IMG/VR virus record: IMGVR_UViG_3300049793_000061
Coordinates: 1 to 34,078 of that record
Length of the DNA stretch: 34,078 nucleotides
Source of the DNA: a virus
Direction: 5' to 3' (one strand)
Part shown: in pieces, positions 1 through 34,078 of the stretch
Numbering within the stretch: the stretch's first letter is position 1
How the letters are laid out: every line of letters starts with the position of its first letter
Notes under the pieces: model-generated
Told to the model about the DNA's origin: nothing
What the model saw: the letters and a program-made list of their open reading frames with translations, nothing else
Databases searched by the model: none
Program-made: the position numbers and the translations under genes

Positions 1-746
1 ATCGGCTTCCGTGCAGTGGCGTCCCAGTCGGTCCACCGCAGTATCCGCGCTAGGCGGGCTTGCTGGAGAACGTAATGCTCACCCAGTTGCTCCTTGGCAT
101 ACGCGAGGCAGACTTGCTCCCACAGCCACTGCATACGGGTAATCTCAGGATCGATAGGACCCTCAGGCATCTTGGAGAGTATCTTAGAGGCCTTCACAGG
201 CCCACAGCCTGGGAGACCCTTGTAACCATCAGTGATATCCCCGATGAGCGTCTGGTACAGGAAGTTGTAGTCGGCTTCCTCCTCAGTGATCGTCATTAGG
301 TCCTTGCCGTTCCACACCGTGGTTGGGATCGTCTTCATGTCCTTGTCCTGCGAGACGATGATCCGCTGGGTGGTCCCAGGCTTAGTGGCTAGGATGCCCA
401 TTACGTCATCGGCCTCCAGGCCGTCCATCAGCACGCAATTGTAGGCAACATCAGCACGCCTGCGGACTTCGGCGTAGCACAGTGGCTTCCTAGTGCCCTT
501 GCGGTTCGCCTTGTACTCAGGGTCCACCCCATATCGAAAGTTGTTGGGGGAGCTGAACGTCAGGACGTGGTCTGTGGTCTCGAAGCGCTCGAAGATGCGC
601 TCAAGCATCCCTGCGAAGTTCTCGAAGGCGACGTCTGCGTCAGCCCAGAGGACGTGGTTGTGGTCGTCCCAGCGGGTCTCGTGCTCGATGGCTACCGTGG
701 CTGTGAAGACGAATTGGTCTCCGTCGATGAGGAGTAACTTCCTCAC
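1..746 (-). CDS. 5'-3' exonuclease, T7 gp6-like (partial, C-terminus outside window)
   Basis: Removes nucleotides 5'-3' from duplex DNA; in T7 the homologue degrades host DNA and removes primers. The 248 visible codons start with GTG (746-744) and read VRKLLLIDGDQFVFTA, the Asp-containing N-terminal strand of the FEN/gp6 family. Later come GLEADDVMG (acidic metal cluster), IVSQDKDMKTIP, and GDITDGYKGLPGCGPVKA, the helix-hairpin-helix-like DNA-binding turn typical of flap nucleases. GTGA overlap with the preceding gene argues for translational coupling and fixes the start. Its place downstream of the DNA polymerase matches the T7 order gp5-gp6. The 3' end lies beyond base 1. The family assignment rests on motifs and position. 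Confidence 0.88.
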   Translation of the reverse strand, partial: MRKLLLIDGDQFVFTATVAIEHETRWDDHNHVLWADADVAFENFAGMLERIFERFETTDHVLTFSSPNNFRYGVDPEYKANRKGTRKPLCYAEVRRRADVAYNCVLMDGLEADDVMGILATKPGTTQRIIVSQDKDMKTIPTTVWNGKDLMTITEEEADYNFLYQTLIGDITDGYKGLPGCGPVKASKILSKMPEGPIDPEITRMQWLWEQVCLAYAKEQLGEHYVLQQARLARILRWTDWDATARKP

Positions 747-952
747 TTGCCCTCTAGCTTACTGAGGCGTGCTTGGACTTCCGCCATCCAATGAGCCTTT
801 GATGGGTCTTCGCAATCCTTCTGCCCCAGCTTCTTGTCGAGAGCGTCAAGGCGTCGAATGATGTCCTGATACTCATTGAACAGCGGTTGGGTCCACTGCT
901 GCTGCGGTACATTCCAGTGGTAGTTGTCGTGAACGGCAGAGACGGCGCACAT
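743..952 (-). CDS. Small conserved-type phage protein, 69 aa, function unknown
   Basis: No function recognised. It is a 69-residue hydrophilic protein with a helical, charged second half (EYQDIIRRLDALDKKLGQKD, then VQARLSKLEGK) that could form a short coiled coil. It starts with ATG inside the stop of the upstream gene (TAATG) and ends in the GTGA junction that opens the exonuclease gene, so it is part of the replication operon. No signal peptide or membrane segment is visible. Confidence 0.75.
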   Translation of the reverse strand: MCAVSAVHDNYHWNVPQQQWTQPLFNEYQDIIRRLDALDKKLGQKDCEDPSKAHWMAEVQARLSKLEGK

Positions 953-1176
953 TACGTTTGATCTTTCATTGTAGGTGAACCCCTAAGGAAGCTGCGATTG
1001 GCCATCACCCTGACTTCAGAGTTATGCCAAGTCCAAAGCGCTCCTACGTGAGGCTCTTCTTGTTGAATGCAGACCCAGAGCAAATCGTCCTCTTGGCCGT
1101 AGTCCATAGTGGCGATGCAGCGCCCCTCACCGAAGGGCGTGCTAATCCACAGGTGCTGCTTGAGTTCGACGTACAT
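952..1176 (-). CDS. Small phage protein, 74 aa, function unknown
   Basis: No family recognised. A 74-residue protein rich in Trp and acidic residues (FGEGRCIATMDYGQEDDLLW). The pattern of short beta strands resembles the 70-aa product of 4018-4230 (both look like small SH3/tudor-like barrels), but this is an impression, not an alignment. Start ATG overlaps the upstream stop as TGATG, and the stop overlaps the next start as TAATG. Expression is therefore likely coupled to the exonuclease gene downstream. Confidence 0.72.
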   Translation of the reverse strand: MYVELKQHLWISTPFGEGRCIATMDYGQEDDLLWVCIQQEEPHVGALWTWHNSEVRVMANRSFLRGSPTMKDQT

Positions 1177-1679
1177 CAGCCCGCGAACGTCCGCGTCGTT
1201 ACGGTCTTGGTTCCGTCGTACGTTAGCGGACTAGCATCAAAGTCCTCATCCAGCAGCTCAGTATCTGCATCCACGAGGCCAGCGAGGTACTCATCAGCGA
1301 CCTCAGGACGCACACGAGCGTCATGGACGCCTTCAGCGTATCCTTCGTCGAAGCTTTCTTGGTCAACATAGGTGGAGCGGGCGTCCTTAGTGCCGTCTGC
1401 GAAGCCCTCTTCGTAGCCATCGTCCCAGCCAATGCCGTAGCTCTTGCGCTCCGAGCCCTCTTCAGGCGTGAACACGGAGGCCTGCTTCATAGCGATGTCT
1501 TCAGCCTGCACCTTGGCGCGGCCTTCGGCTTCCGCAGTACCTTGGGCGTGTCCAAACTGCATCGCCTCATCGATTACCTTGTAGGCCTTGCAGATCAGAG
1601 CAGCGGTCTCTTCGCCAGCCACAGCGACCAGCGCCCGAGACAAAGCTTCGTTATTCACGGGTATGATAAAGTTCTGCAT
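1176..1679 (-). CDS. Acidic phage protein with GY-E-G repeats, 167 aa
   Basis: Function unknown. The start at 1679 (MQNFIIPVNNEALSRA) is chosen because its ATG overlaps the upstream TGA as TGATG; an in-frame ATG at 1730 would force a longer overlap. The first 60 residues look helical (LVAVAGEETAALICKAYKVI). The middle carries repeated acidic glycine motifs: GWDDGYEEGFADGTKDAR followed by EGYAEGVHDAR, about 24 residues apart. The C-terminus is acidic (DADTELLDEDFD). The protein may be a DNA mimic or a scaffold, but nothing proves either. It sits between DNA polymerase and exonuclease. Confidence 0.72.
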   Translation of the reverse strand: MQNFIIPVNNEALSRALVAVAGEETAALICKAYKVIDEAMQFGHAQGTAEAEGRAKVQAEDIAMKQASVFTPEEGSERKSYGIGWDDGYEEGFADGTKDARSTYVDQESFDEGYAEGVHDARVRPEVADEYLAGLVDADTELLDEDFDASPLTYDGTKTVTTRTFAG

Positions 1680-1951
1680 CAGTATTCTTTCTCGGTGAGC
1701 CATGAGAGGCCCTTTGTTGTGATGTTCCAAGCCCCAGCAAACGTGCCGATGCTGACTTGAGTGGTGATGAGTTGTAGTGAAGCGCCCATCGCCACTATCT
1801 CGGCGTTGGTTCGTGCGTAGTCAGATTTGATGCTGACCTTCTCACGCCAGCAGCGGTCTAGGAGGGCTCTTAGGCGGGTCTCTGGATCAGTGAGTGTCTC
1901 TCCACGACTGGCCGACCTTGGCTTGACTGTCGAGGGGACCACGGAAACCAT
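1679..1951 (-). CDS. Winged-helix-like small protein, 90 aa
   Basis: Overlaps the 3' end of the DNA polymerase gene by 65 bp in another frame and ends in a TGATG junction with the next gene, which supports it as real. The start is uncertain: ATG at 1951, GTG at 1942, or a longer ATG at 2038. The C-terminal half (RLRALLDRCWREKVSIKSDY, then AEIVAMGASLQLITT and NITTKGLSWL) has the helix-helix-wing layout of winged helix proteins, where ITTKGLSWL resembles the usual wing strand. Function is inferred only as nucleic-acid binding. Confidence 0.6.
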   Translation of the reverse strand: MVSVVPSTVKPRSASRGETLTDPETRLRALLDRCWREKVSIKSDYARTNAEIVAMGASLQLITTQVSIGTFAGAWNITTKGLSWLTEKEY

Positions 1952-3911
1952 AGGGCACACCGGAGGCTTGCGCGCACCGGACGATGATCTTGCCGATTTC
2001 TTCTTCGAGCCCTTCGCGGACGCAGAGCGAGTACTCATCGTGCGTCCATAGACACATCACAAAGTCCCCGTCCCATCCCCATTTGTACTTGCTGCATAGT
2101 TCCTCGTAGACGTCACAGCCCCAACGCTTGCAGAGGATTGCTCCGCAGCTTTGGATCAGGAAGTTGAGAGCGGAGTGCTCGGATCGGGTGGGTATCTTGC
2201 GTTCGTCGAGGCCGTAGACCCACTTGAACTTATCGACTTGATACGAGAGCCGTTCCTTGAGCTTAGCGAAGCCGTCAATGCGGGTTAGGAAAGCGTCACG
2301 GACCTTCTTGCCTACCTGTTGGAGGGAGCGTTGCTCGCCCCTGTTGTTGATGAAGAACTTGTTGAATAGTTCAACACCCTCAGGTCCTCCGTCGCGGCGG
2401 GCCTTGACCAGACAGTCGAACATGATCTGACCAGCCATCTCGTCCCAGCAGCCATAAATGTACGCATAGATGAAGCGCTTGGAGCCATCCTCACGTATGA
2501 TGGTGTGGAGCTTTTGTCGCAGCGTGGGCTCTTCGTGGTAAGGAGCAACGTCGCGATCCCCTTCCACTAAACCCATGACCTGGGCGTGTAGCCAATGCAC
2601 ATCACCGTCACAGACGATGTCCATGTACTGACCGCCGTCTAGAGGCTTGAGATAGTGCGCCAAGCCGCGTAGTTCGAGGCCGGACATGTCAGCTCCCAAG
2701 AACTTCCATCCTTTGGGAGCGTAGAAGAGTTCGCGGCATTCCGGTCCATACGGGCTCGCCATGTTTGGCACTTGTCCGAGATTGGGCAGGAAGTGTGAGG
2801 CCCGGGACGTGGTGGTCCCCATTGGATTGATGACCCCATGAATACGACCGTCATCTTGCACCGCCGTAAGCCAAGCTTGCTTGCCATCAGCGAGCTGCGA
2901 GAGTCTCTTATCAAGCATGAGATAGCGGTCAATGCCCGCCATTTCCGGAAACTCAGCCACCACGGACTGTAGGACTTCTTCATCGAACTGTGCCTTCCCT
3001 CCGTCTGTGAACTTCTTGGGCTTCCAGCCTCTGTCCCTCAGGACCTTGGCGATGTTGTCCCTAGAGCCAGGATTGAACTCTACAATCTTCAGCTTCGTGT
3101 AGGGCTGACCCTTCACATAGCCGTACCGCTTGTTGTTGACCTTCGGAACGTGCACTGATGCCTCATAGCTGGGCTTCTCTGGCGCATACCAGAACCCAAA
3201 CTGTCTCTTTAGTTCGTCTTCTACGAGCGCCTTCTCACTGATGAGTTCGACGTGTAGCGCTTTGGCCTTCTCGATGTCGAACGGGACACCAGCTTGCTCC
3301 ATTGCGTCGCAGACAATCGCTATCCTATGTTCAAGCTCGATGGCAGCGAGAGAGTACTTGTCAGGGTCCAGGTGATCCCAGAGTGTCAGGTTGGTCTGAG
3401 TGTCCCCAACGCAGTAGTCCTGCATCTCCTGCGTCCATGTGCCCCACACATAGCGCGCTAGGGCCTTAGGATCGGAGATGCCTGCTGCGAGGGCCTCAGC
3501 CATACGCAGCTCTGCATAGTCTCCTTTGTGACAGTCGAGGCGGTAGCCCCAGGCAGCAAGTGAGTGCTTGCCTTGGTACTTGGCGGGAAGCTTGCCGATG
3601 CGGACGAGGTCCCCGTCAGTGTCCTTCACGTTGGGGAACTTCACGCGAGCGATGATCATCGTATCCTTGATCACAGCACCCGCCTTCGGCTCCCAATTGT
3701 GGAGCTTCTTCAGCAGCGCGTTATCGTGTCTTTGAATATTATGACCGATGAGTACGTCGGCCTCGCTAAGCTTGTCGAGTGCAGCTGCGATTTGATCGGG
3801 GCTGTAGCTCCAGCGCTCCTTGGTATCTACATCAATGATTGCTATGCAGTGAACCTTGGTGCTGGTAGCCACGAAGCCATCGCTTTCGCTGTCGTACAGA
3901 AAGCGCTTCAT
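1887..3911 (-). CDS. DNA polymerase, family A, T7 gp5-like
   Basis: Replicative DNA polymerase, 674 aa against about 704 for T7 gp5. The N-terminal 3'-5' exonuclease is intact: D7 and E9 (YDSESDG), N58/D63 (IGHNIQRHD), D170 (YCVGDTQTNL). The polymerase domain has motif A GADMSGLELR (D408), motif B SKRFIYAYIYG (K478, Y482) and motif C WTHDEYS (H624, D625, E626). FNPGSRDNIAKVL aligns with the T7 FNPSSRDHIQKKL segment. The segment between WY (241-242) and that FNP motif is clearly shorter than the T7 thioredoxin-binding insertion as I recall it, so processivity may not use host thioredoxin in the same way. The ATG overlaps the stop of the 36-aa gene upstream (ATGA). Confidence 0.97.
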   Translation of the reverse strand: MKRFLYDSESDGFVATSTKVHCIAIIDVDTKERWSYSPDQIAAALDKLSEADVLIGHNIQRHDNALLKKLHNWEPKAGAVIKDTMIIARVKFPNVKDTDGDLVRIGKLPAKYQGKHSLAAWGYRLDCHKGDYAELRMAEALAAGISDPKALARYVWGTWTQEMQDYCVGDTQTNLTLWDHLDPDKYSLAAIELEHRIAIVCDAMEQAGVPFDIEKAKALHVELISEKALVEDELKRQFGFWYAPEKPSYEASVHVPKVNNKRYGYVKGQPYTKLKIVEFNPGSRDNIAKVLRDRGWKPKKFTDGGKAQFDEEVLQSVVAEFPEMAGIDRYLMLDKRLSQLADGKQAWLTAVQDDGRIHGVINPMGTTTSRASHFLPNLGQVPNMASPYGPECRELFYAPKGWKFLGADMSGLELRGLAHYLKPLDGGQYMDIVCDGDVHWLHAQVMGLVEGDRDVAPYHEEPTLRQKLHTIIREDGSKRFIYAYIYGCWDEMAGQIMFDCLVKARRDGGPEGVELFNKFFINNRGEQRSLQQVGKKVRDAFLTRIDGFAKLKERLSYQVDKFKWVYGLDERKIPTRSEHSALNFLIQSCGAILCKRWGCDVYEELCSKYKWGWDGDFVMCLWTHDEYSLCVREGLEEEIGKIIVRCAQASGVPYGFRGPLDSQAKVGQSWRDTH

Positions 3912-4018
3912 TCGTCGTCAGGTATCTTTCTATTGAGTTCAATGAGAGTGCCATGGATGGCCTCTAGTTCAACAGCGATGGCGAGAAGGATCAGGACGAT
4001 GATTATCTCAAAGAACAT
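3908..4018 (-). CDS. Tiny single-pass membrane protein, 36 aa
   Basis: A 36-residue gene exactly filling the gap before the DNA polymerase: MFFEIIIVLILLAIAVELEA then a polar tail ending KIPDDE. Residues 3-17 form one hydrophobic helix. Both junctions are coupled: its ATG overlaps the upstream TGA (TGATG) and its TGA overlaps the polymerase ATG (ATGA). The role is unknown. Tiny membrane proteins in early phage operons can act in superinfection exclusion or host membrane takeover, but this is only a guess. Confidence 0.72.
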   Translation of the reverse strand: MFFEIIIVLILLAIAVELEAIHGTLIELNRKIPDDE

Positions 4019-4230
4019 CACTTAGCCGCGTCTGAGCCCTTGGCCCAGTCACAGATGACGTACTGACGAAGCTTGGGATCACTGACAACCCAATGGATGC
4101 CGTTACTGTCTTCAACATTCAGAGCGAAGCTCGCAGTCTCGACGACCTTGCAGATGCAGATGTTGCCTTGCTGGTTTGGATAGGCAAGCTTATCACCCAC
4201 CATGATGTCCCTATCGAGCAAGTCCTTCAT
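4018..4230 (-). CDS. Small phage protein, 70 aa, SH3-like pattern
   Basis: Function unknown. The sequence reads MKDLLDRDIMVGDKLAYPNQ, then short beta-strand stretches (ICICKVVETASFALNVED, HWVVSDPKLRQYVICDW). The opening IMVGDKLAYP is typical of small barrel proteins with a KOW/SH3-like fold. The ribosome site AGGAGACTGA lies directly before the ATG. The gene lies between primase-helicase (8 nt downstream of its stop) and the 36-aa membrane peptide. Confidence 0.75.
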   Translation of the reverse strand: MKDLLDRDIMVGDKLAYPNQQGNICICKVVETASFALNVEDSNGIHWVVSDPKLRQYVICDWAKGSDAAK

Positions 4231-4238
4231 TCAGTCTC

Positions 4239-5876
4239 CTAGAATCTCTGGGGTTCAGTTCCGAAGCTGCTGGTTGCTTCCTCGGTAGGAAAGTTCGTGC
4301 AGAGCTGATTGCGCCCTAAGGTTCGATTGTATTCCAACGTATCCGCTTGGCCTGTCTCGAAGCCGTAGCGGCACTTCAGCACGAACATGTCTGATAGATA
4401 CTTCTTGTTCGCCTCCTCATCCTGCTGATTGCGGGCGAGGGCGTAGACGTTGTGGGAGAGCTGCTCCAGACCTCCTGAGCCTCTTAGGTCGCTCAAGGCT
4501 GGGCGGTCGCCTTCGTTGAAGTTCTTTCCAGAGACGCGCTTCAGATGAACAATGACGATGAAGCCCACGCCAGTCTCCTGACAGAGGGAAGCTAGGAAGG
4601 TCATCAGCATGTCGATGTCCTTGCGTTCTCCTTCGCTGCTGCTCTCTACGCCTGATGTCGATATGCTGATGTGGTCGAAGATGATGAAGTCGACCTTCTC
4701 GACGGCTGCTAAGTATCGGAGCTTAGCTTGGAGGTTCTTGCTCTCAAGCGACCCGAAGTGATCGTAGAAGAGCATTCGATCCCTGAGGGCATCGCACGCA
4801 GCGTCCCACTTCGCATCGCTTATTAGGTCTGTGTCGAACTGCAGCTTTCCGAGTGGGACACCAGCGTGTAGGGCAACGTACCCACGCCCCGTGATGTCAT
4901 TGTTCTCTTCCAAGTACACGTTGCCGATTTTGAGCCCGTGTAGTTGGTGCAGGTTAAAAGCCAGCTCCCTGGCGAGTGTAGACTTTCCGATCCCAGAACC
5001 AGCCGTGAGCATGGTAATCTCGGCTTTGCGTAGGCCATAGGTCATCTCCTGAAGCTTGGGATACTCAAAGGGATACCCAGGTGGGCACCCTTGCTTGAGG
5101 CGTTCCCGGGTGAACACAGAAGCGCCATCGACGATCCCGTCTGGTCTCCAGACCTTGGCGTCCCAGAAGGCCTTGGTGATCACCCCCGGTCCGTGGTCGA
5201 TAAGCGTCTGGTCAGCGTCCTTCGAGGGGAGCGTGGCGACCTTGACCCGACCTATCGGGAGCATCACGCAGGCTTTCTCTACGGCCTTCTGCCCGGGCTC
5301 ATCCATGTCGAACATGAGCACGATGTTCTCGAAGCCCATCAGCCACTCGTAGTTGTCGGTGATGGCCTTCTCGACGCTGTCTGCACCGTTAGGGAGAGAC
5401 ACCACAGGCCATTTGAGGTCCATGGTCTGTGAGACTGCCATCGCGTCTATCTCGCCCTCGGTGATCACGAGGTGCTTGCCCTTGTTCCAGAACCACTGGC
5501 CCATGAACTGGGGCTTCTTGCTGTCACCGAGCCATGAGAACTCCTTTCCAGCGGCACGGAGCTTCTGGGCGATCAGCCTGCCACTGCGGCGGACGTCGAT
5601 GGTCTGGACCGGGGAGCCGTCGTACTTCTGGCCCACCTTGTAGCCCCAGAACTTGCAGGTCTCTTCCTTGATGTTGCGGCTAGGGAGCGCGTGGACAGCG
5701 CCTACGATGGGTATCCATGGCTTGGTCTCGATGTTGGTTGGCTCATCCACGGTCTGTCCGTCACCTCGTATGTTGTGCTTGCAAGCGAAGCAGTGGAAGC
5801 TGTTGTCGGCATAGCGTGCCCCAGCATCTGATGAGAGACACTTGGGGCACGCTTCGTGATAGAGGAAGTCAGCCAC
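4239..5876 (-). CDS. DNA primase-helicase, T7 gp4-like
   Basis: Bifunctional replication protein of 545 aa (T7 gp4A has 566). The N-terminal zinc ribbon has C10, C13, C29, C32. The TOPRIM primase domain has TEGEID (E140) and FDMDEPG (D190, D192). The RecA-type helicase domain has Walker A TAGSGIGKST (K298), Walker B VDFIIFDHISI, IVIVHLKRV, and DLRGSGGLEQLSHN, where T7 has a near-identical DNA-binding and Arg-finger region. It ends QRF; an aromatic C-terminus is also found in T7 gp4, where it contacts the polymerase. The start is GTG at 5876, overlapping the 39-aa gene upstream by 8 bp. Confidence 0.97.
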   Translation of the reverse strand: MADFLYHEACPKCLSSDAGARYADNSFHCFACKHNIRGDGQTVDEPTNIETKPWIPIVGAVHALPSRNIKEETCKFWGYKVGQKYDGSPVQTIDVRRSGRLIAQKLRAAGKEFSWLGDSKKPQFMGQWFWNKGKHLVITEGEIDAMAVSQTMDLKWPVVSLPNGADSVEKAITDNYEWLMGFENIVLMFDMDEPGQKAVEKACVMLPIGRVKVATLPSKDADQTLIDHGPGVITKAFWDAKVWRPDGIVDGASVFTRERLKQGCPPGYPFEYPKLQEMTYGLRKAEITMLTAGSGIGKSTLARELAFNLHQLHGLKIGNVYLEENNDITGRGYVALHAGVPLGKLQFDTDLISDAKWDAACDALRDRMLFYDHFGSLESKNLQAKLRYLAAVEKVDFIIFDHISISTSGVESSSEGERKDIDMLMTFLASLCQETGVGFIVIVHLKRVSGKNFNEGDRPALSDLRGSGGLEQLSHNVYALARNQQDEEANKKYLSDMFVLKCRYGFETGQADTLEYNRTLGRNQLCTNFPTEEATSSFGTEPQRF

Positions 5877-5988
5877 GGGTGAGCCAGTTGACCCACCAGA
5901 TGGCGGCGAGCGCTGCGCAGTATAGTGAACCTCCTATAAAGGCCACGACCAGCATCAGGGCGCCGAACGCTGCGAGTGCTGTGAGCAT
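5869..5988 (-). CDS. Tiny membrane protein, 39 aa
   Basis: A 39-residue gene between the winged-helix gene and primase-helicase. MLTALAAFGALMLVVAFIGG is a long hydrophobic helix, followed by a second hydrophobic, Trp-rich stretch (LYCAALAAIWWVNWLTRG), so one or two membrane passes. The ATG overlaps the upstream TGA (TGATG), and the stop lies inside the start of the primase gene (GTGGCTGA). Function unknown; the coupled junctions on both sides support it as real. Confidence 0.7.
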   Translation of the reverse strand: MLTALAAFGALMLVVAFIGGSLYCAALAAIWWVNWLTRG

Positions 5989-6254
5989 CAATTGAGCCGC
6001 AGCCGAGTGCTGAGTGTATAGCGACCGTACTCCTTGCCACGCTCGTCCTGCACCATCTGGGTGTGGACATCATGGCCCGCGCGCCTGATCTTCAGGATGC
6101 AGTCGCTGAGGCGGTAGATGCCGTACACGATCATGCTCTCGATCGGCGTGATGGACTTTCCCTTCTCAAGGTGATTGAGGATGACTTTGGCCTGAGGGGG
6201 CAGCTTGAGGTCGTTAGCGAGCGTGGATTTACCAAGGTCCATTACGTCAGACAT
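5988..6254 (-). CDS. Small winged-helix (HTH) phage protein, 88 aa
   Basis: Likely DNA-binding. The core, ILNHLEKGKSITPIESMIVY then GIYRLSDCILKIRRAGHDV, matches the small phage winged-helix family whose members read roughly I-L-x-H-L-x-x-G-x-I-T-x-x-E-A-x-x-x-x-G-x-x-R-L-x-x-x-I-x-x-L-R-x-x-G; EYGRYTL forms the wing strand. A strong ribosome site AAGGAAGTGAC precedes the ATG, and the same string precedes the gene at 8799. It could act as a regulator or recombination accessory factor; its target is unknown. Confidence 0.78.
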   Translation of the reverse strand: MSDVMDLGKSTLANDLKLPPQAKVILNHLEKGKSITPIESMIVYGIYRLSDCILKIRRAGHDVHTQMVQDERGKEYGRYTLSTRLRLN

Positions 6255-6265
6255 GTCACTTCCTT

Positions 6266-6787
6266 TTAGAGTTTGCGTTCAGCGATGCAGATGGTGTCGT
6301 TGTGTGCTGCGCCGTGAGGCACCAGCAGTAGTTCTTCGAGGACGTATCCCCGGCCCTTGCCCATGCCTGTGCTGTTCCAGCCGAAGGAGAGGACGTAGCC
6401 ACCTTGGGACACCAAAGGTTCAAGGGCGTCCCTCACACGCTTGTATAGCGCGGAGTTCTGCGTATCCTTGGCTGTGACTTCCCTGCCGAACCCCCTGTAA
6501 CATTCGGAGATTTGGCGAGGTGAGTATGGCGGATCAAACAGTGCGACGTTTACTCTGTGACCTTCAGCGTGAAGCAGCGCAAGGAACGCAGCCGCGTCCA
6601 TGTGGTACTCAGCTGATGTGTTTGGGTCCAAGTCGTTACGCCACGTACACCAGTCCTTGTTACGAGCGAAGGGATCGACCGTTAGGCCGTCCCCGTGCGT
6701 CGCGAGGTATCGCCTTACGAAGTCTCCTATCGGCTTTATTGAGAACGTCTCCGCGTTAGGCATTGCGAACGTTCGCGTGAAGAGCAT
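6266..6787 (-). CDS. DNA methyltransferase, DPPY type, short form
   Basis: Probable S-adenosylmethionine-dependent amino-methyltransferase (N6-adenine or N4-cytosine) of 173 aa. Motif IV is FDPPYSP at residues 84-90. DPFARN at 38-43 takes the place of the SAM-binding motif I region, and GGYVLSFGWNS lies in a later strand. There is no large target-recognition domain, so specificity may be low. The start at 6787 is fixed by a TGATG junction with endonuclease I; an in-frame ATG at 6817 is unlikely. The gene occupies the place where T7 carries gp3.5 lysozyme. Protection from host restriction is a reasonable role, but unproven. Confidence 0.82.
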   Translation of the reverse strand: MLFTRTFAMPNAETFSIKPIGDFVRRYLATHGDGLTVDPFARNKDWCTWRNDLDPNTSAEYHMDAAAFLALLHAEGHRVNVALFDPPYSPRQISECYRGFGREVTAKDTQNSALYKRVRDALEPLVSQGGYVLSFGWNSTGMGKGRGYVLEELLLVPHGAAHNDTICIAERKL

Positions 6788-7227
6788 CAGGCCTTCGCCT
6801 TCATCTCTTTGATCCACTCAGGCGGGATCAGGCCCTTGTCGGCCCACTTGAAGCCGTTCTTCTCGGCCCACATCGCGTAGGACGTGGGGCTGCCTTTGTT
6901 GATCTTGGTAGAGGCGCGTTGGAAGACGATGCGCAGGTCGATGTCGGGATGCTGCGCTTTGATCAGCAGGAGCTTCTTGCGCTCCTTCGCTGGATCTCCT
7001 CCTGCAAACCTGTTAGGCCCGTAACCGAAAGCTCCCTTGCTCTCGATCACGATAGAACCAACCTGAAAGTCGGGGGTGTACGTGTGCTTACTAGCCGGGA
7101 CGTCGTAGGTGAGCTTGAGTTTCTCGTAGGCGAACGTGACGCCCTCGGAGGAGAGTTGAGCTGCTATGTTGGTCTCTAGGCCGGAGCGGAACGTGGGTTC
7201 GAGTTTGAGTGCGGGCTTAGTCGCCAC
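6787..7227 (-). CDS. Endonuclease I (Holliday junction resolvase), T7 gp3-like
   Basis: Structure-specific nuclease that resolves branched DNA; 146 aa from a GTG start at 7227 (T7 gp3 has 149). The motifs are FRSGLE (E18), HTYTPDF (D53) and IVIESKG (E62, K64), the equivalents of T7 E20, D55, E65 and K67, then KGSPTSYAMWAEKNG and LIPPEWIKE, very close to T7. The GTG start is chosen because it places FRSGLE at the same distance from the N-terminus as in T7 and leaves only an 11-bp overlap with the upstream gene; a longer frame begins at 7275. Confidence 0.95.
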   Translation of the reverse strand: MATKPALKLEPTFRSGLETNIAAQLSSEGVTFAYEKLKLTYDVPASKHTYTPDFQVGSIVIESKGAFGYGPNRFAGGDPAKERKKLLLIKAQHPDIDLRIVFQRASTKINKGSPTSYAMWAEKNGFKWADKGLIPPEWIKEMKAKA

Positions 7228-7498
7228 GAGCTTGCAGAAGGTCGTATACCTCCTGCTCCTCTGGGTTGAGCTCATATAAGTTGTAGCCTTCGACGTCTAA
7301 ATCGAGAGGCTCGCCCTCCACGTACCCAGAACAATCGACGACGGCATTCAGCCTCTTGTCCTCACCATACCAGCGGTCGAAGTCTCCGTCTGGGTGGAGA
7401 CCTTTGGCACATTTGATCGTAACGCCCTCGACAGTGTAGTTGGAGTATCCCTCGTCCTGCTCCACGCAGAACCGACAGGCGTCACACGGTGTTGACAT
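7217..7498 (-). CDS. Cys-rich small protein, probable zinc ribbon, 93 aa
   Basis: No established function recognised. The N-terminus carries C5, C8 and C11 (CDACRFC), with C30 and C56 further on, suggesting a small zinc-binding fold. The C-terminal 30 residues are acidic. It lies between SSB and endonuclease I. Its ATG overlaps the SSB stop (TGATG) and its end overlaps the endonuclease start, so it is probably produced together with both. It may be an accessory to replication or recombination; that is only inferred from position. Confidence 0.77.
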   Translation of the reverse strand: MSTPCDACRFCVEQDEGYSNYTVEGVTIKCAKGLHPDGDFDRWYGEDKRLNAVVDCSGYVEGEPLDLDVEGYNLYELNPEEQEVYDLLQARGD

Positions 7499-8187
7499 CA
7501 GAACTTCGTCGCATCCGCTTCATCAGCGGTAGCGGTCCCAAAGCTGCTCTCAGGCTCCGCATCAGCGTCATCGTCCTCACCACCGTAGGCGTAACCTTCG
7601 GTAGGCTCAAAGTTGCTCTTCCCAAACGAACTCTCCTCAAGCTTCAATATCTGAAGAGCGTTGATGTAGACGTTGATGCCAGCATCGTTGGGCATCTCAT
7701 TCAGCGTCAGGTCCTGCCGAGCAATCGTGCCACCGCCCGGGTAGACGCCCAAGGGCATCTTCTGGTTCTTGGCATCGAACATCGGAACGCGCATCAGCTC
7801 ACCCTTGCGGTGGTGCGGCAAAGGGTCGTTCTCGTTGCTGTCCTTCTGGTACGTGCGGCCCGTGGAGGACGTCAGGGTCTCAACGCCGTCCTTGTCAGTC
7901 TTGAACGGCCAATAGACCGTCTTGGTGTCGCCGTTCTTCAGGGTGCGCTTGCGGGTCTCAGGGTCCATGTCTGGGAACAGCTTGATCAGCTCCTTGAGGA
8001 CGAACGCCTTGGCCTTCTCGATGGCCCGGGAGTTCTCAGGCAAATCCTTGGCGTCCGTCTTGTACTTCGGAGCGCCAGCCTTCTTGGTCTTTGGATCAAC
8101 GTAGACGTCCGGGGTCTCGAACTTCGGATAGACGAGGACCATCGGGTCCGTGATGTATGTGATGAACTTACGGGTTGCTTTAGCCAT
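7498..8187 (-). CDS. Single-stranded DNA-binding protein, T7 gp2.5-like
   Basis: Coats single-stranded DNA and recruits the replisome. At 229 aa it is close to T7 gp2.5 (232). The body is a basic, OB-fold-type domain. The last 35 residues are strongly acidic (GGEDDDADAEPESS, then DEADATKF) and end in Phe. In the gp2.5 family the acidic tail with terminal Phe contacts DNA polymerase and primase-helicase. The start ATG is 8 nt after the upstream stop. Position before endonuclease I matches T7 (gp2.5-gp3). Confidence 0.92.
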   Translation of the reverse strand: MAKATRKFITYITDPMVLVYPKFETPDVYVDPKTKKAGAPKYKTDAKDLPENSRAIEKAKAFVLKELIKLFPDMDPETRKRTLKNGDTKTVYWPFKTDKDGVETLTSSTGRTYQKDSNENDPLPHHRKGELMRVPMFDAKNQKMPLGVYPGGGTIARQDLTLNEMPNDAGINVYINALQILKLEESSFGKSNFEPTEGYAYGGEDDDADAEPESSFGTATADEADATKF

Positions 8188-8194
8188 GTGTCTG

Positions 8195-8629
8195 TTAGGT
8201 GCCTTTGTGTTCGTTAAGGGCCTTCGCAGCAGTCTGTGCGTCAGCCATGGTGTCGAAGGATGCTAGGGTGTGTCGGGTGGTCTCAAGGCGGACGAGGAGG
8301 GCCTCGCCTGAGGTGCCCCAGATAGCTGCATATTCGTCCTCGCGTTGCGGAGGCGGACTGCCCTCACCGCGCTCGTCAATTACAGCTTCAGCTTGTCGTG
8401 TGAGTAAGTCTGGGAGGTCGAAGGCGTCCTCTTGGACCAGTCCCCGTGAGGCGGCGATGTACTTCTGCCCCTCCTTCCAGCGCTCGCTGTCAGTGAGAGG
8501 CGTAGGCTTACCTAGCGTGTTATAGGAGTACGCGCGGTGCTCTATGACGCGTGGTGATATGTGTCTCATGCGTTCCTCTGCGTCTCTGGCGTTGATGCCC
8601 TCGTTGTCACTGATGCAGTCCCCTCTCAC
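8195..8629 (-). CDS. Hypothetical phage protein, 144 aa
   Basis: Function not recognised. It starts with GTG at 8629 in a GTGA overlap with the upstream gene. Hydrophilic throughout, with an N-terminal stretch rich in Arg and acidic residues and a C-terminal segment SFDTMADAQTAAKALNEHKG. The latter resembles the helix of small alpha-beta domains that often end phage proteins. No signal, membrane segment or catalytic motif is visible. It lies just before SSB. Confidence 0.7.
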   Translation of the reverse strand: MRGDCISDNEGINARDAEERMRHISPRVIEHRAYSYNTLGKPTPLTDSERWKEGQKYIAASRGLVQEDAFDLPDLLTRQAEAVIDERGEGSPPPQREDEYAAIWGTSGEALLVRLETTRHTLASFDTMADAQTAAKALNEHKGT

Positions 8630-8799
8630 GCCCGGCTACCAGCATTGCTTCGCCAAGCGTTCATCAGCTCCCTATGGAAGATGCGCTTGTCGTCCTTGGA
8701 CATCTTGCGATGATCGAAGGTCACTACCTTGCCGTCTGCACCTCGGACACGGACGTCCCAATAGGCTGCGCCCATGCGTATAGTGATGTTGTTCTTCAT
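8626..8799 (-). CDS. Small basic protein, 57 aa
   Basis: Begins MKNNITIRMGAAYWDVRVRG and is rich in Lys and Arg. The start at 8799 is chosen from the strong ribosome site AAAGGAAGTGAC directly upstream and the ATGA overlap with the preceding gene; an in-frame ATG at 8847 is less likely. Short beta strands followed by a basic helix (DDKRIFHRELMNAWRSNA) would suit a nucleic-acid binding protein. Function unknown. Confidence 0.72.
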   Translation of the reverse strand: MKNNITIRMGAAYWDVRVRGADGKVVTFDHRKMSKDDKRIFHRELMNAWRSNAGSRA

Positions 8800-8960
8800 G
8801 TCACTTCCTTTAAGGATGTTCGGAGGGGATATGTCGTGATGGACCAAGTGTATTGTTGGTCCGGGTCTCGAGACAGTCGGTCCTCTAGCAGTGCTGTTGC
8901 CAAGCTGAAGCTGTCACAACACAGATAGACCTCGCTATCACGGAATATGATGCACACCAT
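8796..8960 (-). CDS. Small protein, 54 aa
   Basis: A 54-residue product starting MVCIIFRDSEVYLCCDSFSL. The start at 8960 has GAGG about 8 nt upstream; an in-frame start at 9023 would overlap the upstream gene by more than 50 bp. It ends in ATGA with the 57-aa gene. It contains three Cys. Function unknown. Confidence 0.65.
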   Translation of the reverse strand: MVCIIFRDSEVYLCCDSFSLATALLEDRLSRDPDQQYTWSITTYPLRTSLKEVT

Positions 8961-8968
8961 TGCTTGCC

Positions 8969-9166
8969 TCAGTGGTGAGTTTGATGAGCGCCTTCCAACA
9001 TCGCCTGATACTGCGTGAAGCACATCAGAATGCTGTCGAGGGCGGCTTCGGCTACCGTGCGTATCTCTTCATCGGAAGAGGTCTCAGCGATGCCTTGGAG
9101 GACTACGGAGAGGCCTACGATGATTTCGGATTGCACGTGGAGGAGTTGGGATGCTCGGAGGCTCAT
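8969..9166 (-). CDS. Small helical protein, 65 aa
   Basis: Starts at the TGATG junction with the preceding 41-aa gene (MSLRASQLLHVQSEIIVGLS), which favours 9166 over the in-frame GTG at 9196. Predicted almost wholly helical (VVLQGIAETSSDEEIRTVAE, then ALDSILMCFTQYQAMLEG). Function unknown. Member of the coupled small-gene chain between RNA polymerase and SSB. Confidence 0.65.
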   Translation of the reverse strand: MSLRASQLLHVQSEIIVGLSVVLQGIAETSSDEEIRTVAEAALDSILMCFTQYQAMLEGAHQTHH

Positions 9167-9291
9167 CAGTCTTCCCAAGAGCCAGGGATCAGCCACACGC
9201 TGTGCGAAGGGATGCTAGGGTCTCCGTAGACGACGAAGAAGGCATCGGTGGTGAAGCCGAACATGGCGTAGTAGAAGCGGGGTCCGCTCAT
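9166..9291 (-). CDS. Tiny aromatic-rich protein, 41 aa
   Basis: Begins MSGPRFYYAMFGFTTDAFFV and is rich in Phe and Tyr. A good ribosome site (GAAGGAG, 7 nt before the ATG) and coupled junctions at both ends (ATGA upstream, TGATG downstream) support it. The protein resembles a short beta hairpin. Function unknown. Confidence 0.65.
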   Translation of the reverse strand: MSGPRFYYAMFGFTTDAFFVVYGDPSIPSHSVWLIPGSWED

Positions 9292-9458
9292 TTGAAACTC
9301 CTTCGACTGAAACAGGTGAACTTGATAATGTTGGGGGCCATAGCGCTGACCGTGTTGCCCGCGTTGGTGCAGACTTCAGATGACTCAAAGTCGTGGATTT
9401 CAGTCATGCGACAGCCCGCAGCGTTGCTCCCGCAGAGCATGACGATGAGAACCCACAT
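9288..9458 (-). CDS. Tiny Cys-containing protein with hydrophobic N-terminus, 56 aa
   Basis: MWVLIVMLCGSNAAGCRMTE opens the protein: a short hydrophobic stretch followed by NAAGC, which resembles a lipobox with C16 as the candidate acylated residue, though no basic residue precedes the hydrophobic stretch. Cys occur at 9, 16, 30 and 49. It is a possible envelope peptide, or a membrane-anchored one. The ATG overlaps the upstream TGA (TGATG) and the stop overlaps the next ATG. Function unknown. Confidence 0.62.
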   Translation of the reverse strand: MWVLIVMLCGSNAAGCRMTEIHDFESSEVCTNAGNTVSAMAPNIIKFTCFSRRSFK

Positions 9459-9619
9459 CAGCGAACGAACTCCATTGATTGGCGCAGGCGCTGCTCAAGC
9501 TCTCCTACGTTCACCCCAAGAGCCTCAAGCTGTGCGGCGACGAGAGGAGGGATCTGGATGCCATTGAGGATGGCCGCGCGGGCGATGCGCTGGGGATCAA
9601 GCAAAGGCGAAGTCGGCAT
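9458..9619 (-). CDS. Small protein overlapping the RNA polymerase 3' end, 53 aa
   Basis: Starts inside the last codons of the RNA polymerase gene (23-bp overlap) behind a near-ideal ribosome site AAGGAGATACTCA. The product reads MPTSPLLDPQRIARAAILNG, then IPPLVAAQLEALGVNVGELE, largely helical. It ends in TGATG with the 56-aa gene. Function unknown. Confidence 0.7.
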   Translation of the reverse strand: MPTSPLLDPQRIARAAILNGIQIPPLVAAQLEALGVNVGELEQRLRQSMEFVR

Positions 9620-12206
9620 TGAGTATCTCCTTCAAATCGAGCGGGCCACGCTCTGGGATAACTGGAAGTCTGTTCCGATTGGCAGGCGTTAGGTCACACG
9701 TAGCCTGCTCCAGTATCTCGGAGAGGACATCGTGGGTCTCGTACATCAGAGCGAACTGTTCTCGGATGATGGCGTTGAAGCGTCTGGCTTGAGGGGCGAG
9801 GCACCCGAAGCTGTCGTGGACAGTCGCGATGCTTCGTATTCCTTCTGCAGCCGCTGAATTTGCAACGAGCAGTAGGTGGGCAGCATCAAGCGCATGTACG
9901 AAATTAGGCGCAACTCCGTTGGCCGCTTTGGCTTTATCAATTTCTTTCTTGCTACCTGTTGCGATGTTGAAGCGGACGCGCTCCTTGATGCCGCCGTCTA
10001 CCAAGTAGAGGTTGACGCTCGTCATGTCGTGCTCGTGGTAGCGATTGATCCACGGTATCCCCACAGGCGTCGTCCATGTGACAGGCTTACACTCGTGCGC
10101 CATGGTCTTAGCAATGTCCTGCAGGAACTTCATTGCCTCTGCAGGCTTGTGGATGCGGGTCTCGATGGCGTCGAACACACGCCCAGCGATGTAGCGCGCG
10201 GCCTTGGAGGGCTGCTGTACACCCTGCTTGTTGTAGGGTCCGAACTCGAAACCGATGAACGGGTGCTCCTTACGCTTACCTTCGAGCACCTCACGAGCAA
10301 GAGGCTCCATAAGGTCCGTCTGTTGCTGGCAAGCCATGCCGAACGGCTTCGAAGAGTAGCTGTATGTCATGACGTTGCGCTTCGCCATTTCGCGGCGGTC
10401 CCCATCGTAGTCTAGGAACAGTTGCGCCATCGCACGGATGTCCTTGGAGGCCTTGGCTGCCTTCTCAGGGTCCTCGGCTTCAGGGTCCGGCGTGTGGTTC
10501 AGGTCAGCAGTTATCTGTGTGAACGTGTCCTCAGCTACCACATGATAGACGTCCTGCGGCAGCGGCGAGGAGGTCAAGTTGACCATTACGCCCTCTGCGG
10601 CTCGCGTCATTCCACTCAGATGCTGTAATCCGGAGCAGGAACCATCGTAGCTGGTCGGCAGATGGGTCACATATGACGAGCCCTCCTCCAGCGCTGCTGT
10701 CAACTCGAAGCACGCTGCGAGGTGCAGGAAGGGTTTGCCCGCGTGCATCCACTCGGTATGGACGAGAGGTGCCGAAGCTACTCTCATAATCTGTTGGATA
10801 TTGGCATCGCACCACTGAACCCGCTCCTCCAATGTTCGCTTGCTGATCTTCGTCCCGTCTACCTTGAAGTCTCCAGTGTTAGCCACGTGTATCTTGAGCC
10901 AGCGCAGGCCCTCCTCACCAATGGGCAAGCCATCAGCGAACAGGAACAACGCGCGGACCCTGTCTTCTCTTTGGAAGTTGAAGTGCGGGAGCCCATAGAC
11001 CCGGCCTCGCCAGTCGAGGTTCATGGGCGTGTAGAAAGCTTCGTGCTTCGCCATGGCTTCGGCTACCTGCATATCTAGATCGAACAGAGCTCGGTCCCCT
11101 ATGAGCCCTAAGTTGGCCTTACGGGTCTCGCTCTGCTTGATCTTCCACAGGCGCTGCTCTGCCTCCTCAGCGAACGGGCTGAGCTTTGGCTCGTAGGCGA
11201 CATTCTGTGTGGGAAGCCCTTTCACGCCTATCTGGTAGCCGTGGCACTCACGGATCACGTCCATGACCTTATGGTTGATCTTGAACGGGACTGCCTGAAG
11301 CGTGTTGAGGGCATCGAGCGCAGGTTGCATAGTCCCGGCCTTGATAGCGCGGCGCACTGCGGCCTGAGTATCCTTGTGGAACGAGCGCAGCACTGTGACG
11401 ACGCCATTGACCCTCTCGTCATGGGAGCCTCCACCGGCTGAGGCGGTCCACGGCTTAGGCTCCTGAGCGCTAGGCCAGAACACAGGCCTCGTGTTGGTGG
11501 CGTGGTCTATCGCTGCGTCAAAGACTCCCCAGGCCTCCTGGGACACCGTCAGCATCCATTCGGGGTTACCCGGATACTGCACGCGCTCGAACACCTCAGG
11601 TATCGAGGTGCTCACGACGTTCCAGAGCCAGCCCCCAGCTGTCATAAGCGCCGGTCGGGTCCATATACGCTCCTTGAAGCCCAAGAGGCTCTTAGCGTCC
11701 GCGCGCTGCGCCTCGGAGTGCTCCTTGGTGTTCTTGGCCTTGGCGCGTTCCACCTTGCCCCTTACGAGGTTATAGCGCTGTGCAGTGGTGCGGCCAGCGC
11801 GGGAGGCCCTGGCGATCCTTGCGGCCAATGAGCCGTTGCGCTCGGTGAGCTTCGCTGCCCAGCACTCGTTGCCTATGTTCGAGCCTAAGGACACCAAGGT
11901 ATCCCTAAGCGTCTCACGCAGGCCTATGGAGTGTAGGATGGACTGGATGCACGATAGGGCGATGACACTCGGGGACAGCCCCTTAAGCACCGCCAACAAC
12001 TCAGCCTCAGCGTAGTCTCTTTGCTTGCTACGATGCCCTAGGAGAGCCGCTCGGACACCATCAGTCAGGCGCTCATGGTAGCGCTTAGTGATTGCTAGGC
12101 CGCCTGTGGTGGCTCCCCAGCCTGTGCTGATCTCCTTCCTAAGGTCAGCCTTATCCAGCTTAGTGATTGATCTATTAATTTCGTCTGGGAGTAGTTCTTG
12201 GTCCAT
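9597..12206 (-). CDS. Single-subunit DNA-directed RNA polymerase, T7-like
   Basis: Phage RNA polymerase that would transcribe later genes from phage-specific promoters. At 869 aa it is close to T7 (883). The catalytic residues are present: D521 in SYDGSCSGLQHLSG, K609 and Y617 in AKRNVMTYSYSSKPFG, D798 in TVHDSFG, and the C-terminal ILNADFAFA foot, where T7 ends in DFAFA. The DNA-recognition loop region (about 722-750) differs strongly from T7, so promoter specificity will differ. The start at 12206 has only a weak ribosome site (GGAG about 13 nt upstream). A 300-bp leader with its own repeat array precedes it, downstream of the integrase terminator, suggesting separate control. Confidence 0.97.
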   Translation of the reverse strand: MDQELLPDEINRSITKLDKADLRKEISTGWGATTGGLAITKRYHERLTDGVRAALLGHRSKQRDYAEAELLAVLKGLSPSVIALSCIQSILHSIGLRETLRDTLVSLGSNIGNECWAAKLTERNGSLAARIARASRAGRTTAQRYNLVRGKVERAKAKNTKEHSEAQRADAKSLLGFKERIWTRPALMTAGGWLWNVVSTSIPEVFERVQYPGNPEWMLTVSQEAWGVFDAAIDHATNTRPVFWPSAQEPKPWTASAGGGSHDERVNGVVTVLRSFHKDTQAAVRRAIKAGTMQPALDALNTLQAVPFKINHKVMDVIRECHGYQIGVKGLPTQNVAYEPKLSPFAEEAEQRLWKIKQSETRKANLGLIGDRALFDLDMQVAEAMAKHEAFYTPMNLDWRGRVYGLPHFNFQREDRVRALFLFADGLPIGEEGLRWLKIHVANTGDFKVDGTKISKRTLEERVQWCDANIQQIMRVASAPLVHTEWMHAGKPFLHLAACFELTAALEEGSSYVTHLPTSYDGSCSGLQHLSGMTRAAEGVMVNLTSSPLPQDVYHVVAEDTFTQITADLNHTPDPEAEDPEKAAKASKDIRAMAQLFLDYDGDRREMAKRNVMTYSYSSKPFGMACQQQTDLMEPLAREVLEGKRKEHPFIGFEFGPYNKQGVQQPSKAARYIAGRVFDAIETRIHKPAEAMKFLQDIAKTMAHECKPVTWTTPVGIPWINRYHEHDMTSVNLYLVDGGIKERVRFNIATGSKKEIDKAKAANGVAPNFVHALDAAHLLLVANSAAAEGIRSIATVHDSFGCLAPQARRFNAIIREQFALMYETHDVLSEILEQATCDLTPANRNRLPVIPERGPLDLKEILNADFAFA
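9675..9683 (-). promoter_or_regulatory. GCCAATCGG box inside the RNA polymerase 3' end
   Basis: A perfect copy of the early-leader motif GCCAATCGG with matching flanks (CTAACGCCTGCCAATCGGAA in minus sense). It lies 56 nt upstream of the start of the 53-aa gene. It is within coding sequence (Ala-Asn-Arg), so it could be chance, but its flanks also resemble the boxes at 18454 and 18995. Confidence 0.3.
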
Positions 12207-12234
12207 CTGGGGACAGCTCCAGGTACGAGGGAAG

Positions 12235-12261
12235 GTCTTAGGGCTCTTAGGAGTTCTTAAG
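12235..12261 (-). promoter_or_regulatory. Phased CCTAAGAG array upstream of RNA polymerase
   Basis: In minus-strand sense the octamers CTTAAGAA, CCTAAGAG and CCTAAGAC follow one another at 10-bp and 9-bp spacing, 29-55 nt before the RNA polymerase start codon. The same octamers in the sense of transcription fill the leader of the late operon at 21,062-21,341. Spacing of one helical turn suggests protein binding on one DNA face; an RNA-level role is also possible. Confidence 0.55.
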
Positions 12262-12373
12262 AGGGCACTGCTCAGAGGGTGTTCGATCTGAGCGACCTTC
12301 GTGCGAACCTTGGCATGAGTTTCAACTAAGTGTCTGATCTTGTTGGAACTGACTGCCTAAAAGGGGTATATTC

Positions 12374-12386
12374 TGATTGGCAATCA
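12374..12386. promoter_or_regulatory. Palindrome TGATTGGCAATCA containing the CCAATC box
   Basis: A perfect inverted repeat around one central G. In minus sense it contains GCCAATCA, one mismatch from the GCCAATCGG box of the early leaders. It lies between the integrase terminator and the RNA polymerase gene, a sensible place for an operator. Confidence 0.4.
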
Positions 12387-12396
12387 TCTGGGCGGT

Positions 12397-12419
12397 AGAA
12401 AGGCCCGCCTGAGCGAGCC
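12397..12419 (-). terminator. Rho-independent terminator after integrase
   Basis: Minus-strand hairpin GGCTCGC-TCAG-GCGGGCC (7 bp, one G-T pair, 4-nt loop) followed by TTTCT. It would end integrase transcripts about 90 nt after the stop and separate them from the RNA polymerase operon. Confidence 0.7.
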
Positions 12420-12510
12420 CTGTAGTGTCTTATAGGTGCTCTAAAGTGTTTGCCAAGGGGAAGTGATTGCGGAAGGGGAACGCTTATCCCCAGACATCAG
12501 AGCCTCCCTG

Positions 12511-13572
12511 CTAACCTGTTGATTTTATAAAGGGTAGCACGGTAGACGGAGCGTCGTTTTGGGTCAATTCCCCACGCCGTGGGTGAAGGTTTTTCAGGGC
12601 CTTCATGAGGGACGCCTTCTCGACGTGGACGTACTTCATGGTCGTCTTGATGTCCTTATGTCCTAGGAAGTCCTTAACAATCGGGAGCGGCTCCCCGTTC
12701 AGGATCAGGCGAGTGGCTGTCGTGTGCCTCATGTTGTGGATGCCCAGCTTGGGAGAATACCCACACGCTTTCACAGCTGCGGCGAGATGCCTTCCCATTG
12801 TCTTGTAATCTGGGCGGGCCTCGGCGCGGATCATGGCGCAGAACTCAGCCAGTAATTGCTCGTCCATAGGCACGTCCCGTGGGGTGTCGGTCTTGGTCTG
12901 ATCCAGCTTGATCCATTCCCCTTGGCAGCTATAGGCGTCAATGGATAAGAACTCGCCCCAGCGGAGCCCAGAGGCACACAGGACTCGCGTAGCGAGGGCT
13001 GCCGCTAGATACCCCTGCCCAGTCAGCCAACGCACCACGGCCTCTTCCTGGGCATCTGTGAACCAGTGTATCCGATGGCCAGCCTCCTTCTTCCAGGGCA
13101 CCACACAGCCTGGGAGGTGCGGATCGCGCGCACGGGCGAACGTCAGGACTGAGCTGGCGGCGCTCAGGTAGCGGTTGATGGTGGCCGGGGCCATGGTCCT
13201 GTTGCCGATCGGGCGCTTCTCAAGGTCTCTCACGAGCCCGTCGAGCACATGGGTGGTCACCTGGGCCATCGGCTTGGTCCCGATGCGGCTGATGATCCAG
13301 TCGAGCCGCTTCTGTCCTCCTGGGTCTCTTCCGCGCTTCCAAGTGGTGTTGGCCGCTCGGCACGCAGCTGCTGCCTCTGAGAATGTGATGCCCAGCTTGG
13401 CGTCCTTGAGGTTCTCAGGCTCGATGCCTGCAGCCTTGACGTAGGCTTCATAGCCTAGGGCCTTCTTCTTGGTCTCGAAGCGCCGTCTGAAGCGCTCGCC
13501 TGTGGCCTTGATGACCACCTCGCCGTACCAGAAGCCAGTGAGCTTCCCGTCTCGTTTCTCAGCGTAGGCCAT
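12511..13572 (-). CDS. int: Tyrosine-type site-specific integrase
   Basis: Site-specific recombinase of the lambda integrase family, 353 aa. The catalytic set is complete: R204 (SGLRWGEFL), K227 (QTKTDTPRDVP), H279 and R282 (HNMRHTTATRL), H305 (FLGHKDIKTT) and nucleophile Y314 (MKYVH). The N-terminal 60 residues resemble an arm-type DNA-binding domain (GKLTGFWYGEVV, then KKKALGYEAYVKAAG). The gene begins in a TAATG junction with the 69-aa gene and is followed by a terminator. It implies that the phage can integrate. Its place next to a T7-type RNA polymerase recalls integrase-bearing T7-like cyanophages. Confidence 0.97.
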   Translation of the reverse strand: MAYAEKRDGKLTGFWYGEVVIKATGERFRRRFETKKKALGYEAYVKAAGIEPENLKDAKLGITFSEAAAACRAANTTWKRGRDPGGQKRLDWIISRIGTKPMAQVTTHVLDGLVRDLEKRPIGNRTMAPATINRYLSAASSVLTFARARDPHLPGCVVPWKKEAGHRIHWFTDAQEEAVVRWLTGQGYLAAALATRVLCASGLRWGEFLSIDAYSCQGEWIKLDQTKTDTPRDVPMDEQLLAEFCAMIRAEARPDYKTMGRHLAAAVKACGYSPKLGIHNMRHTTATRLILNGEPLPIVKDFLGHKDIKTTMKYVHVEKASLMKALKNLHPRRGELTQNDAPSTVLPFIKSTG

Positions 13573-13781
13573 TAGGCAACACCTTCCTGTAAAAGAGCGT
13601 TTGCAATCGCAACGCTACAGGCCAAGGCCGCCTTTACGACGTTCACACGCGCTTCGTCTGACGTGGCACCATAGCCCACGATTTCGCTGCTATAGTGGCC
13701 CATAGGGCTATTCGTGTGATCAAGGGTTATGATCGCAGAAAAGCTCTGGTATTTTCCTTTGTGGTCATTCTCAATCAGCAT
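13572..13781 (-). CDS. Small protein coupled to integrase, 69 aa
   Basis: A 69-residue protein (MLIENDHKGKYQSFSAIITL, then GYGATSDEARVNVVKAALAC). It has a beta-beta-beta-alpha layout with a long C-terminal helix. A strong ribosome site AAGGAGATACTTCCG precedes the ATG, and the stop overlaps the integrase ATG. Position alone makes it a candidate recombination directionality factor, but it lacks an obvious HTH, and small alpha-beta proteins of this layout are common elsewhere in early phage operons (compare 18487-18696). Confidence 0.7.
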   Translation of the reverse strand: MLIENDHKGKYQSFSAIITLDHTNSPMGHYSSEIVGYGATSDEARVNVVKAALACSVAIANALLQEGVA

Positions 13782-13796
13782 CGGAAGTATCTCCTT

Positions 13797-13806
13797 ATTG
13801 GCGTGT
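13797..13806 (-). promoter_or_regulatory. ACACGCCAAT box abutting a ribosome site
   Basis: Minus-sense ACACGCCAAT is identical over 10 nt to the first box upstream of the gene at 18980. It directly abuts the AAGGAG of the 69-aa gene, so a bound factor could affect translation as well as transcription. Confidence 0.4.
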
Positions 13807-13818
13807 ATCAGTTGAAAG

Positions 13819-13840
13819 CAAAAGGCCTCCTCAGGCCTCC
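13819..13840 (-). terminator. Hairpin terminator AGGCCT-GAGG-AGGCCT
   Basis: Minus-strand stem of 6 bp (8 with G-T pairs) with loop GAGG, followed by TTT. It lies just after the MarR-like regulator gene and before the integrase unit, so the regulator and integrase could be transcribed separately. Confidence 0.6.
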
Positions 13841-13862
13841 AGGCTCAGCGCTGGCTTGCCAG

Positions 13863-14285
13863 CTACCGCTTGTGGGCTCTAACAATCTGACCAACGATAC
13901 CCTTACCCTTAGCGCTCAAGCGTATCAGGCGGTTCCTGCGGTCCATCACGTCATCAAACTGCTCCACGAGGCCAAAGCCCGCCTCATGGTATCTGTTGGT
14001 TGTGCCCAGGTCAGCTAAGTGCCTCGTCATTAGCGAGGGTGTGACGCCTGCGCGTCTTGCGTACTCAGTGACGTTGAGGCCTTCCTCCGCAGCCACGTGC
14101 AGGAATGCTGTGACGTACTGAAGAGGCATAGTGTCTCGAAGGTTCTTGAACGGCTCAAGAGACCTCATGGTGTTCTGCAGCACGGCCTTCTCTTCAGCCG
14201 TGATGCTCTGTCGATGCGTGCTCATAGCCTTAGCCCCAATACTGCTTTGCTGCTCGCTCGTGTAGCCGCCTCCCAGCGCACTCAT
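13863..14285 (-). CDS. MarR-like winged-helix regulator, candidate lysogeny control protein
   Basis: Probable DNA-binding regulator of 140 aa. The core PLQYVTAFLHVAAEEGLNVT, then EYARRAGVTPSLMTRHLADL, is a MarR-type helix-turn-helix in which GVTPSLMTRHL is the recognition helix region. RNRLIRLSAKGKGIVGQI is the wing and the following helix, matching the R-x-x-x-v-x-L-T-x-x-G pattern of MarR proteins. The ATG at 14285 overlaps the stop of the 40-aa membrane gene (ATGA). It is the only full-length regulator near the integrase, so it is the best candidate for a repressor or lysogeny switch protein; no ligand can be inferred. Confidence 0.83.
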   Translation of the reverse strand: MSALGGGYTSEQQSSIGAKAMSTHRQSITAEEKAVLQNTMRSLEPFKNLRDTMPLQYVTAFLHVAAEEGLNVTEYARRAGVTPSLMTRHLADLGTTNRYHEAGFGLVEQFDDVMDRRNRLIRLSAKGKGIVGQIVRAHKR

Positions 14286-14404
14286 GACGCGAACCTAAAA
14301 AGGAGAGCAGCGACCACAAAGAGACTGGCCGCCGCACCTACGCACTCCAAAGCAAGGGCAACAATGCCCCCGCTCACAATCCACATTCCCATCTGAACTA
14401 GCAT
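14282..14404 (-). CDS. Tiny membrane protein, 40 aa
   Basis: MLVQMGMWIVSGGIVALALE opens a mostly hydrophobic chain with a second hydrophobic stretch (CVGAAASLFVVAALLFRF), giving one or two membrane passes. The ribosome site AAAGGAGTTTCC is strong. The stop overlaps the start of the MarR-like gene (ATGA), so the two are coupled. Whether the peptide passes a membrane signal to the regulator is unknown. Confidence 0.72.
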   Translation of the reverse strand: MLVQMGMWIVSGGIVALALECVGAAASLFVVAALLFRFAS

Positions 14405-14414
14405 GGAAACTCCT

Positions 14415-14747
14415 TTAGGCTACTCTCTGAAACTCAGAGATGATACGCGATACACAAATTATTCCGTCCAAGATGTCTTCAGTGCCGAATGGTTCCAGCC
14501 ACATGTGGTTGTGCCACGCGTGCAATCCACGGTGCGGTAGGTCCATCAGTATTTCTACTAGCCCCGTGGATGCGTCGATGTGATCCACGGTGCCACCTTC
14601 ACCCTCAGCGATTTGCGCAGCGTACCCAAGGTCTAAGAGCCTTGTGGTTGTGATGCGGTCCCCGATGCTCAGGACGTCTCTCGTACTTATTGCCACCATA
14701 GCAGAAGCAAGGTGACAGTCGTCAGTCATTATGAAAGCTCTCTTCAT
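14415..14747 (-). CDS. Hypothetical phage protein, 110 aa
   Basis: Function unknown. A mostly beta-strand protein (DVLSIGDRITTTRLLDLGYA, then GTVDHIDASTGLVEILMDLP), suggestive of a small barrel. Two starts are possible: ATG 14747 (GGGGAG 12 nt upstream) or ATG 14729 (AGAGAG 8 nt upstream). It opens the transcription unit that contains the membrane peptide and the MarR-like regulator. A GCCAATCGG-type box lies 20 nt upstream. Confidence 0.68.
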   Translation of the reverse strand: MKRAFIMTDDCHLASAMVAISTRDVLSIGDRITTTRLLDLGYAAQIAEGEGGTVDHIDASTGLVEILMDLPHRGLHAWHNHMWLEPFGTEDILDGIICVSRIISEFQRVA

Positions 14748-14886
14748 TGTTTTTTGCGGCTCCCCAGCCGATTGGAGTTAGGCGTGCACCACAGGGTGCC
14801 CAGAGGCCTAGTCGGACGCGATCACTGTACGCCTCCGGTCAAAATTACGACACAGTTTTGGATAGCGCACAAGTGGAACTTAATGC
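14748..14886. promoter_or_regulatory. Short intergenic region with CCAATCGG box (14767-14775)
   Basis: No gene seen. In minus sense it carries CTAACTCCAATCGGCT, a relative of the early-leader box, 20 nt before the 110-aa gene. It also carries a 5-bp hairpin CGGCT-GGGG-AGCCG followed by A residues, which therefore does not fit a terminator on either strand. Confidence 0.4.
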
Positions 14887-14976
14887 TTAGCTTATGAAGA
14901 ACAGAAGCCACATACCCATGCCCGCAGCGAGAATGCACGCTATCAGAAAGTCAAGTAAGCGCTGGCGCAGTAGCAT
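14887..14976 (-). CDS. Tiny single-pass membrane peptide, 29 aa
   Basis: MLLRQRLLDFLIACILAAGM then GMWLLFFIS: basic N-terminus and one hydrophobic helix. GGAGG lies 9 nt upstream of the ATG, which is 2 nt after the stop of the preceding gene. Too short for standard gene calling. Function unknown. Confidence 0.6.
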   Translation of the reverse strand: MLLRQRLLDFLIACILAAGMGMWLLFFIS

Positions 14977-14978
14977 AA

Positions 14979-15173
14979 CTAGGCCCTCCGACGGTTTGGC
15001 GTGTCGCGGTACTTTCGGAGTTCCGCCAAGTGTCTTTGGTGGAACTTTCGCTCCTTGCGTGCACTTGGCTCCGTAGTGTTGCCTACTCGCAACGTGGCAC
15101 GAATGCGGCGCAATTCGTGCAAGAGCCAGTAGCGGGCGCAGGTGTATGGGGTGGCTAGGTCGGTATCTCTCAC
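14979..15173 (-). CDS. Small basic protein, 64 aa
   Basis: A very Arg-rich protein (ELRRIRATLRVGNTTEPSAR, then HLAELRKYRDTPNRRRA). It starts in an ATGA overlap with the upstream gene. Nucleic-acid binding is plausible from charge alone. Function unknown. Confidence 0.63.
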   Translation of the reverse strand: MRDTDLATPYTCARYWLLHELRRIRATLRVGNTTEPSARKERKFHQRHLAELRKYRDTPNRRRA

Positions 15174-15379
15174 TGTTGCTGCCTCCTAAGTCTCTGCAAC
15201 TCGGCGTAACGCGTGTCAGAGCCCCCATTGAGTTGTGAGATATCCGCGCTCATCAGTTGCTCAGCGAGGATCAGGAGGGCGCTTGCGTCTCTTCGGGCCA
15301 CTAGGTTCGCAGCGCGACGCACGGCTACCTCGACGTACTCAAGCTCTGTTAGGGTGCGGTCTGGTTCTCGTGCGCTCAT
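15170..15379 (-). CDS. Small helical protein, 69 aa
   Basis: The start at 15379 (MSAREPDRTLTELEYVEVAV) is fixed by an ATGA overlap with the gene upstream; an in-frame ATG at 15418 is less likely. Helical and charged, ending RLRRQQQ. Function unknown. Confidence 0.66.
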   Translation of the reverse strand: MSAREPDRTLTELEYVEVAVRRAANLVARRDASALLILAEQLMSADISQLNGGSDTRYAELQRLRRQQQ

Positions 15380-15555
15380 AACGTTGTGTCTCCAGTCTCC
15401 AGGCCTTGAAGGAGGCACACGTCAAGCGCGGTGCCGATGATGTACGGGGGACGCCAGTGGCTATCGTCCCAAGGGAAGGCGTGAAACCACGGACCAGCTC
15501 CGAACCACTGATACCAACCGTCCGCAGCCGCGCTGCGCTCGCATGTGTCGCTCAT
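15376..15555 (-). CDS. Trp-rich small protein, 59 aa
   Basis: Contains five Trp in the first 35 residues (DGWYQWFGAGPWFHAFPWDD). Ribosome site AAAGGAT precedes the ATG, and coupled ATGA junctions lie at both ends. Function unknown; the high aromatic content suggests a compact folded domain or a surface-binding peptide. Confidence 0.67.
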   Translation of the reverse strand: MSDTCERSAAADGWYQWFGAGPWFHAFPWDDSHWRPPYIIGTALDVCLLQGLETGDTTL

Positions 15556-15674
15556 CGCTTTGATCCTTTCGGTTTGCGTGCGGGCTTGGGCTTCTTGGGA
15601 GGCTTAGGCGTCTCCAGAGACATGAACGGGTTAGCGAGCGCAGCACGCGGCTGCTTTGGAAGTTGCGTCGTCAT
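15552..15674 (-). CDS. Lys/Pro-rich basic peptide, 40 aa
   Basis: The second half is almost only Lys, Pro and Arg (TPKPPKKPKPARKPKGSKR), so it is probably unfolded and nucleic-acid or polyanion binding. A good ribosome site (AAGGGAAG) precedes the ATG. The stop overlaps the next start (ATGA). The role is unknown; small early phage peptides often target host enzymes. Confidence 0.64.
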   Translation of the reverse strand: MTTQLPKQPRAALANPFMSLETPKPPKKPKPARKPKGSKR

Positions 15675-15746
15675 GGTAGTTGCTTCCCTTTGGTTAGCAT
15701 TCGGACATGAGTGTCCCTTGGTGCTCTTCAGTGCAGCCTTAGACGG

Positions 15747-16721
15747 TCAGCGTTTCCTCAAGACACCGCCGCGTAGGTAGATGGCAGTCGCGACCTCATC
15801 GGGCGTTATGCCGTACTCCTCCAGCCAGTCCGCGACCTCGTCGGGATGATCCTTGACCAGGGACGCGAGGGACATGTTACAGCGCCCGATAGGCTCTTGA
15901 TCATCGTCCTCAAAGTATCCAGGCAAGCCGCGCTGGTCGTCATAGTCATCAGGATCAATCTCGCCTGGGACGCGCTCAGAGACCAGCTTGGACGCGTCAA
16001 GGGTTACCAAGGCGTCCCTAAGCGTCTCAAGATAGTTGAAGTCTAACGTCTCCCGCTTGGTGTGCTCGTTCATGTAGCCAACGCTGAGGTTAGAGCACTC
16101 GCCTATGATGTCAGTGTAGTTGGCGGTATCAGTGAAGCTCCCGCCGCTATCGGCTCTGTGCGCCATGCCCAGGGCATCAGCGAGGGACGCAGCGAAGGTC
16201 TCAGAGCAGCACCGCCCCTGCCATTGGTGCGTGATGATTGAATGCTTGTCGCGGCGATCAAAGGCCACAGCAAACTCAATGCCGCTTAGGATGTCCGCCC
16301 GGTGTTCAGCAATGAACGCTGATCCCTTGCCGCCGCACTCCTCCGCTCTATGGAAGATGTACAGTCCAGGGCGTTGCTCGCGTATCATCTCCATCATGAG
16401 CCACACGCCAGATGTGCAGTCCGCGCCTAGGCAATTCGATTGCTTGTCGGCTTGGGTGATTAGGCCGTTAGAGACGCGCAAGAGTTGCGAGCCTCCTTGG
16501 GTGTGCACGGTGTCCGTGTGGGATGACCAGAGGACAGGCGCATCACCGATACGCTTGTACAGATTGCCTAGCTCATCCTCTTGCACGCCTAGAGGCTTGA
16601 TGAAGCGTGCAATGAAGTTGCGCTCAGTCTTGGACCATGCGGGACGTCGGAATGCGAGCATGGCGAGGAGTTCTGCTTGGCCTGTAAGCACGGGATAGAC
16701 GGCCTTGTGTGTGCGGCTCAT
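15747..16721 (-). CDS. Zinc metallopeptidase of the M20/M28/M42 clan
   Basis: Probable dinuclear-zinc exopeptidase, 324 aa. All clan MH ligand positions can be assigned in order: H68 and D70 (SSHTDTV), D101 (LGADCTSGVW), E127 and E128 (HRAEECGGKGS), D155 (AVAFDRRD) and H220 (GYMNEHTKRE), with TDIIGECSNLSVGYMNEH typical of the last part of the fold. No signal peptide, so it should act in the cytoplasm. The dimerisation domain appears short or absent. The ATG overlaps the stop of the 567-aa early gene (ATGA). Its substrate is unknown; it could process a phage or host peptide. Confidence 0.85.
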   Translation of the reverse strand: MSRTHKAVYPVLTGQAELLAMLAFRRPAWSKTERNFIARFIKPLGVQEDELGNLYKRIGDAPVLWSSHTDTVHTQGGSQLLRVSNGLITQADKQSNCLGADCTSGVWLMMEMIREQRPGLYIFHRAEECGGKGSAFIAEHRADILSGIEFAVAFDRRDKHSIITHQWQGRCCSETFAASLADALGMAHRADSGGSFTDTANYTDIIGECSNLSVGYMNEHTKRETLDFNYLETLRDALVTLDASKLVSERVPGEIDPDDYDDQRGLPGYFEDDDQEPIGRCNMSLASLVKDHPDEVADWLEEYGITPDEVATAIYLRGGVLRKR

Positions 16722-18421
16722 GCCACTTCCCTACGGCATGAGATACCAAAAGCGCTGCCAATAGCAGTGACGACTAAGCGAAACTTGTCAGAGCGCCAGC
16801 CATTGGCTTGTCCACTGTCATCCGCCCACACAGAAAGGGTGGTAATTCTGACGGCGCTAACCTGATACAGTTTGCCTTTAGTGAATTGTGCGCCGTAGGG
16901 ATAATCCTCCAGACACTCAACCCAGCAACCTACCTCAATGGTGTCAGGAACTACGGCAAGAGGCATTTCCAACTGAGCATCAGTCTTGACGTAAGGGGAC
17001 GCGCGGTTCGGCTTGGCTGCTGGCACCGCATCAGCGTCGCTATCGTCATCCTCTTGTGGCTCATCACCTTTCGCATAGAGCTTGCCGTCAACTTCCACGC
17101 CATTGTCGCTGAAGTAATCCTTAGACCAGCTAGTACCGTCCTCCAGTGTGACCATATCGTCGTGTGCGTAGCACTCTCTATTGCCTTCGCAGATTGAGCC
17201 GTTGTCCTCAAAGTAGTCCCTGGACCACATAGTCCCATCGGCTAATTCAATCATTAAATCGTTGTGGTAGAGACTGCCGTTTCCTTCACATTCAGTTGCG
17301 TCGTTTTCGATTGCGTATTGGCCCCAGCACTGCACGCCCCTGCGCCCGTTGCGGCGTTCAATGATGACCTCTTGCATACCACCGCGCGGGCAACTCTCTT
17401 CCGTATGCTCACAATAGCCGAAAGCTTCATTGTAGCAGTGTTCACAGTATGAGTTGCCGTCATCATCTGACTGGCAATTGTCATCGTCGACGCCATCGCC
17501 GCAATCAGTGCAGCGAATGCTAGAGCCGCTAAGGCCGTTCTGGTTTCCACCGTTGACACCACTACCACCCAGGATCAGATGCTTTCCATCGTCCCTAGCT
17601 GATTGCGAACCATCGATATAGGGACACACAAAGCCGCTGCCCTCTTCAATGCGAAGCATACGTGCGCCGTCAAGGTCTCCAGACACGTATGAAGCGCTTT
17701 CGAGCAAGTCACCTAAGCGGCATTCGTCACCGTAGATACGGCCATAGAGTTTCTTATCTGGCCACACCAGGGCTCGCGCTGTGATGTTTCCATCTCGCTC
17801 TATATAGGCAATTGCGAGGTCGCCAGCTGCGTATATCGTGCAAGGATGCACTGAGCTTTCGAAGTGAGAAGCGGGGTACTGCATACAAGAGTGAGGGCCG
17901 TTCACATAGACGCGCTCAATCTCTTCTGAGGTGTGGGCAAACTGAAGCAAGATGCTATCGCCGTATTGCACAGAGAACTCAGCGGCCATACGCGCGATGG
18001 TTGGCGCATCAAAGACGTGGCCATAGAACTGCGCCAGATACTTGCCGGGCTTGACGCGTGTCTGGATGTCCCCTGCGCCTTTGTTGGCGTCTTGGGTGTA
18101 GGCAATCTTTGCGCCGTCCTCAGTAGAGACGTGGGCGAAGTGATCAGCGGTGAGTGAGTGCGTGGGAAGCTCAGCCCATGGCAAGGGAATATAAGTTCCA
18201 TCGGCGAAGCGTCCGAGTTCCCGGGCTTTCCAGGCATCGCTAGAGAGGCGGCGGGGCTGGCACTTAACTTCATCATAGTACAAATCATAACAGAGACCTT
18301 GACCCGCCAGACGCGCGACCGTGGCTGCATCTGTGCCGTTGTCGTATACAAGCGGCTTGCCCTCGCGATTGAGGACGGGGACAGGTTCGCTTCCAGCTTC
18401 AATGATGAATAGTCCGAACAT
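16718..18421 (-). CDS. Large early protein with Cys cluster and internal duplication, 567 aa
   Basis: Function not recognised. Residues 1-270 form a mixed alpha-beta region with HPCTIYAAGDLAIAYIERDG and KKLYGRIYGDECRLGDLLES. Residues 304-344 hold seven Cys (CTDCGDGVDDDNC, CEHC, GYCEHTEESC), a likely zinc-binding module. Residues 385-450 carry two copies of a unit of about 36 residues (LADGTMWSRDYFEDNG and LEDGTSWSKDYFSDNG). An acidic linker (455-465) leads to a C-terminal SH3-like segment (VGCWVECLEDYPYGAQFTKG). It is the biggest early gene and has its own leader with paired GCCAATCGG boxes. A host-takeover role is plausible by position only. Confidence 0.8.
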   Translation of the reverse strand: MFGLFIIEAGSEPVPVLNREGKPLVYDNGTDAATVARLAGQGLCYDLYYDEVKCQPRRLSSDAWKARELGRFADGTYIPLPWAELPTHSLTADHFAHVSTEDGAKIAYTQDANKGAGDIQTRVKPGKYLAQFYGHVFDAPTIARMAAEFSVQYGDSILLQFAHTSEEIERVYVNGPHSCMQYPASHFESSVHPCTIYAAGDLAIAYIERDGNITARALVWPDKKLYGRIYGDECRLGDLLESASYVSGDLDGARMLRIEEGSGFVCPYIDGSQSARDDGKHLILGGSGVNGGNQNGLSGSSIRCTDCGDGVDDDNCQSDDDGNSYCEHCYNEAFGYCEHTEESCPRGGMQEVIIERRNGRRGVQCWGQYAIENDATECEGNGSLYHNDLMIELADGTMWSRDYFEDNGSICEGNRECYAHDDMVTLEDGTSWSKDYFSDNGVEVDGKLYAKGDEPQEDDDSDADAVPAAKPNRASPYVKTDAQLEMPLAVVPDTIEVGCWVECLEDYPYGAQFTKGKLYQVSAVRITTLSVWADDSGQANGWRSDKFRLVVTAIGSAFGISCRREVA

Positions 18422-18436
18422 AGCTATGTATCCTTG

Positions 18437-18463
18437 TGAGTTGGTAGTGTGTGCCGATTGGCA
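18437..18463 (-). promoter_or_regulatory. Paired GCCAATCGG boxes, leader of the 567-aa gene
   Basis: In minus sense GCCAATCGG (18462-18454) is followed exactly 17 nt later by the weaker ACCAACTCAC, then the ribosome site AAGGAT. Same layout as the leaders at 18995 and 19211. Confidence 0.5.
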
Positions 18464-18486
18464 GTGATTAGGGCAAACGAATGGAG

Positions 18487-18696
18487 CTAGCGAGCAACCG
18501 TCATGAGGTCCGGGTAGGCCATAGCCACACGCAACGCTGCGATGACCGCATGAGCCTTGGCTTCAGCTGCGGTGGCGAACACGTTGCCAGACTGTGAGAG
18601 TTTCGAGCCGACCATGCGCCCGCGATCCTTGCGCAGTGTGACCATGGGAATGAAGCCGGTAGCGGTGCGGCGAGCGGCGGGATGGAAGGTGATCAT
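18487..18696 (-). CDS. Small early protein, 69 aa
   Basis: MITFHPAARRTATGFIPMVT opens a basic, beta-rich N-terminal half; a C-terminal Ala-rich helix follows (FATAAEAKAHAVIAALRVAM). Layout similar to the 69-aa integrase neighbour. Independent leader with a GCCAACCC box. Function unknown. Confidence 0.7.
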   Translation of the reverse strand: MITFHPAARRTATGFIPMVTLRKDRGRMVGSKLSQSGNVFATAAEAKAHAVIAALRVAMAYPDLMTVAR

Positions 18697-18708
18697 TGTC
18701 GTTTTCCT

Positions 18709-18731
18709 TGTGGAAGCTGTTGTGGGTTGGC
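18709..18731 (-). promoter_or_regulatory. Degenerate GCCAAC box, leader of the 69-aa early gene
   Basis: Minus sense CTAATTGCCTGCCAACCCAC closely follows the CTAAT-TGCCAATCGG pattern at 18454, but the second copy at 17 nt is only weakly recognisable. It is followed by AAGGAA and the start codon. Confidence 0.35.
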
Positions 18732-18737
18732 AGGCAA

Positions 18738-18980
18738 TTAGTCCAGAAGCGCTATGGTCTCAATATACCCAGGCGTCTTTTGATAGACGGTGTTATCGGG
18801 CCATCCCTTGCGATCAAACAGCTCTGGGCTAGGCATCGCAGCCTGGACGTAGGCAATCCAAAGGTTGTCTGAGGTGTAGCGCGTGCTGCCATCCCGCGTC
18901 TTGACGTGGACAGAGAAGTTAACGCCAGCGTCGGCCAAGAGCTTTACGACTTCAGAGAGCTTGGGGTAGGTTGTGGACAT
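18738..18980 (-). CDS. Small early protein, 80 aa
   Basis: MSTTYPKLSEVVKLLADAGV, then FSVHVKTRDGSTRYTSDNLW: an alpha-beta protein with no recognised family. Ribosome site in CAAAGGAT, 9 nt before the ATG; the leader carries two perfect GCCAATCGG boxes. Function unknown. Confidence 0.7.
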   Translation of the reverse strand: MSTTYPKLSEVVKLLADAGVNFSVHVKTRDGSTRYTSDNLWIAYVQAAMPSPELFDRKGWPDNTVYQKTPGYIETIALLD

Positions 18981-18994
18981 TTGGGCATCCTTTG

Positions 18995-19020
18995 CCGATT
19001 GGCGTTGTGTTCCGATTGGC
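18995..19020 (-). promoter_or_regulatory. Two perfect GCCAATCGG boxes at 17-bp spacing
   Basis: Minus sense GCCAATCGG at 19020-19012 and again at 19003-18995. The two 9-mers are identical and separated by 8 nt. The second runs into CAAAGGAT, the ribosome site of the 80-aa gene. This is the clearest of the four paired leaders. Confidence 0.55.
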
Positions 19021-19045
19021 GTGTAATTGGGGAGCTTGAGAGGTC

Positions 19046-19195
19046 TTAGGAGCGGTCGCGCTTATCTGTGAGAGCAGCAATGTCGGCCTCTACCTGCTGG
19101 CGCTTGGCGGACGTGGTGTCTCCCGCATCGTCAAGCGCTAAGCGCATCATGCAGAGGTCTAGGAGGGCGTGGCGTTCTTTGGTGGTTAGGGTCAT
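19046..19195 (-). CDS. First gene of the left arm, small helical protein, 49 aa
   Basis: MTLTTKERHALLDLCMMRLA then KRQQVEADIAALTDKRDRS: two amphipathic helices, possibly a short coiled coil. The start at 19195 is chosen from the ribosome site AAAGGATACTCCA; an in-frame ATG at 19252 would cover the regulatory boxes. Function unknown. Confidence 0.65.
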   Translation of the reverse strand: MTLTTKERHALLDLCMMRLALDDAGDTTSAKRQQVEADIAALTDKRDRS

Positions 19196-19210
19196 TGGAG
19201 TATCCTTTGC

Positions 19211-19235
19211 GTGTTGGCGATGACTTCCGATAGGC
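19211..19235 (-). promoter_or_regulatory. Paired early-leader boxes before the first left-arm gene
   Basis: Minus sense TGCCTATCGG, then CGCCAACACG exactly 17 nt later, then CAAAGGATACTC and the ATG at 19195. Same order and spacing as the two following early leaders. Confidence 0.5.
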
Positions 19236-19424
19236 AGACAATGCGCAGACATCGAATACTATCGCAAGGAAATAGCGACTGCGTGTAGTGCATGGCAGGT
19301 ATGCGTCTATAGCATAGTCCCAGCTGGAGTTGATCACTTGTGCTAGGCGCGCCTATGACCCACTAGATATCGTATGCCAACTAGACGGCCCTAGGAAGGC
19401 CTGTGAGTGCCTATGCAATCATTG

Positions 19425-19438
19425 GCTACCATGGTAGC
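19425..19438. repeat. Perfect 14-bp palindrome GCTACCATGGTAGC
   Basis: Perfect dyad in the intergenic control region, about 230 bp upstream of the first left-arm gene. Size and position suit a dimeric repressor operator. It could also be chance, since CCATGG is common. Confidence 0.5.
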
Positions 19439-19456
19439 GGCCATAGGAAACTAGGG

Positions 19457-19486
19457 TGCTCCTGGGTGTTCTGAGGTGCTCTGAGG
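19457..19486 (-). promoter_or_regulatory. Three tandem decamers, relative of the CCTAAGAG array
   Basis: Plus strand TGCTCCTGGG, TGTTCTGAGG, TGCTCTGAGG in exact 10-bp tandem. In minus sense these read CCTCAGAGCA, CCTCAGAACA, CCCAGGAGCA, resembling CCTAAGAG with the same 10-bp period, and they face the early arm. Confidence 0.45.
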
Positions 19487-19562
19487 CTAGCAGCCTTTGC
19501 AAGAGCGAAGCTCCCCACACGGACAGCGACAAACGCACCTAGGATGCCCAAGAGCGCTATTG

Positions 19563-19578
19563 TGTACTGATCAGTACA
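19563..19578. repeat. Perfect 16-bp palindrome TGTACTGATCAGTACA
   Basis: The longest perfect dyad seen in the window, in non-coding DNA between the divergent arms. The half-site TGTACTGA and the continuous two-turn symmetry are typical of operators for helix-turn-helix dimers. Confidence 0.6.
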
Positions 19579-19601
19579 TAATGCCCAGCCCATGAGCACC
19601 C

Positions 19602-19624
19602 ATGATACCCCATGGATGTATCAT
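19602..19624. repeat. Inverted repeat ATGATAC / GTATCAT, 9-bp spacer
   Basis: Perfect 7-bp arms around CCCATGGAT. The half-site ATGATA recurs in the palindrome at 19639-19648, so the two may be bound by the same protein. Confidence 0.5.
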
Positions 19625-19638
19625 CCCTATCAACGTCA

Positions 19639-19648
19639 ATGATATCAT
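19639..19648. repeat. Perfect palindrome ATGATATCAT
   Basis: A 10-bp dyad built from the same ATGATA half-site as the inverted repeat at 19602-19624, 14 bp away. The two together form an operator-like cluster. Confidence 0.45.
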
Positions 19649-19939
19649 AGGCTTACCTAGGTGCGTGGGGATAGCCGTGGGCATTGGCCATGAACGGGTC
19701 CCCTTTAGGGGCCTGAAATCCTTACACTTTTGTCCAATGGGACTTCAAAAAGTCGGACTAAACCGGCTGCTGCTGCTCGGCTGAATACTCATGGGTCCAA
19801 GTCTAAAAATGGGACCTCTATTGCGTGCGGTTTGTGTTGCATATTTACCACTTTTGGGGGTCATATGTAGCATTATCAATGACTTAGTTCAAACTCGTGC
19901 CAAGGTACAGACCAGACGCGCCTTTGATGCGCTGATAAC

Positions 19940-19977
19940 GCCCCGCCTTTGAGTTCTTCATGATTACTCGGCGGGGC
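19940..19977. repeat. G+C inverted repeat GCCCCGCC / GGCGGGGC, 22-nt loop
   Basis: Perfect 8-bp arms (19940-19947 and 19970-19977) about 50 nt before the tail-fibre start. The loop is too long and the following T-tract (CTCTTT) too weak for a convincing terminator; a leader structure or a weak bidirectional terminator is possible. Confidence 0.45.
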
Positions 19978-20024
19978 ACCCCTCTTTACTAGGCTCGTCC
20001 TAGCAACACTTAGGACCTCCTCAG

Positions 20025-20984
20025 TTGCCTTTAGAGACCGCCACCTACCTCACGGACCTCGTCGCCTCCAATCCGGCCCATACTGACGCCCTGTCCCAGG
20101 CCGATAGTCACATGAGGCTCCTCAAGAGCACCCTGAAGGCTACGTTCCCCAATTTCACTTCCGGTTCCCTTGCGTCCACCCAGGCTCAGCTCGATGCTGC
20201 GGTCTCTACGGCCACCGGCGCGAGTCCGATGCGCATTCCCTTGGGCACTGCGGCGCTCCCAGGCCTCACGCCGATTGGTGACACCAACACAGGACTTCTG
20301 AGCCCCGCCGCAGACCAGCTTGCGTTCTCACTCGCTGGCGTTCAGGTGCTGCTCATGGGCGGCTCTGCGCTCGTGACGAGCCTCGGTGTCGCTGCTCCCG
20401 CTATCTTGAGCACTGGAGCGTACTCAGGCGGCACAGGACAGCTTGTTCCCATCGGGTCCACGCTTCTCTGGTGGGATGATGTCCTGCCAACTGAAGGCGG
20501 TTACGCTTGGTGTAACGGCCAGATCATCGCTTCTGCGAACACTGTGTGTCCTGTGCTGCTCGCGCGCTGGGGCACGAGGTTCGGCGGTAACGGCACAACC
20601 ACGATGGGCGTGCCTGATCTGCGGGATACTGTTCCGGTCGGTAAGTCGACCATGGGTGGCGTGGCTTCGCGTGCGCTGCAGACCCTTACGAACACCGTGC
20701 TCGGCACCCTCATCGGCCTCGCTAACAACGTTCTAGTGACGCTCAACCTTCCGGCCTATACGCCGTCTGGCTCTGTGGCTACGACGGACGTGACGGGGTC
20801 AGGCGCAGGCCTTGTAAGGCCGGTTGGATCGAACGTTGGTGTTGGTGGCTCAGCAACAGGCGGCGTCATTGTCAGCCCGACGCTATCTTCAAGCTTTACG
20901 GGCACGGCCCAAGGAGGCACCAGTACTCCTGTGAACAACGTGCAGCCGTCGACGACTTGTAACTACATTTTGAGGCTCGCCTAA
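20025..20984 (+). CDS. Tail fibre protein with phage collar domain
   Basis: Receptor-binding or adhesin-type tail fibre, 319 aa. The start is TTG (20025), chosen because MPLETATYLTDLVASNPAHT, then DALSQADSHMRLLKSTLKAT, is the standard N-terminus of this family, which anchors the fibre. Residues about 140-215 form the tail collar domain (LWWDDV, GYAWCNGQIIASA, WGTRFGGNGTTTMGVPDLRD, TVPVGKSTMGG), and the C-terminus ends TTCNYILRLA, as in many collar proteins. It stands alone between the control region and a terminator, so it is transcribed separately from the virion operon. No good ribosome site is visible, and expression may be low. Confidence 0.9.
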   Translation: MPLETATYLTDLVASNPAHTDALSQADSHMRLLKSTLKATFPNFTSGSLASTQAQLDAAVSTATGASPMRIPLGTAALPGLTPIGDTNTGLLSPAADQLAFSLAGVQVLLMGGSALVTSLGVAAPAILSTGAYSGGTGQLVPIGSTLLWWDDVLPTEGGYAWCNGQIIASANTVCPVLLARWGTRFGGNGTTTMGVPDLRDTVPVGKSTMGGVASRALQTLTNTVLGTLIGLANNVLVTLNLPAYTPSGSVATTDVTGSGAGLVRPVGSNVGVGGSATGGVIVSPTLSSSFTGTAQGGTSTPVNNVQPSTTCNYILRLA

Positions 20985-20992
20985 GAAACGCG

Positions 20993-21019
20993 AGAAACCC
21001 CCGTTTTCATTGGGTTTCT
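20993..21019 (+). terminator. Hairpin AGAAACCC / GGGTTTCT after tail fibre
   Basis: Perfect 8-bp stem with an 11-nt loop, 8 nt after the tail-fibre stop. The tail is poor in T, so it may be a stability hairpin helping the stronger terminator downstream. Confidence 0.4.
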
Positions 21020-21042
21020 AGCATTTCCAGGGACCCCTTTGC

Positions 21043-21064
21043 GCTCGCTCGCGGGCTTCTTCTT
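21043..21064 (+). terminator. Terminator GCTCG-CTCG-CGGGC plus TTCTTCTT
   Basis: Five-bp G+C stem with one G-T pair, 4-nt loop and a T-rich tail. Its sequence closely matches the integrase terminator at 12397-12419 (GCTCGCTC, then GCGGGC, then the T-tract). It separates the tail fibre from the virion operon. Confidence 0.6.
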
Positions 21065-21341
21065 AAGAGTTCTAAAGCTTCTTAAGAGAACCTTCGGTTT
21101 CCGATGATCACTATCCTAAGAGTACCTAAGAGCCTCCCAAGAGCATTAGGATCATCTAGTATAATATTATAATTATAATACTAAGAGAGAATAAGAGTCC
21201 TTATGTGCCTTCCTAAGAGCGCTTCTTCGAAGATCACTTAGGCCTTCCTAAGAAGCGACCAAGAGCAATCAATCAACTTCAATCTGTGTGTCCTCTTCCA
21301 GGACCGCCTAGGTGCGCTTAAGCCCTAAGAACTCTTAAGAG
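21062..21341 (+). promoter_or_regulatory. CCTAAGAG octamer array, leader of the virion operon
   Basis: Twelve octamers of consensus CCTAAGAG, all on the plus strand, start at 21062, 21081, 21115, 21125, 21136, 21180, 21190, 21212, 21248, 21258, 21324 and 21334. Five of the spacings are 10 bp and one is 11 bp, so most copies form helically phased pairs or a triplet. A degenerate copy (CTAAAGCT) at 21072 fills the first gap. The last copy, in the palindrome CTCTTAAGAG (21332-21341), overlaps the ribosome site of the next gene. Not a CRISPR: no uniform spacers. Likely a binding array for a regulator at DNA or RNA level. Confidence 0.6.
21160..21179 (+). promoter_or_regulatory. A+T-rich island with three TATAAT strings
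   Basis: TATAAT occurs at 21160-21165, 21168-21173 and 21174-21179 in an otherwise G+C-rich genome. These match the bacterial sigma-70 -10 element, but no TTGACA-like -35 lies 16-18 bp upstream. It could be an easily melted site for the phage polymerase or an extended host promoter aided by the array. Confidence 0.4.
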
Positions 21342-21346
21342 GCACC

Positions 21347-22981
21347 ATGTCACTCGAACACATCCGCGACCTTGCAAAGTACGGCGTCCTTTGTGACCCC
21401 GATCCCTACGACCTCCCAGACACCGCTTGGTCCTTCGGCCTCAACGTCCGCTTCCGCAACGGCAAGGTCTCTTCAGGCCCAGTGTTCCGCAAGGCCTTCG
21501 AACTCGGCACAGCGAACCCGCGCTACAGCTTCGCCGCCTCCCCAACATCAGGCCTCGACCTTCTCTTCACTGGCTACCTCAACGGCAAGCTCTACAAGTT
21601 CAACGGCACCGAGACGGACTTCACTCTCGCAGGATACACCCCGTCCTCTGCAGAAGCCCAGTGGTCCAACACAAGCCTAGGCAACGTCCTCTACGTCAAT
21701 CGCTCCGACAGGGCTCCTTGGTACCTCAGGACCTCAGACGTAGCCTTCCAGAACCTTGGCGTCATCGGCGGTGCCCCAGCCTCATGGGACTCCACGTACA
21801 CCTGTGGCCTCCTGCGCACCTGTGGCGGCGCTCTCGTAGCGCTCAACGTCACCAAGGGCGCAACGAACTTCCCGACGATGATCAAGACCTCCAGCATCCC
21901 GCTGTCAGGTGTGATCCCCGCTTCGTGGGACTTCTCCCTACCGAACACGCTAGCCACCGAGAACATCCTCGCTGAGATGAAGTCTAGCATCGTAGATGCC
22001 CAGACCCTCGGCCCCCAGCTCGTGATCTATGGCCTCCAAGAAGCATGGATGATGCAGGCCGATGGCTCGCAGCAAGTCTACAACTACCGCAAGCTCCCGT
22101 TCCAGAAGGGCTCGCTGAACGCCAACTGCTCCCTAGAACTCGACGGCAAGCATTACGTCTTCGGTGTCGACGACATCTGGATGCACGACGGAAACTCTGA
22201 AGTCTCCATAGTCGACAAGGCCAACCGGGACTTCATCTTCAGCTCCATCAACCTCTCGAAGAAGAACCGATGCTTCATTCAGCACAATCCACAGCTGAAG
22301 GAAATATCGTTCTGCTACATCTCTGGTGACAGAGGCGTAGGCTTCCTGGGTGAGCCTGACGGCTGCAACAGAGCTGCGGTGTACAACTACACCGACAAGA
22401 CGATGACCTTCGATGACTTGCCCCTGGTGTTCTCAGCGTCCAATGCGAACCTCAGCATCTCAGCGACCTACGCGACCACCACGGCCACCTACGACACCAC
22501 GGGTGGCTCCTACCTAGACCAAGAGGACGGCTTCAAGCGGACCCCAGTATTCGTAGGAACCGCCAGCACCACCTACAGCCTCGCTACTGCCTTGTACGCT
22601 CAGGACCTCTTCGGTCAGGGCTCCACGGTATCGTTCCCGGTTGATACGCACGCCACGCTGGCTAGGGTGCTAGAAAGAGACGGCATCGACCTCGACAGCC
22701 TCAACGCAGACTTGCGTGGCTACAAGACGCTCTCCTCGCTCTATCCGCAGGGACGCCTTGGTGATGGCGCGTCTACTTTGATGTTCTCTGTGGGCTCCTC
22801 GGACTACTCCAACGTGGCTCCTGTGTTCAGTGACTATCAGGCGTTCGATGGTGCAGCCCTCTACAAGCTGGACTTCAACGTCGGTGGCCGCTTCCTCTCG
22901 ATCCACGCCAAGTTCTCCGACTACAAAGAGATGTCCCTGTCAGGCTTCGACCTAGACCTACACGCAACGGGTAATTCCTGA
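21347..22981 (+). CDS. Large tail-associated virion protein, 544 aa
   Basis: Probable structural protein of the tail or tail hub, first gene of the virion operon. It is beta-rich with repeated short strands and W/Y-containing turns (FRFRNGKVSSGPVF-type start, then DLLFTGYLNGKLYKFNG, GKHYVFGVDDIWMHDG, EISFCYISGDRGVGF), suggestive of a beta-propeller or beta-sandwich; no precise family is claimed. The ribosome site AAGAGG lies 5 nt before the ATG. The stop overlaps the next gene (TGATG). Confidence 0.75.
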   Translation: MSLEHIRDLAKYGVLCDPDPYDLPDTAWSFGLNVRFRNGKVSSGPVFRKAFELGTANPRYSFAASPTSGLDLLFTGYLNGKLYKFNGTETDFTLAGYTPSSAEAQWSNTSLGNVLYVNRSDRAPWYLRTSDVAFQNLGVIGGAPASWDSTYTCGLLRTCGGALVALNVTKGATNFPTMIKTSSIPLSGVIPASWDFSLPNTLATENILAEMKSSIVDAQTLGPQLVIYGLQEAWMMQADGSQQVYNYRKLPFQKGSLNANCSLELDGKHYVFGVDDIWMHDGNSEVSIVDKANRDFIFSSINLSKKNRCFIQHNPQLKEISFCYISGDRGVGFLGEPDGCNRAAVYNYTDKTMTFDDLPLVFSASNANLSISATYATTTATYDTTGGSYLDQEDGFKRTPVFVGTASTTYSLATALYAQDLFGQGSTVSFPVDTHATLARVLERDGIDLDSLNADLRGYKTLSSLYPQGRLGDGASTLMFSVGSSDYSNVAPVFSDYQAFDGAALYKLDFNVGGRFLSIHAKFSDYKEMSLSGFDLDLHATGNS

Positions 22982-23160
22982 TGAGCACGATACACGACAC
23001 CACTAACCTCAAGCCATACCGACCCCGCACGCTCCCTATCATTGGTGATGGCTTCGAGCCCTTCGTGATGCAGGAGCTGCAGAACGTCTCTGCTTCGCTA
23101 GCCCAGTGCATCGTTGCGCTTAAGGCTATTGAGGCACGCATAGTGGCTGGTGGTCTCTGA
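22981..23160 (+). CDS. Small virion-operon protein, 59 aa
   Basis: MSTIHDTTNLKPYRPRTLPI, then a helical second half (QELQNVSASLAQCIVALKAI). Both ends are TGATG junctions, which support it as real although it is short. Its place between two virion genes suggests a minor tail or head-tail component. Function unknown. Confidence 0.72.
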   Translation: MSTIHDTTNLKPYRPRTLPIIGDGFEPFVMQELQNVSASLAQCIVALKAIEARIVAGGL

Positions 23161-23594
23161 TGGCTGACGACCAAGGCATTCTCTACCAGAAGCCTGAGAT
23201 GTCACCTGAGGACGCCTACGCGCGCAACGCGCCGTACGTGAACGGAAACCCATCTTCGTACAACACCACGCTTCCTCCGATGCAAGAGGCTCTCTTCCAG
23301 TCCTGGGTGGCTGGCAACAAGGTGCCGTTCGCCGTGAACGCTACCGGACCTTCTGATTACGACATGCGGGGCTTCTTCAGAGGCCTCAGCTCTGGTGATC
23401 CTAAGGCCACCTCAGCCATCGACCCTAACGACAGTCGTATGCACTACCCCGACCACTGGAAGACCCCGTACCACGAGACGTTCTCCAACCAGAGCCAGTG
23501 GGCCACGCCCAACGCTCCCGCTTGGAACGACCAAGACCAGCTCGTCGGGCAGAACGGACGCGTCGTCTTTGATGACCGCCGAACTAGGAACTAA
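23160..23594 (+). CDS. Conserved-type virion-operon protein, 144 aa
   Basis: Function unknown. The ending DSRMHYPDHWKTPYHETFSN, then QSQWATPNAPAWNDQDQLV, is a pattern I recognise from hypothetical proteins in podovirus structural operons. The N-terminus is Pro- and Tyr-rich (QKPEMSPEDAYARNAPYVNG); GPSDYDMRGFFRGL lies mid-protein. Coupled to the previous gene by TGATG. Likely a minor virion protein. Confidence 0.75.
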   Translation: MADDQGILYQKPEMSPEDAYARNAPYVNGNPSSYNTTLPPMQEALFQSWVAGNKVPFAVNATGPSDYDMRGFFRGLSSGDPKATSAIDPNDSRMHYPDHWKTPYHETFSNQSQWATPNAPAWNDQDQLVGQNGRVVFDDRRTRN

Positions 23595-23907
23595 CTTCCA
23601 GCTACTAGCACGACACCGCTTGCACACTACCGACGACTTCTGGTTTGAGGTCGATGAGTACGTGCGAGGTGGGGACCAACTACTGATTGCCCATGTGCGC
23701 GTCGTACGTTGGTCCCCTTCGGTGCGAAAGCAGTGTCATGAAGTGTGGCGTGCATTCCGACAGTGCGTCACCTGCCCCGTGTTCACTCTCGGTCAAGTAG
23801 ACGACAAGAAGTTCGAGCGGTTCGTCCGTTCATTCGGCTACCAGCCTTTCCAGACGGTCACATGTCTCAACGGCGAACAACGCCGCTTATTCATTCACAA
23901 GATTTAG
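23572..23907 (+). CDS. Small protein with GNAT-like ending, 111 aa
   Basis: The start at ATG 23572 overlaps the previous gene by 23 bp; longer frames reaching back to 23395 lie fully inside that gene and are rejected. The sequence has strands and helices ending FERFVRSFGYQPFQTVTCLN, then RRLFIHKI. This resembles the last part of acetyltransferase-like phage proteins (a helix, then F-x-P strand, then terminal strand), but no acetyl-CoA loop is visible. Function therefore uncertain; possibly an internal virion component. Confidence 0.65.
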   Translation: MTAELGTNFQLLARHRLHTTDDFWFEVDEYVRGGDQLLIAHVRVVRWSPSVRKQCHEVWRAFRQCVTCPVFTLGQVDDKKFERFVRSFGYQPFQTVTCLNGEQRRLFIHKI

Positions 23908-23914
23908 GAACGAC

Positions 23915-25105
23915 ATGTCGACCTCCTCCAACAAAGACACCGCCACTACCAACAAGACCGACCCTTGGGCTCCCCAGGCTGGCGCTCTGACCACCGCGTT
24001 CGACGCAGCCGGTAACGCGCTCAACACCGCCCAAGGCGCTACGGCCCCCACCGACTTCACGGCGCAGATGACGCCTGCGCAGCTCGCCACGTTCCAGCAG
24101 ATGATCCAGCAGGGTGGCAATACTGCCATCCCCGATCAACAGGCAGCTACAGGCTCCGCGCTCCAGACCGCAGGCACCTCAGGTGTCCAAGGCGCTCTCA
24201 GCGGCCTCAGCAACTACAACGCTGCAGGCACGAACAACGCAGACACCACCACCAGCGCTGCCCAGAAGTACGTCGCAGGACAGGATATCCCCGCCCAGGT
24301 CAGGCAAGCGATGCAGGGTGCCACTGAGACCGCTCGTGACATCACGATGCCTGGCATTGAGCAGAACGCTGCTATCGGCGGCAACACCAACAGTTCCCGA
24401 ACGGGTGTCGCTCAAGGCATCGTGCAGCGAGGCCTAGCCGAGAACGCCGCGAACATGACAGGCTCCCTGTCCTCGCAGGCATACGCTAACGCGCTGGCCC
24501 TCGCTGAGAAGCAGCAGAGCGAGAACAACACTCAGAACCTCGGAGCCCTGAGCACCGCAGGACAGGTCGGCAACACAGCAGCCGCCACAGGCGTCGGCGC
24601 AGGCACAGCCTCAGTAGCCAACCAGAACTCTCTCGACAGCACGGCTATGGCTGGTGGTGCGGGACAGCAGGAGGCTGAACAGGCCAAGCTCGACAACGCC
24701 CAGCAGCAGTACCAGTCTAAAATCTCTTCGCCCTTCGACGCACTAAAGCAGTACATGGGCATCGTGGGCACCAACAACTGGGGCTCCAACTCCAGCGGCA
24801 CCAGCAACACCACGTCGACCCCCAGCGCCTGGGACACCATCAGCGGACTTATGTCCTCGGGCGGCAAAGCAGCGTCTGGCGCAGCGGCGCTCGCTCCGTT
24901 CCTCATGTCGGATCGCCGCATCAAGGAAGACATCACGCGCATCGGCACGCTCGACAACGGGCTTCCGCTGTATACCTTCCGATACATCGGGTGTGAACGC
25001 CTCAACGTGGGCCTCATGGCTCAGGACGTTGAGCTTGTGAACCCCGCAGCCGTCCGTGACTTTCACGGCATCAAGATGGTCAACTACGCGTTGGCTTGTG
25101 CGTAA
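23915..25105 (+). CDS. Virion (ejection-type) protein with C-terminal peptidase S74 mini-domain
   Basis: A 396-aa protein. Residues 1-320 are Ala, Gln, Asn, Thr and Ser-rich and helical, like internal or ejected virion proteins. The last 65 residues form an S74-type intramolecular chaperone segment: SDRRIKEDITRIGTLDNGLP, then VGLMAQDVELVNPAAV, then GIKMVNYALA. S332 and K337 keep the Ser-x4-Lys spacing of the self-cleaving endosialidase family, so removal of the tail after folding is possible. The domain is much shorter than in tail spikes. Ribosome site AGGAAC before ATG; the stop overlaps the next start (TAATG). Confidence 0.8.
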   Translation: MSTSSNKDTATTNKTDPWAPQAGALTTAFDAAGNALNTAQGATAPTDFTAQMTPAQLATFQQMIQQGGNTAIPDQQAATGSALQTAGTSGVQGALSGLSNYNAAGTNNADTTTSAAQKYVAGQDIPAQVRQAMQGATETARDITMPGIEQNAAIGGNTNSSRTGVAQGIVQRGLAENAANMTGSLSSQAYANALALAEKQQSENNTQNLGALSTAGQVGNTAAATGVGAGTASVANQNSLDSTAMAGGAGQQEAEQAKLDNAQQQYQSKISSPFDALKQYMGIVGTNNWGSNSSGTSNTTSTPSAWDTISGLMSSGGKAASGAAALAPFLMSDRRIKEDITRIGTLDNGLPLYTFRYIGCERLNVGLMAQDVELVNPAAVRDFHGIKMVNYALACA

Positions 25106-26535
25106 TGGCCGACAACGCCACTAGCTGGCTCGACTTCGCCCAGCGCTCTCGCGACGAGGGCGGCCTGGGCCTAGAGAAGCATCAAGCCGCAGGCCTCGTC
25201 GGCAACCTAGTCAACGAGAGCGGCGCTGACCTAAATCCTTGGGGACCCTCAGGAGACAACGGCACAGCGTGGGGCACAGCCCAATGGCGCGGTGACCGGC
25301 TCACAGGCCTGCAAGACTTCGCTAAGAGCCAAGGTCTCGACCACCGCTCCATGGAAGCCCAGCAGGCCTACATGCGCCACGAGTTCGATAACTCGGAGAA
25401 CGGTGCTTACAAGGCTCTGCAGGCGTCAACCACGCCAGAGGAAGCCGCGACAGCCTTCAACACACGCTACGAGCGCTCTGCGGATCGCACTGGTGGTCGA
25501 GAACGCTCTGCTCGTCAGTTCTATGACGGCACAGACGGCCTCACTGCAATCCAAACCGCTATGAAACCAAGGTCAACACCAATGATGGGCTTCGCGCCAG
25601 AAGACAATCCGAACGGCGCTCTAAGCTCCGCGCCGCCTATGGGCGCTCTCTCAGCTGGCGGTCAGCCGATCACCAACAAGTGGCAGTGGCTCGACAAGCT
25701 CGGGCAGACGCTCACCGACATGGCCCCGGGCATCGCCCAGGACCCCGACCACGCTAAGGTCCTCGAAGCCGTAGCCGCAGGAGGCCGCAAGTCTGCTGTG
25801 GATCAAGGCACTTGGTCGATGCAGATGCTGCCCAACGGACAGATGGTCCGCATGAACAGCAAGACTGGCGTTCCTCAGCTGGTACCCGGAAACTATGGGA
25901 AGCCTGAGAAGGACAAGGCCTCAGACGCCTACGAGACCGCCACAGGCTCGGCTTTCGCTGCTAAGAACCAGAAGATTGCTGACGACGCTGTGGCCTCACA
26001 GAACGCTCTAGGAAACATCGGAACCCTTCGCTCCGCACTCTCTAACCCAGATGTCATCCAAGGCACCGGGGGCGAGAGCATCGCTGCCGCTAAGAAGCTT
26101 GGCAACTCTGTGTTTGGTATGGACTTCAAGGGTGTCGCTGACGCAGACGTCGCAGCATCCTTGATCAACAAGCTCACGCAGGAGAGCCGACAGCTCAACG
26201 GCGGAATGCCTGGATCGCTATCCGACAGGGACCTCTCGTTCCTCAAGGCAGCTAACGCAGGCCTCGACAAGAGCCCTGAAGCAAACCAACGCATCCTAGA
26301 CATCTATGAGCGGCTTCACAACCGCAACATTGAGATGAACAAAGAGCGCCTTGCGTACACCGAAGGCGGCAAGAAGCAGCTAGACGAAGGCTTCAACACG
26401 CAGCTCGCAGCAAAGTGGGCCGCACAGAACGCGGCCGACAACTCGACATTCAAGAATGAGCAGTCTGCTCCCAAGCCATCAACCATGGCCCCATCCCTAA
26501 AGACGCCCAACGGCGTGCAGTGGAGACGTAACTAA
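25105..26535 (+). CDS. Virion protein with N-terminal tail lysozyme domain
   Basis: Probable peptidoglycan-degrading virion protein, 476 aa. Residues about 10-142 fit the phage tail lysozyme family: AAGLVGNLVNESGADLNPWG with candidate catalytic E38, then GTAWGTAQWRGDRLTGL, then YMRHEFDNSENGAY and FNTRYERS. The rest is helical with unknown fold, probably part of the ejection apparatus. It would open the cell wall during DNA entry. The start at 25105 is fixed by the TAATG junction; an in-frame TTG at 25096 is less likely. Confidence 0.85.
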   Translation: MADNATSWLDFAQRSRDEGGLGLEKHQAAGLVGNLVNESGADLNPWGPSGDNGTAWGTAQWRGDRLTGLQDFAKSQGLDHRSMEAQQAYMRHEFDNSENGAYKALQASTTPEEAATAFNTRYERSADRTGGRERSARQFYDGTDGLTAIQTAMKPRSTPMMGFAPEDNPNGALSSAPPMGALSAGGQPITNKWQWLDKLGQTLTDMAPGIAQDPDHAKVLEAVAAGGRKSAVDQGTWSMQMLPNGQMVRMNSKTGVPQLVPGNYGKPEKDKASDAYETATGSAFAAKNQKIADDAVASQNALGNIGTLRSALSNPDVIQGTGGESIAAAKKLGNSVFGMDFKGVADADVAASLINKLTQESRQLNGGMPGSLSDRDLSFLKAANAGLDKSPEANQRILDIYERLHNRNIEMNKERLAYTEGGKKQLDEGFNTQLAAKWAAQNAADNSTFKNEQSAPKPSTMAPSLKTPNGVQWRRN

Positions 26536-26536
26536 G

Positions 26537-29119
26537 ATGCCTTCACTCACCATCAATGGTCACAGCGTCACCGTAGACGATAGCTTCGACAAGCTGTCGC
26601 CTGAGGAACAGAACGCCACCGTCGACCACATCGCTAAAGAACTGCATGATGGTGAGAAGCCCTCGGGCATAGGCGCAGGTCTAGCCCAAGGCGTCTCCGA
26701 CGTCGCTTCTGGCGTGGCCTCCACGCTCGGCCTCGGTGGAGTCAAGTCAGACGCTCTCGACAAAGTCGCCGCTGTCACAGCGCCCAAGGACTACAAAGCA
26801 GCACCGCTGATCCGCGAAGGCGGCCACTTCTACAACCCCTCCGACTGGAACCCCGGGAACATCCCGCAGGCTATCGCTCAGATGGCCCCCGGACTCGCTA
26901 CAGACCTCGTAGCGGGCAAGGGCGGCGCAATGGCCGGTAAAGCTGTTGCAGGACCTCGTGGTGCCATGATCGGCGGCGCAGGCGCTGCACTCGCTTCCCT
27001 CGCGGCCCGCACCTTCGGCCCAGGAGCACACGAGAACGCTGATGCCCGCACTGGTGTTCCTAACTCGGAACCCAACTCGGCTGACATCATTCGTGAAGGT
27101 GGCAAACAGGTAATAGCTGCGCCTTTCAATGCTATCGGTGCTACTAGGCTGATCCCAGGTCTCAGCGGCAAAGTTGCTGAAGTTGGCGCTAAAGGCGCAG
27201 GTAATGCGCTCGCCAAGTACCTCTCAACTATCGGCATAGAAGGTGGTGTTGGCGCTGCAAGCGACGCAGTGAACCAAGTTGGCACCACCATCGGCACGGA
27301 CAAAGGCATCCAGTATGATCCAAACAAAACTGCAGAAGCGGCGGTTACGCGCGCAGCTGGCGGTGGTCTGCTGGCTGCACCAAGACTTGCCGGTGACGTC
27401 CACAGTTCCGCAAAGTTCAGACAGTTTGGTGGAGACAATGCTGAAGCCGCAACCGCTCTCGCCAACCGACAGATCGAAGCCGCAGACGGCAAGAAACTCG
27501 TAGGACCTCTTGGGGGCACCAAGACCGCAGCGCAAGCTGTGGCTGCTGCTCACGCTGATGTCCACAACGAACTCGCTGCTGCGTCGAAGGGTGAAGACCT
27601 CTCCACCGACAACGCCAACACGCTGAAGCGAATCAACGAAGGCGGCACCGCCTCCAACAGCGAACTCACAGCTCTCGCTTCAGAAGCTTCCCCGGATACG
27701 GTGCACCTCGCGCGCCAAGCCATGCTCTCGGCCAAGCTCAAGAAGATGGGCACCATCACGGACGACAAGTTCACTGGGGGTCTATCTGGAGCCATGGAGA
27801 AGCTTAGGCCCATTGCGAACCCCACGGGCACTGTCGCCGCACTCGGCGCTACGGCGCTCGCAGGCCACGCAGGCTCCCTAGGGATGTTGGGCACGTTCGC
27901 TCCGCAGGCTGTCGGAGCCATCGCAGGTGCCTACGGCGGCGCTCGGATGCTCGACAAGCTCACAGGAGCCCGCTCTCCCGCCCAAGGCTTCACGGACAAG
28001 TTCGCGGACGCCAATGTCCCCGTACGTGCTCCTGCAGCCGTGCCAGCCCAGCCTGCTCCTGTGTCCACCTCGGTGCCACAGATAGCTCCTCCGCAGAATA
28101 CGCAGCTGTGGGGCACCCCTGCTCCAGCAGTCCCGTCTCTGCGAGCCACCCTGAACACGAACGCCAAGCTCTCTACGGGCATGGCCCAGCTCGTCAAGCA
28201 GGTCGCCAAGGAGTCTGCTGCTAAGAACTCTGCCCTAGAGGCCGCTAACGCTCCTCCCGCACCTGAAGCTCCCCAGATCAGCCCGATTGCACTCAAGATG
28301 ATGCAGGCTCGGATGAAGGCTGGACTTCCAGAGGCACCACAAGTCGCGGATGTACCGACTGTGGCTCCCCCGGCTCCACCTGTCGACGCCTTTGATGCGT
28401 TGAAGCCCCTTATGGGCCGACAGAGAGCCGTCATGCGTGGTCTCTCGGCTGCGTCCAAGCAACAGGCCATCGACAACATCGCTCAGCGTAAGGCCGCTGG
28501 AGTGGCTCAGGCCGAAGGTCTCGCAGGCGACAGCCACCTCATCAACGACAACGGCGGTCTTGAGGCTCTCAGCAATCCTGAGTTCACCAAGCGAGGCTCC
28601 CAGCTGATCAGCGCGGCCAACGTGATGCGCAAGCTCACCGCGCAGCCTGCAGAGGAAGCTTCGGTGCCCACGGGTACTCCTGCGTCTCCTTTGATCGCTG
28701 AAGTCATGGCGAAGATCAGCAAGAAGAACGGCAAGGTGAACGAAACTCCGCACCCCGAAGAGATGCAGCCCTACAACCCGATCCCAGAAGAAGCTCTTGT
28801 CCGCAAGAGCATGAACGATGATCAGGTGGCCGCACATCAGGATACTCGATACCGACCTGAGGCTAGGACGCCTTATGGTGACAAGGTCATCGAGACCCGC
28901 AGAGCCAAGCGAGAGCCGCTCCTAGGCATCGCTAACGACCACCCTGAAGACGGAGCAGCTGTGGAGAGTCTCTACCACCAGCTCGACCACACCAGCAGAC
29001 GTGCCGTGGCCCGCAAGGCCCTTGCACACTACACCAACTTCATGTCCCCAGCAGCGGCGAAAGCTGTGCACTCACACTTCACACGCTCAGTGCTGGAGAA
29101 CCTTTGGAGCAAAGAGTAA
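26537..29119 (+). CDS. Large Ala/Gly-rich internal or ejection protein, 860 aa
   Basis: Probable DNA-ejection or internal virion protein. The N-terminus (MPSLTINGHSVTVDDSFDKL, then SPEEQNATVDHIA) is a short beta-alpha module found at the start of many phage virion proteins. Residues about 118-165 form a small-residue, glycine-zipper-like hydrophobic stretch (GGAMAGKAVAGPRGAMIGGA) that could insert in the membrane. The middle is helical; residues about 490-620 are Pro/Ala-rich linkers. Starts 1 nt after the lysozyme gene. Function is inferred from composition and position. Confidence 0.75.
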   Translation: MPSLTINGHSVTVDDSFDKLSPEEQNATVDHIAKELHDGEKPSGIGAGLAQGVSDVASGVASTLGLGGVKSDALDKVAAVTAPKDYKAAPLIREGGHFYNPSDWNPGNIPQAIAQMAPGLATDLVAGKGGAMAGKAVAGPRGAMIGGAGAALASLAARTFGPGAHENADARTGVPNSEPNSADIIREGGKQVIAAPFNAIGATRLIPGLSGKVAEVGAKGAGNALAKYLSTIGIEGGVGAASDAVNQVGTTIGTDKGIQYDPNKTAEAAVTRAAGGGLLAAPRLAGDVHSSAKFRQFGGDNAEAATALANRQIEAADGKKLVGPLGGTKTAAQAVAAAHADVHNELAAASKGEDLSTDNANTLKRINEGGTASNSELTALASEASPDTVHLARQAMLSAKLKKMGTITDDKFTGGLSGAMEKLRPIANPTGTVAALGATALAGHAGSLGMLGTFAPQAVGAIAGAYGGARMLDKLTGARSPAQGFTDKFADANVPVRAPAAVPAQPAPVSTSVPQIAPPQNTQLWGTPAPAVPSLRATLNTNAKLSTGMAQLVKQVAKESAAKNSALEAANAPPAPEAPQISPIALKMMQARMKAGLPEAPQVADVPTVAPPAPPVDAFDALKPLMGRQRAVMRGLSAASKQQAIDNIAQRKAAGVAQAEGLAGDSHLINDNGGLEALSNPEFTKRGSQLISAANVMRKLTAQPAEEASVPTGTPASPLIAEVMAKISKKNGKVNETPHPEEMQPYNPIPEEALVRKSMNDDQVAAHQDTRYRPEARTPYGDKVIETRRAKREPLLGIANDHPEDGAAVESLYHQLDHTSRRAVARKALAHYTNFMSPAAAKAVHSHFTRSVLENLWSKE

Positions 29120-29120
29120 A

Positions 29121-29660
29121 TTGACCGAAACGAAGAAGGCCCCCGGGAAGCGGATCAAGAAGATCAAGCTATATCCTGGGGGCATCGGGAAGCCTCCCAG
29201 AAAACAACCGCATGTCTCAGCAGCGATGAAGGCTCTATGGGCCTCTCCTGAAGGCAAAGCGAAGATGGCAGCTAGGGATGCCAAGTGCCAAGAGGACATG
29301 CGCCTCAACCCTCAGAAATACTCACGCATCGGTGTGCCTCATGGGATGACCAAGGCTACTGTTGCGCCTCTGTGGGCGAAAGCTCACGAACAAGCAGATA
29401 GGTTTATAGAGAAGATGAAAGACGAAGGCGTTCTACCCGCCGTTATCGTTCCTGACAGCGACGACGCGAAGGGCGTAGCAGCACTGCACGCAGCGACCGT
29501 CCTGGCTCTAGGACCTAGTGATAAGCAGCTCAAGCTTGCTGCGATCCGTACGGTTCTTGAGTGGACCCGCTCGAAGCCTGCTGCGAAATCCAACGTAACG
29601 ATCAACACGTCTGAACAGTGGCTGGCAGAAATTGCCGCCGCCGATGACGGAGCCGAGTAA
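29121..29660 (+). CDS. Candidate small terminase subunit, 179 aa
   Basis: Directly upstream of the large terminase and overlapping it, the usual place for the DNA-recognition subunit. The start is TTG at 29121 (AAGAG 5 nt upstream), since the frame upstream of it lies inside the previous gene. The N-terminus is basic (KRIKKIKLYPGGIGKPPRKQ), with a conserved-looking helical centre (KATVAPLWAKAHEQADRFIE) and a C-terminal helical segment (SDKQLKLAAIRTVLEWTRSK). No classic HTH is seen, so the assignment rests on context. Confidence 0.68.
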   Translation: MTETKKAPGKRIKKIKLYPGGIGKPPRKQPHVSAAMKALWASPEGKAKMAARDAKCQEDMRLNPQKYSRIGVPHGMTKATVAPLWAKAHEQADRFIEKMKDEGVLPAVIVPDSDDAKGVAALHAATVLALGPSDKQLKLAAIRTVLEWTRSKPAAKSNVTINTSEQWLAEIAAADDGAE

Positions 29661-31245
29661 CGCTAAGCTGCTCGCCACTCGAAAGCGTCTATTAGAAGAC
29701 TTCGAGTTCTACTGCCGACATTGCATCAAGATCAGGACGAAGCAGGGCACGATTGTCCCGCTCGTCTTCAATCAAGTCCAGAAGCGCTTCGCGAAGCTCA
29801 TCATCGACCAGATGGGCACGAAGGGCTATGTGCGCATGGTCGTGCTCAAGGCGAGACAGCAGGGCCTATCCACAGTAATCACGGCGTGGCAATACTGGTG
29901 GGTGTCCCAGCGCAAGGCTCAAAAGGGCCTAGTGATGGCGCACGAAGCCGACAGCACCACATCGCTCTGGGACATGTACAAGCGTGCCCACGACAACGCG
30001 CCAGACATTGTAAAGCCCCATCACAAGTATTCGTCGCGGACAGAGTTGTCCTTTGACGTGCTCGACAGCGCCCTCCGTATCGCCACCGCTGGTGGTAGAG
30101 GTGTCGCACGCGGCGAAACGCTGACGGTCTGTCATCTCTCTGAGGTCGCCTTCTGGCCCCCAGCTTTCGCTGCGACCAACTTCAACGGCCTCATCCAAGC
30201 GGTCCCTGACGAGCCCGGCACTGCCGTGTTCATCGAGAGCACCGCGCAAGGCATGACTGGCAAGTTTCGTGAACAGTGGGTTGGTGCCACCAATGGCTCC
30301 ACCGGATACGTTCCGTTCTTCTCAGCATGGCATGAGAGCGCGGAGTATAGGGTCAAAGACGTCCCTGAAGACTTCGAGCCTACGCCAGACGAGAAAGAAC
30401 TAGCCAAGCTGTTCAACCTCAGCAACGAGCAGCTTGCTTGGAGACGACGCAAGGTTGCCACGAGTGGCATCGAGCTGTTCCAGCAGGAATACCCCGCCAC
30501 ACCTGACGAAGCCTTCATCTCTACAGGCCGCCCCGTATTCAATCCCGATTACATCCAGAAGCGTCTCAACGCGCCCGTGCAGCCTCTCAAGCGCATGGCC
30601 GTGGAGAACATAGGAGCCAGCATTGGCAGTATCGTTGAACACCCTCGCGGCGAACTACTCATCTATCGCGACCTCGATCCGAAAGAGACTTATGTCATCG
30701 GAGCGGACGTTGGCATGGGAGTCCGCGGTGGCGACGCGTCCTGCGCTCAAGTTCTCGACAGCCAACAGCGTCAAGTCGCCGTTTGGCGAGGCGTGGTCCA
30801 CCCCGACTATTTCGGGAAAGTGCTCGCCACTCTCGGGTATCATTACCACTCCGCTCTCATCGCTCCTGAACGGAACAACCACGGACTCGTAACCTGCATC
30901 ACCCTAAGAGACCTTGAGTACCCGTACATCTACACGGACGTTGCTGAAGGCACTCTCGACGCAGGACGCGATACAATAAATCTGGGCTTCTTCACCAGCG
31001 AACGCACCAAGCCCCTTATCATCGACAAGCTACGATCATCTGACCGCGAGCGAGAGATTGTCATCAGTGACACGCTCACGCTTCAGGAGATGCTGACGTA
31101 CATCGTGACCGAGAGCGGCAAGATGGAAGCCGAACAAGGCTCACACGACGACACCGTCATGGCCCTGGCAATCGCCCTCTACATCCACGAAGGCCGCTGG
31201 ACCCCCGTAGCGTTCTCAGACTCCTGCTACTCCAAAGCAATTTAA
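29644..31245 (+). CDS. Large terminase subunit (packaging ATPase-nuclease)
   Basis: Drives DNA into the prohead and cuts it; 533 aa. The ATPase has a variant Walker A VLKARQQGLST (69-77), the Walker B strand TVCHLSEVAFW (E167), and the coupling motif IESTAQG. The RNase H-like nuclease has VIGADVGMGVRGGDASCAQV, then PERNNHG, then HDDTVMALAIA, supplying the acidic metal ligands. The lack of close T7 gp19 resemblance marks the packaging module as different from T7. ATG at 29644 is preferred; an in-frame TTG at 29632 is possible. Confidence 0.93.
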   Translation: MTEPSNAKLLATRKRLLEDFEFYCRHCIKIRTKQGTIVPLVFNQVQKRFAKLIIDQMGTKGYVRMVVLKARQQGLSTVITAWQYWWVSQRKAQKGLVMAHEADSTTSLWDMYKRAHDNAPDIVKPHHKYSSRTELSFDVLDSALRIATAGGRGVARGETLTVCHLSEVAFWPPAFAATNFNGLIQAVPDEPGTAVFIESTAQGMTGKFREQWVGATNGSTGYVPFFSAWHESAEYRVKDVPEDFEPTPDEKELAKLFNLSNEQLAWRRRKVATSGIELFQQEYPATPDEAFISTGRPVFNPDYIQKRLNAPVQPLKRMAVENIGASIGSIVEHPRGELLIYRDLDPKETYVIGADVGMGVRGGDASCAQVLDSQQRQVAVWRGVVHPDYFGKVLATLGYHYHSALIAPERNNHGLVTCITLRDLEYPYIYTDVAEGTLDAGRDTINLGFFTSERTKPLIIDKLRSSDREREIVISDTLTLQEMLTYIVTESGKMEAEQGSHDDTVMALAIALYIHEGRWTPVAFSDSCYSKAI

Positions 31246-31254
31246 GGAAACCCA

Positions 31255-33294
31255 TTGGCGAAGAAGCCTTCTGCTGTCCTCAGCGATAGCGAAATCATGA
31301 CTAAGGTTAGCGCGAAGGCTTCTGACTCCGTAGGTTGGTATGACAGCAAGCTCTCCCGTGAACGCGAACGCGTAACTCAATACTACAACGGCCTTCTCCC
31401 TAAGCGCCAAAGCGACGGCTCCAGCAGCTACATCTCGACTGACGTCTACGATAGCGTAGAAACCCTGAAAGCCACGCTGCTCGAAACATTCTCAGCAGGC
31501 GACGACATCTTCCAGTTCGACCCTGATCAGGACATGAGCGCGGAAGACTGCCGCGTAGCCACAAAGTACGCCCAGTACGTTGTATTTCGTGAGAACGACG
31601 GGCACGCCCTGTTCAATGGAATCATGCACGATGGCCTTGCGGCCCGCGCAGGCATCGCCAAGGTCTACTGGGAAGAGAAGTACGATTACAGCGACGAAGA
31701 GTTCGAAGGCCTGCCCTACGATCACGCGCACGCCGTAGCCTCGCACGAAGAGGTCTCGGAGTTCGATGGCACGCACGACCCAGAGACAGACACCTACGCA
31801 GGCACACTCACCCGCAAGAAAGACTGCTCCAAGATCACTGCGGAAGGCATCGCGCCCGAGGAGTTCCTAATAGCTCCTCGCGCCGTCAGTATCACCAAGT
31901 CTCCCTACTGCGGTCACCGCACGCCTAAGACCAAGGCTGAGTTAATCGACGCTGGCTACGACAAGAAGAAGGTCATGAGCCTTCCGGCCAGTGACGTGAA
32001 GGACATCGACTTTAGCCCTGAAGCCCTAGCGCGCCAAGAGCCCACCCAGAGCAGTCAGACCGCTGACGACCCAATCGACGAGACAATGCAGAGCGTTCTC
32101 TTCTACGAGAGCTACGTCCGCATGTGCATCGACAAGAAGCTAGGAACGCGTCTCTACAAGGTGTGTCACGTCAACGACACGATGCTCGAAGACCCTGAAG
32201 AGGTAGATAAAGCCCCCTTCTTCGCTTATGTCCCGCTTCCCGTGCCCCACATCTTCTACGGCAACAACTTTGCCCAGCGCGTGATCCCGACGCAGAACGC
32301 GCGTACGGTTTTGATGCGTGGCGTTTTGGATCACACATCAATTTCTACAAATCCTAGGTGGCAAGTCGTCAACGGTGGTCTTATGAACCCCCGAGAACTG
32401 TTGGAAAACAGAATGGGCGGTCTGGTCAACGTACGTCGGCCCGACACTGTGGTGCCTCTCGCCCAGAACAACCTGAACCCCTACGTCCTGAACGTACTTG
32501 AGCTGCTCTCGAACAACAACGAGAAGTCCACGGGACAATCGGCACTATCGTCAGGCCTGAACAAGGACGCGATCAGCACCCAGAACTCCCAAGGCCTCAT
32601 CGACAACATGATGAAGGCCTCGGGCCAGAGGGCCAAGATTGCTGCCAGAAACTTCGCCTACGGTTTCTTCACAGAACTAATGATCGAAGTGATCCGCCTA
32701 GCCATCATCCACGACAAGAAGCGTGTGATAGAAGTAGCAGGCAAGCCCCTCGAAGTAGACCCGAAGAGCTGGACAGAGCGTAAGACGTGCTCCATCTCCA
32801 TGCACCTAGGCTACGGAGAGCAGGATGCTTTGGCAGCTAAGCTTGATCGTACGTACGAACGCATGACTAAGGACCCCAGCCTCGCACCAATCTTCGGCCT
32901 AGAGCAGAAGTACGCGATGGTTATGGACGGTCTGAAGGCCGCAAGGTTCCCAGGAGCCTCCAAGTATCTGCTCACACCCGACAAGGCTGCGCCGCCTCCT
33001 GGCCCAGACCCGATCAAGATGGGTGAACTCCAAGTCAAGAAACAGCTCGCTGATGCCGCACAGGCTCAGGCTAACGCTGCGAACGACAAGAACCAGAAGC
33101 TCCTCGCAATCGACAGCGAACGTATCAACGTCGACAAGGCGAAGCTCCACCTCACCGCGATTGATCAAGACCGCACCAACGACCGTCACGACCTCGAAAC
33201 TGCAGCGCGCATCGACATCGGCCAACGAGAAATCGTCATGCTGGAGAATGCCCCGCCTGCGGCTGAGAAGGCTATTGTGGCACCTAGGAACTAA
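31255..33294 (+). CDS. Portal protein
   Basis: Dodecameric head-tail connector, 679 aa, placed directly after the large terminase. The N-terminal half has typical portal features (MTKVSAKASDSVGWYDSKLS, then RERERVTQYYNG, SSYISTDVYDSVETLKATLL). The second half has VYVPLPVPHIFYGNNFAQRV-like strands and a long helical C-terminus rich in Ala and Gln (KKQLADAAQAQANAANDKNQ). It is longer than T7 gp8 (536), and its pattern is closer to the large portals of P22-like and similar podoviruses. The start is TTG at 31255 behind a strong AAGGAAACCCA. Confidence 0.87.
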   Translation: MAKKPSAVLSDSEIMTKVSAKASDSVGWYDSKLSRERERVTQYYNGLLPKRQSDGSSSYISTDVYDSVETLKATLLETFSAGDDIFQFDPDQDMSAEDCRVATKYAQYVVFRENDGHALFNGIMHDGLAARAGIAKVYWEEKYDYSDEEFEGLPYDHAHAVASHEEVSEFDGTHDPETDTYAGTLTRKKDCSKITAEGIAPEEFLIAPRAVSITKSPYCGHRTPKTKAELIDAGYDKKKVMSLPASDVKDIDFSPEALARQEPTQSSQTADDPIDETMQSVLFYESYVRMCIDKKLGTRLYKVCHVNDTMLEDPEEVDKAPFFAYVPLPVPHIFYGNNFAQRVIPTQNARTVLMRGVLDHTSISTNPRWQVVNGGLMNPRELLENRMGGLVNVRRPDTVVPLAQNNLNPYVLNVLELLSNNNEKSTGQSALSSGLNKDAISTQNSQGLIDNMMKASGQRAKIAARNFAYGFFTELMIEVIRLAIIHDKKRVIEVAGKPLEVDPKSWTERKTCSISMHLGYGEQDALAAKLDRTYERMTKDPSLAPIFGLEQKYAMVMDGLKAARFPGASKYLLTPDKAAPPPGPDPIKMGELQVKKQLADAAQAQANAANDKNQKLLAIDSERINVDKAKLHLTAIDQDRTNDRHDLETAARIDIGQREIVMLENAPPAAEKAIVAPRN

Positions 33295-33303
33295 GGACGC
33301 TGA

Positions 33304-33936
33304 ATGTTTGGCGATAAACGATCTAATCAAACGCTCAGTGATCTGGTCGCTGGCACTCCTGGGACCCCTCAGGAGAGCTGGCTTCACAAGCTGCACGGGA
33401 TGCTCGACCCCGGCGCAAACAGCGCTGCCATCATGTCCCTTCTCGGAAGAAACTCCGGGATGCGGGCAGTGGCTGGCGGGACGCAAGGGGATATCCTTAC
33501 GGACCCCAAGCTTCTTGCGCACGTCAACAATGCTTTCACGCCTGCTGCTCCTGCAGCCTCCTTCGACGAACGCTTCCCCGCCCCGGCGGCTCCCGAAGAG
33601 CCTATGACGCCGCAAGCACGCTTGAACCACGGCTTCAACATGTTTGGACCCAGCGCCTCTAGGGGTATCCCGACGATGGCTTCGCAGAACCTTCCGACAC
33701 CGATGGATAACCTACCCCCGGCAGCTGCTCCTGCAGTGCCAATGCCGACACCCAGGCCCGAAGAGGCCCCACAGCCTCCCGCACCGGACATGGGTTTCTT
33801 CGCCCGCAATACCGCAATGATGCGTGACCCTTCATCGGGCGCGTTCATCGACCCGGCTGCTGGTGAGAGCGCTCAAGCCTCAGGGCCTGACGTTATAAAC
33901 AAGCTTCTGAGCTACTTCCACAACAAGGAAACATGA
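33304..33936 (+). CDS. Pro/Ala-rich protein after portal, possible scaffold, 210 aa
   Basis: No recognised family. Residues 1-75 look folded (LSDLVAGTPGTPQESWLHKL, then AAIMSLLGRNSGMRAVAGG). Residues 80-165 are a Pro/Ala-rich low-complexity linker, and the last 15 are polar and helical (VINKLLSYFHNKET). A scaffold or capsid-assembly role is suggested only by the place between portal and the (unseen) capsid genes. Ribosome site AAGGAC before the ATG; ATGA overlap with the next gene. Confidence 0.65.
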   Translation: MFGDKRSNQTLSDLVAGTPGTPQESWLHKLHGMLDPGANSAAIMSLLGRNSGMRAVAGGTQGDILTDPKLLAHVNNAFTPAAPAASFDERFPAPAAPEEPMTPQARLNHGFNMFGPSASRGIPTMASQNLPTPMDNLPPAAAPAVPMPTPRPEEAPQPPAPDMGFFARNTAMMRDPSSGAFIDPAAGESAQASGPDVINKLLSYFHNKET

Positions 33937-34078
33937 AACAGTATATCGGAACTAAGCGCATCAACGCAAAGCCAATGACGCGCGCAGACTACAACACGTT
34001 TCGCGGTTGGGAGTTGCCTGCCGACGAAGACGGCTCAGACGAGGGGTACCTTGTCGAGTACACGGACGGCGGTAAAGC
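33933..34078 (+). CDS. Phage protein start, cut by window end
   Basis: The first 48 codons read MKQYIGTKRINAKPMTRADY, then NTFRGWELPADEDGSDEGYL. This N-terminus (MKQYIGTK, then AKPMTR, then GWxxPADE, then GYLVEY) recurs in small hypothetical phage proteins near head genes. Ribosome site AAGGAAAC and an ATGA overlap support the start. Function unknown; the 3' end lies beyond the window. Confidence 0.75.
   Translation, partial: MKQYIGTKRINAKPMTRADYNTFRGWELPADEDGSDEGYLVEYTDGGK

Follow-up and report, generated by a model that had tools for sequence, protein, structure and literature searches.

Control of the phage RNA polymerase (RNAP) by a MarR-like regulator has been proposed for temperate T7-like phages, and the parts of the LUZ100 description available to us give the arrangement closest to the one analyzed here (PMC10134795). 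In LUZ100, a MarR-like regulator and a tyrosine integrase lie upstream of a T7-type RNAP gene, a terminator follows the integrase gene, and a phage-specific promoter sits immediately in front of the RNAP gene, with a feedback loop and MarR control proposed for it; the genome follows the T7-like order, with eight phage promoters spread over it (PMC10134795). MarR sites on either side of the RNAP promoter are a further trait expected of this cassette type. Rhizobium phage Pasto (MT708545), whose recorded host is Bradyrhizobium japonicum, likewise carries an HTH regulator, a tyrosine integrase and, later, an RNAP, and has a zinc peptidase gene upstream. The question these temperate phages pose is how a very active polymerase stays silent in the lysogen and then serves both halves of the genome.

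Here, we describe a phage of a temperate soil-phage group that has a compact layout for that question, with a host-type promoter candidate followed by a hairpin and a single candidate phage promoter for each arm. The stretch of DNA analyzed, hereafter the window, is the whole virus record of 34,078 bases (57% GC). Its minus strand reads, in transcription order, from small early genes through a peptidase, a MarR-like regulator, a tyrosine integrase and a T7-type RNAP to a single-strand binding protein, an endonuclease, a primase/helicase and a DNA polymerase, and its plus strand carries the tail, virion, terminase and portal genes. The genes on which our argument turns are the following.

9597..12206, minus strand: T7-type single-subunit RNA polymerase (phrog_414, E 1.3e-172; 28% identity to T7 RNAP in an alignment)
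12511..13572, minus strand: tyrosine integrase, directly upstream of the RNAP gene
13863..14285, minus strand: MarR-like winged-helix regulator (phrog_9665, transcriptional regulator; predicted fold)
20025..20984, plus strand: tail collar-like gene, the first of the late arm
21347..22981, plus strand: virion structural gene (phrog_3287), behind the late octamer array

As far as the available parts of the LUZ100 description allow the comparison, the T7-type RNAP with a tyrosine integrase directly upstream, and a MarR-like regulator upstream of the integrase, match the LUZ100-type cassette. Unlike in LUZ100, the virion genes form an opposite arm, and the candidate promoter described below (element B) is seen once per arm. 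The arrangement also departs from that of the Autographiviridae, in that early, middle and late genes do not run in one direction and the virion module is not T7-type. The portal gene is assigned to phrog_1216, and the best tblastn matches are a Microcystis phage, a Caudoviricetes record and Escherichia phages of about 76 kb; the structural gene has relatives in Pseudomonas phages near 45 kb, and identities are below 60% in all of these cases. The genome is a mosaic, with a T7-type replication arm and a portal/virion module most like those of non-T7 phages. We conclude that, on the LUZ100 account as available to us, this phage is a two-armed variant of the LUZ100-type temperate T7-like cassette whose virion module has its nearest relatives outside the T7 group. 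GC and AT skew both flip sign near 21 kb, at the place where the direction of transcription switches. In Pasto, the zinc peptidase gene may be compared with the peptidase gene of this phage, and the RNAP, unlike here, lies several genes away from the integrase; the Pasto regulator was considered as a homologue of the present one and set aside, as BLASTP showed no similarity.

The 140-residue regulator encoded upstream of the integrase is predicted to fold as a MarR-type winged helix: its AlphaFold2 model (pLDDT 82.7) finds its best PDB matches in the MarR family (E 1.2e-5), and the sequence-only Pfam match is weak (E 0.066, below the cut-off).

Relatives were reached through the virion module. 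BLASTN of the RNAP/integrase region against phage GenBank records gave no match, nor did the RNAP as a single query against viral contigs, and a single-query scan with the gene at 21347 returned only the two sister phages (G001 and G002). The portal protein as query against viral contigs yielded 55 loci, and an RNAP was then present in 10 of the 14 records searched, G010 to G013 being those with no RNAP match. All relatives have two opposite arms, and in nine of their records gene order is identical over the extent that each covers. A scan of bacterial genomes recovered an RNAP relative in a Bradyrhizobium genome; among 265 Bradyrhizobium genomes, five contain RNAP matches, three of them strong, and the RNAP of one prophage, G107, is identical to that of G006.

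Our main finding is a pair of closely similar sequences, which we call element B, placed in transcription sense before each arm.

12307..12342, minus strand: element B in the RNAP leader, a candidate phage-RNAP promoter; by analogy with relatives, transcription would start near 12303
19871..19906, plus strand: element B upstream of the tail gene, a candidate phage-RNAP promoter with a predicted start near 19910

When each RNAP leader was compared with its own genome as ungapped 36-mers, with shuffled leaders as the control, the two copies in the window proved identical at 29 of 36 positions and formed its best non-self match. In 8/10 genomes, no other 36-bp match between the RNAP leader and its own genome scores as high as this pair, with a tie in G003 and no clear element B pair as best match in G034; this count covers the genomes whose records contain an RNAP leader, that is, excluding G007, G009 and G014. 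The partner lies in the late leader, on the opposite strand and in transcription sense. The observed score was reached by none of 40 shuffles for the window, G001, G002, G004, G005 and G015, and by one to three of 40 for G008, G034, G003 and G006. Ten further loci had enough upstream DNA for the comparison (L125, L129, L133 and L134 had too little), with near-identical loci such as L140 and L141 each counted; the best match was on the opposite strand in nine of these ten, and eight of the nine matches included the phage-specific half of the element, the match in L126 being confined to the left half. No pair was found in L128, whose record reaches just 4.9 kb upstream of the RNAP. Searches of the window, G001, G003 and G015 with core patterns from both copies, allowing at most one quarter of the letters to mismatch, revealed no third site.

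The left half of element B (TCAANNNNTTAG) is common to the group; the right, downstream half varies from phage to phage and agrees between the two arms of any one phage. In 10 of 16 late copies, from a list compiled by hand, the TTA anchor is followed at exactly positions 23-26 by T-[AT]-N-A, which frequently reads TATAG or TATAC, and the other six lack it at that offset. A TATA-like step is found in only 4 of 11 RNAP-leader copies; the window has TTCGC in its place there, and its late copy has TACAG where relatives have TATAG or TATAC. In L142, GACACGCTATAGAAGAAGG occurs at both sites, as far as TATAGA, which we take to be a T7/SP6-like start close to the SP6 promoter. Element B therefore resembles T7/SP6-type promoters in being asymmetric, in lying in transcription sense, and in having a phage-specific half followed by TATAG or TATAC in many late copies; it differs from them in its conserved TCAANNNNTTAG further upstream and in the poor TATA step of the RNAP-leader copies. 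Since it is asymmetric, oriented and phage-specific, it fits a single-subunit polymerase promoter better than a dimer operator. The RNAPs themselves differ among phages at residues that, in an alignment with T7 RNAP, presumably correspond to the T7 specificity loop, a variation compatible with phage-specific promoters and not a test of them. Collectively, these comparisons make it likely that element B is the phage promoter of both arms, and control of both arms by one polymerase acting through it is well supported at the level of sequence. The original prediction, that one regulator or polymerase controls both arms by way of octamers shared between them, is supported in part: a shared polymerase is the most plausible explanation, and the evidence for it lies in the element B pair and not in the octamers. 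In the LUZ100 cassette, as far as it is described in the parts available, the counterpart of candidate element B would be the phage-specific promoter before the RNAP gene.

A conserved non-coding block, GGGTCCCCTTT...GACTTCAA...GCTGCTGCTG, lies upstream of the late element B at 19700-19790 of the window and is also present in the late leaders of G001-G006, G008, G015 and G034.

Further upstream, the RNAP leader contains three features ahead of element B.

12429..12456, minus strand: host-type promoter candidate TTGGCA-16-TATAAG, directly before the hairpin
12397..12420, minus strand: GC-rich hairpin followed by CUUUCU, terminator-like, between the host-type promoter candidate and element B
12369..12381, minus strand: element A, GCCAATCAGAATA, with related words before several early minus-strand genes

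A TTGNNN-16/17-TANNNN pattern, with a GC-rich hairpin no more than about 10-20 bases downstream of it, is present in 10/10 leaders, a count for which the pattern was broadened to ACTA and TCTA after the sequences had been viewed; the second hexamer has TATA in eight of the ten, and G004 offers a second, weaker reading. The TATA form also occurs at -178 or -179 in 9 of 14 further loci, many of them closely related. A stricter consensus scan of the window did not report this promoter candidate. The hairpin (-15.2 kcal/mol, z -3.98) has homologues at a like place in the RNAP leaders of relatives; the terminator scan of the window did not report it because its T run is short. Compared with the terminator after the LUZ100 integrase, as given in the available parts of that account, it has the same kind of position in a conserved layout, although unreported by the scan, and the host-type promoter candidate right before it is a difference from LUZ100. 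Element A could be an early promoter or operator. Words like GCCAATCGGMACA start at 12381, 18462, 19003, 19020 and 19235 on the minus strand of the window, and another, at 9683, falls inside the RNAP gene; relatives such as L128 and L131 have longer versions. As a promoter of both arms, element A (GCCAATCGG) was rejected, as it recurs before the early genes of one arm and shows no pairing between arms like that of element B. A look-alike of element A precedes the late element B copy in G001 and G006.

All these features are upstream of the octamers.

12270..12293, minus strand: hairpin GCTCAGA...TCTGAGC, between element B and the octamers
12235..12261, minus strand: octamer array CTTAAGAA (12261-12254), CCTAAGAG (12251-12244) and CCTAAGAC (12242-12235), spaced 10 and 9 bp
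21062..21340, plus strand: late-leader octamer array, with CYTAAGA at 21062, 21081, 21115, 21125, 21212, 21247, 21324 and 21334

The three octamers before the RNAP gene, in the sense of that operon and with start-to-start spacings of 10 and 9 bp, were found exactly as first described; 29 nt separate the end of the array from the RNAP ATG (12206). The claim that the same word precedes both operons in transcription sense was borne out as well, by counts above those of shuffled sequence in both leaders. The window holds 21 copies of CYTAAGA against 5.15 expected, a number that none of 100 dinucleotide shuffles reached. In the 304-bp RNAP leader the word occurs three times in sense orientation, where shuffles average 0.09 copies (P = 1e-4), and the two close pairs there were reached by 0/20,000 shuffles; the 362-bp late leader has eight sense copies where shuffles average 0.25, again reached by 0/20,000. 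These P values are optimistic because the word had been chosen in the original prediction after inspection of the sequence. The sister phages provide independent sequence support for the array. Both retain the late array and a related block in the RNAP leader, which is degenerate in G001 (no exact CYTAAGA) and keeps two exact copies in G002, and in an alignment of the three species 22/31 array columns are invariant, compared with 78/214 elsewhere in the leader.

Outside these three phages, the block is missing from the RNAP leader (7/10 leaders), and none of 14 further loci has an RNAP leader with two or more octamers. The octamers are therefore not essential to the common circuit. No octamers were seen in the two Pasto stretches examined, and the available parts of the LUZ100 report make no mention of such arrays (PMC10134795).

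Late leaders of the distant relatives mostly have roughly 10-bp-periodic repeats of CC-TA-GG type. The repeat unit is CYTAAGAG in this phage and its two sisters, CCTAGG and CCTAAGA in G006, and CCTAAGG and CCTTAGG in G005, G007 and G008. In the window, late-array self-similarity at lag 10 reaches z 8.3, and in eight of nine late leaders, with regions picked by eye, self-similarity is strongest at a lag of 8-12 bp; the exception is G007, with its peak at lag 19 and 10 in second place. That a lag of about 10 bp persists across genomes despite differing units points to DNA helical phasing, and a repeat of one helical turn would favor a DNA-bound protein, either cooperative or wrapping. In the RNAP leader the octamers are a lineage-specific addition; in the late leader they are part of a wider feature of the group. 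Within the late leaders we also observed an AT-rich TATAATATTATAATTATAAT box at 21160-21180, inside the octamer array of the window, a TATAAT within a hairpin at the matching place in G002, and in G006 (38647-39400) a tandem duplication of about 250 bp that spans element B and the CCTAAGA/CCTAGG repeats.

What the octamers do can be weighed against their position and their distribution. It is very improbable that they are themselves phage polymerase promoters, and highly likely that they are not the promoter of the phage RNAP. Their sense orientation before both genes would suit such a role, and some T7-type promoters have a start region similar to TAAGAG. However, the promoter of a single-subunit RNAP measures about 20 bp, and an 8-bp core repeated every 9-10 bp offers neither the length nor the room for one; no stretch of about 17-23 bp is conserved together with a start region, as such a promoter would require; the units abut ribosome-binding sites; and most RNAP leaders of the group lack them, where element B is present. 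In the RNAP leader they lie 3' of the host-type promoter candidate, the 12397..12420 hairpin and element B, between the hairpin at 12293-12270 and the ribosome-binding site. Their shortness and the presence of better candidates upstream make it probable that they are not a promoter, and their position downstream of all promoter candidates would place them within the 5' leader of the RNAP mRNA. The last point fits an action on the RNA, by which Shine-Dalgarno-like or mutually pairing units (CUCUUA with UAAGAG) would set translation of the RNAP and of the first late genes. Every close octamer pair is in sense orientation, a 6-bp hairpin is predicted between units 1 and 2 (12261-12244), and before the gene at 21347 the units extend into the ribosome-binding site, the likely site being overlapped by the CYTAAGA at 21334. 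We nonetheless regard this explanation as unlikely, given that folding is only slightly more favorable than in shuffles (z -1.86 and -2.15) and that the lag of roughly 10 bp in several genomes with differing units speaks for phasing of the DNA.

Other explanations assign the repeats to DNA transactions or to chance. Excisionase/Cox/Apl-type or integrase arm sites, which would make the array part of the attachment site and the same protein a regulator of the late arm, are quite improbable: the array does sit in the gap between integrase and RNAP, where prophage ends map, and Apl and Cox sites typically contain short direct repeats with a spacing of about 10 bp, but the tRNA-derived junction lies at the integrase end, about 200 bp from the array, with the promoter, hairpin and element B intervening, the late-leader arrays are far larger, and other phages with the same attachment layout have no array in the RNAP leader. 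If instead the late array beside the AT-rich box at 21160-21180 were a pac/cos site or an origin, with the RNAP-leader copies as a minor duplicate, the skew change near 21 kb would be accounted for, and phased repeats would be in keeping with a terminase small subunit that wraps DNA; since the skew switch equally matches the change in transcription direction, we consider this improbable. If a short word had simply been duplicated locally, and neutrally, in AT-richer leaders, the drift of the unit sequences between lineages would be explained, yet the three-species alignment shows the block to be better conserved than the rest of a diverged RNAP leader, and we give this explanation a slim chance. 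Cooperative operator arrays of short direct repeats are found with phage 186 Apl, P2 Cox and ribbon-helix-helix repressors, and the octamers are likewise short direct repeats about one helical turn apart; unlike in those arrays, the RNAP-leader octamers are downstream of the promoter candidates. From the sequence pattern, it is tempting to propose that they form a cooperative DNA operator, a phased array for a phage regulator, although we hold this tentatively, at somewhat less than even chances.

Taken together, we favor on balance the explanation that the phage's own RNAP co-controls both arms through element B and that the octamers form a second, downstream layer. Host RNA polymerase would yield a low level of RNAP by reading past the hairpin. 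The RNAP would then fire element B at its own gene, a feedback, and would also fire element B at the late operon; the MarR-like regulator would damp this circuit in the lysogen. The octamer arrays might, as a guess, bind a phage regulator cooperatively and tune the expression of the RNAP and late genes. A broader proposal, conceivable though doubtful, is that such two-armed temperate phages have only two promoters for their own polymerase, one before the polymerase gene next to the attachment site and the other before the virion operon on the opposite strand, with a specificity that varies from phage to phage, plus a fast-evolving phased downstream array that one lineage would have extended from its late leader to its polymerase leader. 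If this is true, the helically phased repeat array would be a new kind of downstream regulatory element. Each element B pair, taken with its own polymerase, also adds to a naturally occurring series of RNAP-promoter pairs that are candidates for orthogonality.

Two Bradyrhizobium prophages, G015 and G107, have a partial host tRNA (Trp and Cys, respectively) immediately before the RNAP leader and an intact tRNA gene at the integrase end. In these relatives the attachment site is therefore located in the interval from the integrase to the RNAP leader. By analogy, that of the window would lie between the 3' end of the integrase gene and the RNAP leader; the attachment core was not identified in the window itself, and several non-integrated relatives have tRNA-like stretches at a like place. 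Finally, a GGGGGGTAAGGGGGG-like motif, none of which was seen in the lineage of the window, precedes virion genes in the late leaders of G003, G004, G005, G007, G008, G015 and G034, where it is possibly a quadruplex, a promoter or a packaging signal.

Follow-up and report, generated by a model that had tools for sequence, protein, structure and literature searches.

Phage T7 carries short-repeat arrays, named SRL and SRR, beside its terminal repeats. In the T7 record, 16 of the 22 sense-strand copies of CCTAAAG are located in the first 410 or the last ~800 bp, and the opposite strand has none there. The terminal repeats of T7, T3, gh-1, K1F, SP6, LUZ24 and tf contain pyrimidine-AT-purine units at 10–12-bp steps, with a rhythm of 11 or 12 bp in T7, T3, gh-1, K1F, LUZ24 and tf (z 3.0–4.0) and of 10 bp in SP6 (z 3.4); in the two phages SP6 and K1F, the initial 174–200 bp served as the repeat in place of an annotated extent. 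LUZ24 and tf (Bruynoghevirus, Krylovvirus) have terminal repeats of 184–186 bp, and their ends are situated where the early and structural operons diverge. To our knowledge, the role and working of the repeats at T7-type genome ends are unsettled even in T7, and nothing relevant was found in the literature on phased decamers in phages or on CCTAAAG arrays.

In the window analysed here (the whole 34,078-nucleotide stretch of DNA, from a soil-type bacteriophage), approximately 280 bases of a leader form a real row of short repeats, one DNA turn apart. The leader (20985–21346) is non-coding and is flanked by two open reading frames of the + strand (Table 1). Its + strand holds 10 octamers with at most one mismatch to CCTAAGAG, against only 2 on the - strand (21235 and 21332); 3000 dinucleotide shuffles of the leader gave a mean of 0.54 and a maximum of 5. 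Two looser + copies have 2 mismatches each, so that the twelve same-strand octamers reported in the first-pass annotation comprise ten close copies and two looser ones; its start at 21248 is to be read as 21247. The best 280-bp stretch elsewhere in the window contains 2 octamers, and the motif is not as frequent in coding DNA as it is here. The unit in the window is CYYAAGAG. As a one-strand, non-coding row of imperfect copies of one short unit, the leader array has the make-up of a T7-type terminal short-repeat array. An inverted repeat (TCTTAAGAGTTCT / AGAACTCTTAAGA, at 21061–21076 and 21325–21340) brackets the entire array. For the virion gene, the ribosome site may coincide with the last copy (CTTAAGAGGCACCATG), and this is the most that can be kept of a Shine-Dalgarno explanation; the start codon lies near the last copy only, while ten same-strand copies extend over 280 bp, and such an artefact was rejected. 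A CRISPR was also rejected, since long repeats and fixed-length spacers are absent. With a probability of about 0.5, the array can be regarded as repeat DNA of a genome end (concatemer junction), in a variant form of what T7-group and LUZ24-like podoviruses carry at their linear ends as short-repeat arrays and terminal repeats.

Table 1. Repeat groups, associated elements and neighbouring genes in the window.
Feature	Position	Strand	Remark
Three decamers (CTCTTAAGAACTCCTAAGAGCCCTAAGACC)	12235–12263	-	Just 5' of the gene for the phage RNA polymerase, in the sense orientation of that gene
Second phased array, CTCAGAGCACCTCAGAACACCCAGGAGCAC	19377–19495	-	Early leftward region; strongest 10-bp repeat window of the whole sequence
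Tail-like gene	20025–20984	+	Between the two arrays
Hairpin AGAAACCC...GGGTTTCT	20993–21019	+	Follows the upstream tail-like gene; conserved in L002; probably a terminator
Upstream group: CTTAAGAG (21062), CTTAAGAG (21081), CCTAAGAG (21115), CCTAAGAG (21125), CCCAAGAG (21136)	21062–21143	+	At most 1 mismatch each
Hairpin sequence AACCTTCGGTT	21089–21099	+	Identical 11-mer in T7 terminal repeat (~70–79); core also in T3
AT-rich core within the array	21154–21181		Three TATAAT; candidate phage-RNA-polymerase or host promoter
Middle group: ACTAAGAG (21180), AATAAGAG (21190), CCTAAGAG (21212)	21180–21219	+	Copy at 21190 with 2 mismatches, others at most 1
Third group: CCTAAGAA (21247), ACCAAGAG (21258)	21247–21265	+	Copy at 21258 with 2 mismatches, the other at most 1
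CTGTGTGTCC	21284–21293	+	Kept in the window and both close relatives; weakly resembles TGTGTCCCT, right edge of T7/T3 terminal repeats
Last group: CCTAAGAA (21324), CTTAAGAG (21334)	21324–21341	+	At most 1 mismatch each
Virion structural gene (phrog_3287)	21347–22981	+	Downstream of the array

Measured on the YAAGA core, the spacings between neighbouring copies are 19, 34, 10, 11, 44, 10, 22, 35, 11, 66 and 10 bp. The 10–11 bp step between close neighbours, claimed earlier, is solid. Over the whole array, phase coherence amounts to R = 0.84 at 11.0 bp, with p = 0.002 against random positions (period range 9.9–10.9) and p = 0.046 only when the clusters are kept rigid; in the two closest relatives long-range phase is not significant (p = 0.23 and 0.36). 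Because of the last two results, phase across the full 280 bp is weakly supported, and whole-array helical phase is weak as a conserved property. Helical phasing and binding along one face of the DNA are still plausible, and the short-range step is kept far more widely than the first-pass annotation could show.

The relatives were collected with a portal-protein scan, and their virion genes were then located by genome search. The two closest (G001/L002 and G002/L003, 77–81% identity in the adjacent protein) are the sole relatives keeping the octamer itself. Their genomes look complete, each with a 127-bp terminal overlap, and are collinear with the window; a same-strand array stands in the same place, with 6 and 5 copies (at most one mismatch), respectively, against a shuffle mean of 0.3–0.4. 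In L003, an inserted free-standing endonuclease VII (HNH-type) gene (3796–4182) separates the virion gene from the array. The octamer is absent in relatives at ~65% identity and below and was rejected as a conserved entity. Distant relatives, including prophages of the family in three Bradyrhizobium genomes, have other letters (CCTTAGG, CCTAAAGT) at the same 10-bp rhythm. Many of their leaders show units with this step, for example CCTTAGGATCCTTAAGTTTCCTAAGGTCTCC in L104 and TCCTAAAGTATCCCTACGTCTCCCAAAG in the Bradyrhizobium prophage L160, whose leader contains CCTAAAGT and CCTAAAG itself. Of the positional conservation proposed as a check in the first-pass annotation, close relatives thus show the array and distant ones the rhythm without the octamer. 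The letters are uniform within one array and different between genomes. A generic 18-mer repeat search in the genomes was too noisy for use.

The combined autocorrelation of 15 leaders, chosen by position only with 110 nt as the minimum length (another six fell short of this), reaches z = 11.3 at 10 bp, 8.3 at 9 bp, 5.8 at 11 bp and 3.8 at 20 bp, with troughs at 15–17 bp; the genomes are few and related, and therefore these are not 15 independent tests. WW, SS and TA steps also recur every 10 bp in the leaders. This recurrence, together with Bradyrhizobium as the host of the relatives, would suit a host silencer or wrapping target, in which phased T-A steps and soft DNA are recognised by alphaproteobacterial MucR/Ros, HU or gyrase. 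MucR proteins favour T-A steps, but their sites are AT-rich and dozens of bases apart (PMC5881533). Many early arrays are GC-rich and have no TA, and the strong one-strand bias in the window is unexpected for pure shape recognition; a host target is accordingly considered very improbable.

Two further elements were observed in the leaders of relatives. Among the distant relatives, the phased array is bordered upstream by a GGGGGTAAGGGGG element, possibly the first phased unit, in virion leaders L097, L098, L099, L104, L110, L111, L113, L122 and L160. In leaders L097–L100, L110 and L160, the start codon is separated from the AT-rich core by a hairpin, GAGAAC..GTTCTC (or GAGACC..GGTCCTC-like), with which the virion transcript may begin.

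A second phased array is present in the early region of most relatives examined, ~1.3–2 kb upstream of the virion gene, and is often the strongest of its genome. The statistics of the early arrays are circular, because their windows were picked by lag-10 score; those of the leaders are not. In the early arrays of G003, G008, G022 and G029, GGGTCCC is repeated at 10–11 bp. GGGTC is a preferred T7 primase site, and some early repeats could therefore be priming sites. The decamer cluster before the RNA polymerase gene is present in the genome of L002, degenerate in that of L003 and absent in distant relatives. Beside the early array of the window, a 69-aa ORF (18487–18696, - strand) is conserved in most relatives and has no family match. 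The neighbouring stretch 15747–18421 (- strand) contains a peptidase-like phrog_4191 gene and the gene for a 567-aa protein; absent from all relatives examined, it is an accessory insertion in the early region. In G007, G008, G018, G021 and G009, a tRNA-like sequence (GGCGGAGTGGTTACGC..GGTCTGCAAAACCG, and a serine/leucine-like variant) is located between the integrase and RNA polymerase genes. It lies upstream of the RNA polymerase gene and is probably an attP overlapping a tRNA gene.

The array is regarded as a probable genome end because the terminal repeats of T7-group phages share its type of unit, its location corresponds to the LUZ24-like end site and contigs break nearby; the T7-like replication genes of the phage also agree with this reading. 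Of the 15 family fragment contigs, 10 stop 0.3–3.0 kb before the virion gene is reached; in one clade, the ends of two contigs are no more than ~60 bp apart and fall between two arrays. The contig breaks and the operon layout are circumstantial support for a terminus, which would be held by the divergent region at ~19.3–21.35 kb. The arrays would act in cis on the DNA, with one contact per helical turn, and would position the terminase, concatemer-processing, packaging or end-replication machinery. Several observations count against this assignment. Contigs may also break where strains vary, a tail-like gene separates the two arrays, and the extra small cluster before the RNA polymerase gene is an unlikely genome-end site. 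The spacing of the T7 left array is 13 bp, not 10, the phiKMV terminal repeat has little rhythm, and G021, G003, G030 and G022 possess an early array but no virion-leader array.

The main rival is an operator array, with tandem one-face sites at which the MarR-like protein (13863–14285) or the small winged-helix protein (5988–6254) would bind and, during lysogeny, repress or activate the RNA polymerase gene together with the virion and early operons. The phages look temperate, with an integrase and Bradyrhizobium prophages, and nearly every relative examined encodes the MarR-like protein, which has a MarR fold and a conserved recognition helix. In all three leaders of the window clade the sites point along transcription, and letters that are uniform per array and differ between genomes resemble those of coevolving sites. 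However, the recognition helix is nearly constant although the motif drifts, and MarR proteins usually bind one ~20 bp palindrome, not long direct arrays with a 10-bp step. The same kind of array is also found at the ends of lytic T7-group phages. An operator array seems unlikely, and a genome end is the more likely of the two. A virion-operon regulatory array, as a specific reading, is not the best fit, given similar phased units in the early region of most relatives and in the T7, T3, gh-1, K1F, SP6, LUZ24 and tf terminal repeats.

The AT-rich core of the leader may be a phage promoter, by analogy with phiOL and phiOR beside the end arrays of T7. A T7-like RNA polymerase promoter set was rejected, as the genome offers no other good match to the core, and a promoter scan of the leader revealed no sigma-70 promoter (-35 + -10). 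Phased repeats flank this core (21154–21181), and several relatives likewise have an AT-rich stretch between repeat groups, an arrangement expected of an iteron-type replication origin, where phased direct repeats around an AT-rich unwinding element are bound by a replication protein. Such an origin is very improbable. The window phage carries T7-like replication genes (RNA polymerase, DNA polymerase, primase-helicase, endonuclease I, exonuclease and SSB), and T7-type origins use transcription; the proteins searched, which covered part of the small ORFs, contained nothing initiator-like, and GC-rich sequence prevails in the early arrays. The repeats could also work at the RNA level, once the leader is transcribed, as targets of an RNA-binding or antitermination protein. 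The same-strand bias along transcription agrees with this, as do a leader that folds better than shuffles (z -2.1) and the inverted repeat joining 21061–21076 and 21325–21340. Nothing about RNA evidently calls for a step of one helical turn, though, and the unit is often self-complementary DNA (CCTTAGG) in relatives. The early arrays fit no single RNA motif, and Rfam gave no match at the gathering threshold; an RNA element is likewise very improbable.

The most unusual observation is the gradual change of letters at a constant step, which hints at a reading of phase or shape. It is tentatively suggested, at odds well short of even, that recognition of the arrays depends on their helical phase and on the local shape of the DNA (pyrimidine-AT-purine once per turn) and not on a fixed word; letters drifting between phages while the 10-bp step persists would follow from such recognition. 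If true, T7-group, LUZ24-like and Bradyrhizobium podoviruses would share a general class of end or processing sites that are read by phase. The 10-bp rhythm could also serve as a guide to genome ends as yet unmapped in podovirus contigs. The present family has prophages in culturable Bradyrhizobium, its arrays are plain, and their letters vary while the step is constant. Whether phase or sequence is read, and by which protein, is therefore testable in this family.

Among known systems, the LUZ24/tf group resembles the window in the divergence of early and virion operons and in phased pyrimidine-AT-purine units, and the virion protein and portal of the window have distant homologues there. Unlike in the window, the virion-gene homologue of LUZ24/tf-group Pseudomonas phages lies inside an operon without such a leader, an array at the same gene is absent from LUZ24-like phages, and the virion operon of LUZ24 and tf begins with the terminase small subunit. 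The T7-like Limnohabitans phage YIMV22061 (PQ492660) shares phased arrays and a GGGGGTAGGGGGG element; the arrays stand between the terminase gene and the early genes, at the place of the genome ends in T7. Its letters (CACCAGGCACC), ~11-bp step and T7-type gene order differ from those of the window. Plasmid type II centromeres (parC, bound by ParR) likewise have 10-bp direct repeats near a promoter, with family-specific letters. The arrays of the window are situated at the virion operon and in the early region, and no ParR or ParM was recognised among the proteins searched.

The end-repeat arrays of T7 are the closest known counterpart, which answers the remark in the first-pass annotation that the array was not recognised as a known T7-type promoter or a CRISPR. 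T7 repeats CCTAAAG, with a spacing of 13 bp in its left array, compared with CYYAAGAG at 10–11 bp in the window, where, unlike in T7, one array leads into the virion operon. Direct homology to the T7 end was rejected, the local alignment with the window leader not being significant (23 against 18.8 ± 2.2). The T7 arrays and 160-bp terminal repeat, like the window array, consist of imperfect same-strand C-C-T-A-A-rich copies in non-coding DNA with a one-strand bias, and the core C-Y-H-A-R-G is ~6–7 times denser in the window leader and the T7 terminal repeat than in the respective genomes. CCTTCGGTT and TGTGTCC are common to the T7/T3 terminal repeats and the window, in the same order and orientation. 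In the window clade, as in T7 and T3, TGTGTCC follows close to the right edge, although with 4 occurrences in the window it is not rare alone, which weakens the likeness of CTGTGTGTCC to TGTGTCCCT. CTGTGTGTCC precedes the gene start by some 40–60 bp in the window and both close relatives (in L003, the start of the inserted gene). AACCTTCGGTT, exact in the T7 repeat, occurs once in the window, inside the array, and phage promoters stand close to the T7 arrays as a candidate promoter does within that of the window.
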